From a bacterium (GTDB taxonomy: Bacteria; Pseudomonadota; Alphaproteobacteria; Caulobacterales; Hyphomonadaceae): a DNA stretch of 64,000 bases. Under the pieces are notes generated by a model, which was given only the letters and a program-made list of their open reading frames with translations, searched no databases and was not told where the DNA came from. Of this stretch, positions 1-64,000 are shown piece by piece. The stretch lies in the NCBI GenBank assembly GCA_016125045.1, contig WGML01000006.1, positions 1 through 64,000 on the forward strand, written 5' to 3'. The position numbers were made by a program, and so were the translations under genes. Every line of letters starts with the position of its first letter. Within the stretch, counting starts at the first letter, position 1.

Positions 1-257
1 AGCTATGGATCGTCGCCTTGGTGGGCTTTTACCCCACCAACTAGCTAATCCAACGCGGGCCGATCCTCTGGCGATAAATCTTTCCCCCGGAGGGGTCATA
101 CGGTATTACTCTCAGTTTCCCGAGGCTATTCCGTACCAAAGGGCACGTTCCCACGCGTTACTCACCCGTCTGCCACTCCCCTTGCGGGGCGTTCGACTTG
201 CATGTGTTAAGCCTGCCGCCAGCGTTCGTTCTGAGCCAGAATCAAACTCTCAGGTTG
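1..257 (-). rRNA. rrs: 16S ribosomal RNA, 5' portion (truncated by window edge)
   Basis: The reverse complement begins with the universal 16S start (AGAGTTTGATCCTGGCTCAG) just inside position 257 and continues with the conserved stretch for an alphaproteobacterial 5' domain, including the AACACATGCAAGTCGAAC segment, GGGTGAGTAACGCGTGGGAA and the V2 region up to the TTGGATTAGCTAGTTGG helix. Only about 257 of some 1,450 bases are present, so the rest of the rRNA operon lies beyond the left edge. ORFs overlapping it are not genes. Confidence 0.97.
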
Positions 258-455
258 AGTTGATCCCGACGTTCCCCCGCACGAGATGCGCGGGGTCGCT
301 GCAAAGCATTTGCGTTTAGTCTAGACGGAAGCCCGTTCATTCAGGACCAGGGGCGCGAACGCCGCCCGATCCTCAAGAACTGGCTTTCCAGAAAAACGCA
401 AACCGTCGGGTCGTTCGCGCCCCCGTGGGGACGCTGCAAGCAACACCGCCGCCTG

Positions 456-483
456 CGTTTCTCTTCCATTCACAATGTCAAAC
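456..483 (-). promoter_or_regulatory. Conserved rRNA leader box (antitermination-type)
   Basis: On the minus strand the leader carries GTTTGACATTGTGAATGG followed by AAGAGAAACG. I recall this type of element upstream of 16S genes in alphaproteobacteria, where boxA-like leader elements are thought to load antitermination factors. It sits about 200 bases before mature 16S and about 80 bases after the predicted transcription start. The TTGACA inside it could also be read as a -35, but no good -10 follows. Confidence 0.4.
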
Positions 484-568
484 AGCGGCGGGAAACGCCC
501 GAAGGCCACAACCCGCATCACCCCGCTCAGATCCGTCTTCAGACGTCCCCGGTCGCGGCGAGGGGGGC

Positions 569-597
569 GATATAAGCCGCACCCCTGATCTCGTCAA
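569..597 (-). promoter_or_regulatory. rRNA operon promoter
   Basis: Minus strand: TTGACG (positions 597-592), a 17-base spacer, then TATATC (574-569), followed at once by a C-rich discriminator (GCCCCCC). This is close to an ideal housekeeping-sigma promoter with the GC-rich discriminator typical of stringently controlled stable-RNA promoters. Transcription would start near 562, giving a leader of about 305 bases before 16S. Confidence 0.7.
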
Positions 598-964
598 CAG
601 ACTTTTTGCGACCCTCCGCTCTTTCCTCCACAGGAGAATGGAGCAGTCCTTCAGGCGCAAAACAGCTCCCCCTCGGACCCAGACTTATGAGTCCGCGAAT
701 CGGCCGCTGCTGTCGGCAAGAAAGCTCTTTATACCGGGAGGGCCGGCTCGACGCAAGCGGCAAATGGGGCGCTCCACTCAATTTGCGTGAAATTCTTGGC
801 CTTTGCTAACGCGCGAGGCGAAGGCCAGAGGCTAGCCGGCCGAAACCCGTGCCGCGCGACGCTCCATGCGCCCCCCCTCGTTCGCACGGCAAGCGGCTCG
901 CGCGAAGCCCCTCATGACGTCTGGCGCTTCCGTTTCAGGCGCGCCACGTCTCGGCCCGTCGCTT
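598..964. other. Intergenic region upstream of the rRNA promoter; no gene seen
   Basis: No frame here has a recognisable protein; the short frames overlap on both strands and look random. An imperfect inverted repeat (TGGCCTT and AAGGCCA arms near 800-833) lies downstream of the CBS-domain gene and could serve as its terminator on the minus strand, but its T-tail is weak. The stretch just upstream of the rRNA promoter may hold activator sites, but I can assign none. Confidence 0.35.
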
Positions 965-1393
965 TCAGGGCTGGATGTAGGACCGGATCGCGTCGACTTC
1001 CGCGCTCGCCTCCTCGATCCGGCGTTTCACGAGGTCGCCGATCGAAACGACGCCGAGAAGCCGTCCGCGCTCCACCACGGGCAGGTGGCGGATCCGGCGA
1101 TCCGTCATCTTGTTCAGCGCTGCCTCCACCGTATCGGTCGGCAGCGCGGTCACCACCTCGCGGGTCATCAGGTCCGCGACGCTCTCACTCAGGGCCGGAG
1201 CGCCCCGGCGCGCCAGCGCGCGCACGATGTCGCGTTCGGATATCACGCCGATCACGGCGCCGGCTTCGTTGAGGATGACCATCGCGCCGACCCGGCGCTG
1301 GTCCAGCAGGACGGCGGCCTCCCTCAAGGTCGCCCCTTCCGCGACCGAGAAAACCTCGCGGCCCTTCTCCCGCAGGATGTGGTCCAGGATCAT
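965..1393 (-). CDS. CBS-domain protein (paired CBS module)
   Basis: The 142-residue protein is almost entirely a tandem CBS (Bateman) module: the first CBS motif ends in GVISERDIVRALA and the second in HLPVVERGRLLGVVSIGDLVK. Such stand-alone pairs usually bind adenine nucleotides (AMP, ATP or S-adenosyl compounds) and act as energy sensors; the ligand and partner here are unknown. I chose ATG at 1393 because AAGGGAG lies 9 bases upstream; an upstream extension in the same frame has no ribosome-binding site. It is transcribed alone, towards the rRNA operon and away from hfaA. Confidence 0.88.
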   Translation of the reverse strand: MILDHILREKGREVFSVAEGATLREAAVLLDQRRVGAMVILNEAGAVIGVISERDIVRALARRGAPALSESVADLMTREVVTALPTDTVEAALNKMTDRRIRHLPVVERGRLLGVVSIGDLVKRRIEEASAEVDAIRSYIQP

Positions 1394-1727
1394 GACATTT
1401 GCTCCCTTGCGGCGCTCTTGTGTGACGCCAATGCCACACTGTGCGACCGACTGCCGCAGTTTACAAGGCCCATTCCGGGCCAGGGAACGACCGCCAGCGC
1501 CGTGTCGGTCCCATGCGGGTCGCAAGCTTGTGCCGAACCCGTCCGGCACGAGACCCGGCGCGACCGACGCCCGCGACCCCGCAAACCGCCTGATTCCCCC
1601 GAAGGGCGAGCGAACCCCGGCGAATTCGCATCACCTGGCACGGCGGTTGCACCCAGTCTCCCGTCGACGCATCGGCGCATGTCGCCCGGCGCTGGCAACA
1701 GGAATTTGACCGGAGACGCAACCAGCC
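1394..1727. other. Divergent intergenic region between the CBS gene and hfaA
   Basis: This 334-base region should hold promoters for both genes. A small dyad GTGTG-N10-CACAC (1420-1439) sits 27 bases upstream of the CBS gene start and could be an operator. A ribosome-binding sequence GGAGA lies at 1712-1716, before hfaA. I found no clear CtrA full site and no convincing sigma-54 element for the hfa genes. Confidence 0.35.
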
Positions 1728-2165
1728 ATGTCCCCCACCGTGCGGATGATACTCTCAGGATCGATCGGCGTCGCCGCCGGGCTCGGACTGATCGCGGGCG
1801 CTGTCGCCTTGCTCGCGTCCCCCTCCTACGCGCAGGCCGCTCGGGCGTCTGGCGAGTTCGAGCGCCCCTATGGTTTCGGCTTCGGCGAGGAGAGCCAGCC
1901 CTATGACGCCAACACCCGGGACGCCTACGGCAACCGCGTCGTGGTCGACGGCGTGATCCAGACCGGCGCCGACCAGTCCACCCTCTCCTTCGGCCTCGCC
2001 GGGGCGAGCCAGGCGCTTTCGGGCTCCGCCTACAGCGGACAAGCGATCGGCAACCAGGTGAACGTCATCACCCAGGGCTCCTTCAACACCGTCGTCGTCA
2101 CCGCAAACCAGACCAACACCGGCGACCAGACATCCATCCTCAACGGCAGGCTGAACCTCCAATGA
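1728..2165 (+). CDS. hfaA: Holdfast anchoring protein HfaA
   Basis: A 145-residue secreted protein with an N-terminal signal peptide (hydrophobic segment about 8-30, then SYAQA). It keeps the features I associate with Caulobacter HfaA: an FERPYGFGFGEE segment after cleavage, a DAYGNRVVVDGV stretch, and a C-terminal curlin-like repeat rich in N, Q, T and V (AIGNQVNVITQGSFNTVVV). In Caulobacter, HfaA forms amyloid-like high-mass complexes that tether the polysaccharide holdfast to the cell envelope. Its stop overlaps the hfaB start by four bases, so the two are translationally coupled. The order hfaA-hfaB-hfaD matches the known cluster. Confidence 0.86.
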   Translation: MSPTVRMILSGSIGVAAGLGLIAGAVALLASPSYAQAARASGEFERPYGFGFGEESQPYDANTRDAYGNRVVVDGVIQTGADQSTLSFGLAGASQALSGSAYSGQAIGNQVNVITQGSFNTVVVTANQTNTGDQTSILNGRLNLQ

Positions 2166-3217
2166 CCTCCCCCATGCCCCGCACCATCCGCCCCCTCATC
2201 GCGAGCGCCGCGGCCCTGTTCAGCGTCGCCTGCGTGTCGCCCGTCGCCGGCCCGTCCGGCCTCTACGCCCAGCCGATCGGCGGCGCGCCCGTGGTCGCAA
2301 ACCCGACGCCCTACTCCGCGGGCCTCGTCTGCCTCGGCGAGGCGGTGAAGCGCTCCGGCGCGCCCGGCCCGCGCATCGCCGTCGGCCGCGTGCTCGACTA
2401 CACCGGCAAGGAGGATTTCGAGGGCGGCCGCAAGGTCACCCAAGGCGCCTCCCTCATGGCGATCTCCGCCTTCGCCAAGGCCGGCGCCCAGCTCGTCGAG
2501 CGGTTCGACACCTCCGTGTCCGAACTCGAACTGCGCTACGCCAACAACCGCCTGATCGGCGATGACGCCGCCGCGGCCGCACAGGGCGACTTCCGCAAGA
2601 TCGTCGCCGGCTCCATCCCGGGATCGGACTACTACCTCGTCGGCGGCATCACCGAACTCAACTCCAACATCCGCTCGCTTGGCGCGGACGCCTTCATCGG
2701 CGACCTCGACGCCGAAGACCCGAAGGGCCGCGCCGGCGCCAAGCTGTTCGTCATCAATGTCGGCATCGACCTTCGTCTCGTCCGTACACAGACGCTCGAA
2801 GTCGTCGACGTGATCTCCTACCAGAAGCAGATCATCGGCCGCGAACTCTCCGCCGGCATTTTCGACTTCGCCAACAACAACGTCTTCGACGTCGGCGCCG
2901 GCGAACGGGCGATCGAACCGATCCAGCTCGCCGTGCGCTCCGTCATCGAACGGGCGGTGCTGGAGATGACCTCGAACCTCTACGGCGTCGCCTCCTCCGA
3001 TGTCTGCTCGGACCTCACCGTCGACCGCGCCTCCACCCTCTCCGTGGTCGGCAATTTCGAGCGCCCCGCCGCGGTCCAGGCCGCCATCGCAGCCGCGACC
3101 CCGGACGCTCCGGTCCCCGTGGCGAGCGGCCTCGTCCGCGCCCATCCGTCGCCCTGGCACGCCAAGCGCGACCCCGACGTCAAAGCCACCCTGCGCGGGC
3201 GCACCAGCGCCAATTGA
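2162..3217 (+). CDS. hfaB: Holdfast anchor outer-membrane lipoprotein HfaB (CsgG family)
   Basis: A 351-residue CsgG-type lipoprotein. The lipobox SVAC places the acylated cysteine at residue 24. The middle holds typical CsgG/HfaB sequence: IAVGRVLDYTGKEDF, then AISAFAKAGAQLVERFDTS, then YYLVGGITELN, and a transmembrane-hairpin region around 170-230. CsgG proteins form an outer-membrane pore that secretes amyloid-like subunits; HfaB is needed for HfaA and HfaD to reach the surface. The C-terminal tail of about 80 residues is Ala/Pro-rich. It overlaps hfaA by four bases and precedes hfaD by 41 bases, consistent with one operon. Confidence 0.88.
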   Translation: MTSPMPRTIRPLIASAAALFSVACVSPVAGPSGLYAQPIGGAPVVANPTPYSAGLVCLGEAVKRSGAPGPRIAVGRVLDYTGKEDFEGGRKVTQGASLMAISAFAKAGAQLVERFDTSVSELELRYANNRLIGDDAAAAAQGDFRKIVAGSIPGSDYYLVGGITELNSNIRSLGADAFIGDLDAEDPKGRAGAKLFVINVGIDLRLVRTQTLEVVDVISYQKQIIGRELSAGIFDFANNNVFDVGAGERAIEPIQLAVRSVIERAVLEMTSNLYGVASSDVCSDLTVDRASTLSVVGNFERPAAVQAAIAAATPDAPVPVASGLVRAHPSPWHAKRDPDVKATLRGRTSAN

Positions 3218-3258
3218 AGCCGCGCCCGCCCCACACCCTGTCCGGAGAGACGTCCGTA

Positions 3259-4512
3259 ATGAACCGCCGCATCCTCGCCACGACGCTTGCCGCAACCCTC
3301 GCCCCGATCCTGCTGGGCGCCGGGCCAGCCTTCGCTGACCCGCCGGCGTCCTCGCGGCCCTCGGTCATCCTCAACGACCAGCTCAACTGGGGCGACGTGT
3401 TCGCCAACATGACCGTCACCAGCCCCAATCCGGTGACGGACGGCCTCGCCGCCTCCGCCGCCAGCGCGGGTGTCACCGCCCTCGCCTCGCGCAGCGGCGG
3501 CGATCTCGACATGACCTCGCGCCAGTCCTCCTCCGGAACCATCCGTGCCCGGACGACCATCAACGCGGGCGACGCCTGCTGCTCTGCGGTCGGCGCGTCA
3601 ACCGCCCACGCCACCGCCCTTGAGGCATCGACGGTCGACGGCGCCCTTGCGCTCGACGCCCAGCAAACCGCGGTTGGCGGCGAGATTGAATCCGTGACCC
3701 GCATCAATGTCCGCCAGACCTCGCTCCTCGCCGGGGCGTCCGCCGCATCGGCCAACACCATGCTGCTGTCGGCCGAGAACGGTCCCGCGACCGTCACCGC
3801 CGCCCAGTCCTCGACAACCTCGGCGCGCGCGATCACCGATGTCGACGCCTGCTGCTCGGGCCTCACCACCGCGGTCAGCGCCGCCTCCGCCAACAGCTTC
3901 GCGCTGCGCGGCCGCACCTCGACCATCGACGCCCGCCTGGCGCAGTCCTCGACCGGACCGACCGTCACCGCGTCGACCGATGTCTTCCAGATGCGCGGCC
4001 ATGATGTCGTCGCCGCTTCGAACGCCACCGCCAACTCGGCGGTCATCGACAGCGCCTGGGGCTATGCTTCGGTCGCCGGCGAACAGACGAACGCGTCCTA
4101 TGTCCGCGGTGAAACGGTCGTCACCTTGCGTGACTGGGAGGGCGTCGCCGCCGTCAGCGGCGCAGGCGTCGGCAATTCGGCGATGATCACCAATGTCGGA
4201 TCCGATGCGCGGGCCGACCTGTCGCAGACCAATCTCGGCGGCGTCGACGGGGTTGCGTCCTTCACCGGCGGCGCCGGCGCGAATGATGGCGGCGCGGTCG
4301 TCCTCAACGCCGCCGCGGTCGGCAACTCCTTCACCGGCTGGGTTTGCTCGGCCTGCGGCGACGCGCGTCTTCAGGGCGCCGTCAGCCAGACGAATGGCGG
4401 CTCGATCACCGCGACCGGAACCATCACCTCACCTGGCGTCGGCGGCGCGATCGGGTCCGCGACCGCGGTCGGGAATTCGGCGACCTACATCACCGCGCGC
4501 CGGGGCGACTGA
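3259..4512 (+). CDS. hfaD: Holdfast anchor protein HfaD
   Basis: A 417-residue secreted protein: signal peptide MNRRILATTLAATLAP..., cleavage near GPAFA-DP, then a long Ser/Thr/Ala/Asn-rich body. The body is built of degenerate repeats with a recurring (A/V)xxNS core (SANTM, SANSF, TANSA, GNSAM, GNSFT, GNSAT) and two DACCS cysteine pairs plus a late WVCSACGD. This fits a beta-solenoid surface adhesin. In Caulobacter, HfaD is a surface protein that anchors the holdfast with HfaA and depends on HfaB. I took ATG 3259 because GGAGA precedes it; an earlier in-frame start lies within the hfaB end. Assignment rests on composition, size and position after hfaB. Confidence 0.8.
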   Translation: MNRRILATTLAATLAPILLGAGPAFADPPASSRPSVILNDQLNWGDVFANMTVTSPNPVTDGLAASAASAGVTALASRSGGDLDMTSRQSSSGTIRARTTINAGDACCSAVGASTAHATALEASTVDGALALDAQQTAVGGEIESVTRINVRQTSLLAGASAASANTMLLSAENGPATVTAAQSSTTSARAITDVDACCSGLTTAVSAASANSFALRGRTSTIDARLAQSSTGPTVTASTDVFQMRGHDVVAASNATANSAVIDSAWGYASVAGEQTNASYVRGETVVTLRDWEGVAAVSGAGVGNSAMITNVGSDARADLSQTNLGGVDGVASFTGGAGANDGGAVVLNAAAVGNSFTGWVCSACGDARLQGAVSQTNGGSITATGTITSPGVGGAIGSATAVGNSATYITARRGD

Positions 4513-4519
4513 TCCCTTT

Positions 4520-6196
4520 TCAGGGCGCGCTCGCTTTCATCACCGGAAGCACCAGCGCCGACGGGCGGGCGGCGTCCATGAACACGGTGTTGGAGGCGAT
4601 CCGCGTCTCCTTGGCGTCGAGCGGGTGGTCCCCGGTGTTCGGGTTGACGTCGAAGCGCGGCGCACTCGACGACGCGACATGCAGCGCGATCCTGTGTCCT
4701 TCCTCGAAGGTCAGCGCGACATCGGCGAGTTCGATCTCGATGCGTTCGGCGCGGCCGGGCGTGAGCGGCGCGACATCCTTGGCCTCCCGGCCGTTCCGGT
4801 AGCGCAGCCGCAGAGCGCCATCGAGCACGATCGCCTCATACCCATCCGGATACACATCGACGAGCTTGACCACGATGTCCGTATCGGGGGCGTCGCTCGC
4901 CACCCACAGCTCCACACGCACGGGCCCCGCCGTCACGACATCGCCTGAAAGCGGCGGGGTGGAAAACCTCAGATAATCGTCCCGGTCCGGTATCGCGCGC
5001 TGATCCATCGGGCCGCGGTCGAAGGTCAGGTTGGCGCCGCCAACCGTCGGGATGGGGCGGCCTGGATCGGCGAAGAAGGTCACCGGCGGTGCGCCCGGCT
5101 CGGGCGCCGCCAGGGCGAGCCCGCCATCCCCTTTCAGATGATATCGGACGGGATCGAAGGGCGGCGGCCAGTCGTCGAGGTCCAGCCAGCGGTTGGCGGG
5201 GGACAACTCGCCCTTTCGGGCGCCCGCCATCATCCACACCCGCACCGGCGAGCGTTTCTCCGCCTCCGGTTCGCCCTTGAGCCAGCGGTCAAACCACCGC
5301 ACGGCCTCCGCGCCGAGATCGACTTCCGCCGACGGATAGGCGAGATCCCCCGACAGGTCCCCGTGACCGGTGGGCGTCATCAGCAGGCGCTGGCGGCCGC
5401 GCGCGCCCTCGGCTCCCTCGTGCTGGAGATAGTCGAAATTGTTCACCGCGCCCTCGGCGAAGATGTCGTACCAGCCGCCGACGAAATAGATCGGGATGTT
5501 GATATGGTTCCGGTAGGCGTCGAGCGCGGTGCGCTCCCAGTGGGCGCTCTTCATGTAGCCCCGGGCGGCCTGGTCGAGATAGCGGTCGGTCAGCTCGACG
5601 CCAGCACCCCACTCCCTGTAGTCCCGGTCCTTGAACACGCCGCCGACATAGGCGTCGGTCAGCCGCGACGACGGAGCGTTGACGACGAACGCCGCCTTCA
5701 GCGAGGGCGGGCTTGCGATCGCGGCGAACAGGGCCGCGATGCCGCGCGCGGACGATCCGGCCATCGCCACCGACCCGTTGCACCACGGCTGAACAGCCAC
5801 CCACTCCACCGCGTCATAACCATCTTCGACGTCGTCGACATACGGCCGGTAGATCCCCTGCGACCGTCCACGCCCGCGCGCCTCCTGCACCACGAACGCA
5901 TAGCCCGCATCGACGAAGTGCCGCCCGAACTCGTCAAAGCGCGCAACGTCGCCGGGATAGGGCGTGCGGTGAAGCACGCAGGGCCAAGGCCCCTCCCCTT
6001 CGGGGACCACGACATAGCTTGCAAGCTTCGCCCCGTCGCGCATTTCGGCGAAGGCGATCTGCGCCGCCACCCCGTCGGCCACGCTGATCGATGTCGCCGC
6101 CGCCGACTTCACGGCGGTCTGCCAGGCGGCGGCGAGCCCGACCCCGACGACCAGCAAGGCGAACAGGCCGCCCAGCCACACGGCATTGATCCGCAC
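4520..6196 (-). CDS. CocE/NonD family hydrolase (X-Pro dipeptidyl-peptidase, S15-like)
   Basis: A membrane-anchored or exported serine hydrolase of 558 residues. An N-terminal hydrophobic segment is followed by the alpha/beta-hydrolase core with the MRDGAKLASYVVVPEG opening, ARGRGRSQG motif, nucleophile motif AGSSARG, Asp in GGWYDIFAEG and His in TPTGHGD. The C-terminal third is the jelly-roll of the S15/CocE family, with FSTPPLSGDVVTAGP and DVYPDG. Members hydrolyse amides or esters such as acyl-prolyl dipeptides, glutaryl-cephalosporins or cocaine; the substrate here is unknown. I chose GTG 6196 because GGGGAGGA sits just upstream. It converges on hfaD with a 7-base gap. Confidence 0.85.
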   Translation of the reverse strand: MRINAVWLGGLFALLVVGVGLAAAWQTAVKSAAATSISVADGVAAQIAFAEMRDGAKLASYVVVPEGEGPWPCVLHRTPYPGDVARFDEFGRHFVDAGYAFVVQEARGRGRSQGIYRPYVDDVEDGYDAVEWVAVQPWCNGSVAMAGSSARGIAALFAAIASPPSLKAAFVVNAPSSRLTDAYVGGVFKDRDYREWGAGVELTDRYLDQAARGYMKSAHWERTALDAYRNHINIPIYFVGGWYDIFAEGAVNNFDYLQHEGAEGARGRQRLLMTPTGHGDLSGDLAYPSAEVDLGAEAVRWFDRWLKGEPEAEKRSPVRVWMMAGARKGELSPANRWLDLDDWPPPFDPVRYHLKGDGGLALAAPEPGAPPVTFFADPGRPIPTVGGANLTFDRGPMDQRAIPDRDDYLRFSTPPLSGDVVTAGPVRVELWVASDAPDTDIVVKLVDVYPDGYEAIVLDGALRLRYRNGREAKDVAPLTPGRAERIEIELADVALTFEEGHRIALHVASSSAPRFDVNPNTGDHPLDAKETRIASNTVFMDAARPSALVLPVMKASAP

Positions 6197-6433
6197 GACA
6201 TCCTCCCCGCAGCAACGGGACCACCCTTGACGCAGCGACCCATCGCGCGTCACGACGCCCGTCTTCACGTGATCCGCGGGCGGCGGCGCCCCCGAGAGGG
6301 GGGTGACGGATCCCGACGGACGAGCAGACCTTAGCCGATCCACGTGTCCGGTCGGATATCGTCGGAGGCATCCCCGCAATCGTGACCGCGAATCTCGGCC
6401 AGAAGGTCGAAATTCGGGTCAAAACGCAATAAC

Positions 6434-6468
6434 GGAAACGCGTTCCGACCTTCGCCGGAACGCGTTCC
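6434..6468. repeat. Paired self-complementary palindromes GGAACGCGTTCC
   Basis: Two near-identical palindromes, GGAAACGCGTTCC (6434-6446) and GGAACGCGTTCC (6457-6468), are separated by 10 bases. Each is a dyad on its own and the two can also pair with each other as a 12-bp hairpin with one bulged A. This could be a tandem operator for the divergent CocE gene or a terminator stem, although no T-run follows on either strand. The whole 6197-6624 gap holds only this and the decayed gene copy. Confidence 0.45.
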
Positions 6469-6498
6469 AAACATCACTTCAACCTTCGTCGTCGGGCG

Positions 6499-6603
6499 TC
6501 ACCAGACGCCTTGGCCGACCCCGCAGTCGACCGCCAGATTGCCCACTTTCGGTGCCGCCTCAGCCTTGATCGTCTTCTCCACCTACGTGATCGGCATCCG
6601 CCC
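6499..6603 (-). pseudogene. Decayed 3' fragment of the secreted-protein gene at 7689-8627
   Basis: Read on the minus strand, this stretch encodes VEKTIKAEAAPKVGNLAV then DCGVGQGVW and a stop, against VEKTIMVEAAPTVGNLAL then DGGVGQSVW in the intact neighbour. An in-frame TAG sits just before VEK, and similarity fades about four codons further upstream. Similarity continues roughly 25 bases past the stop codon (CTTCAACCTT...GTCACCAGACGC against CCTCAACCTT...CCTCACCAGACGC), so the copy includes 3' flanking DNA. The rest of the gene is absent. Confidence 0.72.
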
Positions 6604-6624
6604 CGCCCCGCCGCCACCGCACAT

Positions 6625-7398
6625 TCAGGCCGGCCGGTCCACCCGCTCATCGCCGCCGAGATGGCGGTTCATCCAGTCGGCGGCATAGGCGACAAAGTCC
6701 GGCGCGCTCAGCACTTCCGCCCGGCAGTTTCCAACGGCCCCCAGCACCACGCGGCCGGCCGAGACATAGTCCACCAGTATCTGCGGAAAATAGTCGCCGC
6801 CCGCCCACTCCGCTATGCCTTCATTGTCATCGAGGCTGTCGATCCATTGCTCGCCAATGTCGGCCCTGACATAGCGGCGGCGAACGCGTCGCTTGTCCGG
6901 AATGTCCGCAAGGTACTCGGCATAGTGCGTCAGCGTTACTGTATCGACGTCAGCCCCGAGGCGCAGAACGAGCCCGTCAGCCTGCACCAGTCGCTCCAGC
7001 ACGGAGCCCGGTCCGTGATAGTCATGCAGCGGGCTCGGCTCCAGAATGCGCTCCGCGTCGGGTCCAAGCGCTGCAAACCGGTCGGCGGCGTGGTCATTCA
7101 CGCGCACTCCAGGATAGGTCCGGAAGACCTCGGCCAGCACGCCCATGTCCTCCACATCAACCGGCGAGCTCGCTGCGTCGAACGGTTCATCCGCATCGGC
7201 GCTCAAAACCATCAGCAGCGTCCCCTTCGGGCCTATGGCGTCGGCCAGCGCCGCAATCAACGTCTCGGCGCCTCCCTCGAAGGGGCCGGCCTTGCGCAGG
7301 CTCGCGTGGACCATCACCACCCTGCCGGGCAGCGCGCCAATGGACTTCAGGTCACGGCGGATCTGATCGCTCGATACAATCTGGCTGGACCTCGACAT
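6625..7398 (-). CDS. AAC(3)-family N-acetyltransferase
   Basis: A 257-residue protein of the aminoglycoside 3-N-acetyltransferase fold. Recognisable pieces are VVMVHASLRKAG near the N-terminus (acetyl-CoA/pantetheine contact), ALADAIGPKGTLLMV, the HDYHGPGSVLERL segment, and VTLTHYAEYLA with the family's conserved His. Homologs such as YokD often have unknown substrates, so drug resistance should not be assumed. ATG 7398 is preceded by GAGGGGG at a good distance, better than the GTG at 7413. It sits between the intact and decayed copies of the neighbouring secreted protein, which suggests it was inserted or retained within an old tandem duplication. Confidence 0.82.
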   Translation of the reverse strand: MSRSSQIVSSDQIRRDLKSIGALPGRVVMVHASLRKAGPFEGGAETLIAALADAIGPKGTLLMVLSADADEPFDAASSPVDVEDMGVLAEVFRTYPGVRVNDHAADRFAALGPDAERILEPSPLHDYHGPGSVLERLVQADGLVLRLGADVDTVTLTHYAEYLADIPDKRRVRRRYVRADIGEQWIDSLDDNEGIAEWAGGDYFPQILVDYVSAGRVVLGAVGNCRAEVLSAPDFVAYAADWMNRHLGGDERVDRPA

Positions 7399-7632
7399 CA
7401 GGCCCCCTCGCACGCTGCGGATTGGTGCAGATCAGCATACGGCGCGTGCTTCGCGTGTCAAATGCGCGCGGCGGACCTGTGATCAGACCCGACTCTAGCC
7501 GAGGTTGCGGCCAGTCGGATCGTTTGGCGCCAATCCTGCGGACAAGTTGTGCATTTGCAGGCGGAACGGGCGTCCGCGTCGGCCACAGAGCGATTGTTTC
7601 TCTCGTTCCGCGCCAAACCGGGGCGAAACCCG

Positions 7633-7676
7633 TCTCCAACCCGTCCCCAACCCGGACTCAACCTGTCCTCAACCTT
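7633..7676. repeat. Four-unit 11-bp tandem repeat
   Basis: Four consecutive degenerate 11-mers: TCTCCAACCCG, TCCCCAACCCG, GACTCAACCTG and TCCTCAACCTT. They lie immediately 3' of the secreted-protein gene that ends at 7689. A partial CTTCAACCTT also flanks the decayed copy at 6480. Copy number may be variable between strains. Confidence 0.55.
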
Positions 7677-7688
7677 TCGGGGCGGGCC

Positions 7689-8627
7689 TCACCAGACGCT
7701 CTGGCCGACCCCGCCGTCGAGCGCCAGATTGCCCACCGTCGGCGCCGCCTCGACCATAATCGTCTTCTCAACTCTGGTCATCCGGGTCCGCGTCGCGGGC
7801 TCGCAGATGGTCTTGGTTCCGCGCACCTCGACCAGCTTCACGCCCGGTCCGAACTTGCGCAGCAGCGACCGCTCATTGCAGTTCCGCTCGGCCATTTGCG
7901 GCGCGCAAGCGAGCTTGCCGCCCGCCCCGTGCACCAGCGCCTCGCCCTTGCCGCACGAAAAGGTTTCGCCCGCGGCGAAGCTCGCCCTGCCCTCTTCCAT
8001 GCGCCCCAGCGTCACCTGCATCGACGTGCCCGCGACGCAGCGGAACACCTCGCCGCGATAGCCCGTCGCGACCGAAAGATCGCCGTCGACGCGCGACGCC
8101 GGGTGCGGCGCACCTGCGTCGTCGATGCAGACGGCCTGGACGGGGCGGGTCATGCGCTCCTCTACGACCTTGTCTTCACAATAAGATTCTTCAACCGGCG
8201 TGTCCTCGACCACTGTCCGGATCTCGGTTCCACCGGCGACGTTGAGACCGTTTATCATGGCTGGCGCCGGGGCGGATGCTCCTGCGAAGGACCCGCCGCC
8301 GCCGATCACGACGATGGACGATGCGCTCGCGCTTGCGCCCGCGATCACGATCCCCGACGACAGCGTCGTGTTGACCGAACCGAGGTGGATGTTCGACGTG
8401 GTCGGACCGACAGTGATGTTCGGCCCGGCGACATTGACTCCCGGCACGGAGACGATCGGCTGCGAGGGACGCGTGCAGCAGCCCATCGACGGCGCCGGCG
8501 GATGCGGCGGCGGCGCGACCCTCGCGGGCGGCGCGCAGCATGCGCCTGGCGGCTGGCCGACGGCGGCGGCTCCGCCTCCAAGAATCGCCACTGCGCCGAT
8601 CGCGATGTGTCGCCATGAAACGTGCAT
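7689..8627 (-). CDS. Secreted cysteine-containing protein of unknown function
   Basis: A 312-residue exported protein, function not recognised. A signal peptide (WRHIAIGAVAILGGGAAAVG) leads to a Pro/Cys-rich stretch with two CC pairs (GACCAPP, MGCCTR), then a hydrophobic, Ser/Gly/Ala-rich segment with NITVGPTTSNIHLGSVNTT character, which looks like short beta repeats. The C-terminal half holds about six cysteines (SYCEDK, AVCIDD, FRCVAG, FSCGKG, LACAPQ, RNCNER, TICEPA) and could be a disulfide-stabilised domain. ATG 8627 is supported by GGGAGAT upstream. A truncated, stop-containing copy of its 3' end lies at 6499-6603. It may be a surface-associated protein, given the hfa genes nearby; that is inference. 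Confidence 0.75.
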   Translation of the reverse strand: MHVSWRHIAIGAVAILGGGAAAVGQPPGACCAPPARVAPPPHPPAPSMGCCTRPSQPIVSVPGVNVAGPNITVGPTTSNIHLGSVNTTLSSGIVIAGASASASSIVVIGGGGSFAGASAPAPAMINGLNVAGGTEIRTVVEDTPVEESYCEDKVVEERMTRPVQAVCIDDAGAPHPASRVDGDLSVATGYRGEVFRCVAGTSMQVTLGRMEEGRASFAAGETFSCGKGEALVHGAGGKLACAPQMAERNCNERSLLRKFGPGVKLVEVRGTKTICEPATRTRMTRVEKTIMVEAAPTVGNLALDGGVGQSVW

Positions 8628-8810
8628 GCTCGATCTCCCATGCTTTTCGCTCAGTGCAATGCAAGGCGCACGCCGATTCTCGCGATCGAGGCGAAGTTCG
8701 GTGCGAAACGGTGCGCTATTCGCCTGTGCGAGGGCTTGGCCCGGCGATTGCGATCTCGGGCTGGCGCTCGGCTTTCGGGCGCTCACACGTTCGATCGATG
8801 GACTCAAGGC

Positions 8811-9341
8811 ATGGCGCAACAACCCGCACACCCGAACACCCACGCCGTCCTGGATGCGTGGCGCAGGCTGGTCTACGGCGAGGACACCGGCGCCGGCCCC
8901 GCGATGATGGACTACCCGGACGTGCTCGGGCGACTCTTCGTCCTCAACCGTGTGACCGTCGCGGACTATTCCTTCCGCCGCGTGGGGGCGACGCTCGAGC
9001 GCCTGTTCGGCAGGGCGCTGACGGACCACAACTTCCTGTCGCTGTTCGACCCGGCGGATCGCGCGCTCGTCGCAGCCACGATCCTGAACGCCTGCGAGGA
9101 CGGCCGCCCGGCCATTCTCTCGGCGCGAGGCGAAACCCTCAACGGCGCCATGGTGGACCTTGAATTCCCGCTCGCGCCGATCGTCAGGCCAGGCTCTGTC
9201 CGTATTCTGGGCCTGTGCCAGTCGACGACGCCCGACCAAATCCTCAAGGGTCGCCCGATAAGAAGACTTCGCACCACGGCCATCTATCCGCCGGGGGCCG
9301 CGCCGCTGGAACCGATCATCCGCCTCGTCAGCTCCCGCTGA
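8811..9341 (+). CDS. PAS-domain protein (PAS_5-like, alphaproteobacterial)
   Basis: A 176-residue single-domain protein. The region from about residue 10 to 140 reads as the short PAS family common in alphaproteobacteria: an N-terminal helix (HAVLDAWRRL), DYPDVLGRLFVLN, YSFRRVGATLERLFGR, the HNFLSLFDPADR stretch and a closing GSVRILGLCQ strand. No kinase, cyclase or HTH output domain follows, so it would act as a sensor or adaptor through protein contact. ATG 8811 has only a poor ribosome-binding site (AAGG very close), and a start further upstream in the same frame is possible. It is divergent from the secreted protein gene. Confidence 0.7.
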   Translation: MAQQPAHPNTHAVLDAWRRLVYGEDTGAGPAMMDYPDVLGRLFVLNRVTVADYSFRRVGATLERLFGRALTDHNFLSLFDPADRALVAATILNACEDGRPAILSARGETLNGAMVDLEFPLAPIVRPGSVRILGLCQSTTPDQILKGRPIRRLRTTAIYPPGAAPLEPIIRLVSSR

Positions 9342-9439
9342 TCGCTCCTTCGACCGTCAACACGCCCTAAACGGTTCGGCAAGTTTTTAAGATGAAGTTT
9401 AACCCTGCCACGACGGTCATCCGTCAGTCAGGGTGCGCC

Positions 9440-10081
9440 ATGTCACAGACCGAACCGACGCTCGACACCGCGGCTTCCCGCAAGCGTCTCATCACGCGCC
9501 GCGCATTGACCGGGCGTGACCGCAGGCTGCACCGAAGGGTCGCTTGGCGCGTTCATGTGCGCGGTATCACGGATGCCGGCGAAGAGTTCGCCGGAGAGAC
9601 GCTCGACGTCGGCGCGGGCGGCATCCGCCTTGTCCCGAACGCCGCCGCGCACGAGACCTTTCCCCCAGGGTCGGCGCTCGTGATCTATCTTGATGATATC
9701 GGCCGCGTCGAGGGCCTTGTGCGACGCATCACGACAGAAGGCGCGATCGCCATCAAGATCTCCGCGCCGGGGCGCAAGCGCGACAAGATCGCGGATCAGT
9801 TGACCTGGCTCATCAACCGGGATCGCCTCGGCCTCAAGGACGAACGCGGGTCGGAGCGGCGCGCCAGCGACGGCGAGGTGATGGTGAGTTTCGGATCCGC
9901 CCCGGGCAAGACGATCGCCTGCCGGGTCACCGATGTCTCCCTCTTTGGCGCGGCCCTCTCAACCTCCGGGCCGCGCCCGCTCATCGGGGAAGCCGTGCGA
10001 GTCAACGACCGCACGGGGGTCTGCGCGCGCTACACCGAGGCGGGATTCGCGATTGACTTCCGCCGCCGCGATCTCGACTGA
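9440..10081 (+). CDS. Tandem PilZ-domain protein
   Basis: A 213-residue soluble protein with two PilZ-like units. The first has an Arg-rich RRLHRRVAWRV motif followed by LDVGAGGIRLV; the second has SERRASDGE followed by VTDVSLFGAALST. RxxxR plus (D/N)xSxxG are the cyclic-di-GMP contacts of PilZ. In unit one the serine position is glycine (DVGAGG), so only unit two looks fully competent. It may tie c-di-GMP to motility or attachment, fitting the nearby holdfast genes by theme only. ATG 9440 follows a weak CAGGG; ATG 9392 is an alternative adding 16 residues. Confidence 0.75.
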   Translation: MSQTEPTLDTAASRKRLITRRALTGRDRRLHRRVAWRVHVRGITDAGEEFAGETLDVGAGGIRLVPNAAAHETFPPGSALVIYLDDIGRVEGLVRRITTEGAIAIKISAPGRKRDKIADQLTWLINRDRLGLKDERGSERRASDGEVMVSFGSAPGKTIACRVTDVSLFGAALSTSGPRPLIGEAVRVNDRTGVCARYTEAGFAIDFRRRDLD

Positions 10082-10120
10082 CCGACGTCTGAGCGCCCCG
10101 CGCTCTACCACCGATCGGCG

Positions 10121-10900
10121 CTATTCCATCCGCCATTCAGGTTTGCGCTTTTCGGCGAACGCCCTCGGGCCTTCCTTGTGATCGTTGCTCGAAAGCAGGT
10201 TCTGGATGCCCTGGAACCGGGTCTCGAAGGCGGTCTTGTAGTCGGGAATATCGAGCCCCTTCACCGCCGCCTCCTTCGTCGCCCGGATCGCCATCGGGCT
10301 GCATTCGAGGATTTGCGCGGCCCACTTCTTCGCTTCGTTCAGCGCCTCTCCTTCAGGAACAACCGCCGTAACGAACCCGATCTCATGACCTTCCTTGGCT
10401 CCGACATGGCGGCCAGTCAGCATCATGCCCATCGCCTTCTTCATCGGAACCTGGCGCGGCAGACGGTGCAGCCCGCCGGCGAGCGCGGCGAACCCGACAC
10501 GGGGCTCGGGGAGCGCGAAACGGGCGTTCTCCGCGGCGATGATGATGTCGCAGGCAAGCGCGATCTCGAACCCGCCTCCCATCGCAACACCGTTAACCGC
10601 CGCGATCACCGGCTTCATGAGATCGTAGCGCGATGTGAGGCCGCCAAACCCCGATGCGGGCATGGACGCGCGAACGCCGGACGCCGCGAATTTCAGATCG
10701 TTTCCCGCCGAGAAAGCCTTTGGACCTTCGCCAGTAACGATCGCAACCCAAAGTTCCGGATTGGCCGCAAATTCATCGAACGCGTTCGCCATCTCTGTAT
10801 TCGCCATCGGATGCAGCGAATTCATGACGTCCGGCCGGTTCATCCGGACAATAAACAAACGCCCATCGGTTTCAGTCTTGATGAATTCATACGCGCTCAT
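10121..10900 (-). CDS. Enoyl-CoA hydratase/isomerase (crotonase) family protein
   Basis: A 259-residue crotonase. The oxyanion-hole segment FSAGNDLK (63-70) and GGGFEIALACD (108-118) are present, and the two catalytic glutamates of true hydratases are both conserved: Glu112 in GGGFE and Glu132 in LPEPRVG, 20 residues apart as in the rat enzyme. This supports hydration of 2-enoyl-CoA or a related CoA reaction. The start at 10900 has GGAGGAAACC immediately upstream. The gene stands alone, divergent from the GYF_2 gene, so the exact pathway (fatty acid, amino acid or aromatic degradation) cannot be told. Confidence 0.87.
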   Translation of the reverse strand: MSAYEFIKTETDGRLFIVRMNRPDVMNSLHPMANTEMANAFDEFAANPELWVAIVTGEGPKAFSAGNDLKFAASGVRASMPASGFGGLTSRYDLMKPVIAAVNGVAMGGGFEIALACDIIIAAENARFALPEPRVGFAALAGGLHRLPRQVPMKKAMGMMLTGRHVGAKEGHEIGFVTAVVPEGEALNEAKKWAAQILECSPMAIRATKEAAVKGLDIPDYKTAFETRFQGIQNLLSSNDHKEGPRAFAEKRKPEWRME

Positions 10901-10984
10901 GGTTTCCTCCGTTTACGATTCTAAAAGGCTGCCGGCGATAATTGGCGCGGAAGCGAACTTCCAGATTCGAATCATGGTCGCTCA

Positions 10985-11575
10985 ATGAAAGACACTTTGG
11001 AATTGTCCATGGAGCTCAAGGGGCAAACGACCGCGCCGCCTGGCCGCGCTCCCCCGACCTATCCACAAGCCAAGTGGCGAATCAAGGTTGGCGATGAGGT
11101 CTATGGGCCCTATTCGCGCTCGCGGCTGATCGAATTCCTCAAGGAAGGGCGGGTGCTGCCGACGACCCTCGTGGCGATCGGCGAAGACAATGAATTCGTC
11201 CGCGCGGACCGCCACGCCAACCTGCGCTGGAATTTTGAGGGGGCCCGCAAGCGGAAGTTCGGCGAGCCGAAACTTGATCCCGGTGAAACCGAAATCCCGG
11301 TGTGCAACTATTTCATCGCCGCGCGTCTGGTAGGCGACAACGGCGCCGTCGAAGCCGTGTTGAAGGAGTGTGGCAAGTATTCCCGCATCGCCGGCGACAT
11401 GTGGGTCGCGCGGTCCCGCCTGACGATCCAGCAGTTGCGCGCTCGAATCTCGGCGATTCTCCGGTCTCAGGAGCAGATCGTGATCGTCAACGCCACAAAG
11501 GACCGCCTTGCCTGGTTCAACCTCGGCATGGAGGGCGACCTTGGTGTCCGCAGCGTCTGGGACTCTGACGAGTAA
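10985..11575 (+). CDS. GYF_2-domain protein
   Basis: A 196-residue protein whose residues about 30-65 match the GYF_2 (DUF4339) domain: WRIKVGDEVYGPYSRSRLIEFLKEGRVLPTTLV, with the GPY core. GYF_2 domains are thought to mediate protein binding, often in membrane-associated bacterial proteins, but this one has no transmembrane segment. The C-terminal part (about 95-196) is a separate small alpha/beta domain containing NYFIAARL and QEQIVIVNATKDRLAWFNLG that I do not recognise. The start has no clear ribosome-binding site; ATG 11009 is an alternative. Confidence 0.66.
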   Translation: MKDTLELSMELKGQTTAPPGRAPPTYPQAKWRIKVGDEVYGPYSRSRLIEFLKEGRVLPTTLVAIGEDNEFVRADRHANLRWNFEGARKRKFGEPKLDPGETEIPVCNYFIAARLVGDNGAVEAVLKECGKYSRIAGDMWVARSRLTIQQLRARISAILRSQEQIVIVNATKDRLAWFNLGMEGDLGVRSVWDSDE

Positions 11576-11752
11576 GCAAGCCGCACCAAACTCGCCTGCT
11601 TGAACGGACCTCATTGAACGGTGCCGCCCTTCGCGCACGCCTCGTGGATGCAATGCGGCCCGTCTGACCGCCGTTGACCGACGCCTCCTCTCCGTCGCAA
11701 GTCTGCCTGCCAGCGCGTCGATCGGCGGCGTCCTGTCAGTGGGGAGAGCCGC

Positions 11753-13612
11753 ATGGACGGTGTTCTGTTCCAGGCCCTTGTCTATCTCACAGCCGGCGTC
11801 GTCGCCGCGCCGATCGCCAAGCGGCTCGGCCTCGGGTCTGTGCTTGGATATCTCGCCGCCGGCGTGATCATCGGGCCGGTCCTCCAGATCGTCGGGGAGG
11901 AAACCAGCGGCGTTCAGACCTTCGCTGAATACGGCGTGGTGATGATGCTGTTTCTCATTGGCCTGGAACTGCAGCCGCAAAAGCTGTGGGACATGCGCGA
12001 CCGCCTGATCGGGCTGGGCGGCCTTCAAGTCGCCCTCACAAGCGCAGCCTTCTTTGCGGCCGGGCTCACGCTCGGGCTCGACTGGAAGCCGTCGTTGGCG
12101 GTCGGAATGATCCTGTCCCTCTCATCGACCGCGATCGTCCTCCAGACCCTGAACGAAAAAGGCTGGATGAAAACCGACGGCGGGCGGTCGAGCTTTTCAG
12201 TGCTTCTCTTTCAGGACATCGCCGTCATCCCGATCCTTGCAGTGCTCCCGCTTCTTGGTTCCCTCCCCGACAATGGGAGCGATCATGCGCCCTCAGCCGG
12301 GGGCCATGGCGGCGCGTCGGCCCTCGCCTCGCTGCCGGAGTGGGCCCAGGGGCTCGCCATCGTCGCGGCCATCGGCCTCGTAATCCTCGGTGGCCGTTAT
12401 CTGATGCGACCTGCTTTTAGGTTCATTGCTCGCTCCGGCCTCTCGGAGATCTTCACGGCCGCCGCCCTCCTGCTCGTGGTTGCGATCGCATGGCTCATGA
12501 CCCTTGTCGGACTCTCACCCGCCCTCGGCGCGTTCATAGGTGGCGTCGTGCTTGCCGACAGCGAGTTCCGCCACGAGCTGGAATCGGACATCGAACCCTT
12601 CAAGGCGCTGCTTCTCGGACTCTTCTTCATCACGGTTGGAGCCGGCATCAATTTCGGCCTGTTGATGGCGTCCCCCGGCCCGGTCTTCGCGCTGGCGCTG
12701 GGCTTGATGGTGGTGAAACTGCTGATCCTCGCCCTGCTCGCACGGTTGTTCCGGATGAGCACGCGCGACGGGCTGATCATAGCGCTCGGGCTCGCGCAGG
12801 CGGGTGAATTCGCGTTCGTGCTGATCTCCTTTGCATCCGCAGCACACGTTCTGGATGCTGAACTGGCGGGGTCGGCGGCGCTGATCGTGGCAATCTCGAT
12901 GCTGCTCACACCGCTCCTGTTCCTTCTCCTCGACAAACTGACTCTGCCGCGGCTCGAACTCAAGTCGCCCGCACGGGATGATGACGAGATCGACCAGTCC
13001 CACCCGGTGATCATCGCGGGCGTTGGACGCTTCGGCCAGATCGTGAACCGGCTTCTCGTCAGTCGCGGGTGCGAGGCGGTGGTCCTTGATCACGATCAGG
13101 ACGCCGTCGAAGCAATGGCGCGCTTCGAACAACAGGTATTCTTCGGCGACGCCTCCCGCCCCGCCCTCCTGCGGGCTGCCGGGCTCGCGACTGCCGAGGT
13201 GTTCGTCTGCGCCATAGACGACAAGGCCCGCGCCGTGGAGATCGTTGAATTCGTTCGTCGAGAGCGGTCCGACATCCGCATCGTCGCGCGAGCGTTTGAC
13301 CGGTTGCACTACTACGAGTTAAAGCGCGCCGGTGCGGACGTGATCGTCCGCGAAATGTTCGAAGGATCCCTCAAAGCCGGCGTCGCCACATTGCTTTCAA
13401 TCGGCGTTCCGGAGGAGGAAGCGCTGAAAGCCGCGGCGATCTTCAGGGAGCATGACAACGCTTCGGTCGACCACCTGTATACGATGTGGGATGCGGATGT
13501 GGCCGTGACCGACAACCCCACCTACATCGAACAAGCCCGGCAGCGTCGTGACATGCTGATTGAAGCGATGCGCAATGACCGAAAGTCCGCCGCGCAAAAC
13601 GAACCGACCTGA
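11753..13612 (+). CDS. CPA2 cation:proton antiporter with TrkA-N domain (Kef/YbaL type)
   Basis: A 619-residue inner-membrane transporter. The first 400 residues form about 12 hydrophobic helices of the Na+/H+ exchanger fold, opening with LVYLTAGVVAAPIAKRLGLGSVLGYLAAGVI split across helices 1-2, and containing GLELQP and GGVVLADSEFRHELE. From about residue 417 an RCK/TrkA-N domain starts (HPVIIAGVGRFGQIV, then a DHDQDAVE ribose-binding acidic turn and VFFGDASRP). Family members exchange K+ or Na+ for protons, gated by NAD(H) or glutathione adducts. There is no KefF/KefG partner next door. GGGGAGAG precedes ATG 11753. Confidence 0.9.
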   Translation: MDGVLFQALVYLTAGVVAAPIAKRLGLGSVLGYLAAGVIIGPVLQIVGEETSGVQTFAEYGVVMMLFLIGLELQPQKLWDMRDRLIGLGGLQVALTSAAFFAAGLTLGLDWKPSLAVGMILSLSSTAIVLQTLNEKGWMKTDGGRSSFSVLLFQDIAVIPILAVLPLLGSLPDNGSDHAPSAGGHGGASALASLPEWAQGLAIVAAIGLVILGGRYLMRPAFRFIARSGLSEIFTAAALLLVVAIAWLMTLVGLSPALGAFIGGVVLADSEFRHELESDIEPFKALLLGLFFITVGAGINFGLLMASPGPVFALALGLMVVKLLILALLARLFRMSTRDGLIIALGLAQAGEFAFVLISFASAAHVLDAELAGSAALIVAISMLLTPLLFLLLDKLTLPRLELKSPARDDDEIDQSHPVIIAGVGRFGQIVNRLLVSRGCEAVVLDHDQDAVEAMARFEQQVFFGDASRPALLRAAGLATAEVFVCAIDDKARAVEIVEFVRRERSDIRIVARAFDRLHYYELKRAGADVIVREMFEGSLKAGVATLLSIGVPEEEALKAAAIFREHDNASVDHLYTMWDADVAVTDNPTYIEQARQRRDMLIEAMRNDRKSAAQNEPT

Positions 13613-13618
13613 CCCTGT

Positions 13619-14143
13619 TCAGTCAAAGAGTTTCAGCCCTGCGACATAGCGCTTCCAGTTCTCGACATAGTGAAGCGCGGAGGCCGTGAACATCTGCGCC
13701 TGTTCCGGCGTGATCTCCCGCACCACTTTTCCGGGCGCTCCCATGACGAGCGAATTGTCCGGAATCTCCTTGCCTTCCGGGATCAGCGCGTGCGCCCCGA
13801 TAAGGCAATTGCGGCCGATCCGCGCTCCGTTGAGGATCGTCGATCCAATGCCGATCAGCGAATTGTCCCCGATCGTACAGCCATGAAGCATCACCATGTG
13901 CCCGACCGTGCAGTCGCGCCCGACCGTCACCGGCCAGCCGATGTCGGTATGGACCACCGATCCGTCCTGGATGTTCGAGTTCTCGCCGATGATGATCGGG
14001 TCATTGTCTCCCCGAAGCGTCGCTCCAAACCAGACGCTCGCATTTCGCTTCAGTTCGACCCGACCGAGAACGACCGCATTCGGGGCGACCCATGCCTCCC
14101 GATCGAGCACCGGGCGGACATTGTCGAGGTCATACACAGCCAT
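13619..14143 (-). CDS. Gamma carbonic anhydrase family protein (YrdA/PaaY-like)
   Basis: A 174-residue left-handed beta-helix protein with hexapeptide repeats ([35 protein letters not shown]). The three zinc-ligand histidines of gamma carbonic anhydrases are present at His65, His82 and His87, together with the conserved [13 protein letters not shown] segment. Members trimerise and bind zinc or iron at subunit interfaces; some hydrate CO2 and others hydrolyse CoA thioesters, so activity is uncertain. GGAG lies 7 bases before the start. It converges on the antiporter gene with a gap of six bases. Confidence 0.9.
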
Positions 14144-14194
14144 TCATCGCTCCATCTTCGATCTCGTCTTTAATCGGTCATTAAGCGCCCGCTA

Positions 14195-14388
14195 GTCTAC
14201 TGATGTTGAGGTGATTCCGGCGCGGGACTTCGCGCCGCCAGTCAGCGGGGACAGGATTTGCGACAAACGCAACTCGTCCAACGACAAGGCGCTTCTGGCG
14301 CAATCGGTGGGAGTCCACCACCTCACAATCCGCCCTTTCGGTACGAGTCAGCGCCGCGGCCCATTCAGGTCCGCGGCGATTTTGTTTT
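14195..14388 (+). ncRNA. Candidate structured leader or small RNA upstream of phoH
   Basis: The 5' flank of phoH holds several local hairpins in a row: GGCGCG-ggactt-CGCGCC (about 14218-14235), TGCG-acaaa-CGCA, GGTGG-gagt-CCACC, and a final strong stem with a T-rich tail at 14352-14388. A string of hairpins ending in an intrinsic terminator right before a ribosome-binding site is typical of an attenuator, a riboswitch or an independent small RNA. I compared it by eye with tmRNA, 4.5S, 6S, RNase P and SAM-II motifs and none matched convincingly. Confidence 0.35.
14352..14388 (+). terminator. Intrinsic terminator just before phoH
   Basis: Perfect 8-bp stem CGCCGCGG/CCGCGGCG around an 11-base loop, followed at once by ATTTTGTTTT. 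It ends only 21 bases before the phoH ATG and just before the AAGGAGAG ribosome-binding site, so it would stop upstream transcripts or act as a regulated attenuator. Confidence 0.68.
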
Positions 14389-14409
14389 CGCGCAAGAAGG
14401 AGAGTTTCC

Positions 14410-15219
14410 ATGGCCAAACGTTCCGCCGTCCGCCGTCGCGCAGACATCGAGGCGCAGTCCTCCATCGAGAGCGGCCGGGGGCCGCGGCTGAACGTGATCC
14501 AGGGCGGCTGGGATCCATCGGACGACAGTAACTCTGCGGTCAAGAAGCGTCGCCGAATGAGTGAGCAGGCTCCCCCCGAACCGCAGCGTGAGCAGGCCTA
14601 TGTCAAAAACGTCCAGCCCAGGTCCGAGGGCCAGGCGCGACTCATGGAGGCGATCGATCGGGCCCCGCTTGTGGTCGCCCTTGGGCCCGCTGGAACCGGC
14701 AAGACCTACCTCGCCATCGCAAAGGCGGTCGAGGCGCTCCGATCAGGTCGCGTGGGCAGGATTGTCCTCTGCCGACCGGCGGTCGATGCGGGTGAAAACA
14801 TCGGTTTCCTGCCGGGCGACATGGAAGAGAAGCTCGCCCCATACCTGCGCCCGCTCTATGACGCGTTGTCGGATCGGCTTGCTCCGAGGCAGCTGAAGGC
14901 GATGATCGCCGAAGGCCAGATCGAGATCGCACCCGTCGGCTTCATGCGCGGCCGCACACTCAATAACGCCTATGTGGTGATCGACGAAGCGCAAAACTGT
15001 ACCTACACCCAGCTGAAAATGCTGCTCACGCGCCTCGGCTGGAATTCTTCGATGGTGGTGACCGGCGACCCGGCGCAATCGGACCTGCTACCGGAAATAT
15101 CCGGTCTCGCCTCAGTCGCCGATCGTCTTTCGAAGATGGACAATGTCGCCGTCATTCGCCTCGCAGCAGAGGACGTGGTGCGCCATCCGCTTGTCGCCAA
15201 GATGCTGGACGTCCTCTGA
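14410..15219 (+). CDS. PhoH-like ATPase
   Basis: A 269-residue PhoH-family P-loop ATPase. Walker A is GPAGTGKTYL near residue 92, Walker B is YVVIDEAQN, and sensor motif VTGDPAQSDL follows; the RP(A)VDAGENIGFLPGD segment is diagnostic of PhoH. The N-terminal 65 residues are basic and low in complexity. Many alphaproteobacteria carry a second, ybeY-linked PhoH (PhoL); this copy has no ybeY, miaB or lnt beside it, so it is the solitary type. Its role (RNA helicase or RNA metabolism) is inferred from family. AAGGAGAG precedes the start and a terminator-like hairpin lies in its leader. Confidence 0.9.
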   Translation: MAKRSAVRRRADIEAQSSIESGRGPRLNVIQGGWDPSDDSNSAVKKRRRMSEQAPPEPQREQAYVKNVQPRSEGQARLMEAIDRAPLVVALGPAGTGKTYLAIAKAVEALRSGRVGRIVLCRPAVDAGENIGFLPGDMEEKLAPYLRPLYDALSDRLAPRQLKAMIAEGQIEIAPVGFMRGRTLNNAYVVIDEAQNCTYTQLKMLLTRLGWNSSMVVTGDPAQSDLLPEISGLASVADRLSKMDNVAVIRLAAEDVVRHPLVAKMLDVL

Positions 15220-15279
15220 CACATTACGGATACGGGCGCCTCGGGCCGAGGCTCGCGGCGCCCTCCTTCGAACGTCCTT

Positions 15280-16848
15280 TTAGAACCCGCCCCCGGTCTT
15301 AAACCCGCCGCCGCGTCGGCCCCCGCCACGTGACCCGCCCCCCGAGCGCCCGCTGGAGCGACTGCCTGAACGGCCGCTGGAACCTCCCCCAGATCCCCCG
15401 CCGGAGCCTCCCCATGGCCCGCCGCCACTCCAGCCGCTGCGGCGCGTCCCATGGCGCACCGCCTCCCGGACGACTTCCTCCAGAATGACCTCCGCCACCG
15501 CTGGGATACTGATCGAGCCACGCCGGGCAGAGCCTCCGAAATACCGGTCGTCCTCCTGGGGCGCACGCCGGATGGTCGCCGAGATCGCCCTCCAGAGGCG
15601 CGGCCCATCGGGCTCCTGCACTCCATAGACCGACAACGCTGCTTCGAAGGCCGGCCCCGAGAAGGCGACATAGGGGCTGTCGAGCCCAGCCTTCTTGAAC
15701 CGCCTTCTCACATCCTCAAGCTCTCCCACGATGTCCTTGCGCATTTCAGGCAGGCTGTGCAGCGAGGCGGCTCCGACCTCCATCGACAGTTGCTCGGTGC
15801 GAAGTTTGATAAGGGTTTCGACGAGTCGGTCGTCTTCGAGCCCCACCGTCTGCGACGCCAGCACCCGGAGGTCCGGGAACGGCGCTTGCTCAAGTCCATC
15901 CTCAATCAGTTCTACAGCCCGGCGAGCCGGACCCGCAGCGCCGGCGTCGGCGCTGGTGAGTCGTTCACGAACCTCAACGAGCTTGCTCTCGGCGTTCGCC
16001 ATTTCCTCATCGATCGAAGCCAGGCCTTCGCGAAGCTCTTCCACTTTATGGCGAAGCGCATCGGCGCCGTCGGCGGAGAGAGCCGCTGCCTCGGCGGCCT
16101 CGAGCGAGGCCTGCGCGTTGGCGCGGTCCTTTTCGAGCCGCTCGACATGTTCAGCGAGCCGTTCCGGGAGTTCCGTCAGCCGGCCATAATTGAGCCATGA
16201 AGCGTCGTAGCCACATACCTTGGCGACCCAGCCATCGAGCATCCTGGTGAGCCCCGAGGCGCGGTAGTCCGGAGTGCGGAAACGACGTTTCCACAGATAG
16301 CTGAACAGCGGGTCGGCCTCATAGGGCCTGCCTTTGATCTTGCGATCTGCGCGCGCGATGTCGAGTTTCTGTCGAGCGCGTTCGCAAACCGCACCAAGAT
16401 CAACAAAAGCAACCTTCAGCGCGTTGTAGGCATCGTCGGACTGCAGGCGCGCCTCGGTGGCTGCGACCTGCTTTTCATAGGCGTGGATCGCTGCGTCCAG
16501 CGCCTGCTCCTGCTCCCGTCGCCGCCCTTCGATCGCCTCCGCGGCGACGTGCAGTGTTTCGGCTTCAGCGGTAAGCTGCCTCAAAAAACCCTCATGCTCA
16601 TCGAGAAGCTTGCGAGCTGACACCTCGACGCCGCTCAGGAGTTCCGGCGCACCCGTCTTGAGCGCATCGACACGCAGCTCGGCCAGCTTTCGGTAGGTTT
16701 CCGCCATCATCCGCGCGACCTCTGCCCGGCGTGCGGTCTGTCTTTCCACGGCGGCCGTCGCCCGGCCATAACCCTCCCGCGCTCGGGCAACCGCGTCGTC
16801 GAGAAAGTGGAGCGCCTCGCGCCCGGAAATCATATCCGCGCTCACCAT
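15280..16848 (-). CDS. Coiled-coil protein with Gly/Ser/Arg-rich tail (third gene of a cassette)
   Basis: A 522-residue protein of unknown function. Residues about 15-150 and 225-310 are strongly heptad-like and rich in Ala, Glu, Leu and Arg. Between them is a conserved-looking globular stretch (DPLFSYLWKRRFRTPDY, GWVAKVCGYDASWLNY). The last 50 residues are almost only Gly, Ser and Arg (GGSGGGSGGGSS, GGGRRGGGFK), a disordered basic tail that could bind nucleic acid, a membrane or a polyanion. It overlaps the preceding gene by seven bases and ends the three-gene unit. No signal peptide or membrane helix is seen. GTG 16845 or ATG 16833 are other possible starts. Confidence 0.78.
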   Translation of the reverse strand: MVSADMISGREALHFLDDAVARAREGYGRATAAVERQTARRAEVARMMAETYRKLAELRVDALKTGAPELLSGVEVSARKLLDEHEGFLRQLTAEAETLHVAAEAIEGRRREQEQALDAAIHAYEKQVAATEARLQSDDAYNALKVAFVDLGAVCERARQKLDIARADRKIKGRPYEADPLFSYLWKRRFRTPDYRASGLTRMLDGWVAKVCGYDASWLNYGRLTELPERLAEHVERLEKDRANAQASLEAAEAAALSADGADALRHKVEELREGLASIDEEMANAESKLVEVRERLTSADAGAAGPARRAVELIEDGLEQAPFPDLRVLASQTVGLEDDRLVETLIKLRTEQLSMEVGAASLHSLPEMRKDIVGELEDVRRRFKKAGLDSPYVAFSGPAFEAALSVYGVQEPDGPRLWRAISATIRRAPQEDDRYFGGSARRGSISIPAVAEVILEEVVREAVRHGTRRSGWSGGGPWGGSGGGSGGGSSGRSGSRSSGRSGGGSRGGGRRGGGFKTGGGF

Positions 16849-17795
16849 GCGAGGATCGCCCCGCCCGGAGAGGCGCCGGCATAATCAGGCTCGAGAACGC
16901 CCCGCGCCTTGTAGCCCAGAACGTCATTCTGCACGATCTGGTCGTCGCCCTTGTCGGCGGCCACACGGTTGTAGGCTTCTTCGGTGACGCGCTGCCCCCA
17001 TTTGGAGACCCGGCGCGTCTCCTGCGTCTCTTCGCTGGTGATCGGCACATCCACCAGCACGCCGCCCGGCGCGACCGCCTCAACGATCAGATAGTAGTTG
17101 CGGGCGTTCGGCACGTCGTCTGGAATGCGGAACACGCCGGTCGATTCACCCGGCCTCGACACGATGCGAACGTCGTATTCCTCGGCAAGCAAGGAAATCA
17201 GACCCTGCATCTGTTGGAGCTGGAAACGGGCGGAGGTCCGGTCGCCCGCCTCGGTCGCCCGCACGCCCTCCGAATAAAGCGTGTTGAAGCGTTCGTCGAC
17301 GCTCTCTTCCTGTGCGAGGTCAACGCCCTGCGCGCGCGCCGCAGCGAGGTCCGAAGGCATCCGCGCCCATTCAGCGTTCCGCGGACCGGCCCATAGGAAT
17401 TGATACGCCGCAGCCGACGCCGCCAGCGCTCCCACTGTCCAGCCGACCGCTCCGAGCCACTGGTCGCGCGAGACATAGAGCCGGGCGAGGCGAACAGAGA
17501 GTGTGTTCGGCGGGGGTCGATAGACGAAGCGCTCTTCCTCAAGCGCCGCCACGCCGTCTCTCAGAATACGGTCCGGCACGTCGATGCCTTGAGCGCTGTA
17601 GATTTCCCTGAGGCGGCGGATCAGGGACTCTTCGCGCTCCTCGGCGTTGAGTTCACGATCAACCATCTGTTCGCGGTGTCGAAGCGTGTCGACGACATCC
17701 ATGGCGAGGAGCACGTCGTCGAGCTTGCGGGGAGTCGCTGGGGCCGGTGACGCGGCGGCGTCAACAGGTCCGCCGGCGGACGCAGCTTCGCTCAT
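16842..17795 (-). CDS. DUF6384-like membrane protein (second gene of a cassette)
   Basis: A 317-residue protein with one predicted transmembrane segment near residues 115-135 (LGAVGWTVGALAASAAAYQFLW). The cytoplasmic N-terminus begins with an Ala/Pro-rich stretch and LDDVLLAMDVVDTLRHRE. The C-terminal region carries YDVRIVSRPGESTGVFRIP, NARNYYLIVEA and VSKWGQRVTEEAYNRVAADK. The last two segments resemble what I remember as DUF6384, a family without known function; this was not searched. The start overlaps the upstream gene's stop as ATGA, so it should be translated with it. Confidence 0.76.
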   Translation of the reverse strand: MSEAASAGGPVDAAASPAPATPRKLDDVLLAMDVVDTLRHREQMVDRELNAEEREESLIRRLREIYSAQGIDVPDRILRDGVAALEEERFVYRPPPNTLSVRLARLYVSRDQWLGAVGWTVGALAASAAAYQFLWAGPRNAEWARMPSDLAAARAQGVDLAQEESVDERFNTLYSEGVRATEAGDRTSARFQLQQMQGLISLLAEEYDVRIVSRPGESTGVFRIPDDVPNARNYYLIVEAVAPGGVLVDVPITSEETQETRRVSKWGQRVTEEAYNRVAADKGDDQIVQNDVLGYKARGVLEPDYAGASPGGAILAW

Positions 17796-18967
17796 CCGAC
17801 CAACGCGGCCGCCGCGCCTTCAGCGACCAGCGAGGCAAGACGCCGCTTGCCGTCCTCCACCGCTTCGCGGATTTCCTTCGAGTTTTGCGTCGCGAGTTTG
17901 CGCATCTCCGCGATGATAAGCTGGTTGCGCTCCTGGTAGCTGACAACGCTGTCGACGAGTTTCTTGACCGCCGCGGCGGAGATCGTGGGGCCGTAGCCCG
18001 CCCGGGTCGCCGCTTCCTGAACCTTGCCGCCGATTTCACCGAGCGTTTCGAGGCTCTGATCAACGCCCTTCTTCATGGCCTCGAGCGTCTGTGTCGATTC
18101 ATGAAGACCATGGAGCCCGGTGAAGGACGCGGTCAGCGCCGTAAGAACGACCTCATTAGTGCCGAAGAACGACACCGACTGGGCGTAAACCCGCTCCTTC
18201 GCATTGGTGGTCTGGACGAGGCGCGCCATGATCACTTCAGACGTGTTGTAGCCGATCGTGATGTTGTCTGAGAGATCCTTGGAGATCTGGAACCGCTTCT
18301 CTTCTGACTGGAGCTCGCGCAAACGCTCATCGCGCTTCAGTTCGAGATCGGCGCGGACGGCGGCGTCGTCTCCAAGGTGTCCTGCGACGGCGGCGACCGC
18401 CTCATTCATCCTCGCCTTTGCGGCCTCGAGTTTCTCGGTGGCCGTCTTCATCACTTCGAGCGCGAGCACCTCCGACTGCTTCATCGCCCCGCGAAAATCC
18501 ATATAGGCCTCAAGGATCAGCCGCTCCTTGTCGATCTGAAGGGACGTTTCCGCCTGCACCTCGAGATAAAGTTCCTTGATCTTGCGGAAGCGGGCGGCGA
18601 TGTCGCCGCGGCTCATCTTCATCCAGACGTTGGAGAGGCGCTCCATCGTCGAGATCTTTCCATCCGCATACTGATCTACCAAACTCTTGGCGTCGTCACG
18701 GATCGAATTGAACGCCTCAGTGATGCCCTGATAGCGCTCGCCAACGGTGATGGCGGCTACGTGTTCGCGGACAACGTCGTTGAAATGGGACATCTGGTCG
18801 AGAGTGCGGGCGATCGCCGCCACACGGTCGGTGTCGAGGTCCGATATCTGGTTCAGCAGGGCGACGATCGGGGCCGGGTCGCCCTTCTTCGGCGGCGCTA
18901 TCCCGAGTTCACGCAAAGACCCCATGGCCTTGTCGAGATATTGAAGGGCTGTGGGGCTGCGGGCCAT
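17792..18967 (-). CDS. Helical coiled-coil protein, possibly TelA-like (first gene of a cassette)
   Basis: A 391-residue, nearly all-helical soluble protein. Long amphipathic stretches include QAETSLQIDKERLILEAYMD and the C-terminal region from KRFQISKDLSDNITIGYNTS to QERNQLIIAEMRKLA. The overall layout, with a C-terminal segment of about 100 residues containing SVSFFGTNEVVLTALTASF and TLEAMKKGVDQSLETLGEI, reminds me of TelA/KlaA toxic-anion-resistance proteins, but I cannot confirm this without a profile search. GAGGAG six bases before ATG 18967 gives it a strong start, and it leads the operon of three overlapping genes. Confidence 0.76.
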   Translation of the reverse strand: MARSPTALQYLDKAMGSLRELGIAPPKKGDPAPIVALLNQISDLDTDRVAAIARTLDQMSHFNDVVREHVAAITVGERYQGITEAFNSIRDDAKSLVDQYADGKISTMERLSNVWMKMSRGDIAARFRKIKELYLEVQAETSLQIDKERLILEAYMDFRGAMKQSEVLALEVMKTATEKLEAAKARMNEAVAAVAGHLGDDAAVRADLELKRDERLRELQSEEKRFQISKDLSDNITIGYNTSEVIMARLVQTTNAKERVYAQSVSFFGTNEVVLTALTASFTGLHGLHESTQTLEAMKKGVDQSLETLGEIGGKVQEAATRAGYGPTISAAAVKKLVDSVVSYQERNQLIIAEMRKLATQNSKEIREAVEDGKRRLASLVAEGAAAALVG

Positions 18968-19266
18968 CTTGCGCTCCTCGGCGACGGGGTGTCGGACGCG
19001 CCAATTGGTGCTGCAAAAGCCATCGCGTTACAAGTGGTTGCCTGACCGCCGGAGCACCCGCACCAGCGATCGCGGGCGATCGATCCAGGGCCGCCCTCCC
19101 CCGACCATTTCGTTGCGGGCCACTGGCCAGATGGCGGCCGGTCATGCCTCCCCTTGACTAAACTGATGGCGTCGGCGCCCAGGCGGCGTGACGCAGGTCG
19201 ACCGTTCGACAGCCAAATTCATAAGCGCCTCATTGACTTCCGCGTATTGGACGTGAGACTTGTACT

Positions 19267-19287
19267 TGCGACTTAGTTGCATTCGCA
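19267..19287. promoter_or_regulatory. TGCGA/TCGCA dyad upstream of the PepSY gene
   Basis: TGCGA-N11-TCGCA, with a TTGCA in the middle, lies 44 bases before the chosen start of the PepSY-TM gene. TGCGA/TCGCA arms occur in alphaproteobacterial Fur sites, and PepSY-TM proteins are often iron-regulated, but the spacing is not the usual one. The rest of the 18968-19330 gap shows no gene. Confidence 0.25.
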
Positions 19288-19330
19288 TATATCTCAGGCG
19301 TATGCCTGCGTAAACAGGATCGGGCATCAC

Positions 19331-20518
19331 TTGAAGCGCGTCCCTTACCGCTCCGCACTCGTTTTTTGGCATCGCTGGTTTGGTGTTCTGGCGGCGCTCT
19401 TCTTGTTCGTGATAGGTTTCACCGGCTCGATCATCGTGTTCTACGAAGAGCTCGACCACGTCCTGAACCGCGACCTCCTTGCGGTGCAGCCTGGCGAAAC
19501 GCATCGCCCCCTCGACGAAATCGCCGCGGCGGGGGTCCGCACGGAACCCGATCACTATGTGAGCTACTTAGACGTCGCGAACGATGACACCGGAAGCGTT
19601 CGGTTGTTCATGCCGCGACGGGTGGACCGGCCACCCGCGCCGGACGGAGACCCGGTCCCTCGACCAAGCGTGTTCGTCGACCCCTATTCCGCAACCGTCC
19701 TCGGATCTCGCGACCTTTCCCAGATCGATCTCTCACGTCGCGGGATCATGAGCTTTATATACAGACTGCACTATGAACTTGCCCTCGGACCCACGATGTA
19801 TTGGGTCTTTGGTCTCATCGCGCTGCTGTGGCTGGTCGACCACGCGATTTCGGCAGGACTGTCCTTTCCGCGTGGCAAGAGCTGGGTTTCGAGCTTTCGC
19901 ATCCGTGAAGGCGCCTCCGGACACAAACTGAATTTCGATCTGCATCGGGCCGCTGGGCTGTGGATTTTCCCGATCACGCTAACGCTCGCGTTCACCGGCC
20001 TCTACTTCAACTGGAACAATGAAGTGCGCGGTGCGATCAACGCGTTGTCGCCCATCACGAAGCGATATCCAGAAACGGCGGAACTATTGCCCACTCCCCT
20101 CTATGATCCTCCAAAGGGCTTTTCTGTCGTCGCGTCGATCGCTCAAGAACACGCCAAGGCCCAGGTGGACGCAATTATCTACAATGCGCAAAAGGGCCTG
20201 TATGTCGTCTATGTCTTTGATCCAGCAGATATCTACACCGCAGGGCAACGCGCGATCGTCATCGACGCAACGTCTGCCGCCGTGAAGGAGGACTACCATA
20301 CAACGAAAGGCTCCATCGGTGACGCCGTCGTCGCGTGGCAATTTCCGCTGCACTCAGGAAAAGCGTTCGGTTGGCCGGGGCGGATCGCGATATTCGTGGC
20401 CGGCATCGGTTTGTGCGGGTTGATCATCACAGGCCTGTTGATTTGGCGACGCAAGTCCTCAAGCCGCGTCCTTGCGCGGCGACGGACCCTTACGGGTTCA
20501 CCGACCCCTGCTGAGTAG
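19331..20518 (+). CDS. PepSY-associated transmembrane protein
   Basis: A membrane protein of about 395 residues in the PepSY_TM family. The first helix has the signature FWHRWFGVLAALFLFVIGFTGSIIVF; three more membrane segments follow (around MYWVFGLIALLWLVDHAIS, the FDLHRAAGLWIFPITLTLAFTG stretch, and a C-terminal IAIFVAGIGLCGLIITG). The paired His residues in FWHRW, LHYEL, DLHRA and LHSGK are typical of this diheme-like family, which often works with siderophore uptake as a ferric-reductase-like protein. I chose the TTG at 19331 after AGGATCGGG; a TTG at 19277 is a longer alternative. No TonB receptor gene is next to it. Confidence 0.83.
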   Translation: MKRVPYRSALVFWHRWFGVLAALFLFVIGFTGSIIVFYEELDHVLNRDLLAVQPGETHRPLDEIAAAGVRTEPDHYVSYLDVANDDTGSVRLFMPRRVDRPPAPDGDPVPRPSVFVDPYSATVLGSRDLSQIDLSRRGIMSFIYRLHYELALGPTMYWVFGLIALLWLVDHAISAGLSFPRGKSWVSSFRIREGASGHKLNFDLHRAAGLWIFPITLTLAFTGLYFNWNNEVRGAINALSPITKRYPETAELLPTPLYDPPKGFSVVASIAQEHAKAQVDAIIYNAQKGLYVVYVFDPADIYTAGQRAIVIDATSAAVKEDYHTTKGSIGDAVVAWQFPLHSGKAFGWPGRIAIFVAGIGLCGLIITGLLIWRRKSSSRVLARRRTLTGSPTPAE

Positions 20519-20686
20519 CGGCGCCCATACTGTTTGGGGGAGGTGCACCGCTTTCTGCTCTCAACGGATAGTTCAAGACTTGTGTTCGTATGCCCTCTTG
20601 ACCCCGCGCGGCGAGCGAGCGTTCTTGCATCCATGCTCGCGTTGCACCGATCGCGGCGCATCCGACAAACAAAGGGAAATCCGCTG

Positions 20687-21475
20687 ATGAAGACCCTCCA
20701 AGGTCGCTCCGCCATCGTCACAGGCTCCACCAGCGGCATCGGCGAGGGGATCGCCCGAGCGCTCGCTGCGGCCGGCGCTAATGTGATGCTAAACGGCTTC
20801 GGCGACGCCAAAGCGATCGAGGCGTTGCGCTCAGGCCTTCAGAAGGAGCATGGCGTGAAGGTTGGTCACTCGGGGGCGGACCTCACCAAGCCTGACGAGA
20901 TCGAGAAGCTGGTCGCGGACACCAAGCTCGCCTTCGGCACGGTTGACATCGTCGTCAACAACGCCGGCGTGCAGCACGTCTCTCCGGTGGAGGAGTTCCC
21001 CGTTGCGAAGTGGGACCTGATCATCCAGCTCAATCTCACTGCGGCCTTCCACATGACGCGGCTGACCATCGGCGATATGAAGACGCGAAAATGGGGCCGC
21101 TACATCAACATCGCGTCCGCGCATGGACTGGTCGCCTCGCCGTTCAAGTCGGCCTATGTGGCGGCCAAGCACGGCATACTCGGCTTTACCAAGACAATCG
21201 CGCTCGAAGGCGCGGAGCACGGCGTTCGCACGAATGCGATCTGCCCGGGCTATGTGCGCACGCCGCTGGTCGAGGGACAGATCGCCGACACCGCTAAGGC
21301 GCGCGGCATGAGCGAGGAGGACGTTGTGCGCAACGTGCTGCTCGCCGCCCAACCCACGAAGGAGTTCGTGACGGTCGGGGAAGTCGCCGAACTCGCGCTG
21401 TTTCTATGTTCACCTTCCGCGAACCAGATCAATGGGGCGGCGCTTTCGGTCGACGGCGGCTGGGTGGTGCAATAG
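20687..21475 (+). CDS. bdhA: D-3-hydroxybutyrate dehydrogenase
   Basis: A 262-residue short-chain dehydrogenase. The NAD-binding motif is TGSTSGIGEG (12-21), NNAGVQHV follows, and the catalytic residues are Ser144 (ASAHG), Tyr157 and Lys161 (YVAAK). The segments NNAGVQHVSPVEEFP, INIASAHGLVAS, NAICPGYVRTPLVEGQI and the C-terminus GAALSVDGGWVVQ are characteristic of bacterial 3-hydroxybutyrate dehydrogenase, which oxidises D-3-hydroxybutyrate to acetoacetate with NAD+. This fits the PHB genes at 39-45 kb. ATG 20687 follows AAAGGGAAAT. The upstream extension of the frame is not supported. Confidence 0.93.
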   Translation: MKTLQGRSAIVTGSTSGIGEGIARALAAAGANVMLNGFGDAKAIEALRSGLQKEHGVKVGHSGADLTKPDEIEKLVADTKLAFGTVDIVVNNAGVQHVSPVEEFPVAKWDLIIQLNLTAAFHMTRLTIGDMKTRKWGRYINIASAHGLVASPFKSAYVAAKHGILGFTKTIALEGAEHGVRTNAICPGYVRTPLVEGQIADTAKARGMSEEDVVRNVLLAAQPTKEFVTVGEVAELALFLCSPSANQINGAALSVDGGWVVQ

Positions 21476-21494
21476 TGCTTTCCGCTCGTGCGGA

Positions 21495-22094
21495 TCAGTC
21501 CCGCCGCTGCGACGGGACCGTGATCTTCGCGCCGACGAGATCGAGCACCGGCATCGGATAGCCGAAATTCATCGCGCGGGCGTTGGCGATCGCGTCCTCC
21601 AGCGTATAGCCGCGGTGCCGGACGAGATAAGCCGCCCACATATGGCTGGCCCGCCAGCCGACCGTGCAGTGCAGCAGCACCTTGCCGTCGGCGGTGCCGA
21701 GCGCGGCCGCGAATGCATCCACCTGCTCCGGTGTGTAGGGCGATTCAGGCCCGCCCAGCCCCAGAGGAATGTTGACATAGGTCATGCCGAGCGACTTGGC
21801 CTTCGCCGCCTCGTCGAAAGGCACCATCCGACGATTGTCCATTTCCTGGGGCGTGCGCAGTGAGATCACCTTGGTGACGCCTTCGGCTTTCAGCTTTTCC
21901 AGTGCGGCTTCTGAAGGCTGGCCGGCGACGTAGGCCGGCCCCACATCGGCGAGCAGCTCCTGGAAACCCTCGGCCGCAACCTTCTCAGGGAATTTGATCG
22001 GCTGTTGGGCGTCGGCCTGCGCGAGGTGGAAGGGCGCGATCAGCGCCGCGGAAGCGATCGCTGCGGAGACGAGAGCGGCGGTTATCCAGCGCAT
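21495..22094 (-). CDS. Periplasmic dual-specificity/tyrosine phosphatase family protein
   Basis: A 199-residue exported protein with an N-terminal signal peptide (WITAALVSAAIASAALIAP, cleavage near AQADA). The Cys-based phosphatase signature HCTVGWRAS gives Cys143 and Arg148 of the CX5R loop. The preceding sequence (VTKVISLRTPQEMD, then YVNIPLG) matches the family of phosphatase-like proteins related to the N-terminal domain of beta-lactamase hydrolase-like proteins. Substrate is unknown; being outside the cytoplasm it is unlikely to act on signalling phosphoproteins. AAGGAA precedes ATG 22094. It converges on bdhA. Confidence 0.86.
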   Translation of the reverse strand: MRWITAALVSAAIASAALIAPFHLAQADAQQPIKFPEKVAAEGFQELLADVGPAYVAGQPSEAALEKLKAEGVTKVISLRTPQEMDNRRMVPFDEAAKAKSLGMTYVNIPLGLGGPESPYTPEQVDAFAAALGTADGKVLLHCTVGWRASHMWAAYLVRHRGYTLEDAIANARAMNFGYPMPVLDLVGAKITVPSQRRD

Positions 22095-22311
22095 GGCGGT
22101 TCCTTGTCATGGAGCATTCCGGTTGGTGTTCCACCTTGCCGACACCCGAGCCGGCGCGCAAGTTCGCCCCGATTTGGCAAGGTCACGATTTGGAGTTGTG
22201 GGGGGCTCGATTCGGCTTCTTGCCGTTGAAGACGCGCAGAGGGTATTGCCACGCGCGCGTGCCAGTTTCCGCTCCTAAGTGCACTCAGTTCCGCCTCCGC
22301 GGAATAGACCA

Positions 22312-23067
22312 CTATCGCGCTGCACTTGGAGAATGACCAAACAGGCGTCGAAAAGCTGAAGCGAATGCAGACGGACTTTGGTAGCCTGACAATTGTGACG
22401 CGGTTTCAATGGTTCCGCCTCCGGCGATGCACCCAAACCCATCATAGAGTAGGGACACTCGGCGCCACGCGGCAGGAGTCATTCCCGTCTCCTTCAGAAA
22501 TATACGCTCCGCGGTTCGCCGGGTCAGCCCCACTCGGAAAACGAGATCATCCAAGCTCTGGTGACTCTGATCGGACTCCGAGAACATCCGACACAGACGC
22601 AAAGCCCGTGAATCAGCAGGTAGTTTGAGCGGAGGATCGACCGTCCTCGCAGCGTTCAGTTCATGAGCCACCATTCCGGCGAGTTTCCGATCGAATTCGC
22701 AGCGAGTATCGAGAGCCCCGATCTCGCAGGTTCGGATAATCGTTTCGTGAAGCAACGCACTTACATTCAGCGTTTTGGGGGACTTCCCGAAGTCAACCGC
22801 GTCCACCTGGATGTAGATCGTCCTAAGGTGTGTGTTGCTTGACGTGCGAAAGCTATGCGTCGTCCCCGCAGGAACCCATACGCCCCAACGTGGCGGGACA
22901 AGCCAGGACCGGCCCACCATCTCGGCGCGGATGGCGCCGCGTTCGGCGTACAAAAGCTGCGGCCACGGATGCGCGTGGGAGTGTTCGGTCGCGCCGACGC
23001 TGTAGTCGATGGCGAGCGACCGCACGAAGAGGAACGGCTCGTCGGACGGGGTCAAAATCTGTCGCAT
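22312..23067 (-). CDS. AraC-family transcriptional regulator
   Basis: A 251-residue regulator. The N-terminal cupin-like domain contains EHSHAHPWPQLLYAERGAIR and a GVWVPAGTTHSF turn, typical of AraC members that bind small ligands. The C-terminal third has two helix-turn-helix units: QSLDDLVFRVGLTRRTAERIF and IETASQLSGYQSPSAFASAF with closing FRRLFGHSP. It is divergent from the VOC gene, with 77 bases between starts, so it probably controls that gene and itself. The ATG at 23067 has only a weak ribosome-binding site. The ligand is not evident. Confidence 0.88.
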   Translation of the reverse strand: MRQILTPSDEPFLFVRSLAIDYSVGATEHSHAHPWPQLLYAERGAIRAEMVGRSWLVPPRWGVWVPAGTTHSFRTSSNTHLRTIYIQVDAVDFGKSPKTLNVSALLHETIIRTCEIGALDTRCEFDRKLAGMVAHELNAARTVDPPLKLPADSRALRLCRMFSESDQSHQSLDDLVFRVGLTRRTAERIFLKETGMTPAAWRRVSLLYDGFGCIAGGGTIETASQLSGYQSPSAFASAFRRLFGHSPSAAR

Positions 23068-23144
23068 ACTCAACGAAAGATGTCGCAAACCCGCATATGC
23101 GGCAACCGCTCTCCGGTCTATCAAGCCGTAGGAGGAAGACTCGA

Positions 23145-23528
23145 ATGCCGAACAAGCTTGCACACTTTGCGATCGAGGCGGACGATGTTGATCGCGCTAG
23201 GGCATTCTACGAGCAGGTGTTCGGGTGGACCTTTCAACCTTGGGGGCCGCCTGGATTCTATCTCATCCGCGGCGCCGGCGTTCACGCCGCTCTGCAGAAG
23301 CGTATGGCTCCGGCGCCCACCGGGTGGAAGGGCTTCGAGTGCTCTTTCGCAGTGCACGACCTGGACGCTGCTACGAAGTCCATAGGGGCTGCCGGAGGGC
23401 GCATTCTTGGATCGTCGCACGCGATCCCAACGGTCGGTCGGCTTGTGCAATTTGAAGACACCGAAAGCAATCAAGCGATCATCATCCAGTATGAAACTGA
23501 GCGATTGAAGGAGATGGGGCTCGGCTAG
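23145..23528 (+). CDS. VOC-superfamily (glyoxalase-like) protein
   Basis: A 127-residue single-domain VOC protein. It shows the usual betaalphabeta-beta-beta modules: FAIEADDVDRARAFYEQVFGW then YLIRGAGVHAALQKR, and FECSFAVHDLDAATKSI then GRLVQFEDTESNQAIIIQY. Members are metal-dependent lyases, dioxygenases or resistance proteins; this short form with the FYEQVFGW motif is usually annotated only as glyoxalase/bleomycin-resistance-like. The start has an excellent GGAGGAAG. Its divergent AraC neighbour suggests inducible expression. Confidence 0.87.
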   Translation: MPNKLAHFAIEADDVDRARAFYEQVFGWTFQPWGPPGFYLIRGAGVHAALQKRMAPAPTGWKGFECSFAVHDLDAATKSIGAAGGRILGSSHAIPTVGRLVQFEDTESNQAIIIQYETERLKEMGLG

Positions 23529-23590
23529 ATCGCGAGCTCTTGGCAAAGTCTTTCGGATACCGTTCACACGGCCCAGGTCTATCAGCCCGA

Positions 23591-23611
23591 GGCGCCCAGA
23601 ATTTGGGCGCC
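23591..23611. terminator. Hairpin after the VOC gene
   Basis: An 8-bp perfect stem GGCGCCCA/TGGGCGCC with a five-base loop lies in the 177-base gap between the VOC gene and prmA. There is no T-run on either side, so it could be a Rho-assisted stop or an RNA-stabilising hairpin instead of a classic terminator. Confidence 0.35.
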
Positions 23612-23705
23612 CGACCGGAGGCGCGCATCGCCGCACCGCGGCGCCCTCGCGCTCCGAAGCGAAAATGATAGGGTGTGTCCCTCGTCTGTCGTCTGCCGGA
23701 GCATC

Positions 23706-24623
23706 ATGTTCAAGGTTCATGTCAGTCTCTCCCGCGCCGACGCCGAGCGCGTCGCGAACCTGTTGAGCGATCTCGACCCGTCTCCCGCGTCCGCCGTGTC
23801 GACGGAAGAAACTGGCCGCACGATCTGGAGCCTCGATGCGTTCTGCGCGACCCTCGCCGAAGCCGAGGGCGCAGCGGCAATTATTGAGCTTGAGGCGCCC
23901 GGAACCTCCGCCCTTATTCAGGAAATCGAGGACAAGGACTGGGTCGCCGAAAGTCTTAAGGGTCTGCCGGCGGTCGAGGCCGGCCCGTTCGTCGTCGCTG
24001 GCGCGCACGAACTTGCGCGGCTGCACGGCGGGCGTAAGCGCGTATGGATCGAGGCGGGACCGGCCTTCGGCACCGGTCATCACGGGACAACAAAGGGCTG
24101 CCTTGAGGCGCTGGCCCGCATCACTCGCAGGCGGCGACTTGGCCGCGTCCTCGACGTCGGCGCGGGGTCCGGCGTCCTCTCGATCGCTGCGCTGAAGGCC
24201 GGAGCGCAATCCGCCGTCGGCACCGATATCGATGGAGAATCCGTTCGCGTCGCACGGATCAATGGCGCGAACAATCGCGTCGGCCGACGGCTTCAGATCT
24301 CCCACGCAGTTGGCCTGCGCTCGCCCTCGGTGCTGAACCGGACACCCTATGATCTTGTTTTGGCGAACATTCTGGCGCGCCCGCTGATCGGGCTTGCTGG
24401 CGACCTCCGACGCGCGGTCCGACCAGGCGGCGATATCGTGTTGTCGGGCCTGTTGACGCATCAGGAGCCGCAGGTGCGCGCAGCCTATCGCGGACAAGGG
24501 CTGCAGCTGGTCGACCGGACGCGCCTCAACGGCTGGTCGACACTCGTCTTCAGGCGCTCTCCACGTGCGGTCGAGGCTAACCGACCCAAGCTGCGGCGAC
24601 GCGGGCCACGCGAACGCACTTGA
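23706..24623 (+). CDS. prmA: Ribosomal protein L11 methyltransferase
   Basis: A 305-residue protein with the PrmA architecture: an N-terminal substrate-recognition domain of about 110 residues, then GPAFGTGHHGTTKGCLEAL, a PrmA hallmark, and the SAM-binding motif VLDVGAGSGVLSIAALKAGA. Later motifs are DLVLANILARPL (the NPPY-like N-A-N-I motif of PrmA) and VLSGLLTHQEPQV. The enzyme trimethylates L11 of the 50S subunit. CCGGAG lies just before ATG 23706. Length is close to the E. coli enzyme plus a basic tail of about 15 residues. Confidence 0.93.
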   Translation: MFKVHVSLSRADAERVANLLSDLDPSPASAVSTEETGRTIWSLDAFCATLAEAEGAAAIIELEAPGTSALIQEIEDKDWVAESLKGLPAVEAGPFVVAGAHELARLHGGRKRVWIEAGPAFGTGHHGTTKGCLEALARITRRRRLGRVLDVGAGSGVLSIAALKAGAQSAVGTDIDGESVRVARINGANNRVGRRLQISHAVGLRSPSVLNRTPYDLVLANILARPLIGLAGDLRRAVRPGGDIVLSGLLTHQEPQVRAAYRGQGLQLVDRTRLNGWSTLVFRRSPRAVEANRPKLRRRGPRERT

Positions 24624-24804
24624 TCTTTGCACGCGAATTGGATCGGATGCGCGGTCGCTGATGCGCGCACGGAAGCCGGCTCGCCCCGGGTCCCGCCTTT
24701 GCAATCGCCAAGACAAGAGACGCGCTTCGTGCCGCAGACAGACGAGAGCTAAAGGTGGCCGCCCGTTCGAGCGGACAGTTCAGGTGCGGAGGCGCGTGCG
24801 CGTC

Positions 24805-26619
24805 ATGAGACAGACGTTTGACGTCATCGGCGGCCCGGATCTCGGGCGCTCCAACCTCCCTCGCTTGCGCGCGATCCTGCGGGAAGACGGGCTGGACGGC
24901 GTGTTCATCCCGCACGAAGACGAATACCAGAACGAATATCTTCCCGCCCGCAATGAACGGCTGGCCTGGGCGACGGGTTTCACCGGGTCGGCGGGGTCCG
25001 CGTTCGTTTTTGCGGCCCGGGCGGTGCTGTTCGTCGACGGCCGCTACACTCTGCAGGCGCGCTCGCAGGTTGCAGGCGATCTGTTCGAGATCGTCGACAT
25101 GCCGGACCCCGGGCCAGACGGCTGGCTCGCCACCCAGGTCTTTACCGATTTGAAGATCGGATACGACCCTCACCTCATGAGCCCCGACGCCCTCGCGCGT
25201 CTTGAATCCGCCGCAGCGAAGAGCGGAGCGAAGCTTGTTCCGACGGCCCGCAACCCCGTGGACGCGGCATGGACCGATCGTCCAGGCGAACCGACGCCGC
25301 CGGTCGTTCCGCATCTGATCGAACACGCCGGCGAGGCAAGTTCCTCAAAACGCACGCGGCTCGGCAAGTCGTTGTCAGAGGACGGGGTTGACGCGACCGT
25401 TATCACCTCGCCCGCGTCGATCGCGTGGCTCTTCAATGTGCGCGGCGGAGATGTTTCGCGCACTCCTCTGCCGCTTGGCCGAGCGATCCTCCACGCTGAT
25501 GGACAAGCGGAACTCTTCCTGCGGCCCGAAAAGGTCACGCCGGAACTCGGTTCGCATCTCGGCAATGAAGTTCAGATCAGGCCGATTCGGGAATTGGAGC
25601 ATCGGCTGCACAAGCTTGCAGGCAAGCGGGTGGCGCTTGACCCGTCGGCGGCGTCCGCCTGGTTCTTTGAAACCCTCAACGGACTCGGAGCGGAGGTGAA
25701 ACGGGCGCAAGATCCATGCGTGCTTCCTCGCGCCCGCAAGAACGCCATAGAAATCGAGGGCGCAAGGCGAGCCCACCGAAGGGACGGAGCCGCGCTCGCG
25801 CGCTTCCTGCACTGGATCGATGAGAAGGCGGGCGATGGCAGCGTCACCGAGATCGAGGCGACGCTCATGCTGGAGAGCTTCCGGGAGGAGACGGGCGAGC
25901 TCAAGGACCTGTCATTCGACTCGATCTCCGGCGCCGGGCCCAACGGCGCCATCGTCCACTATCGCGCGAGCCAGGCCACCAGCCGGCGGCTTGAGCCCGG
26001 ATCGCTTTTCCTGATCGATTCCGGCGGTCAGTATCTCGACGGCACAACCGACGTGACGAGGACGATCGCGATCGGCGAGCCGACGGCCGAGATGCGCGAG
26101 CGCTACACCCGTGTTCTCAAAGGACACATCGCACTCGCGCGCATCCGCTTTCCTAAGGGCGTCACCGGATCGCAGCTCGACGCGCTCGCCCGCCAGCCGC
26201 TCTGGGAGGCGGGGCTCGACTACGACCACGGCACGGGGCATGGCGTCGGCAGCTATCTTGGCGTCCACGAAGGCCCTCACGGCATCTCAAAGAAGGTGAA
26301 CACCGTGGCCCTCGAGCCCGGAATGGTGGTCTCGAATGAGCCTGGCTACTACAAGACCGGCGCTTACGGCATCCGCATCGAGAACCTTCAGGTGGTGACC
26401 GAAGCAAAGCCCATTGCGGGCGGCGAACGACCAATGATGGGATTCGAGACCCTCACCCTCGCCCCGCTTGACAGAAGGTTGATCGAGACCGGGCTGCTGA
26501 GCGAACAGGAATGGACCTGGGTCAATCGCTACCATGGCCGGGTGCTGGCGGAGATCGGCCCGCTAGTGCCAGGCGATCCCGAACGCGGCTGGCTTGCTCA
26601 GATGTGTGCCGAACTCTGA
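24805..26619 (+). CDS. pepP: Xaa-Pro aminopeptidase (M24B, APP1-like)
   Basis: A 604-residue aminopeptidase with the three-domain layout of the long M24B enzymes: two creatinase-N-like domains (residues about 10-300) and a catalytic pita-bread domain. All five metal ligands are visible: Asp in LIDSGGQY, Asp in DGTTDVTRT, His in GTGHGVGSYLGVHEGP, Glu in VVSNEPGYY and Glu in IRIENLQ. It should remove N-terminal residues preceding proline. The annotation of the symbol is by family. ATG 24805 has GGAGG 12 bases upstream; the in-frame GTG 24796 is an alternative. It follows prmA by 181 bases. Confidence 0.91.
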   Translation: MRQTFDVIGGPDLGRSNLPRLRAILREDGLDGVFIPHEDEYQNEYLPARNERLAWATGFTGSAGSAFVFAARAVLFVDGRYTLQARSQVAGDLFEIVDMPDPGPDGWLATQVFTDLKIGYDPHLMSPDALARLESAAAKSGAKLVPTARNPVDAAWTDRPGEPTPPVVPHLIEHAGEASSSKRTRLGKSLSEDGVDATVITSPASIAWLFNVRGGDVSRTPLPLGRAILHADGQAELFLRPEKVTPELGSHLGNEVQIRPIRELEHRLHKLAGKRVALDPSAASAWFFETLNGLGAEVKRAQDPCVLPRARKNAIEIEGARRAHRRDGAALARFLHWIDEKAGDGSVTEIEATLMLESFREETGELKDLSFDSISGAGPNGAIVHYRASQATSRRLEPGSLFLIDSGGQYLDGTTDVTRTIAIGEPTAEMRERYTRVLKGHIALARIRFPKGVTGSQLDALARQPLWEAGLDYDHGTGHGVGSYLGVHEGPHGISKKVNTVALEPGMVVSNEPGYYKTGAYGIRIENLQVVTEAKPIAGGERPMMGFETLTLAPLDRRLIETGLLSEQEWTWVNRYHGRVLAEIGPLVPGDPERGWLAQMCAEL

Positions 26620-26634
26620 TCGCGGCGCGGGGGG

Positions 26635-26931
26635 TCAGCCGCCGCCGGCGGAAGGCGGCAGCGGGTTGTTGCCGCTGCGATTGAGAAAGTTATTCATCTC
26701 TTTGCGCGCGTCATCGCCAGCCTCGCGATAGCGCGGTGTATCGCACACGCGTTGCTGACGAACGCGCGACCCCATCACTGGCTCCATCCGGCATTTCGGC
26801 TTCGCCTTCTCCTCGGTCACCTCGACGGTGGCGGGCGAGGCTTCTCCAGCCACCTCGGTCGCAGGGGTTGTTGGCGGATCAGCCGGCGCTGCATCAGCGA
26901 CGAGGGCCAGCGCCAACAGGATATCGATCAT
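26635..26931 (-). CDS. Small secreted hypothetical protein
   Basis: A 98-residue protein with a short signal peptide (MIDILLALALVADA, cleavage near APA) and a Pro/Thr/Glu-rich linker. The folded part is only about 45 residues, has two cysteines (PKCRMEPVMGSRVRQQRVCDT) and a helix (ARKEMNNFL), ending in PPSAGGG. The segment CR...TGSRV...CxT recurs in small alphaproteobacterial secreted proteins that I know only as hypothetical. GGAG eight bases before ATG 26931 supports this start. It converges on pepP with a 15-base gap. Confidence 0.6.
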   Translation of the reverse strand: MIDILLALALVADAAPADPPTTPATEVAGEASPATVEVTEEKAKPKCRMEPVMGSRVRQQRVCDTPRYREAGDDARKEMNNFLNRSGNNPLPPSAGGG

Positions 26932-27085
26932 TACGGGGACTCCGAAAGGACTGGCCAATCTAGCGATGATCCACAACGGAACTCAAGTCGCCCTCGCCTC
27001 AGCTCAGCGTTTCATGATCCCGCGTGGTTTGCTTTCCTCCTGACAACCTCGCAAACTTCTCGGTATCGAGTGGGAGAGTCGCGAT

Positions 27086-27580
27086 ATGAGACAACCGGTG
27101 AAGGTCATGCTGACGGTCATGGCGGCGACCTCGGCGGTGGCGGCCTGCGCGGTCAGCACCGTCGGCGCAGGAGATGGGCCCGGACGCTCGGCGGTCGCCG
27201 CGAGTTGCCCTTCGGAAGCCGAAGCCGGTATGCTCGCCCTTGACGCGTTCATGACCGGCTGGAACTCCAAGAATGAAGCGACCTGGGAGGCCAGTCTCCA
27301 TTTTCCGCATGTCCGGCTCGCAGGCGGCCGCACGACCGTGCTGCCGGCGCCCGGCGGACAGCGCGGCGTCTTCGAGCGTATGTCCGCGCAAGGTTGGGAT
27401 CACAGCGCATGGCTGAGCCGGGAGCTTGTGCAATGCGGGCCGAACAAGGCGCACTTCGCTACGGTTTTCGCGCGCTATCGGGCGGACGGCGGTGAGATTT
27501 CGCGTTTCGCATCGCTCTACATCGTTGAAAAAAGGAATGGAAAATGGGCCGTGAGCGCTCGTTCAAGCTTCGCGGAATGA
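27086..27580 (+). CDS. NTF2/SnoaL-like secreted or lipoprotein (first of a tandem pair)
   Basis: A 164-residue exported protein. The signal peptide ends in AVAAC, which could be a lipobox with Cys at residue 21. The mature part reads as a SnoaL/NTF2-like fold: LDAFMTGWNSKNEATWEASLHFPHVRLAGG, then an Ala/Arg region, then CGPNKAHFATVFARYRADGGEI and SLYIVEKRNGKWAVSARSSFAE. No catalytic residues are apparent. GGGAGAG precedes the start, and its stop codon overlaps the start of a paralog that follows. Confidence 0.72.
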   Translation: MRQPVKVMLTVMAATSAVAACAVSTVGAGDGPGRSAVAASCPSEAEAGMLALDAFMTGWNSKNEATWEASLHFPHVRLAGGRTTVLPAPGGQRGVFERMSAQGWDHSAWLSRELVQCGPNKAHFATVFARYRADGGEISRFASLYIVEKRNGKWAVSARSSFAE

Positions 27581-28044
27581 CGAATGGTCGTGCAGCGATT
27601 GTTACGGCGTCATGTTTGTTCGTCGCCGGTTGCGTTACGCCCACCGACGCGCTTACGGCGTCGTCATGCCCCGGCGCTGCACCATCAATCGCGCTGATGG
27701 ACACGCTGCTTGACCGGTTCAACGCCCGTGACGTTCCGGGATGGGACGCTACCTTTCATTATCCGCACGTCCTCGTGTCAGGCTCCACGATCCGCACCTT
27801 CACCGATCCTGCACAGCAGGCGGACACGATCAAGAACCTTGTCGCTCAGGGCTGGGCGCGGAGCGCGTGGGGCGACCTCCGGATCGTGCAGTGCACACCC
27901 TCACGGACACATGTCGCGGCGACCTTCGTGAGGTTCCGGGCCGATGGATCGGAGTTGTCTCGGACCGCCGCCATCTACACCATTGACGAGCGAGACGGGC
28001 GCTGGGGAGTCACTCTGCGGTCGCTGCTTCCCTCTGAAACCTGA
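27577..28044 (+). CDS. NTF2/SnoaL-like lipoprotein (second of a tandem pair)
   Basis: A 155-residue paralog of the preceding gene. The signal peptide ends in a good lipobox, FVAGC. The core matches its neighbour position by position: LLDRFNARDVPGWDATFHYPHVLVSGS against FMTGWNSKNEATWEASLHFPHVRLAGG; WARSAWGDLRIVQCTPSRTHV against WDHSAWLSRELVQCGPNKAHF; and FVRFRADGSELSRTAAIYTI with a closing RWGVTLRSLL. The ATGA overlap with the first gene indicates a local duplication kept as a coupled pair. Function unknown; envelope localisation is inferred from the lipobox. Confidence 0.74.
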   Translation: MTNGRAAIVTASCLFVAGCVTPTDALTASSCPGAAPSIALMDTLLDRFNARDVPGWDATFHYPHVLVSGSTIRTFTDPAQQADTIKNLVAQGWARSAWGDLRIVQCTPSRTHVAATFVRFRADGSELSRTAAIYTIDERDGRWGVTLRSLLPSET

Positions 28045-28318
28045 GATCGCCCCGCGGCGCCCGCGAGCGTGGTGACCACCGAGGTGCGACCGTCCGTCTT
28101 CATGACACTCGCACCTGCCCGAAACAACGGTTCGATCGCGCCTACCCCCGCTACCCAGACGCCGCCACTCCTGTTAAGCATCTGGATGTGACATTGCGAT
28201 GAGCGACGCCGCGTTTCGGGCCGACCGCCTGAACCACGCCGACGCCTTCTCCTCCTGCGTCAGCCGAAAGGGTCGCCGGCGATCGCGATCCGGATGTCGC
28301 GTGAGGGAGCTGTCCCCT

Positions 28319-29623
28319 TTGAAAAACTGGATGTTCTTCGCCCTTGTGGGCGGGTTGGTGCTTGGCGTCGTCGTCGGCGCGGTGATCAACATGACGTCGA
28401 GCCCCGAGCTCGCAAAGGAGATCGCCAGTTATATCACTCTGATCTCCACAATCTTCCTGCGGCTGATCAAGATGATCGTCGCCCCGCTCGTGCTGACGAC
28501 ACTGACAGTGGGCATCGCGCACCTCGGCGGCGGGGGCGCCCTCGGGCGGATCGGCGCCAGAACCATGGGCTGGTTCATCGCGGCGTCGCTGATCTCGATT
28601 TCGCTCGGACTGGTGATGGTCAACATCCTGAAGCCCGGGGTCGGATTCGACGTCCCGGCCGATGTCTCCTCGGCGGTCCCGACCGCAGCCGAGTTTTCCC
28701 TGAAGGAGTTCGTGACGCATGTGTTCCCCGTGTCGATCGCCGATTCCATGGCGAGAAACGAAGTGCTCCAGATCGTCGTCATTTCGCTCTTCCTCGGTCT
28801 CGCGCTCCAGTCGCTCGGATCGAAGACCCAACGCGTGACGGACTTCCTCGAGGAAGGTGCTTTCGTGATGCTGAAGGTGACCGGCTATGTCATGGCGCTT
28901 GCGCCCGCGGCAGTGTTCGCTGCGATCGCCAACGTCGTGGCCGTGCAGGGCCTCGGCGTCCTGGCGGACTATGGCCGGCTTGTCGGGAGTTTCTTCATCG
29001 CGCTGGCGATCCTCTGGGTGCTGCTGATCGCGGCCGGTTTCGTGGTCCTCGGCCCGCGCGTATTCCGGCTGTTGCTTGATGTCCGCATGCCGTTCCTGCT
29101 CGCGTTCTCCACCGCGTCGTCGGAGGCCGCCTACCCGCGCCTGCTGGAACAACTCGAGCGACACGGAGTGGCGAACCGGGTCGTCTCCTTCGTCCTGCCG
29201 CTCGGCTACTCGTTCAATCTCGATGGCTCGATGATGTATTGCTCGTTCGCCGCACTGTTCATCGCCCAGGCGCTTGGGATCGAGATCTCGATCGGCCAGC
29301 AGATCCTTTTGCTGTTGCTCTTGATGGTTACGTCGAAGGGCATCGCCGGAGTGCCTCGCGCCTCGCTTGTGGTGATCATGGCCGCACTTCCCTCGATCGG
29401 TGTGCAGCCCGAGGCGATCGCGCTCGTTCTCGCGGTCGACGCCTTTATGGACATGGGCCGCACCGGCACCAATGTGATCGGCAATTCGATCGCCTGCGCG
29501 GTGGTCGCCAAGTGGGAGGGCCTGCTCGCGGACCGTGCGGACGACACGGTCGTCGAAACTGTGCTCGATGGAACCGGCAGCCTGTCCGATACAATGGGCG
29601 TTCCCGTCGAAGCGCGCGTCTGA
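28319..29623 (+). CDS. Dicarboxylate/amino acid:cation symporter (SDF/DAACS family)
   Basis: A membrane transporter of about 434 residues. It has the SDF hallmarks: MIVAPLVLTTLTVGIAHLG in helix 3, the re-entrant loop stretch STASSEAAYPRLLEQL, GYSFNLDGSMMY in helix 7 and the substrate/Na+ motif VDAFMDMGRTGTNVIGNS in helix 8. Members take up C4-dicarboxylates, glutamate or aspartate with protons or Na+; DctA- or GltP-like specificity cannot be decided. I prefer TTG 28319, which has AGGGAG eight bases upstream; the ATG at 28199 would add 40 Arg/Ser-rich residues and has no ribosome-binding site. The 274-base gap upstream shows no other gene. Confidence 0.88.
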   Translation: MKNWMFFALVGGLVLGVVVGAVINMTSSPELAKEIASYITLISTIFLRLIKMIVAPLVLTTLTVGIAHLGGGGALGRIGARTMGWFIAASLISISLGLVMVNILKPGVGFDVPADVSSAVPTAAEFSLKEFVTHVFPVSIADSMARNEVLQIVVISLFLGLALQSLGSKTQRVTDFLEEGAFVMLKVTGYVMALAPAAVFAAIANVVAVQGLGVLADYGRLVGSFFIALAILWVLLIAAGFVVLGPRVFRLLLDVRMPFLLAFSTASSEAAYPRLLEQLERHGVANRVVSFVLPLGYSFNLDGSMMYCSFAALFIAQALGIEISIGQQILLLLLLMVTSKGIAGVPRASLVVIMAALPSIGVQPEAIALVLAVDAFMDMGRTGTNVIGNSIACAVVAKWEGLLADRADDTVVETVLDGTGSLSDTMGVPVEARV

Positions 29624-29710
29624 ATCTTCACGAAGGCGGACGATGCAACGTCCCGACGCCTGACTGTCGGGTCAATCTCGTGCTAGGCTTCAGAACGCCA
29701 GGAGAACCCC

Positions 29711-30640
29711 ATGCCTGATGTGTTTCTGTCCTATTCCAGCAACGATCGGGCCGCCGCCGATCTGGTGCAGTCGCATCTCTCTGCGCATGGCGTGGACGTG
29801 TTCTGGGATCAGGAAGTGCCCCCCGGCGTCGATTGGGACACCTGGATCCGGTCGAAACTGACCGAGGCGAAAGTCGCTGTCGTGCTCTGGTCGAGAACGA
29901 GCGTCGCGAGTTCCAACGTCCGCCACGAGGCGATGATCGGAAAGAACGCGAACAAGCTCGTACCCGTGATGATCGACGCGCTGACGCCGGAGGATTTCCC
30001 GATGGGACTCTTTCTCATTCAGGCGATCAAGCTCGATGACTGGCGCAGCAGGTCCCCGGCCGGACTCGGTCGACTGCTGGCCGAGGTGAACGCGCGCCTC
30101 AACCGCCCCGCGGCCCCTCCGCCGCCCCAAAGAGCTGCCCCCTCTGACGCAAAGAAAAAGGCCGGTAGCCCAGTCCCGGCGGTGATCGGTGCTCTCGCGT
30201 TGGTGACCGCCGCTGCGGTCGGCGGGTGGTACGTTCTGCGCGGCGACGCATCGGGCCCGGCGCTTGAGGCCGAATTTCCGCCGTCTGCAGAGATCGCGTC
30301 AGCCCCCGCTGAAGGCTTGGCGCCGGGGACGCTATTGTCGGACGGAATTATTGGTCGGTGGACCTGGTCAGACCAACCATGCGAGGCAGGGCCCCAAGTG
30401 ACAAGCGAGGCGGGTCGCCTCGTCTTCACGACTCCGGCCTCCCGCTATGTACATGTCATCGAGGAAGAAGACACCGAGTCGGTGCGCACACGTGTGATCG
30501 AGCCTGAATTCGTGCTCGGCGAACAATACCGCCTGGCGCTTGAGTATGTTGCATCCGAAGCAGATAAGCCGTTCAATCTCATCGTCGAGAACATGACGGC
30601 TGGGACCCGAGATTTATGGAAGCCTTGCGACATCGAGTGA
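29711..30640 (+). CDS. TIR-domain membrane protein with periplasmic domain
   Basis: A 309-residue protein. Residues 1-130 are a TIR domain: VFLSYSSNDRAAADLVQSHL (box 1), VFWDQEVPPGVDW, and AVVLWSRTSVASSNVRHEA with Glu73 at the position used by NAD-cleaving TIRs. A Pro/Ala/Lys linker leads to one membrane helix (about 155-177) and a C-terminal domain of about 130 residues outside the cytoplasm with two cysteines. So the TIR is cytoplasmic and the tail is a possible envelope sensor. Bacterial TIRs are often NADases in defence, but some are only adaptors; activity is inferred. AGGAGA precedes the ATG. Its 3' end overlaps the next gene by about 25 bases. Confidence 0.85.
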   Translation: MPDVFLSYSSNDRAAADLVQSHLSAHGVDVFWDQEVPPGVDWDTWIRSKLTEAKVAVVLWSRTSVASSNVRHEAMIGKNANKLVPVMIDALTPEDFPMGLFLIQAIKLDDWRSRSPAGLGRLLAEVNARLNRPAAPPPPQRAAPSDAKKKAGSPVPAVIGALALVTAAAVGGWYVLRGDASGPALEAEFPPSAEIASAPAEGLAPGTLLSDGIIGRWTWSDQPCEAGPQVTSEAGRLVFTTPASRYVHVIEEEDTESVRTRVIEPEFVLGEQYRLALEYVASEADKPFNLIVENMTAGTRDLWKPCDIE

Positions 30641-31677
30641 TGGGCGTGTTCGCCGGATCGGCGATCCTCGCGCTCACCGGGACGGGCGCGATGCACGCGC
30701 AAGACGCGGAATCGGTTGTGTACGGCGCCGCCAAATCCTGCGCCGGCCTGCGCGCCTACCTGCGAAGCTATCCTGAAGGACGCTTCAGGGACGACGCCTC
30801 TGCGCGGATCGCCAGCGAGTGCGAGGCTCCAAAGCCCGCTCGAGCGCAACCCATGGTACAGCCCGCGAAGCCTGCCGACCCTTGCATTCAGGCGCGCGCC
30901 GACTGGAACGAGATCCGCACGTCCTCCACCACTTCGGTGCTGCGCGCCTTCATCGAAGCCACCCCCAGCGCCTGCGCCGTCCAGCGCGCGCAGGCGGAGG
31001 CCCGGATCGCTGAAGTCGAGGACGCAAGACGCACTGCGGCGGCGACGCAGGCGAACGCCGCCGCGAACCAGAAGCGGGCGCAATGGAACGGAGTCCCCGA
31101 GTTCGACGGCAGATGGGTCAAGGCCTCAGGCAGCGGATGCGGCGCGTTCCCGTGGTCGTTTCAGCCAGCGGGCAAGGGGCTTACCCTGAACTATGCAGGC
31201 GGGACATCCGATTATGAGGTCGTCTCGACGACCCCTCCGAAGATACGCAAGGAGAATGGATTCGCCGTCACCGTGGACGGCGACGGTCTGCGCGCCGAGA
31301 AGGCCGACGGATCGTTCGCCTGCTCGATACGCCGCGAGACCTCGGCCGACGTCCAGGCTCGCAACGCAGCGAGCGCCAAATCGCAGGCGACGGACAAGAA
31401 GCGACAGGACTGGAGCGGCGTCCCCGAATTTGAAGGAACCTGGGTGTTTGACTCAGGGTCGGAAAGCCTGTGCCCATCGATGCCGAGAACGTTCTCCCTC
31501 AACGGATCGACCATTCGGCGCACGAACTCCGATGGAAACACGATCGACTACGAGGTGGAACGGACCAATCCGCCGACGCTGAAGGACTCGAACGGGAATC
31601 GCATGATCTTCGAGAACGGCCGCATCAAGTCGGAAAAGCCCGATGGCGGTCTCTTCTGCTACATGAAACGCGGTTAG
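30616..31677 (+). CDS. Secreted repeat protein paired with the TIR protein
   Basis: A 353-residue exported protein. A signal peptide (RHRVMGVFAGSAILALTG, cleavage near MHAQ) is followed by two TPR-like segments (GLRAYLRSYPEGRFRDDASARI and VLRAFIEATPS), of a kind seen beside caspase- and TIR-type effectors. Then come two copies of a beta-rich domain of about 90 residues, each beginning KRxxWxGVPEFxGxWV, with SDYEVVSTTPPKIRKENG in one and IDYEVERTNPPTLKDSNG in the other, and a cysteine near its end. The start may be ATG 30616 (gives a positively charged leader) or ATG 30640 (TGATG overlap). Function unknown; likely works with the TIR gene. Confidence 0.8.
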   Translation: MEALRHRVMGVFAGSAILALTGTGAMHAQDAESVVYGAAKSCAGLRAYLRSYPEGRFRDDASARIASECEAPKPARAQPMVQPAKPADPCIQARADWNEIRTSSTTSVLRAFIEATPSACAVQRAQAEARIAEVEDARRTAAATQANAAANQKRAQWNGVPEFDGRWVKASGSGCGAFPWSFQPAGKGLTLNYAGGTSDYEVVSTTPPKIRKENGFAVTVDGDGLRAEKADGSFACSIRRETSADVQARNAASAKSQATDKKRQDWSGVPEFEGTWVFDSGSESLCPSMPRTFSLNGSTIRRTNSDGNTIDYEVERTNPPTLKDSNGNRMIFENGRIKSEKPDGGLFCYMKRG

Positions 31678-31695
31678 TCGCGGCGAGCGGACCCA

Positions 31696-32517
31696 ATGGC
31701 CTCCATCAAGACATCGGCCGGGGCGACAAGCTTCGGCGCCGACGCCGCAGCCTATGCGATTGGGCGGCCGCCCTACCCCGAAGACCTGTTCGCGTGGCTC
31801 AAGGCGTGCTGCAACCTCGGTGACTCTTCGCGCGGCCTTGAGATCGGCGCCGGAACCGGGCTGGCGACTCTGCCCATCCTCGCCCTGCCGGTGGCGGAGA
31901 TTGTTGCGGTGGAGCCCGATCCCGCCCTGGTCGTCGCCCTCCTCTCCGCCGCCAGGGGCGACCGGCGGCTGACCGTCGCCCCAGAGCGTTTCGAGGCCTA
32001 TTCATCTCCCCCCGCCGCGTTCGATTTTGCGTTCGCAGCTGCGTCGTTCCATTGGCTCAGGCGAATGAAAGCCGCGGTCCGCATTCGTGACATGTTGAAA
32101 CCCGGCGGCTGGCTGGCGCTCTGGTGGCCGGTGTTCGAACAGTCCTCCAGGCCGGACGCATTCGCGACGGCGGTGGCCCACCTCTTCGAGGGACTGGAGG
32201 AGGGGCCGCGCAGGTCTCCTGTTACCGCGCCGGGCCCACGCACACCCTTTGCTCTCGATGCGGCGTCACGCCTCGGTGAGCTTCGCCGCGCGGGATTCAT
32301 CGATTGCGCGCACCGGGTGTTCACCCGCCGGGTTGTCTTCTCCACGGAAGCGATCGTCGCGCTTCATGCGAGCTACTCCCGTGTCGCGGGCGCACCGCCA
32401 GTGGTCCGTGAGCGCCTGCTCGAAGGCGTTCATTCGATCGCCCGGGAGCAGTTTCGCGGCGCCGTCGAGCGAGAGGTGACCACAAGCGCCTTTATCGCCC
32501 GCAAGCCGACTGTCTGA
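31696..32517 (+). CDS. Class I SAM-dependent methyltransferase
   Basis: A 273-residue methyltransferase of the SmtA/Methyltransf_11-25 type. The opening AYAIGRPPYPEDLFAWL is common to YcgJ-like proteins; motif I is GLEIGAGTGLATLPIL, followed by the acidic VAVEPDPALV. Motif IV/post is FDFAFAAASFHWLRRMKA, then MLKPGGWLALWWP. The target (small molecule or protein) is not evident. It starts 18 bases after the preceding gene, so it may be transcribed together with the TIR pair, although the link is not functional proof. Confidence 0.86.
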   Translation: MASIKTSAGATSFGADAAAYAIGRPPYPEDLFAWLKACCNLGDSSRGLEIGAGTGLATLPILALPVAEIVAVEPDPALVVALLSAARGDRRLTVAPERFEAYSSPPAAFDFAFAAASFHWLRRMKAAVRIRDMLKPGGWLALWWPVFEQSSRPDAFATAVAHLFEGLEEGPRRSPVTAPGPRTPFALDAASRLGELRRAGFIDCAHRVFTRRVVFSTEAIVALHASYSRVAGAPPVVRERLLEGVHSIAREQFRGAVEREVTTSAFIARKPTV

Positions 32518-32555
32518 AACGGCTCAGACCGGCGTTTACAGGCCGAGCCTCCTGA

Positions 32556-32918
32556 TCAGTTGCGACAGCTGCACTCGATGCAATTGCCGTCCGGGTCGAT
32601 GACGCGGATGCGACGGCGATCGGTTCCCGAAACCCCGGCATAACCACCGGCTTGGATCGCGGCGAACAACACCGCCCGCGCCGAGGCCCGATCCGGCGCT
32701 TCAACTCCTATAAGAGCTGGGCGGGTTTCGGGATTGCCGGTGTCGTCGTCAAGGCCCCAACGGCCTTCGGTCACGCGAATCACCGGCGCGTCGTCTCCGG
32801 CCAGGGCGAAGCCATCGCCTGCGTCGACCACACTGAGACCAAGCGGACGGAAGGCGGCGGCGTAGAAGGCGCGCGAGCGGTGAATGTCGCGGGCGATGAT
32901 CTGGCTCGTGGGCGTCAT
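32556..32918 (-). CDS. VOC-superfamily (glyoxalase-like) protein
   Basis: A 120-residue VOC protein. The beta-alpha-beta modules read QIIARDIHRSRAFYAAAFRPLGLSV and PALIGVEAPDRASARAVLFAAIQAGG, closing with RIRVIDPDGNCIECSCR. The DPDGN-x-(I/L)-E end motif is standard for metal-binding VOC members; Glu in IEC would be a metal ligand. The terminal CSC pair is unusual but not diagnostic. Transcribed alone, convergent with the methyltransferase. Confidence 0.86.
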   Translation of the reverse strand: MTPTSQIIARDIHRSRAFYAAAFRPLGLSVVDAGDGFALAGDDAPVIRVTEGRWGLDDDTGNPETRPALIGVEAPDRASARAVLFAAIQAGGYAGVSGTDRRRIRVIDPDGNCIECSCRN

Positions 32919-33158
32919 GATCGGCCTCCGGTCTTCGGGCGCGGGGTTGAGGTGATTCGCGCTCCGATGCTTTCCAGATGCCAGCGCGCCGCGACCCGGC
33001 CGCGACCGGATCGTGGCGGCCCGGTCATGTTTGGTTAACCTGTTGGGCGAATTCGGCGCAGGTGTTTACTTCGCAAGGCCGCCTGCGGGCGCAACGCCGC
33101 AGCCGCGGGACCATACGCCCTCTCGCGCGGGCGAGGACGCTCTGCTAAAGCGCGCCTC

Positions 33159-34967
33159 ATGACGCCACGTGACAAGATACGAAATTTCTCGATCATCGCC
33201 CATATCGACCACGGCAAGTCGACGCTCGCCGATCGGCTCATCCAGATGACGGGCGGTCTCACCGCGCGTGAGATGAAGGAGCAGGTGCTCGACTCGATGG
33301 ATATCGAGCGCGAGCGCGGCATCACGATCAAGGCGCAGACCGTTCGGCTGGACTATGTCGCCCGTGACGGCCAGCCTTATGTGCTGAACCTCATGGATAC
33401 GCCGGGCCATGTCGACTTCGCTTACGAGGTGTCTCGCTGTCTCGCCGCATGTGAAGGATCGCTGCTGGTCGTGGATTCGAGCCAGGGGGTCGAGGCGCAA
33501 ACCCTAGCCAATGTCTACAAGGCGATCGACGTCGATCATGAAATCGTGCCGGTGCTCAACAAGATCGACCTGCCCGCCGCCGATGTCGAACGGGTGCGGC
33601 AGCAGATCGAGGATGTGATCGGACTGGACGCCTCCGACGCGGTGCAGATATCAGCCAAGACCGGGCTCGGCGTTGAGGAGGTCCTCGAAGCCATCGTCAC
33701 GCGACTGCCGCCGCCCAAGACCGGCGACCCCGCCGCGCCGCTTCAGGCGCTTCTCGTTGACGCCTACTACGACCTCTATCTTGGCGTCGTGGTCATCGTG
33801 CGGATCGTCGACGGCGTGTTGAAGAAGCGCCAGAAGATCAAGATGATGCGCACCGGCGCTGCCTATGAACTCGACCGGGTTGGAGTATTCCGGCCGGGCA
33901 AGCTTGCCGATGTGGACCAGCTTGGCCCTGGGGAAGTCGGCTTCTTCACCGCCTCGATCAAGGCCGTCGCGGATTGCTCGGTGGGCGACACCATCACCGA
34001 AGAGCGCAGGCCGACGGCAGCCGCCTTGCCCGGTTTCCGCGAGGTTCAGCCGGTGGTGTTCTGCGGCCTATTCCCGTCTGACGCCGCCGAGTTCGAGGAC
34101 CTGCGCGCCGCGATGGGCAAGCTTCGGCTCAACGACGCGAGCTTCACCTGGGAAATGGAGACCTCAGCAGCGCTGGGCTTCGGCTTCCGCTGCGGGTTTC
34201 TCGGCCTTTTGCATCTAGAAATCATCCAGGAACGTCTCAGCCGCGAGTTCGACCTCGATCTCATCGCGACCGCGCCCTCGGTGGTCTATGAACTGCGTCT
34301 CACGGACGGATCGTCTTTGGAGCTCCACAACCCGGCCGACATGCCCGACCCCGTGAAGATCTCAGAGATTCACGAACCCTGGATCGAGGCGACGATTTTC
34401 ACACCGGACGAATATCTCGGCGGCATCCTCAAACTCTGCCAGGACCGCCGCGGCGTGCAGAAGGAACTTTCCTATGTCGGCGCGCGCGCGATGGTGAAGT
34501 ATGAGCTGCCGCTCAACGAGGTGGTGTTCGACTTCTACGACCGACTGAAGTCCATCTCGAAGGGCTATGCGTCGTTCGATTATCACCTCATCGGCCGCCG
34601 GCTCGGTGACCTCGTAAAGATGCAACTCCTGGTCAATGACGAACCGATCGATGCGCTTTCGATGATGGTGCATAGGGCGCGGGCCGAACAGCGCGGGCGC
34701 GTGATGTGCGAGAAACTCAAGGAACTGATCCCCCGCCACCAGTTCAAGATCCCGATCCAGGCCGCGATCGGCGGGCGGATCATCGCGCGTGAAACGCTCT
34801 CCGCGCTTCGCAAGGATGTGACGGCCAAATGCTATGGCGGCGACGCAAGCCGCAAGCGTAAGCTCCTTGACAAGCAGAAGGAGGGCAAGAAGCGCATGCG
34901 CCAGTTCGGTAGGGTGGAGATCCCGCAGGAAGCCTTCGTCGCGGCCCTCAAGATGGACGAGGATTGA
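33159..34967 (+). CDS. lepA: Elongation factor 4 (LepA)
   Basis: A 602-residue translational GTPase, close to full LepA length (about 600). G1 is [16 protein letters not shown]3 is [15 protein letters not shown]4 is LNKIDLP and G5 is [13 protein letters not shown]. After domain II and EF-G-like domains, the LepA-specific C-terminus appears: [23 protein letters not shown] ends (basic tail) with [13 protein letters not shown]4 back-translocates or remodels stalled ribosomes. The gene is monocistronic here; no lepB follows. Upstream, 32919-33158 carries a GGTTAACC palindrome but no other gene. Confidence 0.97.
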
Positions 34968-35079
34968 CCTTACTAATCGCCGATAATCCCCTCGAAGCGA
35001 TCATGGTCGGGCTGTATCGAGCGCCAGAGCCCGGCCTTTGGGGGCGGTCGGATGATCAAATGCTCGCTCGCGCTTCGTC

Positions 35080-35334
35080 GTGAATATCTTTTCAGGATTG
35101 TTCCAGGCGGCTGGCGTATTGCTGGCGTTTCTGGCGTCGTCTTGGGCCTTTGAACGGTGGGACGCCGAGATCGCGGCGCTCACTTGGCTGGGCGTCGTTG
35201 TTGCGACGGTCGCGCTGGCGGTCGTCCTTTTCGCCTTGCCGGCTCTGCTCCTTGAAATTCACGGCAAGCTTGAATCGATCGACAGGCGACTGAAGTACGT
35301 GAATCCGAACACGCGCACGCCGCTCGACCGGTGA
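35080..35334 (+). CDS. Small hypothetical membrane protein
   Basis: An 84-residue frame starting with GTG at 35080. It encodes two likely membrane helices (FQAAGVLLAFLASSWAF, and LTWLGVVVATVALAVVLFALPALL), followed by a short basic tail (HGKLESIDRRLKYVNPNT). The hydrophobic pattern with charged loops makes chance unlikely, but there is no clear ribosome-binding site and no recognisable family. It could also be a recently decayed gene. Confidence 0.42.
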   Translation: MNIFSGLFQAAGVLLAFLASSWAFERWDAEIAALTWLGVVVATVALAVVLFALPALLLEIHGKLESIDRRLKYVNPNTRTPLDR

Positions 35335-35668
35335 ACCGACACGCCGTCAAAGGGGACACGGGCCACCGGCTCAGCCGCTGAGGACCCAAAATCAAACGTC
35401 GACCGCAGCGCAGCTCGGTTGCCGAAACTCGCTCGGCTCGGCCATTTCGCATGGTCAATCATCAGGCTTCCGGTCCAGACGCGCTCCGTCTCCGTTGACT
35501 CTTCTTCGCGCCTCAGGGGAGAATAGATCTTGCGCTTCGTGTGAAACGGGAGTTGGGGGCAAGCGCAATTCTCTGTCTTTGACCCTTGGTGCGGACGCCT
35601 GCGCGCGGCCCGTCTGCAGACAGAGAGCGCACGGCGCGCCCCTGAGGTTGGGAATGGAAAGGGCGCCA
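35335..35668. other. Intergenic region; no gene seen
   Basis: This 334-base stretch between the small membrane protein and the next methyltransferase has open frames on both strands, but none has a start site, composition or motif that looks real. Promoter elements for the methyltransferase should lie here; a TTGACT near 35495 lacks a convincing -10. Confidence 0.35.
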
Positions 35669-36505
35669 ATGAGCGAGCCTCGGCTGAGCGAAACGGACCG
35701 GCAATGGATCCGGTGGGGCGAGCAGAATCCCTATTATGGCGTGCTGATCGGCTATGAATCGTCGCATATTGAGGGCAATCAGAAAGCAAAATTCTTTGAG
35801 ACCGGCGAGGGTTATATCGCCGAAGTTATCTCGATCGCGACCACGCTGTATCCCGAGTTGGAACCACGCCGCGGGGCGGCAATAGATTTCGGATCAGGCG
35901 TCGGCCGATTGCTTCGTCCGCTCGCAGCGCGGTTTGCGGCTGCTTACGGGGTCGATATCTCACCCGCGATGCACAAGATCGCGGAAGAGAACCTAAAGGA
36001 AGTAGGCCAGGTAAGGCTCGTGATGTCGCCGGACGAAATCCCGCCCGCGAGTTGCGCCTTCGCGAATTCGTTCATTGTCCTCCAGCACATTCGCCGCCGC
36101 GAAGGAATGGCGCTGATCCGGTCGCTGCTTGAACGATTGGAGGTTGGAGGCGTGTTTGCGCTTCAGTTCCTGGTGCGCGACGAAAATCCCATTCGTCCGG
36201 CGCTGAACGCTCTTCGCTACCGCTTTCCCCCGTTGCAATGGGCCTACAATCTCGTCCGAGGTCGGCCCGTGCACGAGCCGGTGACCGAAATGAACGTGTA
36301 TGATCAATCCGCAGTCGAGGACTTGGCGCGTTCGCTGGGATTTGCGAGTCTGAACGCCCTGCTTCCAACCAATCACGGTGGCCACCATGGCGTCACGCTC
36401 TTCGGACAACGGGTCGAAATACCAGCTGCACTGGGGACTCCTGCTTATCGCGGTGGGGTTGGCGGCGTGCGGCCCCACACGGGAGGAGACGTCGGCCCGA
36501 GCTGA
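35669..36505 (+). CDS. Class I SAM-dependent methyltransferase
   Basis: A 278-residue methyltransferase. N-terminal sequence TDRQWIRWGEQNPYYGVL and FFETGEGYIAEVI is typical of a group of bacterial methyltransferases; SAM-binding motif is AAIDFGSGVGRLLRPLA followed by YGVDISPAMHKIAEEN. FANSFIVLQHIRRREGMALI is the post-II region. The family-like end is near GVTLFGQRV, but the frame continues for about 34 more residues over the start of the next gene. ATG 35669 has AAAGGG seven bases upstream. Substrate unknown. Confidence 0.82.
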   Translation: MSEPRLSETDRQWIRWGEQNPYYGVLIGYESSHIEGNQKAKFFETGEGYIAEVISIATTLYPELEPRRGAAIDFGSGVGRLLRPLAARFAAAYGVDISPAMHKIAEENLKEVGQVRLVMSPDEIPPASCAFANSFIVLQHIRRREGMALIRSLLERLEVGGVFALQFLVRDENPIRPALNALRYRFPPLQWAYNLVRGRPVHEPVTEMNVYDQSAVEDLARSLGFASLNALLPTNHGGHHGVTLFGQRVEIPAALGTPAYRGGVGGVRPHTGGDVGPS

Positions 36506-37112
36506 CGGCGGATCGAACCAGCCCGCCGAATCGACCGCCACCAGCGAACCCGCGGCGACCTCCGATGCGGCCGCAACGCCGGACATCGACGCGGTCCAGC
36601 CCCCTGCGCCCGGAGAAACTGAGGATTTCGTCCGGGTCGTGTCCGTGTCCGACGCGGGCTATCCGATGTTCATTGTTTCGGTCCGCTTCCCCGACGGGCG
36701 CGACGACCGCACCTTCCTCCTCAACAATGAGGCCGCGGACCTTGGCGGCGTCCCGCCCGGCGACTACGAGGGAAGCCTCGCCGAACTGCGCTACACCAGC
36801 GCGGTGGAGCCTTCGCTCATCGACATCCAGGTGGACGGCCGCTCAGCCCTCGACATCGACCGACCCGTCTCAACCTCCCCCGACGACCTCTCCGTCACCG
36901 GCGTCCTGTCCGGCGCAGAAGAAGTGACGCAAAGCGACCTGCCGGATCAGATCACCGTGACCCCGGCCACGGGAGGGCCGGTGACGTTCGACTATTTCAT
37001 TCCGCCGGAACTCGTGGAGCTCAACGGCAAGACTGTCACCGCCATTTATGCCGAGGAAACCGTCGACCGCATAACCTGGATGCGCGGCGGAAACGGACAT
37101 CCACCGCGCTGA
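36387..37112 (+). CDS. Lipoprotein of unknown function
   Basis: A 241-residue lipoprotein: the lipobox GLAAC follows a hydrophobic run with a charged leader. Next is a low-complexity Ala/Thr/Glu/Ser linker of about 50 residues, then a folded region (DFVRVVSVSDAGYPMFIVSV, then FLLNNEAADLGG and PPGDYEGSLAELRYT). The repeated DIQVDGRSALDI and VTFDYFIPPEL stretches look beta-rich. I do not recognise a family. Its first 119 bases lie within the methyltransferase reading frame in another phase, so one of the two start/stop assignments is compressed. The ATG at 36387 is the best start for the signal sequence. Confidence 0.66.
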   Translation: MASRSSDNGSKYQLHWGLLLIAVGLAACGPTREETSARADGGSNQPAESTATSEPAATSDAAATPDIDAVQPPAPGETEDFVRVVSVSDAGYPMFIVSVRFPDGRDDRTFLLNNEAADLGGVPPGDYEGSLAELRYTSAVEPSLIDIQVDGRSALDIDRPVSTSPDDLSVTGVLSGAEEVTQSDLPDQITVTPATGGPVTFDYFIPPELVELNGKTVTAIYAEETVDRITWMRGGNGHPPR

Positions 37113-37117
37113 CCCGT

Positions 37118-37930
37118 TTATCTGAACGGGACCACGCGGTTCTCTGCGTCATGACCGATGTCCGCTCGACCAAGAAAGGTGACCCCGGCGCGCGCGCACC
37201 AATCCTCTGCGATGGCCACCTCGTCACGGCCGAAGGGGCGGTCATTCTCGGGAATCGCGGAACAGCGTCCGAGCCGAAGCCCCGCAAGCCGACGCGCAAT
37301 CGCTTGCTGCATCAGGTGGGCGAAACTCCGGTCGATGCGGTAGAGATATTCCCCCACCTCCTCCAGCATCAGCACGCGTCCGTCGAGCAGAGGCTCGATC
37401 GGCGTGCCCATGATCTGGCTGAGAACGACGAGATTGAACGCGACCGCCGGCCTCCCGTCCGATAGCGACGGATCGAGCGCATCCGGGCTGCCGTCCGCGA
37501 GCCAGTCGAGCGCGCGACGGATCGCCGCTTCGCCGCCTTCTCGCGTGATATCGACGGGCATCGGCCCGTGCGCGGGCCGTCCGACGCCTTCCCGCTGCAG
37601 CGCCGCAAGCATGCACCCGGCGTCGCTATAGCCGAGATAGGCCTTGTCGCCGGCGCGCGAGTCGAGCCGCGCCACCGCCCCCACCGCGATCCGCACCGCG
37701 CCATAGCCCCCCCGCGCAAACCAGACCGCATCGATCGTGGGATCATTTGCGAGGTCAACGAACGCATCGGCGCGCACAGCGTCCGGTCCGGCGAAATGTC
37801 CCTCGACGGCAAAGCACTGGGGATGAAACACGAGTTCGATCCCGCCGCCCCTCGCAAGGGCCGCGGCGCGCACCGCCGTCGCAGAAGCGGGCGAGAGCGG
37901 CCCACCTGGCGCGCAAACGCCGATCCTCAT
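37118..37930 (-). CDS. S66-family LD-carboxypeptidase
   Basis: A 270-residue cytoplasmic peptidase of family S66. It opens with IGVCAPGGPL, has FARGGYGAVRI (the flexible-loop region), the Ser nucleophile in YLGYSDAGCML, then Glu in MLEEVGEYLYRIDRSF and His in IGHDAENRVVP. LD-carboxypeptidases remove the terminal D-Ala from tetrapeptides released from peptidoglycan, making the tripeptide that a ligase can re-attach to UDP-MurNAc. The adjacent divergent gene is such a Mur ligase, 50 bases away. Self-immunity (MccF-like) roles exist in the family but the context favours recycling. Confidence 0.84.
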   Translation of the reverse strand: MRIGVCAPGGPLSPASATAVRAAALARGGGIELVFHPQCFAVEGHFAGPDAVRADAFVDLANDPTIDAVWFARGGYGAVRIAVGAVARLDSRAGDKAYLGYSDAGCMLAALQREGVGRPAHGPMPVDITREGGEAAIRRALDWLADGSPDALDPSLSDGRPAVAFNLVVLSQIMGTPIEPLLDGRVLMLEEVGEYLYRIDRSFAHLMQQAIARRLAGLRLGRCSAIPENDRPFGRDEVAIAEDWCARAGVTFLGRADIGHDAENRVVPFR

Positions 37931-37980
37931 CGCGCCCCCTCCCCTTGACCTTGTCCGCGCCTTCTCATGATTGGTCCTCC

Positions 37981-39444
37981 ATGAGCGATTCGAACCCTCT
38001 GCACGAGCCGCCGGCGCAGGCCGGTTCCCCTGGCGAGGCTCGGCCAGCCTATTTCCTTTGCGGCATCGGCGGCAGCGGAATGTTGCCGCTCGCCATGATC
38101 CTCAAGGAGAGCGGCGCATCGGTCGAAGGGTCGGACCGGTCGCTCGATCAGGGTCGCCTCGCGGCAAAATTCGCCTCCCTGGAGAAGCAGGGTGTGGTGC
38201 TTCACCCCCAGGATGGCTCAGGCGTCAGGCGTTCCGACCAGATCGTGGTCGCGTCTGCAGCCGTTGAGGAAACCGTACCCGACATCGCCCGCGCCAATGC
38301 GCTCGGCTGCATGCGGCTTACTCGCGCCGAACTGCTTGCGCAGCTGGTCAACGCCGCTCCCCGCTCGATCGGTGTGGCCGGCACGTCGGGCAAATCCACC
38401 ACCACCGGCATGATCGCCTGGATTCTTCACTCCCTGGGCTTCCACCCCACCGTCATGAACGGTGCGGTGATGACGAATTTCCTAACACCGGACGCGCCGT
38501 TCGCGAGCGCGCTCGTGGGATCAGGCGGAATCTTCGTCAGCGAAGTTGACGAGAGCGATGGCTCCATCGCTCGCTACAGCCCGACCATCGCAGTGCTCAA
38601 CAATATCTCCCTCGACCACAAGTCGATGGAGGAACTGCGCGCGCTGTTCGGCGGCTTCATCGCCCGCGCGCAAACAGCCGTGATCAATCTCGATAATGAC
38701 GAGGCGCGCCGGATTGCGGAGGCGAACCCGGCCGCCCGCACCTTCAGCCTCCACAATCCGGCGGCGGACCTGTCGGTTCGCGACGTGACCGCGACGATGG
38801 ACGGGGTGAGCTGCACTGTGGTGGAGCGCGCAACCGGCGCGCAGGAGCGGCTGAGCCTTGGGGCGCCGGGCCGCTACAACGTCTCCAACGCACTAGGGGC
38901 GTTGCTTGCGGCGATGGCCGTTGGCGCACCCTTCGCTGAAGCCGTCACCGCGCTCTCAACCTATCGGGGGGTGCGCAGGCGGCTGGAGCGTGTCGGCGAC
39001 GCTGCGGGGGTGACCGTCTTCGACGATTTCGCCCACAACCCGGACAAGATCAGCGCCAGCCTCGCCGCGTTGACCGAGTTTCGCGGCCGGCTCATCGTGA
39101 TGTTCCAGCCCCACGGCTTCGGCCCGCTGCGCCTGATGAAGCAGGAGCTGACGGATGCATTCGTGAACGGTTTGCGCGCAGAGGATCTGCTGTTGATGCC
39201 GGAGCCTGTCTATTTCGGCGGCACGGTCGATCGCTCGGTCGGATCATCCGCGATTGTCGACGGGGTGACTGCCGGCGGCCGCAACGCTCGCGCGCTCGCA
39301 TCCCGTGAGGCGTGCGCGGACGCTATCTTGCTCGACGTGCGCCCGGGCGACCGTGTTGTTGTGATGGGCGCGCGCGACGACACGCTGACCGAGTTCGCAA
39401 CCAATCTCCTCACCCGCATCGGGGCCGCGCTCAGCGGGACTTGA
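37981..39444 (+). CDS. Mur ligase family protein, MurC/Mpl-like
   Basis: A 487-residue Mur ligase. N-terminal FLCGIGGSGMLPLAMIL is the MurC/Mpl dinucleotide-binding motif; the ATP loop is GVAGTSGKSTTTGMIAW; later motifs are NISLDHKSMEEL and FDDFAHNPDKISASL. In MurC the C-terminal domain has FQPHRYTR; here it is MFQPHGFGPLRL, so it diverges at that substrate-facing position. Being beside an LD-carboxypeptidase, the protein may be Mpl-like, joining a recycled tripeptide to UDP-MurNAc, instead of the essential MurC. The start at 37981 is the first ATG of the conserved domain; its ribosome-binding site is weak. Confidence 0.85.
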   Translation: MSDSNPLHEPPAQAGSPGEARPAYFLCGIGGSGMLPLAMILKESGASVEGSDRSLDQGRLAAKFASLEKQGVVLHPQDGSGVRRSDQIVVASAAVEETVPDIARANALGCMRLTRAELLAQLVNAAPRSIGVAGTSGKSTTTGMIAWILHSLGFHPTVMNGAVMTNFLTPDAPFASALVGSGGIFVSEVDESDGSIARYSPTIAVLNNISLDHKSMEELRALFGGFIARAQTAVINLDNDEARRIAEANPAARTFSLHNPAADLSVRDVTATMDGVSCTVVERATGAQERLSLGAPGRYNVSNALGALLAAMAVGAPFAEAVTALSTYRGVRRRLERVGDAAGVTVFDDFAHNPDKISASLAALTEFRGRLIVMFQPHGFGPLRLMKQELTDAFVNGLRAEDLLLMPEPVYFGGTVDRSVGSSAIVDGVTAGGRNARALASREACADAILLDVRPGDRVVVMGARDDTLTEFATNLLTRIGAALSGT

Positions 39445-40030
39445 GCCGCATTTCCAGTTCGTCGAGCCGGGCGCGCATGGCGTCGAGCTCATCCGCATCG
39501 GATTGCGCCGCCGCTGCAGCGGATTTCGTGGTCGCGGCGTGCTCTCGCGCGTCGTCGCCTTGGGTGCGAGGCTTCACCGCGCCTCCGCCACCCCACATCT
39601 GAACGAGGCGCTCCTGATAGGCGCGCTGCATCTGCGCGAGTTGCGCCGGGTCGAACACCGCCCACGGGTTCGGCAGCGAAGTCGAGACCTGGCTGGCGAC
39701 CGATTCCTGCTGCTGCCGGATGAACGACACCGTCTGTTCGAAGAGCGCCGTCATCATTTCCGACGCCCGGTTCTGATTGAGCCGGATCATGTCCGCGAGC
39801 ACGTCAGCGGAGAGTATCGCCCGATCGGACTGCGTTTCCTGGTCCATGATGATCTGCAGCAGGACCTGACGCGTGACGTCTTCGTGCGTCTCCGTATCCT
39901 CGACTCGTATGTTTCCGCCCTTGCGCACGATGTCGGCCACATCCTGCAACCGGATGTAGCTCGAAGTGGATGGGTTATAGAGCTTCCGGCTGGGATAGCG
40001 TCGAAGCTCGATCGTGTCTGCGTCACTCAT
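39431..40030 (-). CDS. phaR: Polyhydroxyalkanoate synthesis repressor PhaR
   Basis: A 199-residue PhaR. The N-terminal DNA-binding domain has ELRRYPSRKLYNPSTSSYI and LQDVADIVRKGGNI, then the PHB_acc domain repeat TRQVLLQIIMDQE and LSADVLADMIRLNQ. PhaR binds both PHB granules and the phasin promoter, so phasin is made only when granules exist. The C-terminal region is Ala-rich with a short coiled coil. Start 40030 has AAGGTG upstream. Its end overlaps the Mur-ligase gene by 14 bases on the opposite strand. Confidence 0.93.
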   Translation of the reverse strand: MSDADTIELRRYPSRKLYNPSTSSYIRLQDVADIVRKGGNIRVEDTETHEDVTRQVLLQIIMDQETQSDRAILSADVLADMIRLNQNRASEMMTALFEQTVSFIRQQQESVASQVSTSLPNPWAVFDPAQLAQMQRAYQERLVQMWGGGGAVKPRTQGDDAREHAATTKSAAAAAQSDADELDAMRARLDELEMRLKSR

Positions 40031-40122
40031 ACTGCACCTTGCGGACGGACGTTTCGGGATCGGCCTGCACCCCGACTGCAATCAGCCGGCGCGTGCAGCA
40101 CCCACCCTAGCACTTAATGCGT

Positions 40123-40758
40123 TCACCAGCGCCCCGCCAATGCCGCCCGCAGATTCGACGCCTCCCGCGACCGCGCCCGCTCTTCGCGTTCTGCGCCCTC
40201 CAGCCGGCCGTCGATGCGGGCGCGCTCGTCCCTCAGGCGGATTAGTTCGGCCCGGTGCCGGTCACGCTCGGCGTCGGACTGGGACTGGATCAAGCCAGTT
40301 TCATTCTGGCTGATTTTGCGCTCGCACTCATCGCGCTCCGACCGAAGAGACGAAATCTCGCTTCGGAGCGAAGACAGGGCTGATTCAACTTTATAAACCC
40401 TGAGACCGTCCTCGAATGCGGCCCGATAAGGCGGATCGAGTTCCGCGGGGCACACGCCTGCATACGACCCTCCATCCACGCCGCGGCGAAAGCCCTGGCG
40501 CGGGTCGCAATAGGCGAACAATCCCTCTTCCCGGCCAATCCGGTAGAGTTCCGCATCCGCGCGATAGCCCGCATTGAGGCAGATCTGGTCGCGTTCGCCA
40601 AACCTTGCGGTGCTGTAGCCATTGGCGCCGTCCTGATAGCCGATCGCGCGCCAGTCAGCGGCCGCGCATTCATTGACGCTCATCGCCGGCGGCGAGGAGC
40701 ATGACGCGAGCAACACGGCCGCCGCACCCATGCCGAAGGAAATCACCCCAAAATGCAA
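40123..40758 (-). CDS. DUF2799-like lipoprotein with coiled-coil tail
   Basis: A 211-residue lipoprotein. TTG 40758, with GGGGAGGCGGGAC before it, gives a signal peptide whose lipobox is LLASC. The mature N-terminus holds CAAADWRAIGYQDGANG, then FGERDQICLNAGYRADAELYRIGREEGLFAYC, and the GYAGVCP-like turn that I associate with DUF2799. Residues 125-210 form a charged coiled coil (SSLRSEISSLRSERDECERK and REERARSREASNLR). Such lipoproteins are common in the alphaproteobacterial envelope; the function is unknown. The longer in-frame start at 40863 lacks a ribosome-binding site and hides the lipobox. Confidence 0.8.
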   Translation of the reverse strand: MHFGVISFGMGAAAVLLASCSSPPAMSVNECAAADWRAIGYQDGANGYSTARFGERDQICLNAGYRADAELYRIGREEGLFAYCDPRQGFRRGVDGGSYAGVCPAELDPPYRAAFEDGLRVYKVESALSSLRSEISSLRSERDECERKISQNETGLIQSQSDAERDRHRAELIRLRDERARIDGRLEGAEREERARSREASNLRAALAGRW

Positions 40759-40847
40759 GTCCCGCCTCCCCTGCCGAACGAACGCCCCGAGAATTTCGAC
40801 CTGCACGATAGTCGGACCCACCGCCGCGCACCAGTGTCCATTCCCGC

Positions 40848-41708
40848 CTAGCGCTTCAGCCACTCGGCGACAGACGCGTAGAACGGTCCCGGCTGGTCGA
40901 ACATCACATAGTGGCGGGCGTTGTCGATGCGGAGCCGCCGGTGATCAGCAAGCCCGGAATAGGCGGACGCGTAGGTCTGATCGAGCCCCGCCCGCGACAT
41001 CGGCAACCCGCGGTCCCACGCATACACCACGTCCACAGGGCTTTGGATGGATGGCAGGTCCGCACGCAGATCCGTCGTCATGACTTCCGCCATCACGTCC
41101 GCCGTGGTCTCCCGGTCGGAGGTCAGCCCCCAGTGGACAACTCTCTCGCGTGCGATGTCCGAGACGACGAGGGTCTGGACCGTGCGGCGGAGTGTGTCCT
41201 CGAACGCGGCGTGGTCGTTTTCGATGTAGCGGCGGCGGGCGAGATCCGCAAAACCGGTGAGATAGCTGCCGGTGGTCGCGAACGGGTTTATCAGGACGGA
41301 GAAAAACGCCGGTACATCCACCACCATGACCCGGTCGACGACATCCGGGTGATCGCGCGCCACGATCAGCGCGACGAGTCCCCCCATCGAATGGCCGCAG
41401 AGCGCCGCCCGCCCGCGAGTGTGGGATCGGACATAGGCGGCGACTTCATCGGCGAGCGGCTTCAGGAAGTTTCCCGGCATACGCTTGGGAAACGGCTTCT
41501 CGCCAGCAAATCCGCGGATATGGAGCGTGTGGCTGCGCACGGTCGGCAGCCGGGTCGGTACGTCTTCCCAGCAGGCGGGCGAGGCCGCCAGACCGTGAAT
41601 GAACACAACGTCGCGCCCGCGCCCCTCGGAATGAACGATGAACCTGCCGCCCAGGTGCGTGCGCGGGTCGCGTTTCAGCAATCGCACAAGCGATGTGGCC
41701 AGCTGCAT
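40848..41708 (-). CDS. Alpha/beta hydrolase
   Basis: A 286-residue alpha/beta-hydrolase. Oxyanion/loop motif VVFIHGLAASPACWEDV, nucleophile elbow CGHSMGGLVAL, and a His in NARHYVMFDQP with the acid in VDVVYAWDRG. It follows phaZ on the same strand by 50 bases, so it may be an accessory PHA-degrading hydrolase or 3-hydroxybutyrate-oligomer hydrolase; this is context only. A TTG at 41750 would add 14 residues. The ATG used has AAGGGCG about 11 bases upstream. Confidence 0.83.
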   Translation of the reverse strand: MQLATSLVRLLKRDPRTHLGGRFIVHSEGRGRDVVFIHGLAASPACWEDVPTRLPTVRSHTLHIRGFAGEKPFPKRMPGNFLKPLADEVAAYVRSHTRGRAALCGHSMGGLVALIVARDHPDVVDRVMVVDVPAFFSVLINPFATTGSYLTGFADLARRRYIENDHAAFEDTLRRTVQTLVVSDIARERVVHWGLTSDRETTADVMAEVMTTDLRADLPSIQSPVDVVYAWDRGLPMSRAGLDQTYASAYSGLADHRRLRIDNARHYVMFDQPGPFYASVAEWLKR

Positions 41709-41758
41709 GTCTGCGAACGCGCCCTTATTGGTCGTGTGCAGCCGCAGCAAATGCTCGG

Positions 41759-43006
41759 CTATGTCCTCGCTTTAGCCGGTTCGAAGCGATTCATGAAGCC
41801 GAGAATGGTCGGCGCGACGGACGAGCGCCATTTGGAGCCCGAAAAGATCGCGTAATGCCCGGCCTCCGCCTCGAGGTGGCGCAGTTTGAGTTTCTTCGGC
41901 AGCCGGGTGGTGAGATCGAGCGCCGCTGCGCACTGGCCGGGGGCGGCGATATCGTCGCGTCCGCCCTCCACAACGAGAAGCGGCGTACCGCGCAGCTCCT
42001 CGAGCGACACATGCCGGCCGGCGTAGACGAAGGAGTTCGCCGCCACTTCGCGTCGCTGGAAAATCCGTTCCACCGTCGTGAGATAGAATTCCGCGGTCAT
42101 GTCCATGACGGCGAGATACTCGTCATAGAAGGCGTTGTGACGATCGACCTGCGCGTGATTGCCGGAGGCGAGATCTAGCCACTGCTGCTGGAAGGCTCGC
42201 GAATGGCGGTCGAGATTCATCGACATGAAGGCGGCGAGCTGCACCGCCCCCGGATAGACGAGCCGTCCGCGCCCCGGATAGGCGTGCGGAACCCGATGGA
42301 TCGAGCTGCGGCGCAGCGCATCGATCGAAATGCTGTCGGCGAACTTCGTCACCTCGGTCGGGGCGGCGGCGGGATCAACCGGACCGCCCATCAGCACAAG
42401 CGACCCAAGCGGCGCCCGGCCTGTGCGCTCCTGCTCGACCGCCGCGATCAGGGCGAGCGGCGCCGGTTGGCAAACGCCGACGACATGAAGGTCAGGCCCA
42501 AGCAGATCGAACCACCGCAGGAGGTAGGCGACATAGCCCTCCACATCGAAGGACCCCTCGATCACGGGCACGTCCCTGGCGTTGCGCCAGTCGGTGACAT
42601 AAACGTCCGCTTCCGGCAGCAGGCGGGTGACGGTGTCTCGCAAGAGCGTCGCAAAATGGCCGGACTTCGGCGCGACAACGAGCACTTTCGGCTCACGCCT
42701 TGGCGGATTGAGCTTCCTGAAATGGATGAGATCGCCGAAGGGCAAAGCGTTTGCGATCTCGAGTTCGACCGGCGACACCCCATCGCCGACAACCGTCTCG
42801 GTGATTCGCCAGTCCGGCTTGCTCTGCGCGGCCACGATCGACCGCTGCGTCAGCAGCGCCGCCGCCTCGAACGCCGCCGACATCGGCCCCGACAAAGACC
42901 GGATGACCGGCTGCGACCAGAAACGATGAGTGATTTCGGCTGTTCGCGCCAGTCCTCCGATGGACATGTGTGCAAGTTCGTAGGTCAGCAAATTCGCCCC
43001 CGGCAT
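41759..43006 (-). CDS. phaZ: Intracellular PHB depolymerase
   Basis: A 415-residue intracellular depolymerase. The strictly conserved pieces are PLLVVEGGRDDIAAPGQ at the end, and the nucleophile VGVCQPAPL with Cys179 instead of serine, as known for PhaZ1-type intracellular PHB depolymerases. RKLNPPRREPKVLVVAP and WRNARDVPVIEG also match; the His is in HLEAEAGHYAIFSG. It degrades native amorphous PHB granules to 3-hydroxybutyrate units. It is divergent from phaC, with 101 bases between starts that should hold both promoters. The pairing with phaC, phaP and phaR supports the call. Confidence 0.93.
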   Translation of the reverse strand: MPGANLLTYELAHMSIGGLARTAEITHRFWSQPVIRSLSGPMSAAFEAAALLTQRSIVAAQSKPDWRITETVVGDGVSPVELEIANALPFGDLIHFRKLNPPRREPKVLVVAPKSGHFATLLRDTVTRLLPEADVYVTDWRNARDVPVIEGSFDVEGYVAYLLRWFDLLGPDLHVVGVCQPAPLALIAAVEQERTGRAPLGSLVLMGGPVDPAAAPTEVTKFADSISIDALRRSSIHRVPHAYPGRGRLVYPGAVQLAAFMSMNLDRHSRAFQQQWLDLASGNHAQVDRHNAFYDEYLAVMDMTAEFYLTTVERIFQRREVAANSFVYAGRHVSLEELRGTPLLVVEGGRDDIAAPGQCAAALDLTTRLPKKLKLRHLEAEAGHYAIFSGSKWRSSVAPTILGFMNRFEPAKART

Positions 43007-43107
43007 CGAACTCTACTCCTTAATCTCTCGTTGTCAGTTCCCCCCTAGCCATATACTCAACTGGTTAGGGAATTGGCTTCGGCTTCATGGATTGATCGAG
43101 CTTCGAC

Positions 43108-44886
43108 ATGGCTACTCAGGATGGATTGAGCCCCGCCAGCGCCCTCGAGTTGGTACAGAATTTCCAGCGCCTCAATTTTCTTCTGCAACGTTTGTTCCTC
43201 GCCCTGGTGAAGCGGGAGGTTCGCAATCCAGGCGTCGAGGGTCCCGGCCAGCCCTTCTTCATGCGGGCGGCCATGGGCCACGCCGCAGGGCTCTGGTCCA
43301 ACCCGATGAAGGCGTTCAACACGCAGGCCCAGTTCTGGCAAAACACCACCGCACTCTATGCCGAGCTTACGCAGGCCATGTTGACAGGGGGGGCTAATCC
43401 GCTTCCCACAGACGAGCCAGACGCGCGTTTCAGCGACGCCGAATGGAGCAAACACCCGTTTTTCTATTTCCTCAAGCGCCAATACCAGATCATGAGCTCT
43501 TATTGGGAGAGCGTGGCCGAATCCGTCGATGTGTCGGACCAGAAGCACTTTGAACAAATACAGTTCTTCACGCGACAACTTGTCGACTTCTTTTCCCCTT
43601 CAAACTTCTTCGCATCGAACCCCGTCGCGATCCGGCGCGCCATCGACACCAACGGGCGTTCGCTCGTCGAGGGGCTGGGCAATTTCGTCCGCGATCTTGA
43701 ACGTTCGGACGGCGACCTGCTCGTAACGCTGGCCGACCCGGACGCCTTCGTGGTCGGGGACTCGCTCGCCTCGACCAAGGGCGCGGTGGTGCACGAGACC
43801 GACCTCTTCCAACTCCTGCGCTATGAGCCGACCACGGAGAAGGTGCACGCGAGGCCGTTGCTGCTCGTGCCGCCATGGATCAACAAGTTCTACATTCTCG
43901 ACCTTCAGCCAAAAAGCTCGCTCGTGCGCTGGCTCACTGACCAGGGCTTCGCCGTCTACGTCGTCTCATGGCGCAATCCGCGCGAAGACATGCGCGAAGC
44001 GGGGCTCGACACCTATGTCTTCGACGGCGTGCTCGCCGCAGCCGAAGCCGTCAACGAGCTTTCGGGGTCGGACTCGTGCAATGTCGTCGGCTATTGCATT
44101 GGCGGAACCGCGCTCGCCATGTCGCTCGCATGGATCTCCAAATCGGGTGCGCCTTCGCCCTTCCGCAGCGCGACCTTCTTCACTGCGCTCACCGATTTTG
44201 AGGATCCGGGCCCCCTGAAGGCCTTCATCGACGAGAGCTTCGTCTCCGGCATCATGCTTGAGGCTCAGCAGAAGGGCTATCTCGACCATCGCATCATGGC
44301 GCGCACCTTCTCGTTCCTGCGGCCGAATGATCTCGTCTACGGGCCCGCGGTGAAGGCCTATCTCCTTGGTGAGCCGCTGCCGCGTTTCGACCTGCTATTC
44401 TGGAATCAGGATTCGACCCGGCTGCCCGAGCGCATGACGGCGGAATACCTCACCCTGCTCTATCGCGACAACGCGTTCGCAACAGGGGAGTTCCAGCTTG
44501 GCGAGGTGAAGGTGTCGCCCTCCGACATCAAGATCCCGCACTATGTCGTCGCCTGCGAGAAGGACCACATCGCTCCCTGGCGCGCCTCCTTCAAGGGGCT
44601 CGCCCGCGCGCGCGGCGACGGTCGGTTCGTGCTCGCCCAGAGCGGCCACATTGCAGGGGTCATCAACCCGCCCGATAAGAAAAAATACGGCTATTGGGTC
44701 AGCGACGAAACGCCCGAGGATCTGGACGCGTGGCGCACCCGCACCGAAGCGCATGAAGGCTCCTGGTGGCCGGACTGGGCGAAATGGCTGGCGAAGCGCT
44801 CCGGCCGCAAGGTCGCCGCCGAAGCCGCCTATCCGGACGAACTGCCCAAGCTTCAGCCCGCTCCCGGAAGCTATGTGCTCGAATAG
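43108..44886 (+). CDS. phaC: Class I poly(3-hydroxyalkanoate) synthase
   Basis: A 592-residue class I PHA synthase. The N-terminal domain has the GANPLP turn; the core has PLLLVPPWINKFYILDL, the lipase-like box GYCIGG with catalytic Cys330, Asp486 in ACEKDHIAPW and His514 in QSGHIAGVINPP. The region VYVVSWRNPREDM is highly conserved. PhaC polymerises (R)-3-hydroxyacyl-CoA into PHB on the granule surface. Length agrees with class I enzymes (about 590). Start ATG 43108 is the first in the conserved frame, divergent from phaZ. Confidence 0.96.
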   Translation: MATQDGLSPASALELVQNFQRLNFLLQRLFLALVKREVRNPGVEGPGQPFFMRAAMGHAAGLWSNPMKAFNTQAQFWQNTTALYAELTQAMLTGGANPLPTDEPDARFSDAEWSKHPFFYFLKRQYQIMSSYWESVAESVDVSDQKHFEQIQFFTRQLVDFFSPSNFFASNPVAIRRAIDTNGRSLVEGLGNFVRDLERSDGDLLVTLADPDAFVVGDSLASTKGAVVHETDLFQLLRYEPTTEKVHARPLLLVPPWINKFYILDLQPKSSLVRWLTDQGFAVYVVSWRNPREDMREAGLDTYVFDGVLAAAEAVNELSGSDSCNVVGYCIGGTALAMSLAWISKSGAPSPFRSATFFTALTDFEDPGPLKAFIDESFVSGIMLEAQQKGYLDHRIMARTFSFLRPNDLVYGPAVKAYLLGEPLPRFDLLFWNQDSTRLPERMTAEYLTLLYRDNAFATGEFQLGEVKVSPSDIKIPHYVVACEKDHIAPWRASFKGLARARGDGRFVLAQSGHIAGVINPPDKKKYGYWVSDETPEDLDAWRTRTEAHEGSWWPDWAKWLAKRSGRKVAAEAAYPDELPKLQPAPGSYVLE

Positions 44887-45033
44887 GCGGGCGGATCGCG
44901 AGAGGCTTCGGGCCTTCCCTTCCTCGTGAATTGACGCGCCGCAGAAACTTTTTTCGCACCTGCGGCAAAATTAACCTTGCGTTTGCCGCGGCGCGGCATT
45001 ATTCAAGCATCACGATCACCAAGGAGATCCCAG

Positions 45034-45474
45034 ATGAACCCGATGACCGACTATTTCGACATGAACAAGAACCTCGAAGCCTTCACCAAGATGTACCCGG
45101 ATTTCACCAACGCCGCCCCGCTCAAGGCCGCGACCGATTTCGCTGCGAAGTACCGCGAAGTCACCGTCGCCGCGCTCAACAGCCATGTTGAGCTGACGAC
45201 CGCCTGGATGCGCGACGCCGCGAAGGACGCAACGACCCTGATGACGGCTGAAACCCAGCCGGACCAGTATGTGAAGAAGGCCGGCGAAGTCGCCACGGCC
45301 GCCTTCCAGGACCTGCCCTCGCGCCTCTTCGCCTACGCCGAAGTCGCGAAGAAGGCCCAATTCGACCTGATGGACACGATGATGTCCGCCGCGCCGAAGG
45401 TTGCTGAAGAAGCCGCCGAGCGCACCAAGTCGGTCGTCGAAAAGACCAAGACCGCCGCCAAGCGCGCCGCCTGA
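45034..45474 (+). CDS. phaP: Phasin family protein
   Basis: A 146-residue phasin. It has the Phasin_2-like layout: amphipathic helices with NKNLEAFTKMYPDF, AATDFAAKYREV, then TTLMTAETQPDQYVKKAGEVATAAF and a Lys/Ala-rich tail (EKTKTAAKRAA). Phasins coat PHB granules and help control their number. It has the best ribosome-binding site in the cluster (AAGGAGAT), is 148 bases downstream of phaC and is followed by a clear terminator, so it is likely transcribed separately under PhaR control. Confidence 0.9.
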   Translation: MNPMTDYFDMNKNLEAFTKMYPDFTNAAPLKAATDFAAKYREVTVAALNSHVELTTAWMRDAAKDATTLMTAETQPDQYVKKAGEVATAAFQDLPSRLFAYAEVAKKAQFDLMDTMMSAAPKVAEEAAERTKSVVEKTKTAAKRAA

Positions 45475-45538
45475 TCGATCAGGCGTCCGCTCGCTGGCTC
45501 CGGAAGTCAGTGGCGTACCGCGTAGCGTAAGTGAGGAA

Positions 45539-45567
45539 GGGGCGTCCGTCGGACGCCCTTTCTTTTT
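45539..45567 (+). terminator. Intrinsic terminator of phaP
   Basis: GGGCGTCC-GTC-GGACGCCC forms an 8-bp GC-rich hairpin with a 3-base loop, followed by TTTCTTTTT. It is 65 bases after the phasin stop and is the strongest terminator in the window. Confidence 0.9.
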
Positions 45568-45625
45568 GTGTATTGTGGGAGCGTGATCGCGTCGTGCGTC
45601 CAGCGCGACACCTCCCGGAACGCGC

Positions 45626-45994
45626 CTACCGCCGCCGCCAAACCGGAAACGACGCGTTGTCGGTGGACCCCATCGCCTCGATCATCTTCTCGTAGTCGAA
45701 ACCGGGAAGCTCCATCAGATAGTCGAGCATGGCGTCCTCCCCCGAGGCGCCCTTGGGAAAGGTCATCGCCGGCTGACCGTCCGGCCCCGCAAGCACCCAC
45801 CAGACATCGGCGCCCCAGGGGCCGGAATCATTGGTCTCGATGATCACGCCGCTGAGGTCGGCTTTCGCGAGGTGCTGCTGGTTGCGCTGATCATCCATCA
45901 CCCACAGCATGTCGCCCTCGCAGGTCACGAACCATCTCGCCTCAGGGGACGGCGGGTTCACCTTCCGTGGTTTCCGCGCAAACCAGCCGAACAT
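45626..45994 (-). CDS. Hypothetical protein (122 aa)
   Basis: A soluble 122-residue protein without recognised domain. The sequence runs from a basic N-terminus (FGWFARKPRKV) through WFVTCEGDMLWVMDDQRN to GADVWWVLAGPDGQPAMTFPKG and a C-terminal acidic helical part (DYLMELPGFDYEKMIEAMG). The pattern suggests a small globular alpha/beta protein. GGGAGGT just before ATG 45994 supports the start. It lies 80 bases after ybjQ, in the moaC-led minus-strand group, and may be co-transcribed. Confidence 0.68.
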   Translation of the reverse strand: MFGWFARKPRKVNPPSPEARWFVTCEGDMLWVMDDQRNQQHLAKADLSGVIIETNDSGPWGADVWWVLAGPDGQPAMTFPKGASGEDAMLDYLMELPGFDYEKMIEAMGSTDNASFPVWRRR

Positions 45995-46073
45995 GCGACC
46001 TCCCAGGAGCGGCTCTTGCGGACGCCCCTCTGCAGAGGAGGCGCGCCGATCGTCGGGGCTTCGCCCCAAACCG

Positions 46074-46388
46074 TCAGTCGAGCTTGACGGCCGTGCCATA
46101 GGCGAGGATTTCCGCCGAGCCCGCCATCACCATCGACGTCGCGAACCGCATGGTAATCACCGCGTCGGCCTGCATGTCTTGCGCATGCGCCACCATCCGG
46201 TCGAACGCCTGTTCACGCGCCTCCGCGAGCAGTTTTGTATACTCGGTCACCTCTCCGCCGACGATCTGGCGCAAGCCCGCGACGATGTCGTTCCCGAAGA
46301 AGCGCGCCCTCACCACATTGCCGCGCGCGACGCCGATCACGCTCGTGATCGTTCGGCCCGGCAGATCGTCAGCCATCGTGATGATCAT
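46074..46388 (-). CDS. YbjQ/UPF0145 family protein
   Basis: A 104-residue YbjQ-type (heavy-metal-binding domain, UPF0145) protein. The core ITSVIGVARGNVVRARFFGNDIVAGLRQIVGGEV and AREQAFDRMVAHAQDMQADAVITMRF is diagnostic, ending with EILAYGTAVKL. The family forms small pentamers of unclear function; metal binding is unproven. GAGGA nine bases upstream of 46388 is a good start; a second ATG at residue 5 is possible. It follows the membrane protein gene by 12 bases in the moaC operon. Confidence 0.92.
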   Translation of the reverse strand: MIITMADDLPGRTITSVIGVARGNVVRARFFGNDIVAGLRQIVGGEVTEYTKLLAEAREQAFDRMVAHAQDMQADAVITMRFATSMVMAGSAEILAYGTAVKLD

Positions 46389-46400
46389 GGGCGCGGTCCT

Positions 46401-46664
46401 CTAGCGATCGACGGTCTTTGAGTAGTGATCGTCCTCGGCATTGCCGAGCCGGTCAACAATCACCTTGGCGACCAGGATCAGCAGGCCAAGCACTCCAAGT
46501 CCCGGAATGACCAGCAGCAAACCGATCGGGGCGCCGCCGACCTCGTCCGCCGCCTGGCCGACCGCGAAGGACAGTCCGAGCACCATCCCGATCGCATAGA
46601 TCGCGCCCGCCGCGATGATCAGGCCGACGCCGACAACGCCCCACCCCTTGGTCCGCTCCTTCAT
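46401..46664 (-). CDS. Small membrane protein (87 aa)
   Basis: An 87-residue protein with two membrane helices: WGVVGVGLIIAAGAIYAIGMVLGL and IGLLLVIPGLGVLGLLILVAKVIV, and a short acidic C-terminal tail (DRLGNAEDDHYSKTV). Its ATG overlaps the moaC stop (ATGA), which supports translation coupling to molybdenum cofactor synthesis, but the function is not known and could be unrelated. Confidence 0.72.
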   Translation of the reverse strand: MKERTKGWGVVGVGLIIAAGAIYAIGMVLGLSFAVGQAADEVGGAPIGLLLVIPGLGVLGLLILVAKVIVDRLGNAEDDHYSKTVDR

Positions 46665-47173
46665 CGCTTGCCTCCCGCGACCGTCGATTGATCAGAATCC
46701 GCGGAACGCCAGGTCCCGCTCTTGCCGCCTGTTTTCTCGATCAGGCGAATCCCCTCGATCCGCATGCCCTTGTCCGCCGATTTCAGCATATCGTAGATGG
46801 TGAGGCACGCGACCGACACCGCCGTCAGGGCCTCCATCTCCACGCCGGTCACACCCGAAACGCCAACCTCGGCGCGCACATCGAGCGCCGTCGCGCCGGC
46901 GGCTTCCTCCACCCGCACCTTGACGCTCGACAGCATCAGCGGATGGCACATCGGGATCAGGTCTGCCGTCCGCTTCGCCGCCATCACCCCGGCAATCTCC
47001 GCAGCGGCCCTGACATCGCCCTTGCCGCCGCGCGAACGGGCGAGGCCCAGCGCCTCGGCGCTCATCATCACGCGCCCGATCGCGACAGCGCGCCGCTCCG
47101 TCACCGCCTTGGCGGACACATCCACCATCCGCGCCCGGCCGTCCGCGTCGATATGGGTGAGCTTCTCTGGCAT
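46661..47173 (-). CDS. moaC: Cyclic pyranopterin monophosphate synthase MoaC
   Basis: A 170-residue MoaC. The conserved start LTHIDADGRARMVDVSAK, the catalytic Lys51 in GGKGDVRAAAEIAG, and IPMCHPL (His at 77) with EALTAVSVACLTIYDM are all present, plus the C-terminal IRLIEKTGGKSGTW. The enzyme converts the MoaA product into cPMP in molybdopterin synthesis. It is divergent from moeA (116 bases between starts). The longer in-frame extension upstream overlaps the divergent region and is not needed. Confidence 0.95.
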   Translation of the reverse strand: MPEKLTHIDADGRARMVDVSAKAVTERRAVAIGRVMMSAEALGLARSRGGKGDVRAAAEIAGVMAAKRTADLIPMCHPLMLSSVKVRVEEAAGATALDVRAEVGVSGVTGVEMEALTAVSVACLTIYDMLKSADKGMRIEGIRLIEKTGGKSGTWRSADSDQSTVAGGKR

Positions 47174-47288
47174 TCCACACACGATCCCGTCTTGGGGGGC
47201 ATTGAGACAGGGGGCATGATGCACCCCGCGCAGGATGAAAGCGAGAGGGAGGGCGTCGCCCGGCCCTTGCAGCAAAGGAACTCCCTTC

Positions 47289-48542
47289 ATGGCCTCAAAC
47301 GCCGCCCCAACATCACCCAAAACCGCTTCTGACTTGGTGTCAGTGGACGATGCACTCCGCATGATCGCCGAAGCATCCGGCGGTTTGTGGCTCGGCGCAG
47401 AAACAATTCCTCTCACGCCGGCCGCCGTGGGCAGGGTGCTAGCCGAGCCCGTGATCGCCCGTCACTCTGCTCCTCCAGCGGACGTGTCCGCCATGGATGG
47501 TTACGCTGTGCGCCGTGTGGACTCGGAGGTCGGCGCCCGTCTCCGCGTCCTCGGAGAATCCCGCGCGGGCGGGCCTTTTTCGGGGTCGCTCGCCGCTGGC
47601 GAGGCTGTCCGCATCTTCACCGGAGCCCATGTTCCTTCGGGGGCCGATCACATCCTGATCCAGGAAGATGCGACGCGCGACGGCGACGTTGTGATCGTTG
47701 CGGCGGTTCAGTCCGGCGGCTCAGCCATCCGCAACGCCGGGCGGGATTTCCGCACCGGGGATAAGCTCGTTTCTGCGGGCGTCCGCCTCACCCCCTTCGC
47801 CCTCGCCCTCGCCGCCGCTGGAAACAATTCGGGGTTGGACGTTCGAAAACGCCCGGTGATCGGCGTGCTCGCGAACGGAGACGAACTCGCGACTCCCGGG
47901 GTCGATATCAGCACCGGCCAGATCGTGAACGCGGTCACTCCCACGCTGCTCGCCCTGATCGAGCGCTGGGGCGCTCGCGCGGTGGACCTCGGCACAGCGC
48001 GGGACACGACAGCCGATGTGATGACCCGCTTGCAGGCAGAAGCCGCCGCCGAGTGCACTGTCATCGTGCCGATCGGGGGTGCTTCTGTGGGCGACCACGA
48101 CGTCGCTCGGGCGGCGTTTCGGGACGTCGGCTATGCTGAAATATTCGCGAAAATCGCCGTAAAACCGGGCAAACCAACCTGGTTCGCCCGGCGGGACACG
48201 CAACTCGTGCTCGGACTCCCGGGCAATCCCTCCTCGGCGCTTGTATGCGCACACCTGTTCCTCAGACCGATGATCTCCGCTCTCGTCGGCGACACGTCAC
48301 CGTCTCGAAGGATCACCCGCGCCGTCACGATGCGTGCGCTTCCTGCGAACGGGAAACGTGAGGAGTATCTGCGCGCCAGTTTGACATTCGGCGATGACAG
48401 TCACGCGGGTGTCACCCCAGCTGACGACCAGGACAGCTCGCTCCTCTCTCCCTGGCTTGAGGCGGGCGCGCTGGTCCGGCGCAAACCCTCAGCGCCTCCT
48501 GCGGCCGCGGGAGACACAGTGGACATCGTCCCGCTGGACTAG
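47289..48542 (+). CDS. moeA: Molybdopterin molybdenumtransferase MoeA
   Basis: A 417-residue MoeA with the expected four-domain layout. Motifs seen: PADVSAMDGYAVRRVD, IFTGAHVPSGADHILIQED, the MogA-like domain IGVLANGDELATPG with TGQIVNAVTPTL, IVPIGGASVGDHD and VLGLPGNPSSALVCAHLFL. It inserts molybdate into adenylylated molybdopterin. AAGGA precedes ATG 47289 by about ten bases. Divergent from moaC; other moa/mob genes are outside the window. Confidence 0.93.
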   Translation: MASNAAPTSPKTASDLVSVDDALRMIAEASGGLWLGAETIPLTPAAVGRVLAEPVIARHSAPPADVSAMDGYAVRRVDSEVGARLRVLGESRAGGPFSGSLAAGEAVRIFTGAHVPSGADHILIQEDATRDGDVVIVAAVQSGGSAIRNAGRDFRTGDKLVSAGVRLTPFALALAAAGNNSGLDVRKRPVIGVLANGDELATPGVDISTGQIVNAVTPTLLALIERWGARAVDLGTARDTTADVMTRLQAEAAAECTVIVPIGGASVGDHDVARAAFRDVGYAEIFAKIAVKPGKPTWFARRDTQLVLGLPGNPSSALVCAHLFLRPMISALVGDTSPSRRITRAVTMRALPANGKREEYLRASLTFGDDSHAGVTPADDQDSSLLSPWLEAGALVRRKPSAPPAAAGDTVDIVPLD

Positions 48543-48547
48543 GCGGG

Positions 48548-48595
48548 AGCGAAGGGCTTCGCTCACACGCCAAAGGCGTCGTCACACGTTTGTGA
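48548..48595. repeat. Hairpins and a TCACACGTTTGTGA palindrome after moeA
   Basis: Within 50 bases after moeA: AGCGAA-gggc-TTCGCT, then ACGCC-aaa-GGCGT, then the palindrome TCACA-cgtt-TGTGA (48582-48595). The first two may end moeA transcription although a T-run is missing. The last is 71 bases before the phosphodiesterase gene and may be an operator. Confidence 0.4.
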
Positions 48596-48665
48596 TACAA
48601 GCGGGCGATAGAGGTGAACGTGACCCCGTTCATGCAAGCGGGTCGCAGGCACGGGAGAGAAATCA

Positions 48666-49838
48666 ATGAAATTGCCGCTTGTAGCGCTCGCCCTCTTGAT
48701 CACCGCACCGGCGTTCGCCCACGAGCCGGATGTCGCCAAGGCGCGCCGAATTGATTTCCCAGCCTTGCCGGACGGTCGACACGTGCTCGCGGTCGACCTG
48801 CATACCCATAGCGTGTTTTCCGACGGGATGGTCTGGCCGTCGATCCGCGTCCAGGAGGCGCAGAAGGACGGTTTGTATGCGATGGCGGTGACCGAGCATC
48901 TGGAGTACCAGCCGAAAATCACCGACATCCCACATCCGGACCGCAACCGATCCTACGCCCTGGCGACCGAGGCCGCGCGCCCCCGCCCCTTGCGTGCGCG
49001 AGACCCGGAAAAAGACCTGCTCGTGATCAATGGGGCAGAGGTTACCCGCGGCATGCCGCCGGGACACATCAACGCGGTGTTCATCACCGATGCGAACGCT
49101 CTCATCACACCCGACGCGACCGATGCGCTACGCCGGGCTAATGACCAGGGCGCCTTTGTGTTCTGGAACCATCCCTACTGGACCGCCCAGACCCCGGACG
49201 GGGTGGCGAAGCTCACACCAATGCATCAGACTCTGATCAAGGACGGACTGCTCCATGGCGTCGAGGTCGCCAACGGTGCAGACCTCTCGCCTGAAGCTTT
49301 CAAGATCGCGATCGACAACAATCTCACCATTCTGGGCACATCCGACATCCATGGCCTGATCGACTGGGAGTACGACCTCGCCAATGGCGGCCACCGGACG
49401 GCGACTCTGGTCCTGACCCCGGACCTGACGGCTGACGGATTGAAGTCCGCACTCAAGGCCGGCGACACGGTCGCGATCTACAATGACAATCTCGTCGGAT
49501 TGAAGCGCAATGTGGAAGCCGTCGTGAAGGGCGTCCTGACCGCTGAAGTCGGACAGCCCGTCAACAACACGCAGGTGACGCCCGTACGGTTCACCAATTC
49601 AAGCCCGGTCGACATGATCCTCGAAAACGTGGGCGCGACGGGGTTCTACGACGAAGGCCGGGTGTTCACCGTGAAGGCGCACTCCTCTTTCGATCTGCTG
49701 GCGCGCAACAGCCCGAATCCGGCTGCGATCACACTGAAGCTACGGGTGATGAATGCGCAGATCGGGCCCAGCGAATTGCTCGAACTGACTTACGGCCCGG
49801 CCCTTCCCTTGCTGCCGCAGACCTCTGCGGCGAACTGA
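48666..49838 (+). CDS. Secreted PHP-type phosphodiesterase (Sb-PDE-like)
   Basis: A 390-residue exported protein: 18-residue signal peptide ending AFA, then a PHP domain. The metal site starts with VDLHTHSVFSDG (His46, His48, Asp53) and continues with VTEHLEY, INGAEVTRGMPPGHINAVF, WNHPYWT and LGTSDIHG. The C-terminal 140 residues are a beta-rich domain. It resembles the Sphingobium haloalkyl-phosphate phosphodiesterase (Sb-PDE) family. The natural substrate is probably a phosphodiester in the periplasm; the assignment is by memory. GGGAGAG precedes the start. Confidence 0.83.
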   Translation: MKLPLVALALLITAPAFAHEPDVAKARRIDFPALPDGRHVLAVDLHTHSVFSDGMVWPSIRVQEAQKDGLYAMAVTEHLEYQPKITDIPHPDRNRSYALATEAARPRPLRARDPEKDLLVINGAEVTRGMPPGHINAVFITDANALITPDATDALRRANDQGAFVFWNHPYWTAQTPDGVAKLTPMHQTLIKDGLLHGVEVANGADLSPEAFKIAIDNNLTILGTSDIHGLIDWEYDLANGGHRTATLVLTPDLTADGLKSALKAGDTVAIYNDNLVGLKRNVEAVVKGVLTAEVGQPVNNTQVTPVRFTNSSPVDMILENVGATGFYDEGRVFTVKAHSSFDLLARNSPNPAAITLKLRVMNAQIGPSELLELTYGPALPLLPQTSAAN

Positions 49839-49898
49839 TCGGTCCCCACTACGTCCCGCCTCGAAGGCGAAAGCGGGATCACGTCGCAGGGCGTCAGG

Positions 49899-49985
49899 TG
49901 GTGCGGGCGGCCGGGATCGAACCGGCACGTCCTTGCGAACCCAAGATTTTAAGTCTTGTGCGTCTACCAATTTCGCCACGCCCGC
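49899..49985 (-). tRNA. tRNA-Leu (anticodon UAA)
   Basis: The minus strand folds as a class II tRNA: acceptor stem GCGGGCG/CGCCCGC, GGTAGACGC D-loop, anticodon stem-loop with TAA in GACTTAAAATC, a long variable arm, the T-loop GGTTCGATCCC and an encoded CCA. The acceptor pairing fixes the ends at 49985 and 49899. The 308-base gap around it holds no other gene. Confidence 0.97.
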
Positions 49986-50146
49986 ACACCGACCTTCGGC
50001 CGGTTCGCACTGTAGAGCGTTGTTGCGGCCGGGATTGCAAGCCATGCGGCGAACCTGAACGTCGAGACCGTCGCCCGGGCCTTCGAGGCTCGCAGACACC
50101 GCGGTCGGCCTTTGCACCGGCCTTCGGGCAGATATAGAAGCATGCC

Positions 50147-50554
50147 ATGAGGTTCGCCGGCCCCCTTTTCCGCGTCAACGCGCTCGGCGCCGCGCTCGCC
50201 GCAATGCTTGCCGCGGCCGTTGTCTCGCCGCCGCGGGCCGCCGCGCAGGAACCCGAAGTCCAACGCATGGCGCAACTGGTTGAACTCGCCTCGACGCTCG
50301 GCGAGGCGCACGCCATCCGGGTTCTGTGCAATGGCGACGACGATCAGTATTGGCGACGCTTCATGATGGACATGCTCGACATCGAGGCCACCGATTCAGG
50401 GCTGCGCGGCACGTTCGTATCAGCCTTCAATCGCGGCTACCGTTCGCAGGCCTCCCGTGATCGATGCACACCGGCGCTCGTCGGCGTCGAAGCGGAAATC
50501 GCGACGCGGGGCAAGGCGCTCGCGGATGCGATCGCCCGCTCCTACATGGAGTAG
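50147..50554 (+). CDS. TIGR02301-like secreted protein
   Basis: A 135-residue exported protein. After a signal peptide (ALGAALAAMLAAAVVSPP, cleavage near RAAAQ), the mature part is helical with a single pair of cysteines: VRLL-like VLCNGDDDQYWRRFMMDMLD and FNRGYRSQASRDRCTPAL. This matches the small alphaproteobacterial TIGR02301 family in my memory, which is of unknown function. It lies 160 bases from the tRNA gene and converges on the TPP enzyme. The ribosome-binding site is weak. Confidence 0.72.
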   Translation: MRFAGPLFRVNALGAALAAMLAAAVVSPPRAAAQEPEVQRMAQLVELASTLGEAHAIRVLCNGDDDQYWRRFMMDMLDIEATDSGLRGTFVSAFNRGYRSQASRDRCTPALVGVEAEIATRGKALADAIARSYME

Positions 50555-50569
50555 CCGGGACCGAAGTGC

Positions 50570-52165
50570 TCACCCTGGCATGACGGCGGCGATCAGCCTC
50601 GGGCCGCGGTGCGAAAGGGCGCGCATGAGCGCGTCGTCGAAGGCTTCCGCGGTCGACACTGCTTGCGCCTCCACGCCCATGCCCTCGGCAAGCTTCACCC
50701 AATCGATCTCAGGGTCGGCGAGACTGAGCATGCCGCTGGCGGCGGGTCCGGGGTTTCCCGCTCCCGTTCGCTGCAGTTCGATCTTCAGAATCCTGTAGCT
50801 GTTGTTCACGAAAACGATCGTGACGACATCCAGCTTTTCCCGCGCCATGGTCCAGAGCGCCTGCACGGTGTACATGCCCGCGCCGTCGCCGGTCAGACAG
50901 ATCGTCTTTGACGCGGGACGCGCAATCGACGCGCCTACCGCGAGCGGCATTCCCTGCCCGATCGCGCCCCCGGTGAGGCCGAGCCAGTCATGCGGCGCGG
51001 CGTTCACCGTCGCTGACATGCACGGAAGACCTGCGGTCACGCCATCATCCGAAATGATCGCGCCTTCCGGCATGTGTCGCGCGAGTGACGCCCCGACGGA
51101 CGAAGGGGTCAATCGTCCGGTTGGACGCTCCGCCACCCGGATATCCGAGACGTGCGGTGAATTTCGGGCGTCGAGCAGAGCACCCATCCGGTGCAACGTG
51201 TCCGCGCTGTCGCTTTCCGATCCGCCCAGCATGAACACGCGGCATCCCGGAGGCGAGAGCAGGCTTGGCGCACCTGGATAGGCAAAGAAGGCGACAGGCG
51301 GCCGCGACCCCGCGACCAGCATGAGATCGACGCCAGTCATTTCCTCGATCGCGGCTTCCGCGAAATACGGCATCCGGGCGGGCGCAAACCGGCCAGCTCC
51401 CCTGGCCTGCCGCCCGACAAATGTATCGCAATAGACCTTTACGCCGGTCGCATCGAGGCGGGCCGCCGCCTCCAGCCCGCGCGGCGTCAGCGCGGAGCCG
51501 TTGATCAGCAGAACTGGTTTGCGGGCGGACCTCACTGCGCGAGCCGCCTCCTCGATCAGGCCTTGATCCACGAGACGCAGCGACGGCCGCTCCTCCAGCC
51601 GGAACATCTGTCCGCCGCGCGACCAAGCCGAATCCGCGGGCAGAATGAGCGACACAGGACCGGGCGGCGGACCCAGCGAAGCGAGAAACGCCTCGACCGC
51701 CCGTCTCCCCGCATCCTGCGATTTTTCGGCCGATCGAACCCAGCGGGAATTCGGGCCCGCGATCCCTGCGATATCCGAAGCGAGCGGCGCATCGACCCCG
51801 CGATGCGACACCGCATGATCCCCGATCACGTTGACCATCGGGGAGTGGGCCCGCCGCGCGTTGTGGATGTTCGCGCCGCCATTCATGAAACCTGGACCGA
51901 GATGAAGGAGCGTCATCGCCGGTGAACCGGTCATCCGCGCAAAACCGTCTGCTGCGCCGGTCGCCACGCCCTCAAACAGGCAAAGCACCGACCGGATGCG
52001 AGGCTCCCGGTCCAGCGCCGTTACAAGATGCATTTCGCTTGTACCGGGATTGGCGAAGCACGCCGTCACGCCACACTCAGCGAGCGTACCGACAACGGCC
52101 TCCGCGCCCGTGATCACCGCGTCAGCCTCATGCGGACGCGCACCCTGGACATCCTCTTCGGCCAT
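50570..52165 (-). CDS. Acetolactate synthase large subunit-like TPP enzyme
   Basis: A 531-residue thiamine-diphosphate enzyme of the acetolactate synthase/benzoylformate decarboxylase superfamily. The N-terminal PYR domain has the active-site Glu in CLFEGVATGAADGFARM and HLGPGFMNGGANIHNA; the C-terminal PP domain holds the TPP motif GDGAGMYTVQALW with NNSYRILK. TGGAIGQGMPLAVG is also conserved. No regulatory subunit gene is adjacent, and it lacks a clear FAD signature, so it is more likely a decarboxylase than the anabolic AHAS. ATG 52165 is chosen over TTG 52177, which would sit on the ribosome-binding site. Confidence 0.88.
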   Translation of the reverse strand: MAEEDVQGARPHEADAVITGAEAVVGTLAECGVTACFANPGTSEMHLVTALDREPRIRSVLCLFEGVATGAADGFARMTGSPAMTLLHLGPGFMNGGANIHNARRAHSPMVNVIGDHAVSHRGVDAPLASDIAGIAGPNSRWVRSAEKSQDAGRRAVEAFLASLGPPPGPVSLILPADSAWSRGGQMFRLEERPSLRLVDQGLIEEAARAVRSARKPVLLINGSALTPRGLEAAARLDATGVKVYCDTFVGRQARGAGRFAPARMPYFAEAAIEEMTGVDLMLVAGSRPPVAFFAYPGAPSLLSPPGCRVFMLGGSESDSADTLHRMGALLDARNSPHVSDIRVAERPTGRLTPSSVGASLARHMPEGAIISDDGVTAGLPCMSATVNAAPHDWLGLTGGAIGQGMPLAVGASIARPASKTICLTGDGAGMYTVQALWTMAREKLDVVTIVFVNNSYRILKIELQRTGAGNPGPAASGMLSLADPEIDWVKLAEGMGVEAQAVSTAEAFDDALMRALSHRGPRLIAAVMPG

Positions 52166-52372
52166 GACCGTGAACAACTCCGCCCGCTATCTGCGACTGC
52201 AGCCAATGCTCGAGCTGACAGACGTCAGCGCTCGCCGCCCCATTTGCGCGCACTCTCACGCGACGACAAGGCAGATGCAAGCGGACGCACGACCGTAGTG
52301 CGTGGACACCCCGGAAAGAACGATAGTGCTCTGAATTATTTGGAGTGAAGGGGAAGGACTTGGCGAAGAAAC

Positions 52373-52395
52373 GGGCGGCTCAGCTGGAGCCGCCC
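52373..52395 (-). terminator. Terminator of the 59-residue membrane ORF
   Basis: GGGCGGCTC/GAGCCGCCC forms a 9-bp stem with a five-base loop. Read on the minus strand it is followed by GTTTCTTC. It is 74 bases past the stop of the ORF at 52469-52648 and is placed to terminate transcripts from that strand. Confidence 0.58.
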
Positions 52396-52468
52396 GCCCA
52401 TCACCCCGCGCCCTTGCTTCGAGGACCGGTTATCGCCGCACCCCTTTGGAAACCCGCGCCGGTTGGCA

Positions 52469-52648
52469 TCACCCATCCAGCTCATCTGAATACACATCGC
52501 CCATGATGCTCACGTTTGACAGCGCCACATGAGTGAGGAATACGCCGACCGCGCCGCCGAGAACCATCCATTGCAGCGCGGGGCTCCGCGCCGCCTCCAC
52601 CATCATGTCCCACATGCTCGTTTCTCGTGTTCGTGTTTGATCCTGCAT
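52469..52648 (-). CDS. Small single-pass membrane protein (59 aa)
   Basis: A 59-codon frame reading MQDQTRTRETSMWDMMVEAA, then a clear single membrane helix (LQWMVLGGAVGVFLTHVALS), then a short acidic tail VSIMGDVYSDELDG. The helix with polar flanks, a terminator just downstream and the divergent arrangement with the HD-domain gene argue for a real gene. The start is uncertain: ATG 52648 or ATG 52615 (MWDMMVEA). No homolog family recognised. The rest of the 52166-52819 gap holds only regulatory signals. Confidence 0.52.
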   Translation of the reverse strand: MQDQTRTRETSMWDMMVEAARSPALQWMVLGGAVGVFLTHVALSNVSIMGDVYSDELDG

Positions 52649-52651
52649 AGC

Positions 52652-52758
52652 GCGACACTTTTAAAAAACCCCTCACCCGGCGACACTCAAGCGAGTGTTT
52701 TTGGCGGACGGCGCCCGTGAGGTGATCGCGGACCGCACCGCGACACGGCGCGTGTCGC
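52652..52758. repeat. Repeated GCGACAC/GTGTCGC motifs between divergent genes
   Basis: GCGACAC occurs at 52652, 52680 and 52740, and its complement GTGTCGC at 52752, the last two forming a GCGACACG-gcg-CGTGTCGC inverted repeat. All lie between the 59-codon ORF and the HD-domain operon, as would operator sites for a regulator of one or both directions. Confidence 0.48.
52683..52702 (+). terminator. Hairpin with T-tail, plus strand
   Basis: ACACTC-aagc-GAGTGT is a 6-bp stem and TTTT follows. No plus-strand gene ends nearby, so it may be part of the leader of the HD operon as an attenuator-type element, or fortuitous. Confidence 0.35.
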
Positions 52759-52819
52759 CTTCCCCTAGCCGGCAGAGAGCGAGCAGACTAACACGCATGC
52801 GAATGAAGGACCGGAAGAA

Positions 52820-53470
52820 ATGGTGAGCAGTCGCGCAGTGCGCGAGCGTCGAGCGCCGCAGGCTCCCCGCGCCTGGCAGCGAATGCTGTCCGGAAAGCGG
52901 CTCGACCTGCTAGATCCGTCGCCGCTGGACATCGAGATCGAGGACATCGCTCACGGCCTCGCGCGCGTCGCACGCTGGAACGGCCAAACGAAAGGGCCCC
53001 ACGCGTTTTCGGTGGCGCAACACTCGCTCGTGGTAGAGTGGCTGGTGCGGCATATCGCGCCGGAGTCGGGCCCGGCGGACCTGCTCGGAGCCCTGCTGCA
53101 CGACGCACCGGAATACGTCATCGGTGACATGATTTCTCCCTTCAAGGCGGCGCTCGGCATCGACTATCGCAAGTTTGAAGACCGCCTCGAGGCTGCGATC
53201 CGGCTGCGGTATGGATTGACCCCTGCTCCGAGCGCGGCGCAGAAACGGCTGATCAAGACCGCTGACCGCGCATCCGCATGGTTTGAAGCGACCCAGCTTG
53301 CGGGCTTCGACCCGGAGGAGGCGGTCAGGCTGTTCGGGCGCCCACCGCGCGGCGTCGATCCCGAGATGAGACCCTTGTCGCCGACGTCCGCGCAGACGGC
53401 CTTTCTTGATCGATTCAACAGCTTGCTGGCCGCCCTGGACAGGCTCGCAAAAACGGAGACCGGTCGATGA
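52820..53470 (+). CDS. HD-domain phosphohydrolase (YfbR-like)
   Basis: A 216-residue HD hydrolase. The metal-binding His68 (AQHSL) and His94-Asp95 (ALLHDAPEYVIGD) are present. The EYVIGDMISPFKAAL stretch and the later conserved helix (IKTADRASAWFEATQL) resemble YfbR-type 5'-nucleotidases acting on dNMPs. Translation is coupled to the next gene by an ATGA overlap, so its job may be in the same nucleotide/phosphate pathway. GGAAGAAATG puts a poor ribosome-binding site close to ATG 52820. Confidence 0.86.
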   Translation: MVSSRAVRERRAPQAPRAWQRMLSGKRLDLLDPSPLDIEIEDIAHGLARVARWNGQTKGPHAFSVAQHSLVVEWLVRHIAPESGPADLLGALLHDAPEYVIGDMISPFKAALGIDYRKFEDRLEAAIRLRYGLTPAPSAAQKRLIKTADRASAWFEATQLAGFDPEEAVRLFGRPPRGVDPEMRPLSPTSAQTAFLDRFNSLLAALDRLAKTETGR

Positions 53471-54006
53471 CAATCTGGATCACATCGCTGCGTCACGCAC
53501 CGGAAGTCGCGACCCGGATCCGGCCCGCGCGGATTGTCAGCCTGCTCAGCCCTTATGATGTGTTTCCAACCTTCGAGGATCATCCGGACGAGCATCACCT
53601 TTGTATGCCAGTGCATGACATCCTGCAGGATCGCGACGGCGCCACGGCCCCGACGCTCAAGGATGTCGAGCGGATCGTGGAGTTCCTGGAGCCCTGGTCC
53701 GGACCGGAGCCGCTGCTGATCCATTGCTGGGCCGGCGTCAGCCGCTCCACCGCGACCGCCTTCATTGCCGCCTGTCTGCACAACCCTGACGCAGATGAGC
53801 TCACCATTGCGCAGGCGCTGCGATCGGCGTCGACCAGCGCGACGCCGAACCGGACCATCGTCGCCCACGCCGACGCGGTTCTTTCGCGCAAAGGCCGCAT
53901 GAGCGCCGCTGTGGCGGCCATCGGATATGGCGAAATCCCTGACGAGGTGGCGACTCCCTTCATGTTGGAGTCACGCTTCGCTCCAGCCAGGCGACCCCCG
54001 GGATGA
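53467..54006 (+). CDS. Tyrosine/dual-specificity phosphatase-like protein
   Basis: A 179-residue cytoplasmic phosphatase of the DSP/PTP fold. The signature loop is IHCWAGVSRSTAT with Cys87 and Arg93. Upstream the sequence (SLLSPYDVFPTFEDHPDEHHL, MPVHDI) matches a bacterial family found beside NadQ-like genes in my memory. The ATGA overlaps at both ends link it to the HD hydrolase and to nadQ, suggesting one unit in nucleotide or NAD-related metabolism. The substrate is not evident. Confidence 0.85.
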   Translation: MTIWITSLRHAPEVATRIRPARIVSLLSPYDVFPTFEDHPDEHHLCMPVHDILQDRDGATAPTLKDVERIVEFLEPWSGPEPLLIHCWAGVSRSTATAFIAACLHNPDADELTIAQALRSASTSATPNRTIVAHADAVLSRKGRMSAAVAAIGYGEIPDEVATPFMLESRFAPARRPPG

Positions 54007-54956
54007 CGTCAGCGCCGATCGTCGTCGGCTTGAGCGCTGTGATCGTCGCCGTCGACGAAAAAGCGCCCTACGCCCTCACCACTCAGCAAGACTCAACCGC
54101 GGTCGGTTTGCCCCATGGTCGCTTCGATCCGACAGGCCACAGGACATTTGAACTCGGCTTGAGGGATTGGGTGCGGGCCCAGACGGGGTTTGAGCTCGGC
54201 TATGTGGAGCAGCTCTACACCTTTGGCGACCGCGGCCGTGAACTCCCGCAGGCGGATCTGGAGGACGCTCCCGGCGACGCGCGGCTGATCTCGGTCGGCT
54301 ATCTCGGGCTCACACCCGAGCGGACGGATATTTCGGGTTTCGACGCCGTTTGGCGCGACTGGTATCGCTTCTTTCCTTGGGAGGATCACCGCGAGGGGCG
54401 CCCAAAGGAACTCGACGTGGTGATGACTCCCGCCCTTATGCGTTGGGCCGCAACGGATCCCTCCCGGCAGAACGAACGCGAAGGGCGCATCCGTCTCGCC
54501 CTCGGGATCGACGGAGCGCCATGGGTCGAGGAACGATCGCTCGAACGGTTCGAACTTCTCTATGAGGCGGGCCTCGCCGCAGAGGCAGGACGACTGGACG
54601 CCGCAGGCAACGCACCCGCTCCAGGCCTTGCCGGCGAGCCAATGATCTCGGACCACCGCAGGATTCTCGCAACCGCCATCGGTCGGTTGCGGGGGAAGAT
54701 CAAATACCGCCCGGTCGTCTTCGAACTCACTCCGGAACGCTTCACTCTTTTCCAGCTTCAGCGCATTGTCGAGTCGATCCTCGGTCAGCGCCTGCACAAG
54801 CAGAATTTCAGACGGGCGCTCGACCGGTCCGGACTTGTCGTCGGTCTTGGGTCTCAGGTGACGTCTACCGGTGGGCGGCCGGCGGAATTGCATCGCTTCC
54901 GCCGCGAAGCGAAGCTCGAAATCGCAATGACCGGCGTCCAGACCCCACGCGCCTGA
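54003..54956 (+). CDS. nadQ: NAD biosynthesis transcriptional regulator NadQ-like (COG4111)
   Basis: A 317-residue regulator of the alphaproteobacterial NadQ type: the N-terminal half is a Nudix-related domain (GLSAVIVAVDEKAPYAL, then VGLPHGRFDP in place of the catalytic Nudix box), and the C-terminal third has a winged helix (RPVVFELTPERFTLFQLQRI and KQNFRRALDRSG). Such proteins sense an NAD-related metabolite and repress nadABC. Two ATRCTCA-N3-TGAGCRT dyads lie upstream of nadA here, 2-2.2 kb away, supporting the role. Name is by family memory; the binding sites are inferred. Confidence 0.83.
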   Translation: MTSAPIVVGLSAVIVAVDEKAPYALTTQQDSTAVGLPHGRFDPTGHRTFELGLRDWVRAQTGFELGYVEQLYTFGDRGRELPQADLEDAPGDARLISVGYLGLTPERTDISGFDAVWRDWYRFFPWEDHREGRPKELDVVMTPALMRWAATDPSRQNEREGRIRLALGIDGAPWVEERSLERFELLYEAGLAAEAGRLDAAGNAPAPGLAGEPMISDHRRILATAIGRLRGKIKYRPVVFELTPERFTLFQLQRIVESILGQRLHKQNFRRALDRSGLVVGLGSQVTSTGGRPAELHRFRREAKLEIAMTGVQTPRA

Positions 54957-55055
54957 GGCGCACCCGACGTCCGCCGCCGGTCTGTTGCGGGTGAGACTAT
55001 CGCCCCTGAACCGGCCGACGCGCCCCTGCGCAAGGGTAGACCCCGGTCGCCCGCT

Positions 55056-55928
55056 TCAGGAGTTGGGCCTGGCGAACAGAGTGTCCAGGAACTCAAACAC
55101 CCGTTCACTCTGGTCTGTCAGATAGTGCCGGCCGTTCTCGTCGAAATTGATCCGCGCGTGAGGAACGTGCGCGGACAGCCGGTGCCGCGTCTCAGATGAA
55201 TCGAGCAGCACATCGCGCCCTGCGAGGATCGCCAGAATCGGAACGCGCAAGGACTTCAGCTGCTCATCTGTCAAACGCGGCATCGTCACCACGCGAGGCT
55301 TCACGACCCGCCCGATCATGTCCATCAGCGGCGAGATCGCCGCTAGGGAGTGCGGAAGGACCGCCGGGCGCGGTCCGAAGACCATCTCCCTTGCCTTGCG
55401 CTCGCCCCATCGCCCCAGAAGCATCAACGGCAAGGCTGTCAGGAGAAAGTTCTTCTGCCGACCGATCCCGCCCGGAACAATAAGAACGAGCGCGTTGACC
55501 GCAGTCGGGCGCCGCGTTGCGTAGTCGAGCGCAAGCCACCCGCCGAACGACGTTCCGACGATCGCCGCGCTGGAAACTTCCAGACCGCTGAAGACGTCAT
55601 CCAACCACAAGGCGTGATCTTCCGTGTTCAGCGGCAGTCGGACGCGCGCGCTGAGCCCCGGCTCTCCCGGCAGGTCAACCGCCAACAGCCGAAAACGGCG
55701 CGACCACAAGGCTATGTCCGGGAACCACGCCGCAGAATTGGCTTGCGCGCCGTGCAGCAGCACGACGGGCGGCGCCGACGCCGGGCCCGACGACACGACG
55801 AAAGTCGAACCGAACCGGGTTTCGATCTCGTGCTCCTTGCGCGCGACCGGCCAACGATCGAGAACCCTCCGGTACGCTTCCTCAACGTCTGACGCCGCTT
55901 GTTCTGAACGGTAGACGACATCGGCCAT
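55056..55928 (-). CDS. Alpha/beta hydrolase
   Basis: A 290-residue alpha/beta hydrolase. VVLLHGAQANSAAWFPDI is the oxyanion motif; nucleophile elbow is VGTSFGGWLAL; the acid is in ILAGRDVLLDS and the His in ENGRHYLTDQ. The family includes esterases and haloalkane- or epoxide-type hydrolases, but no specific substrate is evident. Its start overlaps the stop of the HTH gene by one base (TAATG), so both are one transcript. It converges on nadQ. Confidence 0.85.
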   Translation of the reverse strand: MADVVYRSEQAASDVEEAYRRVLDRWPVARKEHEIETRFGSTFVVSSGPASAPPVVLLHGAQANSAAWFPDIALWSRRFRLLAVDLPGEPGLSARVRLPLNTEDHALWLDDVFSGLEVSSAAIVGTSFGGWLALDYATRRPTAVNALVLIVPGGIGRQKNFLLTALPLMLLGRWGERKAREMVFGPRPAVLPHSLAAISPLMDMIGRVVKPRVVTMPRLTDEQLKSLRVPILAILAGRDVLLDSSETRHRLSAHVPHARINFDENGRHYLTDQSERVFEFLDTLFARPNS

Positions 55929-56353
55929 TAGCCGCTCCGCATCTGAATAGTCAGCATATCCAGCAGGCGTGCGACGTCCTCAGGGGCGCCGATCAGGATG
56001 ACCTTCATCGAACGCTCTTCCGGATCGAAAGCGGTCTGCAGATGTAGCTGCGGCGTCGCGGCGTCGCCGGTCGCGGCGGCGGCGTGAAGCAGGCGCGCGA
56101 GGCGGGAGGCGGCCTCCGGCGACATCGCGGGGAGATCAACGATGCAGGTCGCCCGGACGGGCCCGACCGCCAGCGCCCCGGCTGAACCAGCGGTCGCTCC
56201 CGCAAACGCGTCAAGCCTCGACTCCGGGATGCGATAGGATCGGCCGATCCGAGCCGCCTGCAGCCGCCCCGCCCTGATATGGCGCAACACCGTCTTGGGA
56301 TGCAGTTTCAGGCGGTCAGCCGCCTGTTCCACCGTGAGCAGCACTTCCGACAC
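55928..56353 (-). CDS. Helix-turn-helix (excisionase-type) DNA-binding protein
   Basis: A 141-residue regulator. The N-terminal domain is a winged MerR/excisionase-type HTH: LLTVEQAADRLKLHPKTVLRHIRAGRLQAARIGRSYRIPESRL. The C-terminal part (about 65-141) has CIVDLPAMSPEAASRLARLLHA and SMKVILIGAPEDVARLLDMLT, perhaps a small ligand-binding or dimer domain. It shares a divergent promoter region with the YqeY-like gene; the A/T-rich region there has a perfect palindrome that may be its operator. It is not linked to any integrase, so it is unlikely to be a phage excisionase. Confidence 0.84.
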   Translation of the reverse strand: MSEVLLTVEQAADRLKLHPKTVLRHIRAGRLQAARIGRSYRIPESRLDAFAGATAGSAGALAVGPVRATCIVDLPAMSPEAASRLARLLHAAAATGDAATPQLHLQTAFDPEERSMKVILIGAPEDVARLLDMLTIQMRSG

Positions 56354-56368
56354 GATTTTGCTCTCTTT

Positions 56369-56427
56369 TGTTCCCTATAATATTTTTTGTGGTACGTTTA
56401 TGACTCATAATAGACTAAAAGGGAACA
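56369..56427. promoter_or_regulatory. Operator-like dyads between the HTH gene and yqeY-like gene
   Basis: An A/T-rich divergent region holds the perfect odd palindrome TTATGA-c-TCATAA (56398-56410) and an inverted pair TGTTCCC (56369-56375) / GGGAACA (56421-56427), symmetric around the region. The right arm of the second pair overlaps the AAAAGGGAAC ribosome-binding site before the YqeY-like start, so protein binding could also affect translation. A -10-like TATAAT is at 56376-56381. Confidence 0.5.
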
Positions 56428-56429
56428 CC

Positions 56430-56777
56430 ATGAGTGACGCCGGCGGACGGATGAAGGATCAGCTGCGGCAGGACCTCCGATCAGCGCATGAACAGGGAAA
56501 CGATTTCGAGATCGGGGTGCTGCGGACGTTGATCGCGGCGCTTGACAACGCCGAAGCGCCGCCGCTGGACGAAGAAGCTGCGCGACGCCACTCTACTCAC
56601 CGGGACCAACCCTCCGAGACGGTTCGCCTGCGTCTGGAGGAGGCCGACGTCACAAGAGTGCTGCTTCTTGATGTGCAGGAACGGGAGGCGGCCGCCGAAG
56701 TGCTAGAGAGCGCCGGCCGGGCCGAGCATGCAGAAGTCCTGCGCCGTCAGTCGAACCTGGTGAAGCGTTACCTGTAG
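56430..56777 (+). CDS. Short GatB/YqeY-like protein
   Basis: A 115-residue helical protein. It shows the start of the YqeY fold (MKDQLRQDLRSAHEQGNDFEIGVLRTLIAALDNAE) and a second helical part (RLRLEEADVTRVLLLDVQEREAAAEVLESAGRAEHAEVL). The usual YqeY is about 150 residues, so this is a shortened member. YqeY-domain proteins may affect tRNA-dependent amidation, but this is unproven. The AAAAGGGAAC ribosome-binding site supports ATG 56430. Confidence 0.72.
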   Translation: MSDAGGRMKDQLRQDLRSAHEQGNDFEIGVLRTLIAALDNAEAPPLDEEAARRHSTHRDQPSETVRLRLEEADVTRVLLLDVQEREAAAEVLESAGRAEHAEVLRRQSNLVKRYL

Positions 56778-56880
56778 GCGGCGCATTCGCACCGAGCCGC
56801 CAGCGCCGCCCACGCGCGTGATGCGCCGATCGGGCGAAATATTCCCCTCGACTGCGGGACTGATTCGTGACATTCTTGTT

Positions 56881-56897
56881 ATGCTCAAAGTGAGCGT
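56881..56897. promoter_or_regulatory. Probable NadQ operator, distal
   Basis: ATGCTCA-aag-TGAGCGT, a 7-bp dyad with one mismatch, flanked by TT. It shares both arms with the proximal site at 57079, and lies 241 bases upstream of nadA, far enough for looping or a second promoter. Confidence 0.6.
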
Positions 56898-57078
56898 TTC
56901 TGGTCGCGCTCACCCTCACCAACCGGGCGGAGCTGGGCCTGAACCCGCGCCACGAAGGTGCCGTTTCTGAAGCAAGCGCCACAGGACACACACCGCCAAC
57001 AGCTGGCATCAGGAAACAGGAAGAATCTCCGGCGATCAGAATCCAAAGGATTGAATTGCGATTGTGCTCGCCTAAGTA

Positions 57079-57095
57079 ATACTCACGATGAGCAT
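57079..57095. promoter_or_regulatory. Probable NadQ operator, proximal
   Basis: ATACTCA-cga-TGAGCAT, flanked by TA and AAG. It overlaps a -10-like TAATAC (57077-57082) and TTGAAT or TTGCGA (57051-57061) lies upstream at imperfect spacing, so repressor binding there would block transcription of nadA. The 56778-57137 region has no gene besides these sites. Confidence 0.65.
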
Positions 57096-57137
57096 AAGTG
57101 GCGTCCGGCCATCTGCTCGCTAGCGAAGGGGGGTCAC

Positions 57138-58274
57138 ATGGCCCGCGTCATTGAGTTCGGTTCCAACTGCGAAGTTCCAAGAACGCTTCGCCCGTCCGCC
57201 GCGGCGGCGCGCGGCCTCGCCTACACCGAAGAGGTCCGCCGCGCGGTTGATCACCTGTATGACGAGGTGAAGGACTTCGTCACACCGATGGAGTGGCCCG
57301 AGTTCGCGCCGCTGGTCCATGGGATCTGCAAGCTGAAGGCCGAACGCAACGCTGTTGTGCTCGCGCACAATTACATGACGCCGGACATCTTCCGCCTGAT
57401 CGGCGACTTCCGGGGCGACAGCCTGCAACTCGCCCGCGAAGCGGCGTCCGTCGAGGCGGACGTGATCGTTCAGGCGGGCGTTCACTTCATGGCGGAGACG
57501 TCAAAGATCCTGTCGCCGAACAAGACCGTTCTCATCCCTGACACGCGCGCCGGCTGTTCGCTCGCCGCGTCGATCACCGGCGAGGACGTGAAGCTGATCA
57601 AGGCCAAGTATCCCGGCCTGCCCGTTGTGACCTATGTGAACACGACCGCGGACGTTAAAGCGGAATCGGACATCACCTGCACCTCGTCGAACGCGGTTCA
57701 GGTGGTCGAGCACGTCGCCAAGGCGTGGAATGTCGACAAGGTGATCCTGATCCCCGACGAGTATCTCGCCAGAAACGTTGCGGCCAACACGAAGATCAAG
57801 ATCGTCACCTGGCACGGCCGCTGCGAAGTGCACGAGCAGTTCTCGGCGGCGGACGTCGCCGCAATCCGGGACGCCCACCCGGGCGTCATCGTTCTCGCCC
57901 ACCCGGAGTGCCCGCCGGATGTGCTGCAGTCTGCTGATTTCGCAGGCTCCACCTCTGCGCTTGCACACTATGTCAAGGAGCGCTCTCCGAATAAGGTGGT
58001 GCTGCTTACGGAATGCTCCATGAGCGACAACGTCGCCGCGGAAAATCCAGGCGTGGAGTTCGTCAAGCCATGCAACCTTTGCCCGCACATGAAGCGGATC
58101 AGCCTCGAGACTATCTACGATGCGCTGCTCGAGATGAAGCATGTGGTGGAAGTCGACGAAGCCACGCGTGTGCGCGCCAAACGAGCGATCGACGCAATGC
58201 TCGCCTTGCCGAAGACCAAGCAGCCGCTCGATTTTGCGATCGACCGGGAGCTGGCAGTGCTGGAAGTCGTGTGA
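57138..58274 (+). CDS. nadA: Quinolinate synthase A
   Basis: A 378-residue NadA. The [4Fe-4S] ligands are recognisable: Cys140 in DTRAGCSLA, Cys229 in WHGRCEVH and Cys315 in the CNLCPHMK motif; active-site pieces are LAHNYMTPDI, HPECPPDVL and CTSSNAVQVVEH. The enzyme condenses iminoaspartate and DHAP to quinolinate. AAGGGGGG precedes ATG 57138. The upstream dyads suggest NadQ repression. The stop overlaps the next start (GTGA). Confidence 0.96.
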   Translation: MARVIEFGSNCEVPRTLRPSAAAARGLAYTEEVRRAVDHLYDEVKDFVTPMEWPEFAPLVHGICKLKAERNAVVLAHNYMTPDIFRLIGDFRGDSLQLAREAASVEADVIVQAGVHFMAETSKILSPNKTVLIPDTRAGCSLAASITGEDVKLIKAKYPGLPVVTYVNTTADVKAESDITCTSSNAVQVVEHVAKAWNVDKVILIPDEYLARNVAANTKIKIVTWHGRCEVHEQFSAADVAAIRDAHPGVIVLAHPECPPDVLQSADFAGSTSALAHYVKERSPNKVVLLTECSMSDNVAAENPGVEFVKPCNLCPHMKRISLETIYDALLEMKHVVEVDEATRVRAKRAIDAMLALPKTKQPLDFAIDRELAVLEVV

Positions 58275-58732
58275 GAGCCGCGGCCGTGTTCATGGCCGCC
58301 ACGGCCCTTCTGGTCCACCCGGCGGGCGCGCAGAACATCGCCGGCCAATGGGGATTCAAGACCGGGGAGTATGGCGACGGTTGCAGCCAGACCGGACAAA
58401 TGACCCTGATTCAGCAGGCGGACCGGTCCGCGCAAGGCGGGGCCGCTGGCGGCGAGGTTCTGTATTCCTGCACCTTCGTCACCGAAGAACGCTGCACGAT
58501 GAGCGGCTATTACGCACGCGTGCTCCAGACCTGCTCCGCCAGGCGCAATGGCGCGCAACTTCTCATCACCTCGCAGGTGAAGGAGATAGCGAAGCAGGAA
58601 CCTGAGGCGTACGGTTATGAGGCCGACAACTGGGCGCTCGCCATCGCCAGCAGCGACCTGATGACCGGCTCGCTGCTGAGCGCGTTCCGGTCTTGGGCCC
58701 GATTCGAACGCCGAGAGGTTCCGATCTCATGA
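58271..58732 (+). CDS. Secreted four-cysteine protein, paralog 1 of 3 in the nad operon
   Basis: A 153-residue exported protein starting at GTG 58271, which overlaps the nadA stop. Signal peptide RAAAVFMAATALLVHPAGA-QN. The mature part begins IAGQWGFKTGEYGDGC and shows four cysteines that recur in the same order in the two following genes: DGC, YSC, ERC and QTC. The end is AFRSWARFERREV. No catalytic motif is seen. The layout suggests a small disulfide-bonded beta-rich protein in the periplasm. Why it lies between nadA and nadB is unknown. Confidence 0.76.
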   Translation: MRAAAVFMAATALLVHPAGAQNIAGQWGFKTGEYGDGCSQTGQMTLIQQADRSAQGGAAGGEVLYSCTFVTEERCTMSGYYARVLQTCSARRNGAQLLITSQVKEIAKQEPEAYGYEADNWALAIASSDLMTGSLLSAFRSWARFERREVPIS

Positions 58733-59175
58733 CACACGCCGTCCGTTCCGCTCTGTGCGCCCTCGCTCTCGCCGCCGCGCCGGCCGCATTCGCCGACGAC
58801 CTCTCCGGCGACTGGCTCTTCGAGACCGGAGTCTTCGACGGCAACTGCAAGATCTCAGGCACGTTCCGCTTCATGAGCACCCGCGTGCCGGACACCTACA
58901 CCTGCGTCTTCACATCCGAACAGGTGTGCGAAGGATCGACCGCCTATGTGAAGGTGAAGCAGTCCTGCACGGCCCAACGCATCGGCTCTCGCGTCGCAAT
59001 CAAGAGCAAGGTCGCCGAGATAATCGAGGAACGACCCTTTGCCGATGGTCTCTACTTCGCAGACAACTTCATCGTGTCGGTAACGAAGAAAGGCGCCGAA
59101 CTCGTCGGCGGCCACTATGACGAGATACGAACCGCGACCGCCCGCTTCTGGCGCGATCTGGAGCTGCTGTCGTGA
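58729..59175 (+). CDS. Secreted four-cysteine protein, paralog 2 of 3 in the nad operon
   Basis: A 148-residue exported protein with signal peptide SALCALALAAAPAAFA-DD and mature start LSGDWLFETGVFDGNC. The four conserved cysteines are in GNC, YTC, QVC and QSC, and the C-terminus is ATARFWRDLELLS. GxWxFxTG and the end motif RFWRDxxLLS are shared with its neighbours. ATGA overlaps couple it to genes on both sides. Function unknown; likely a periplasmic partner of the other two. Confidence 0.76.
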   Translation: MTHAVRSALCALALAAAPAAFADDLSGDWLFETGVFDGNCKISGTFRFMSTRVPDTYTCVFTSEQVCEGSTAYVKVKQSCTAQRIGSRVAIKSKVAEIIEERPFADGLYFADNFIVSVTKKGAELVGGHYDEIRTATARFWRDLELLS

Positions 59176-59657
59176 CGCGCTTGGCCCACACCGTCGCCGC
59201 GATGGCGATCGGTTGTGTGACGCTCGCCGCGCCGCACGCCGGCGCTGAAGCGCAACGGGGCGGTTGGCTCGCCGGAAGCTGGAAGTTCGAGACGGCGCCG
59301 ATCAATGACCGGTGCACGCTTTCCGGCCGCATGACTTTCATCCCGACCGACCGGTCCAACGTCTATGATTGCCGGTTTGAGTCCCGCCAGCTTTGCGCGG
59401 GCGCCGATCCGGTCGATATCCGGATGCGCCAGACCTGCATCGCCACGGTGTCCGATCCGCAGATCACGATCACAAGCATCGTGGAGGAGCCGATCAGCGT
59501 GGCCCCCGACACCCTCGAGCCGTTCATCATGGAGCGGTACGCGCCCGACAATTTCCAGGTTTCGCGGACCCCCGGCTCGTCCGAACTGCGCGGCATGTTT
59601 CACTCGCTGAGCCGTGCATATGTGCGCTTCTGGCGCGACGAAGACCTTCTCTCCTGA
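59172..59657 (+). CDS. Secreted four-cysteine protein, paralog 3 of 3 in the nad operon
   Basis: A 161-residue exported protein starting at GTG 59172 within the previous stop. The signal peptide (AHTVAAMAIGCVTLAAPHAGAEA) precedes WLAGSWKFETAPINDRC; the four conserved cysteines are in DRC, YDC, QLC and QTC, and the end is YVRFWRDEDLLS. Compared with paralogs 1 and 2 it keeps the same spacing of the cysteine set and the tail motif. Not recognised as a known family. Confidence 0.76.
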   Translation: MTRLAHTVAAMAIGCVTLAAPHAGAEAQRGGWLAGSWKFETAPINDRCTLSGRMTFIPTDRSNVYDCRFESRQLCAGADPVDIRMRQTCIATVSDPQITITSIVEEPISVAPDTLEPFIMERYAPDNFQVSRTPGSSELRGMFHSLSRAYVRFWRDEDLLS

Positions 59658-59673
59658 TCGGCGATCCTTCAGC

Positions 59674-61218
59674 GTGACACGACATCGCGACATCGTCATC
59701 GTCGGCGCGGGGCTGGCCGGCCTCTTCCTCGCCCTGAAGCTCTCGCCGCGCCCTTGTACCGTGCTGACGCCCGCCCCGCTCGGAGAGCTTGCCGCCTCGG
59801 CATGGGCGCAGGGCGGGCTTGCCGCGGCGCTCGACCCGGCCGACTCGGCGGAGCTCCACGCAGCCGACACCATCGCCGCGGGCGCTGGACTCGTCGACCC
59901 TGTGGTCGCCCAAATGATCGCGGAAGACGGCCCCGCGCGTGTCCGTGACCTGCTTGAACTCGGCGTGCCGTTCGATCGCACGGCGGAGGGCGCGCTCGCC
60001 CTCTCCCTGGAGGCGGCGCACTCCAGGGCGCGCGTGGCGAGGGTGTCCGGAGATCTCGCTGGCAAGGCCATCATGCAGGCGCTTTGCTATGCGGTGCAAA
60101 CGTCGGCCGGGATCGAGGTCCTGGAAGGTGTGCGCGCCATCGCCCTGCTGCAGGACCCTGAAGGACGCGTCACCGGGGTGCGCGCGCGCCGGAGCGACGG
60201 AGCGTCGTTTGATCTCCCGGCGTCGGAGACGGTGCTTTCGGCTGGCGGATCGGGGGGGCTCTACGCCATCACCACCAATCCGCATACCGCGCTCGGCGAC
60301 GCGGTTGCGATGGCGTACCAGGCTGGCGCAATGATCGCCGACCCCGAATTCACCCAGTTTCATCCGACCGCGATCGATGTCGGGCGAGACCCGGCTCCGC
60401 TCGCGACCGAAGCGCTGCGCGGCGAAGGCGCCCGCCTCATCGACCGGTCAGGTCGCGCCTTCATGCTGGACTATCATCCGATGGGTGAACTTGCGCCGCG
60501 AGACGAGGTCGCCCGCGCGATCCACGCCGAACGCAAAGCGGGGCGAGGCGCCTTGCTTGACGCGCGCGAGGCGGTCGGCCGACATTTTCCGGTGCGGTTC
60601 CCAACCGTGTTCGCCGCCTGCATGTCCGCGCAGATCGACCCTCGCGAGCAACCGATTCCGGTCGCACCAGCGATGCACTATCACATGGGCGGCGTCGCTA
60701 GCGATCTTTGGGGGCGCAGCACTCTGGAAGGCCTCTCCGTATGCGGAGAAAGCGCGTCAACCGGCGCCCATGGCGCCAACAGGCTTGCGTCGAACTCGCT
60801 GCTCGAAGCCGTTGTATTCGCGGAGCGTATCGCCCGCAGACTGGAGTCAGCCGAGGGGACACGATCCTCCGGACCGGGATTGTCGCACGAACTTGGCGAC
60901 CTCGCCGACCCTGACTTGAAGGGGTTGCGTCAGGTGATGCATCGTGACGTGGGCGTGAGCCGCGACGCGCAAACACTCTCCGCCGCCCTGTCCTGGATCG
61001 ACGCCGCCTCGGCGCGGGCGCCGCTCGCCCGCCCCCTCATCGCCGCCCGGCTGATTTCCGCGGCTGCGCTCAGTCGCAGAGAAAGTCGCGGCGGGCACTT
61101 CCGCTCCGACCACCCTTCCGCCGCGACGCCGGCTCAGCGTACGTTGATCCATAAAGGCGGAGACGGCGTCCCGGTCATCCATCTTTCGTCCCCCTCCCCC
61201 GAAGGAGCGCAGGCATGA
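59674..61218 (+). CDS. nadB: L-aspartate oxidase
   Basis: A 514-residue FAD-dependent oxidase of the fumarate reductase/succinate dehydrogenase flavoprotein type. The FAD motif is IVIVGAGLAGLFLALKL; then SAWAQGGLAAAL, the catalytic-domain EFTQFHPTAI, EALRGEGARLID and CGESASTGAHGANRLASNSLLEAVV. NadB converts aspartate to iminoaspartate for NadA. I take GTG 59674, 16 bases after paralog 3, though no good ribosome-binding site is visible. The coupling to nadC is by overlap ATGA. Confidence 0.94.
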   Translation: MTRHRDIVIVGAGLAGLFLALKLSPRPCTVLTPAPLGELAASAWAQGGLAAALDPADSAELHAADTIAAGAGLVDPVVAQMIAEDGPARVRDLLELGVPFDRTAEGALALSLEAAHSRARVARVSGDLAGKAIMQALCYAVQTSAGIEVLEGVRAIALLQDPEGRVTGVRARRSDGASFDLPASETVLSAGGSGGLYAITTNPHTALGDAVAMAYQAGAMIADPEFTQFHPTAIDVGRDPAPLATEALRGEGARLIDRSGRAFMLDYHPMGELAPRDEVARAIHAERKAGRGALLDAREAVGRHFPVRFPTVFAACMSAQIDPREQPIPVAPAMHYHMGGVASDLWGRSTLEGLSVCGESASTGAHGANRLASNSLLEAVVFAERIARRLESAEGTRSSGPGLSHELGDLADPDLKGLRQVMHRDVGVSRDAQTLSAALSWIDAASARAPLARPLIAARLISAAALSRRESRGGHFRSDHPSAATPAQRTLIHKGGDGVPVIHLSSPSPEGAQA

Positions 61219-62078
61219 CATCAACCTCGCTGCACATTCCTTTGCTTCCCGATGTCACAATCGAGCCCATCGTTCGCCTCGCGCTGGAAGAAGACCTTGG
61301 ACGAGCGGGCGACATCACCAGCGACGCGGTGATCGCACCAGACGCCGTAATGGCAACGCTCGTGCGAACGCGTCAGGCGGGGGTGCCCGCGGGATACGAT
61401 GCGGCCCGCCTGACGCTTCGGCTCGTCGACCCAGATCTGGTCTGGGAGACGTTAGCTCCGGAAGGGAGAATCGTCGCGGCTGGAACGTCTCTTGCCCGTA
61501 TCTCGGGCCCAGCCCGTTCGATGCTCACCGCCGAGCGTGTCGTGCTCAATTTCCTCGGCCCATTGTCCGGTGTCGCGTCCATGACGCGTCGTTTCGTCGA
61601 TCTCGTCGGCGATCGGAAAGCGCGTATCGTCTGTACACGGAAGACGAGTCCCGGCCAGCGGGCCCTGCAGAAGCGCGCCGTGCGCCTGGGCGGCGGGGTC
61701 AACCACCGCTTCGGGCTCGATGATGCGATTCTCATCAAGGACAACCACATCGCGGCCGCGGGCGGCGTATCGAACGCGCTTCGACGCGCCAACGCCGCAG
61801 TCGGGCATCTGCGCGCAATCGAGATCGAGGTGGACACGCTCGATCAGCTGAAGGAGGCGCTGCCGTTTGCGCCACATGCCATCCTGCTGGACAATATGTC
61901 GACCGACATGCTCCGCGAGGCTGTGCGGATCACAGACGGCAGGTGCAGGCTCGAAGCATCCGGCGGTGTGACTGAGTCAACGGTCCGCGGGATCGCCGAA
62001 ACCGGGGTCGACTACATCTCGGTCGGCGCGCTCACGCATTCCGCGCCAGCACTAGATCTCGGGCTCGACGAAGACTGA
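61215..62078 (+). CDS. nadC: Nicotinate-nucleotide diphosphorylase (carboxylating)
   Basis: A 287-residue quinolinate phosphoribosyltransferase. Motifs: LALEEDLGRAGDITSD, TAERVVLNFLGPLSGVAS, TRKTSPGQRALQKRAVRLGGG, NHRFGLDDAILIKDNHI, then ILLDNMS and LEASGGVTESTVRGIAETGVDYISVGALTHS. It converts quinolinate and PRPP to nicotinate mononucleotide, completing the pathway encoded here. Overlap with nadB by four bases; the last gene of the operon, convergent with the SleB-like gene. Confidence 0.96.
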   Translation: MTSTSLHIPLLPDVTIEPIVRLALEEDLGRAGDITSDAVIAPDAVMATLVRTRQAGVPAGYDAARLTLRLVDPDLVWETLAPEGRIVAAGTSLARISGPARSMLTAERVVLNFLGPLSGVASMTRRFVDLVGDRKARIVCTRKTSPGQRALQKRAVRLGGGVNHRFGLDDAILIKDNHIAAAGGVSNALRRANAAVGHLRAIEIEVDTLDQLKEALPFAPHAILLDNMSTDMLREAVRITDGRCRLEASGGVTESTVRGIAETGVDYISVGALTHSAPALDLGLDED

Positions 62079-62085
62079 AACTGGG

Positions 62086-63006
62086 TCAGAGAGCGGTCGA
62101 CGTCGCCTCTGTCGGCGGCGCACGGAACACGTCCACATCCGAGCCGCCCGGCGCGATCACGATGTCGCCCGGCTGAAGCTCCTCACCGGACGCATAAACG
62201 AGCACCTCGTCACGGGCGCGCCGCTCCGCCAGCGCAACCTGCGCGTAACGCCACTCTTTGGCGGTCTTCGGAAAGCGATAGAAAACATGCATTCCGATGT
62301 GCGCGGTCTGAACCATCCCGGGCGACCAGTACGGATCGACATAGGTGGCGTGATAGTGAGTCGCCGAATTGGTCACCGGCGCCCCGAAGCCGAGTTTCAC
62401 GTGCAGGGCTACCGCTTTCGCCCGCTCCCAAAGCGGCCCGCGGGGGCGGTATCGCAACGAGCCGTCACACGTGAATGTGAACTGGCATCCCGTCACCCGA
62501 TGCGCCCCCTGATACACGACGCCACAAATCGTGTTCGGAAAATTCGGGTCTGCGACCCGATTCAGCACAACTTCCGCGACGGCGATCTGCCCCTTCACGC
62601 CTTCGGAGCGCGCCTCATAATAGACCGCCTCCGCGAGGCATTTCATATCGGCCTCGGACCCCTCAAACCCCTCGAAATGGCGGGCGTCGAACGAGGTCAG
62701 ACGCGCAATCGAGTGATTGTCGCGCACGCGGGCGGTCGAAATATCCAGAATTCCGCGGCTTGCGTCGGCGAGCGCATACGACGCGGGCTGAAGCCAGCCG
62801 CGCGCCCGATCGCTCACGTCCGGCTGAATGACTGAATTGGTGTCGAGCTTGCCAGCGAGCGTCACTGCTTCAGCGATGTAGGCTTCGTCGACCTTCTGGA
62901 CGTCTACACGATATCCGATGAGCGGGCCGCCTACGGCCGCCGCGGCGGCGCATGCAGCGATGCTGACGGCGCGCTGCTGAGCGAGGCGTCTTTCCGCTTC
63001 CGACAT
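62086..63006 (-). CDS. Cell wall hydrolase, SleB-like
   Basis: A 306-residue protein with an N-terminal membrane segment (AVSIAACAAAAAVGGPLIGY) and a C-terminal SleB/CwlJ (Hydrolase_2) domain: CLAEAVYYEARSEGVKGQIAVAEVVLNRV with the catalytic-type Glu (Glu131 in this numbering), then TICGVVYQGAHR and CQFTFTCDG, ending NSATHYHATYVDPYW. In alphaproteobacteria such enzymes are lytic hydrolases of peptidoglycan. I chose ATG 63006, preceded by GGTGGAGAGCG; an in-frame TTG at 63183 would add 59 residues but has no ribosome-binding site. Confidence 0.84.
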   Translation of the reverse strand: MSEAERRLAQQRAVSIAACAAAAAVGGPLIGYRVDVQKVDEAYIAEAVTLAGKLDTNSVIQPDVSDRARGWLQPASYALADASRGILDISTARVRDNHSIARLTSFDARHFEGFEGSEADMKCLAEAVYYEARSEGVKGQIAVAEVVLNRVADPNFPNTICGVVYQGAHRVTGCQFTFTCDGSLRYRPRGPLWERAKAVALHVKLGFGAPVTNSATHYHATYVDPYWSPGMVQTAHIGMHVFYRFPKTAKEWRYAQVALAERRARDEVLVYASGEELQPGDIVIAPGGSDVDVFRAPPTEATSTAL

Positions 63007-63463
63007 CGCTCTCCACCACGCCGCGGGTCCAACGAGGACGCCAGCCAGACGCGGAACAGTGAACGAGAATGCTTTCAACGTGCTTAACACCCGAGCTCTG
63101 CCTTGTTCCTGCACAAGCTCACGCCGCTGCTTCCGGCGCGCTTTCACCCAACTCAACTCACGACGTATGCGTTGGTTCACCAACGTCTATCTGGGAGCTT
63201 ACCTTGCGGGCCAACCGGCCCACCGGGATATTCGAGGTTCACCCCTTGGATGCTGCAAACCGCAGGCCAAAACATCCCTCGACGGTCGATACACCGATCG
63301 AAAACGAACTCTCTACTCCTGCTCTGGCGGGATGAAGCTTCCCCTCTCCGCCCCGCGGAGGTGAGATCACCGGCAATTGGGGCGATGAAAGGGCGGCATT
63401 ATGGCGAGATTGCCACAATTGTTAACGCTGATGTGATCGAGCACGAGCGTCTGATGGGGTGAT
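63007..63463. other. Intergenic region between ppdK and the SleB-like gene; no gene seen
   Basis: About 457 bases. The in-frame upstream extension of the SleB-like gene covers part of it, but reads as basic, low-complexity sequence. A short frame near 63387 (MKGRHYGEIATIVNADVIE) is too short to support. A TTAAC and a TTGCCA near 63410-63425 could be promoter elements; no terminator was clear. Confidence 0.3.
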
Positions 63464-64000
63464 TCAGCGCTTGGTTCGAAGGGCGGCATGCGCCGCCGCG
63501 AGCCTCGCGACCGGAACTCTGAAGGGCGAGCACGATACATAGTCAAGCCCGGCCGATTCGAAGAACGCGATCGACGCGGGGTCGCCGCCATGCTCCCCAC
63601 AGACGCCGAGCTTGAGCGCAGGGCGCGCGGCTCTGCCGCGCGTGCAGCCCATCCTCACAAGCTCGCCGACACCATCCTGATCGATCGTGACGAAGGGGTC
63701 ACGCTCATAAACGCCCCGCTCCTCATAGGTCTTGAGGAAACGCGCGCTGTCGTCGCGACTGACGCCCAGCGCGGTCTGCGTCAGGTCATTCGTGCCGAAG
63801 GAAAAGAAGTCGGCCTCGAGCGCGATCTCCCCCGCCACCAGGGCAGCGCGCGGCAGTTCGATCATCGTCCCGACGAGGTAGTCGAGCTGTGCTCGGCGTT
63901 CCCTGAAGACGCGCTCAGCCATCGAAACCACCCTGTTTCGCGTGAGCTCCAGTTCGCGGCGCGTCGCCACCAGAGGGATCATGATCTCGGGGATCGGGGC
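63464..64000 (-). CDS. ppdK: Pyruvate, phosphate dikinase, C-terminal part (truncated by window edge)
   Basis: The last 178 codons of a PPDK/PEP-utilising enzyme; the rest is beyond the right edge. Conserved C-terminal sequence is visible: [56 protein letters not shown] (PEP/pyruvate site), and [18 protein letters not shown] with the catalytic Cys, then [23 protein letters not shown]. The enzyme interconverts pyruvate, ATP and Pi with PEP, AMP and PPi. Confidence 0.96.

Follow-up and report, generated by a model that had tools for sequence, protein, structure and literature searches.

A conserved triad of genes encoding a DUF6384 membrane protein and two apparently undescribed families, present in several bacterial phyla, on megaplasmids and in a lytic jumbo phage

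Here we present a unit of three overlapping genes, designated A, B and C, on the minus strand of a 64,000-nucleotide stretch of Hyphomonadaceae DNA (contig WGML01000006.1), hereafter the window. The reading frames, their coordinates and the 4- and 7-base overlaps joining them (Table 1) are as given in a preliminary description made from the letters alone, and the conservation of the three frames as same-strand neighbours in dozens of genomes places the trio beyond chance. A and C found no family in Pfam, NCBIfam, PADLOC or PHROGs and, judged by these profile libraries, appear to represent families so far undescribed. The earlier assignment of B to DUF6384 (PF19911) was borne out by a full-length Pfam match covering positions 4-308 of the 308-position profile (E 1.6e-109, 366 bits; curated cut-off 25 bits), which neither A nor C matches. 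DUF6384 has no assigned function, and no paper naming it was found in the literature library searched.

Table 1. Features of the A, B and C genes and their products in the window
Feature	Position	Strand	Description or basis
Gene A	17792..18967	minus	391 aa, helical, no known family, first in unit
Gene B	16842..17795	minus	317 aa, DUF6384 (PF19911), one hydrophobic segment, N-terminus predicted inside
Gene C	15280..16848	minus	522 aa, coiled-coil-rich, Gly/Ser/Arg tail
A stop/B start overlap	17792..17795	minus	ATGA, 4 nt; ORF coordinates
B end/C start overlap	16842..16848	minus	7 nt; ORF coordinates
A, residues 280-332	17972..18130	minus	conservation among the highest in A; lowest model confidence (10-residue block pLDDT ~27-38)
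B, hydrophobic (putative transmembrane) segment, residues ~113-135	17391..17459	minus	hydrophobicity scan
B, alpha/beta C-terminal domain, predicted periplasmic, residues 207-317	16845..17177	minus	ends in conserved I-[TL]-x-W
C, most conserved inner segment, residues 176-234	16147..16323	minus	PYExDPLFxYLW..LDGWVA..NY..L..P.R..EH; alignment
C, Gly/Ser/Arg-rich tail, residues ~470-522	15283..15441	minus	composition
C, terminal peptide FKTGGGF-COOH, residues 516-522	15283..15303	minus	conserved across C homologues

The single-pass character proposed for B extended to its family: exactly one hydrophobic segment was detected in 68 of 81 homologues (19-residue Kyte-Doolittle scan, threshold 1.6), the window's own B peaking at 1.51, slightly below that threshold. 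Lysine and arginine are more numerous before the segment than after it in 52 of these 68 single-segment proteins, and more numerous after it in 5. Because B has a single hydrophobic segment with a positive-inside bias, the inner-membrane location suggested earlier is upheld as a prediction. The protein closes with a conserved tryptophan, overlooked in the preliminary description, which lies within the last two residues in 80 of 82 B proteins. A fold search with B, in which the effective comparison was the three-helix part (residues 136-206), returned no significant match.

The coiled-coil-like composition of C and its roughly 50-residue tail, rich in glycine, serine and arginine, had also been recognized correctly; what had been missed is the fixed peptide, F-x-T-G-G-x-F-COOH, with which the tail closes. 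In the form F-x-[TS]-x-x-x-[F/I/V] it constitutes the C-terminal end of all 77 complete copies of C, and in 6 of 6 genomes tested the motif occurs once, at gene C only. In 19 of 79 C proteins the tail holds two to three copies of it. The arrangement is reminiscent of the C-terminal docking tails of SSB and FtsZ, in which a flexible linker likewise leads to a short conserved peptide that closes the chain, although the peptide of C differs from these in sequence, in being confined to one gene in the six genomes tested and in being multiple in some tails.

The co-occurrence check was performed on 61 genomes, comprising the window's own and 60 relatives, and revealed 18 with all three genes, 42 with none and a single one (G031) in which C is kept with a stump of B and A is absent. 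Occurrence is patchy even inside one genus. In the 80 named loci, which span several phyla, A directly adjoins B upstream in 79 and C adjoins B in 77, the three misses sitting at contig ends; B and C are separated by an additional ORF in two loci, and no recurrent neighbour was found beyond the three genes. In a Hellea MAG locus (L082), A was not found within the 16.9 kb examined. The genes are hardly ever apart in the genomes examined, and because of this one complex is the natural reading. The A, B and C distances correlate over 69 loci (r 0.76-0.84), a correlation for which shared descent alone could account. The tree of A largely follows bacterial classes, with Sulfurovum falling inside the Gammaproteobacteria; the phage and plasmid sequences in it form long branches whose joining is unsafe. 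This topology disfavours a recent mobile cassette, and a history of many losses with some transfers (Sulfurovum, plasmids, phage) fits better than recent spread. Two bins labelled Acidobacteria sit within the Hyphomonadaceae in the tree and are probably mislabelled.

Diverged triads, of which there had been no earlier mention, are also found in the lytic jumbo phage phiR1-37 (g190-g192) and on megaplasmids, conjugative and others, some of which belong to clinical Pseudomonas aeruginosa. The A gene of Methylorubrum extorquens AM1 is likewise megaplasmid-borne. The order A-B-C is the same in the phage and in the six annotated megaplasmid records examined. The phiR1-37 record attaches the note "phage structural protein" to genes such as g161-163, g168, g174, g176 and g178 and not to g190-192, which are therefore probably not virion parts. 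In phage Dfl-JY45, B and C are present and A was not found; its B, like g191 of phiR1-37, matches the C-terminal part of DUF6384. Scans of IMG/VR with the queries A1, P0006 and P0001 gave no new phage, and the query A4 retrieved phiR1-37 and four contigs. On these four the triad sits close to the end of the contig, and two or three of them place it on the far side of an ORF identified by eye as a prophage-type integrase, so that it is probably host flank.

The surroundings of the triad consist of unrelated genes. Of 134 neighbour proteins listed, 111 direct neighbours were searched against PADLOC and Pfam, 23 long, redundant or doubtful ones being left out, and no enrichment indicative of a defence island was seen in these counts, which stand without a control set. 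A stress regulon was likewise not apparent: in the 300 bases that precede A at 79 loci, none of eleven promoter and operator patterns stood out against shuffles, the largest excess being a weak one for an RpoH-like pattern (4 versus 0.35 in shuffles; EcfG-like, 2 versus 0.95). Nine loci (L013, L014, L025, L028, L031, L033, L036, L038 and L042), mostly from Hyphomonas and Hyphomonadaceae and two labelled Acidobacteria, share the element GTTTTTCGATA about 95 bases before the A start. This element is absent from the window, whose own stretch upstream of A contains no sigma-70-like promoter, and no Rfam family was matched.

The predicted model of A, of moderate confidence (pLDDT 70.5), agrees with the earlier view of a nearly all-helical protein. 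The further suggestion that A might be TelA-like would, were A a distant TelA (toxic anion resistance), make the unit a tellurite or envelope resistance operon. A does resemble TelA in length and all-helical make-up, a fold search with this model placed three phage models labelled TelA at ranks 21, 27 and 38 (E 0.06-0.11), and a gene for a StiP-type cysteine protease, a ter-cluster neighbour, lies near the triad in two Pseudomonas megaplasmids. However, the TelA profile (PF05816) finds no match in A (Pfam, E <= 1), nor anywhere in the window's own genome at E <= 0.001, a level at which 3 of 14 control genomes do match. A profile-profile comparison that had given a probability of 1.6% across almost the full length under an earlier hhalign setting was not above chance in the controlled run, in which the score of 26.7 was equalled or passed by 5 of 60 block-shuffled TelA alignments. 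Among the 61 genomes, the 11 with TelA and the 19 with the triad or its remnant did not overlap, which looked like replacement; since separate TelA genes are present in 8 of 50 triad-carrying genomes of other lineages (50 drawn from the 64 loci listed first), replacement is rejected and the pattern among the relatives follows family lines. What is left is a weak fold-level echo in a predicted model, and a TelA identity for A is very unlikely. It is improbable in the extreme that A is akin to the alpha-pore formers ClyA/AhlB/XaxA and the unit a three-component alpha-helical pore-forming system. VIA-align did place this family in 13 of the 14 best rows for the A model, which shares its elongated helix-bundle outline, with a top Z of 14.0 over 274 residues, but a top Z of 14 is typical of helical models that have no clear match. 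Moreover, identity across these rows is 6-12%, Foldseek yielded nothing at E <= 0.001, BAR-domain and chemoreceptor helices match the model as well, and a sequence search of A, B and C against solved structures found no convincing relative (best E 0.009, a designed binder). A is also strongly conserved and devoid of hydrophobic segments in 79 of 79 homologues, both of which speak against a pore former.

Adjacency by itself is no proof of a complex, and Dfl-JY45 retains B and C with A undetected; that three functionally separate genes merely share an operon is nonetheless highly improbable in the face of all-or-none occurrence in 60 of 61 genomes, an order constant across phyla, plasmids and a phage, and the absence of other conserved neighbours. 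A more serious contender is an anti-phage or superinfection-exclusion module, in which chromosomes, plasmids and phage would deploy a membrane-anchored sensor-effector against competitors. The patchy occurrence, the self-contained cassette, the copies on megaplasmids and in a lytic jumbo phage, and the probably non-virion nature of g190-192 all suit such a module. Against it, PADLOC models reached no better than E 0.02 for A and 0.05 for C and did not match B, no enzymatic or toxic domain was recognized, and, in counts made without a control set, just two of the 111 neighbours matched mad3 and one each the PDC-S05 models. Most defence genes, furthermore, are neither as conserved as A, with its mean column identity of 70%, nor do they track bacterial classes as its tree mostly does. 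We consider a defence module unlikely, and still the main rival on function.

We propose instead, with moderate confidence, that A, B and C form one inner-membrane-anchored helical scaffold complex that would most likely serve envelope maintenance, with the tail of C docking on A or B. B would anchor the complex by its one segment, with the helical N-terminal part in the cytosol and the alpha/beta C-terminal domain in the periplasm. A, which evolves most slowly of the three, would be the cytosolic helical core, its residues 280-332 being a candidate partner surface, and C would be a coiled-coil extension whose long flexible tail carries the fixed terminal peptide. That peptide may dock into a groove on A or B, on the principle of the SSB and FtsZ tails, and because the motif is absent from every other protein of the genomes tested, such docking would be internal to the complex. 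Most likely the whole would scaffold the inner membrane or shield it, a dispensable contribution to envelope maintenance. A likeness may be drawn to membrane-surface helical scaffolds of the PspA/Vipp1 type and others, which combine a long helical hairpin with a membrane-associated partner. The PspA/IM30 profile has no Pfam match to A, B or C at E <= 1, and PspA/Vipp1 is not among the matches listed for the A model in VIA-align, an absence that excludes nothing, an ESCRT-III-like fold for A included.

What we infer here, alongside the observed linkage, all-or-none occurrence, motif, single hydrophobic segment and plasmid and phage copies, is a physical complex, its topology, its docking and, above all, its function. 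Envelope maintenance is, we infer, the likeliest role, and several observations speak against parts of the scheme. Nothing found in the upstream patterns or the neighbours ties the triad to envelope stress, and carriage by a lytic phage suits maintenance less easily than takeover or exclusion. Dfl-JY45, L082 and G031 show that the trio is separable at the edge. A wider version of the scaffold proposal, which we regard as doubtful, is that the triad is an ancient three-protein inner-membrane machine made of hitherto undescribed families. Kept by scattered bacteria as an all-or-none cassette and acquired by megaplasmids and a lytic jumbo phage, it would be held together by a private C-terminal peptide whose docking site lies within the complex. 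During infection the phage copy would remodel, seal or guard the inner membrane of the host, whether to exclude superinfecting phages, to time lysis or to protect the cell until it bursts.

Two of the three families have no counterpart in the profile libraries consulted, and the remaining one is a bare DUF for which the literature searched holds no paper; the set nonetheless stays together across several phyla, megaplasmids and a lytic jumbo phage. Its newness consists in there being no known kind that the tests made could name as parent, and is not a claim of function found. The triad thus stands as a defined, portable and self-contained system, with tractable carriers in Methylorubrum extorquens AM1 and phage phiR1-37, and the terminal peptide of C provides a short, testable handle on it.

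The preliminary description of the window proposed a unit of three overlapping minus-strand genes, and all three open reading frames, here called A, B and C and together the triad, are present as described, with overlaps of 4 nt (ATGA) between A and B and 7 nt between B and C. The proposed identity of B as a DUF6384 protein was borne out by a Pfam match across its full length (E 1.6e-109). A and C gave no match above noise in Pfam, NCBIfam, PADLOC or PHROGs, and sequence searches found no convincing solved-structure relative for any of the three. The suggested likeness of A to the toxic anion resistance family TelA gained no sequence support; the fold resemblance is faint, and 8 of 50 genomes that carry the triad have a distinct gene for TelA as well. 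A ClyA-type pore former is also unlikely for A, the best Z of 14.0 being a value that helical models typically reach according to the tool. Elsewhere the window encodes a protein with a TIR domain (Pfam TIR_2, E 4e-20), which TIR components in PADLOC match weakly, SAVED-TIR best at 1e-8.

Coordinates of the triad and of other features in the window and in the fetched loci (L-numbers)
Feature	Sequence	Coordinates	Strand	Setting
A	window	17792-18967	minus	ORF
B	window	16842-17795	minus	ORF
C	window	15280-16848	minus	ORF
PhoH-family gene	window	14410-15219		flank on one side, convergent to triad
PepSY_TM gene	window	19277-20518		flank on other side, divergent from triad
TIR-domain protein	window	29711-30640	plus	
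Locus of genome G031	L099	8360-14650		
Inserted ORF	L026	8936-9535		between B and C
Inserted ORF	L022	8916-9552		between B and C
StiP-domain protease, peptidyl-tRNA hydrolase	L124	2579-5788		before triad
StiP-domain protease, peptidyl-tRNA hydrolase	L140	2492-5025		before triad
csf2	L123	16797-17107		~5 kb beyond triad
DUF3584 protein	L142	8637-12338		downstream of B-C pair

When each gene was searched separately in the window's own genome and 60 relatives, B was found in 19, A in 18 and C in 19 of the 61 genomes. The triad is all-or-none in 60 of these, complete in 18 and wholly absent from 42. The single exception, G031, has an intact C, only the C-terminal third of B and no A, with unrelated ORFs filling the gap; the flanking sequence still corresponds to that of a congeneric genome with the triad, and we therefore regard G031 as having a broken triad. 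B was used to fetch 80 named loci, which come from Alphaproteobacteria, Gammaproteobacteria, Thermodesulfobacteriota, Myxococcota, Campylobacterota and Deinococcota. The immediate same-strand neighbours of B include A in 79 of them and C in 77. The three loci lacking C end at most 534 bases past B; in the one lacking A, from a MAG, a different ORF occupies its place and A was untraceable within 16.9 kb. No further family recurred in more than 10 of 81 loci around the triad, and 111 direct neighbour proteins shared no common family beyond four acyl-CoA dehydrogenases. Two loci, L026 (apparently the same contig as L008) and L022, carry an inserted ORF whose motif, resembling YHxWxHI...YHDAVY...TNEED, looks HD-hydrolase-like on visual inspection; the ORF of L026 had no Pfam match at E 0.001. 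Additionally, GTTTTTCGATA, after which come CTTG and a stretch containing CTA, is shared at about -95 upstream of A in L013, L014, L025, L028, L031, L033, L036, L038 and L042, possibly as a regulated promoter; it is missing from the window.

Conservation is highest in A (mean column identity 70%, against 47% for B and 36% for C). In its predicted structure (pLDDT 70.5), A is helical along its whole length and has a pair of long antiparallel helices at 108-195 and 202-284. Its conserved stretch 221-340 contains the region of lowest model confidence, 280-332, and this combination hints at a surface that may fold upon a partner. The model of B (pLDDT 89.8) has a helical N-terminal part, one hydrophobic segment running into a helix bundle and an alpha/beta C-terminal domain. 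Judged by charge bias, the N-terminus of B is predicted to lie inside for 52 of 68 homologues, with the opposite bias in 5, and Trp is last or last but one in 80 of 82 complete proteins. In C, coiled-coil-like stretches flank a conserved inner segment that is followed by the Gly/Ser/Arg tail.

The tail of C is low-complexity and variable while its very end is fixed. Two proteins for which the contig contains no stop codon were set aside. The C-terminus of every one of the 77 complete C proteins fits F-x-[TS]-x-x-x-[F/I/V], and that of 62 fits F-[KR]-T-G-x-x-F, with Phe at -7 in 77, Thr at -5 in 75 and a final Phe in 75. The DNA pattern for GGFxTGxxF-stop matched once per genome in six of six genomes, in every case at the 3' end of gene C. 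Its reversed control had no match in the same six; in those genomes the peptide is therefore no general export or sorting signal. The simplest reading is that it docks within the complex.

The triad also occurs on mobile elements. Using A as a tblastn query, we found 11 plasmids in 72,556 records (identities 36-65%), including 335-398 kb plasmids from P. aeruginosa, Pseudomonas plasmids of about 1 Mb, a Methylorubrum record and one (H1) that is the record of locus L087. In six of six annotated records examined, the gene after A is labelled 'DUF6384 family protein' and another gene comes next; three consecutive ORFs of an unannotated Rhizobium record fit the triad, its C ending FTTSDAG. In two Pseudomonas megaplasmids the triad comes after genes for a StiP-domain protease and a peptidyl-tRNA hydrolase and before dcd; the P. 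aeruginosa PA83 plasmid carries type IV CRISPR csf2. Among 50,697 phage records A was found only in Yersinia phage phiR1-37 (two entries; 39.6% identity, E 2e-70), where the next gene, g191, encodes DUF6384 (4.7e-26) ending ITNW and g192 a Ser/Gly-tailed protein ending GGFSSSDSF. The record labels other genes, not g190-192, 'phage structural protein', and the main text of PMC4848604 and PMC13030884 does not name the three. This phage has served as one with multisubunit RNA polymerases and without chimallin (PMC10299810). A second phage record, Dolichospermum phage Dfl-JY45, has B (1.5e-47) and a C tail ending GGGRVTGGGF; A was looked for there and not found. Just downstream lies a 1233-aa DUF3584 (MukB-like) protein, without a PADLOC match at E 0.001.

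The tree of A (85 rows) tracks bacterial classes, requiring 6 changes for all groups (minimum 5, shuffled mean 25), with Sulfurovum nested within Gammaproteobacteria and plasmid and phage rows on long branches. We read the triad as an old unit, often lost and with some transfer, whose phage and plasmid branch evolves fast. DUF6384 is carried by 2 of 398 and A by 2 of 396 sampled genomes of the phylum, one each time being the window's own, and the unit is thus rare outside Hyphomonadaceae. DUF6384 is unnamed in the full text of 5.39 million open-access papers, a scope outside which most subscription journals and bioRxiv fall; we found no published description of the triad, though one may exist elsewhere.

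The phage copy, the plasmid copies and the patchy occurrence suggest the main alternative for the triad's role, an exclusion or defence module. However, none of the three proteins has a PADLOC match and defence-like genes are few among the neighbours, which speaks against a known defence system. We favour an arrangement in which B would anchor the complex in the membrane, A would form its conserved cytosolic core and C would be an extension tying it together by its tail. As the preliminary description had supposed, gene linkage and protein features make it likely that A, B and C form one complex at the inner membrane. That it helps to hold or protect this membrane is a guess, possible though rather doubtful.
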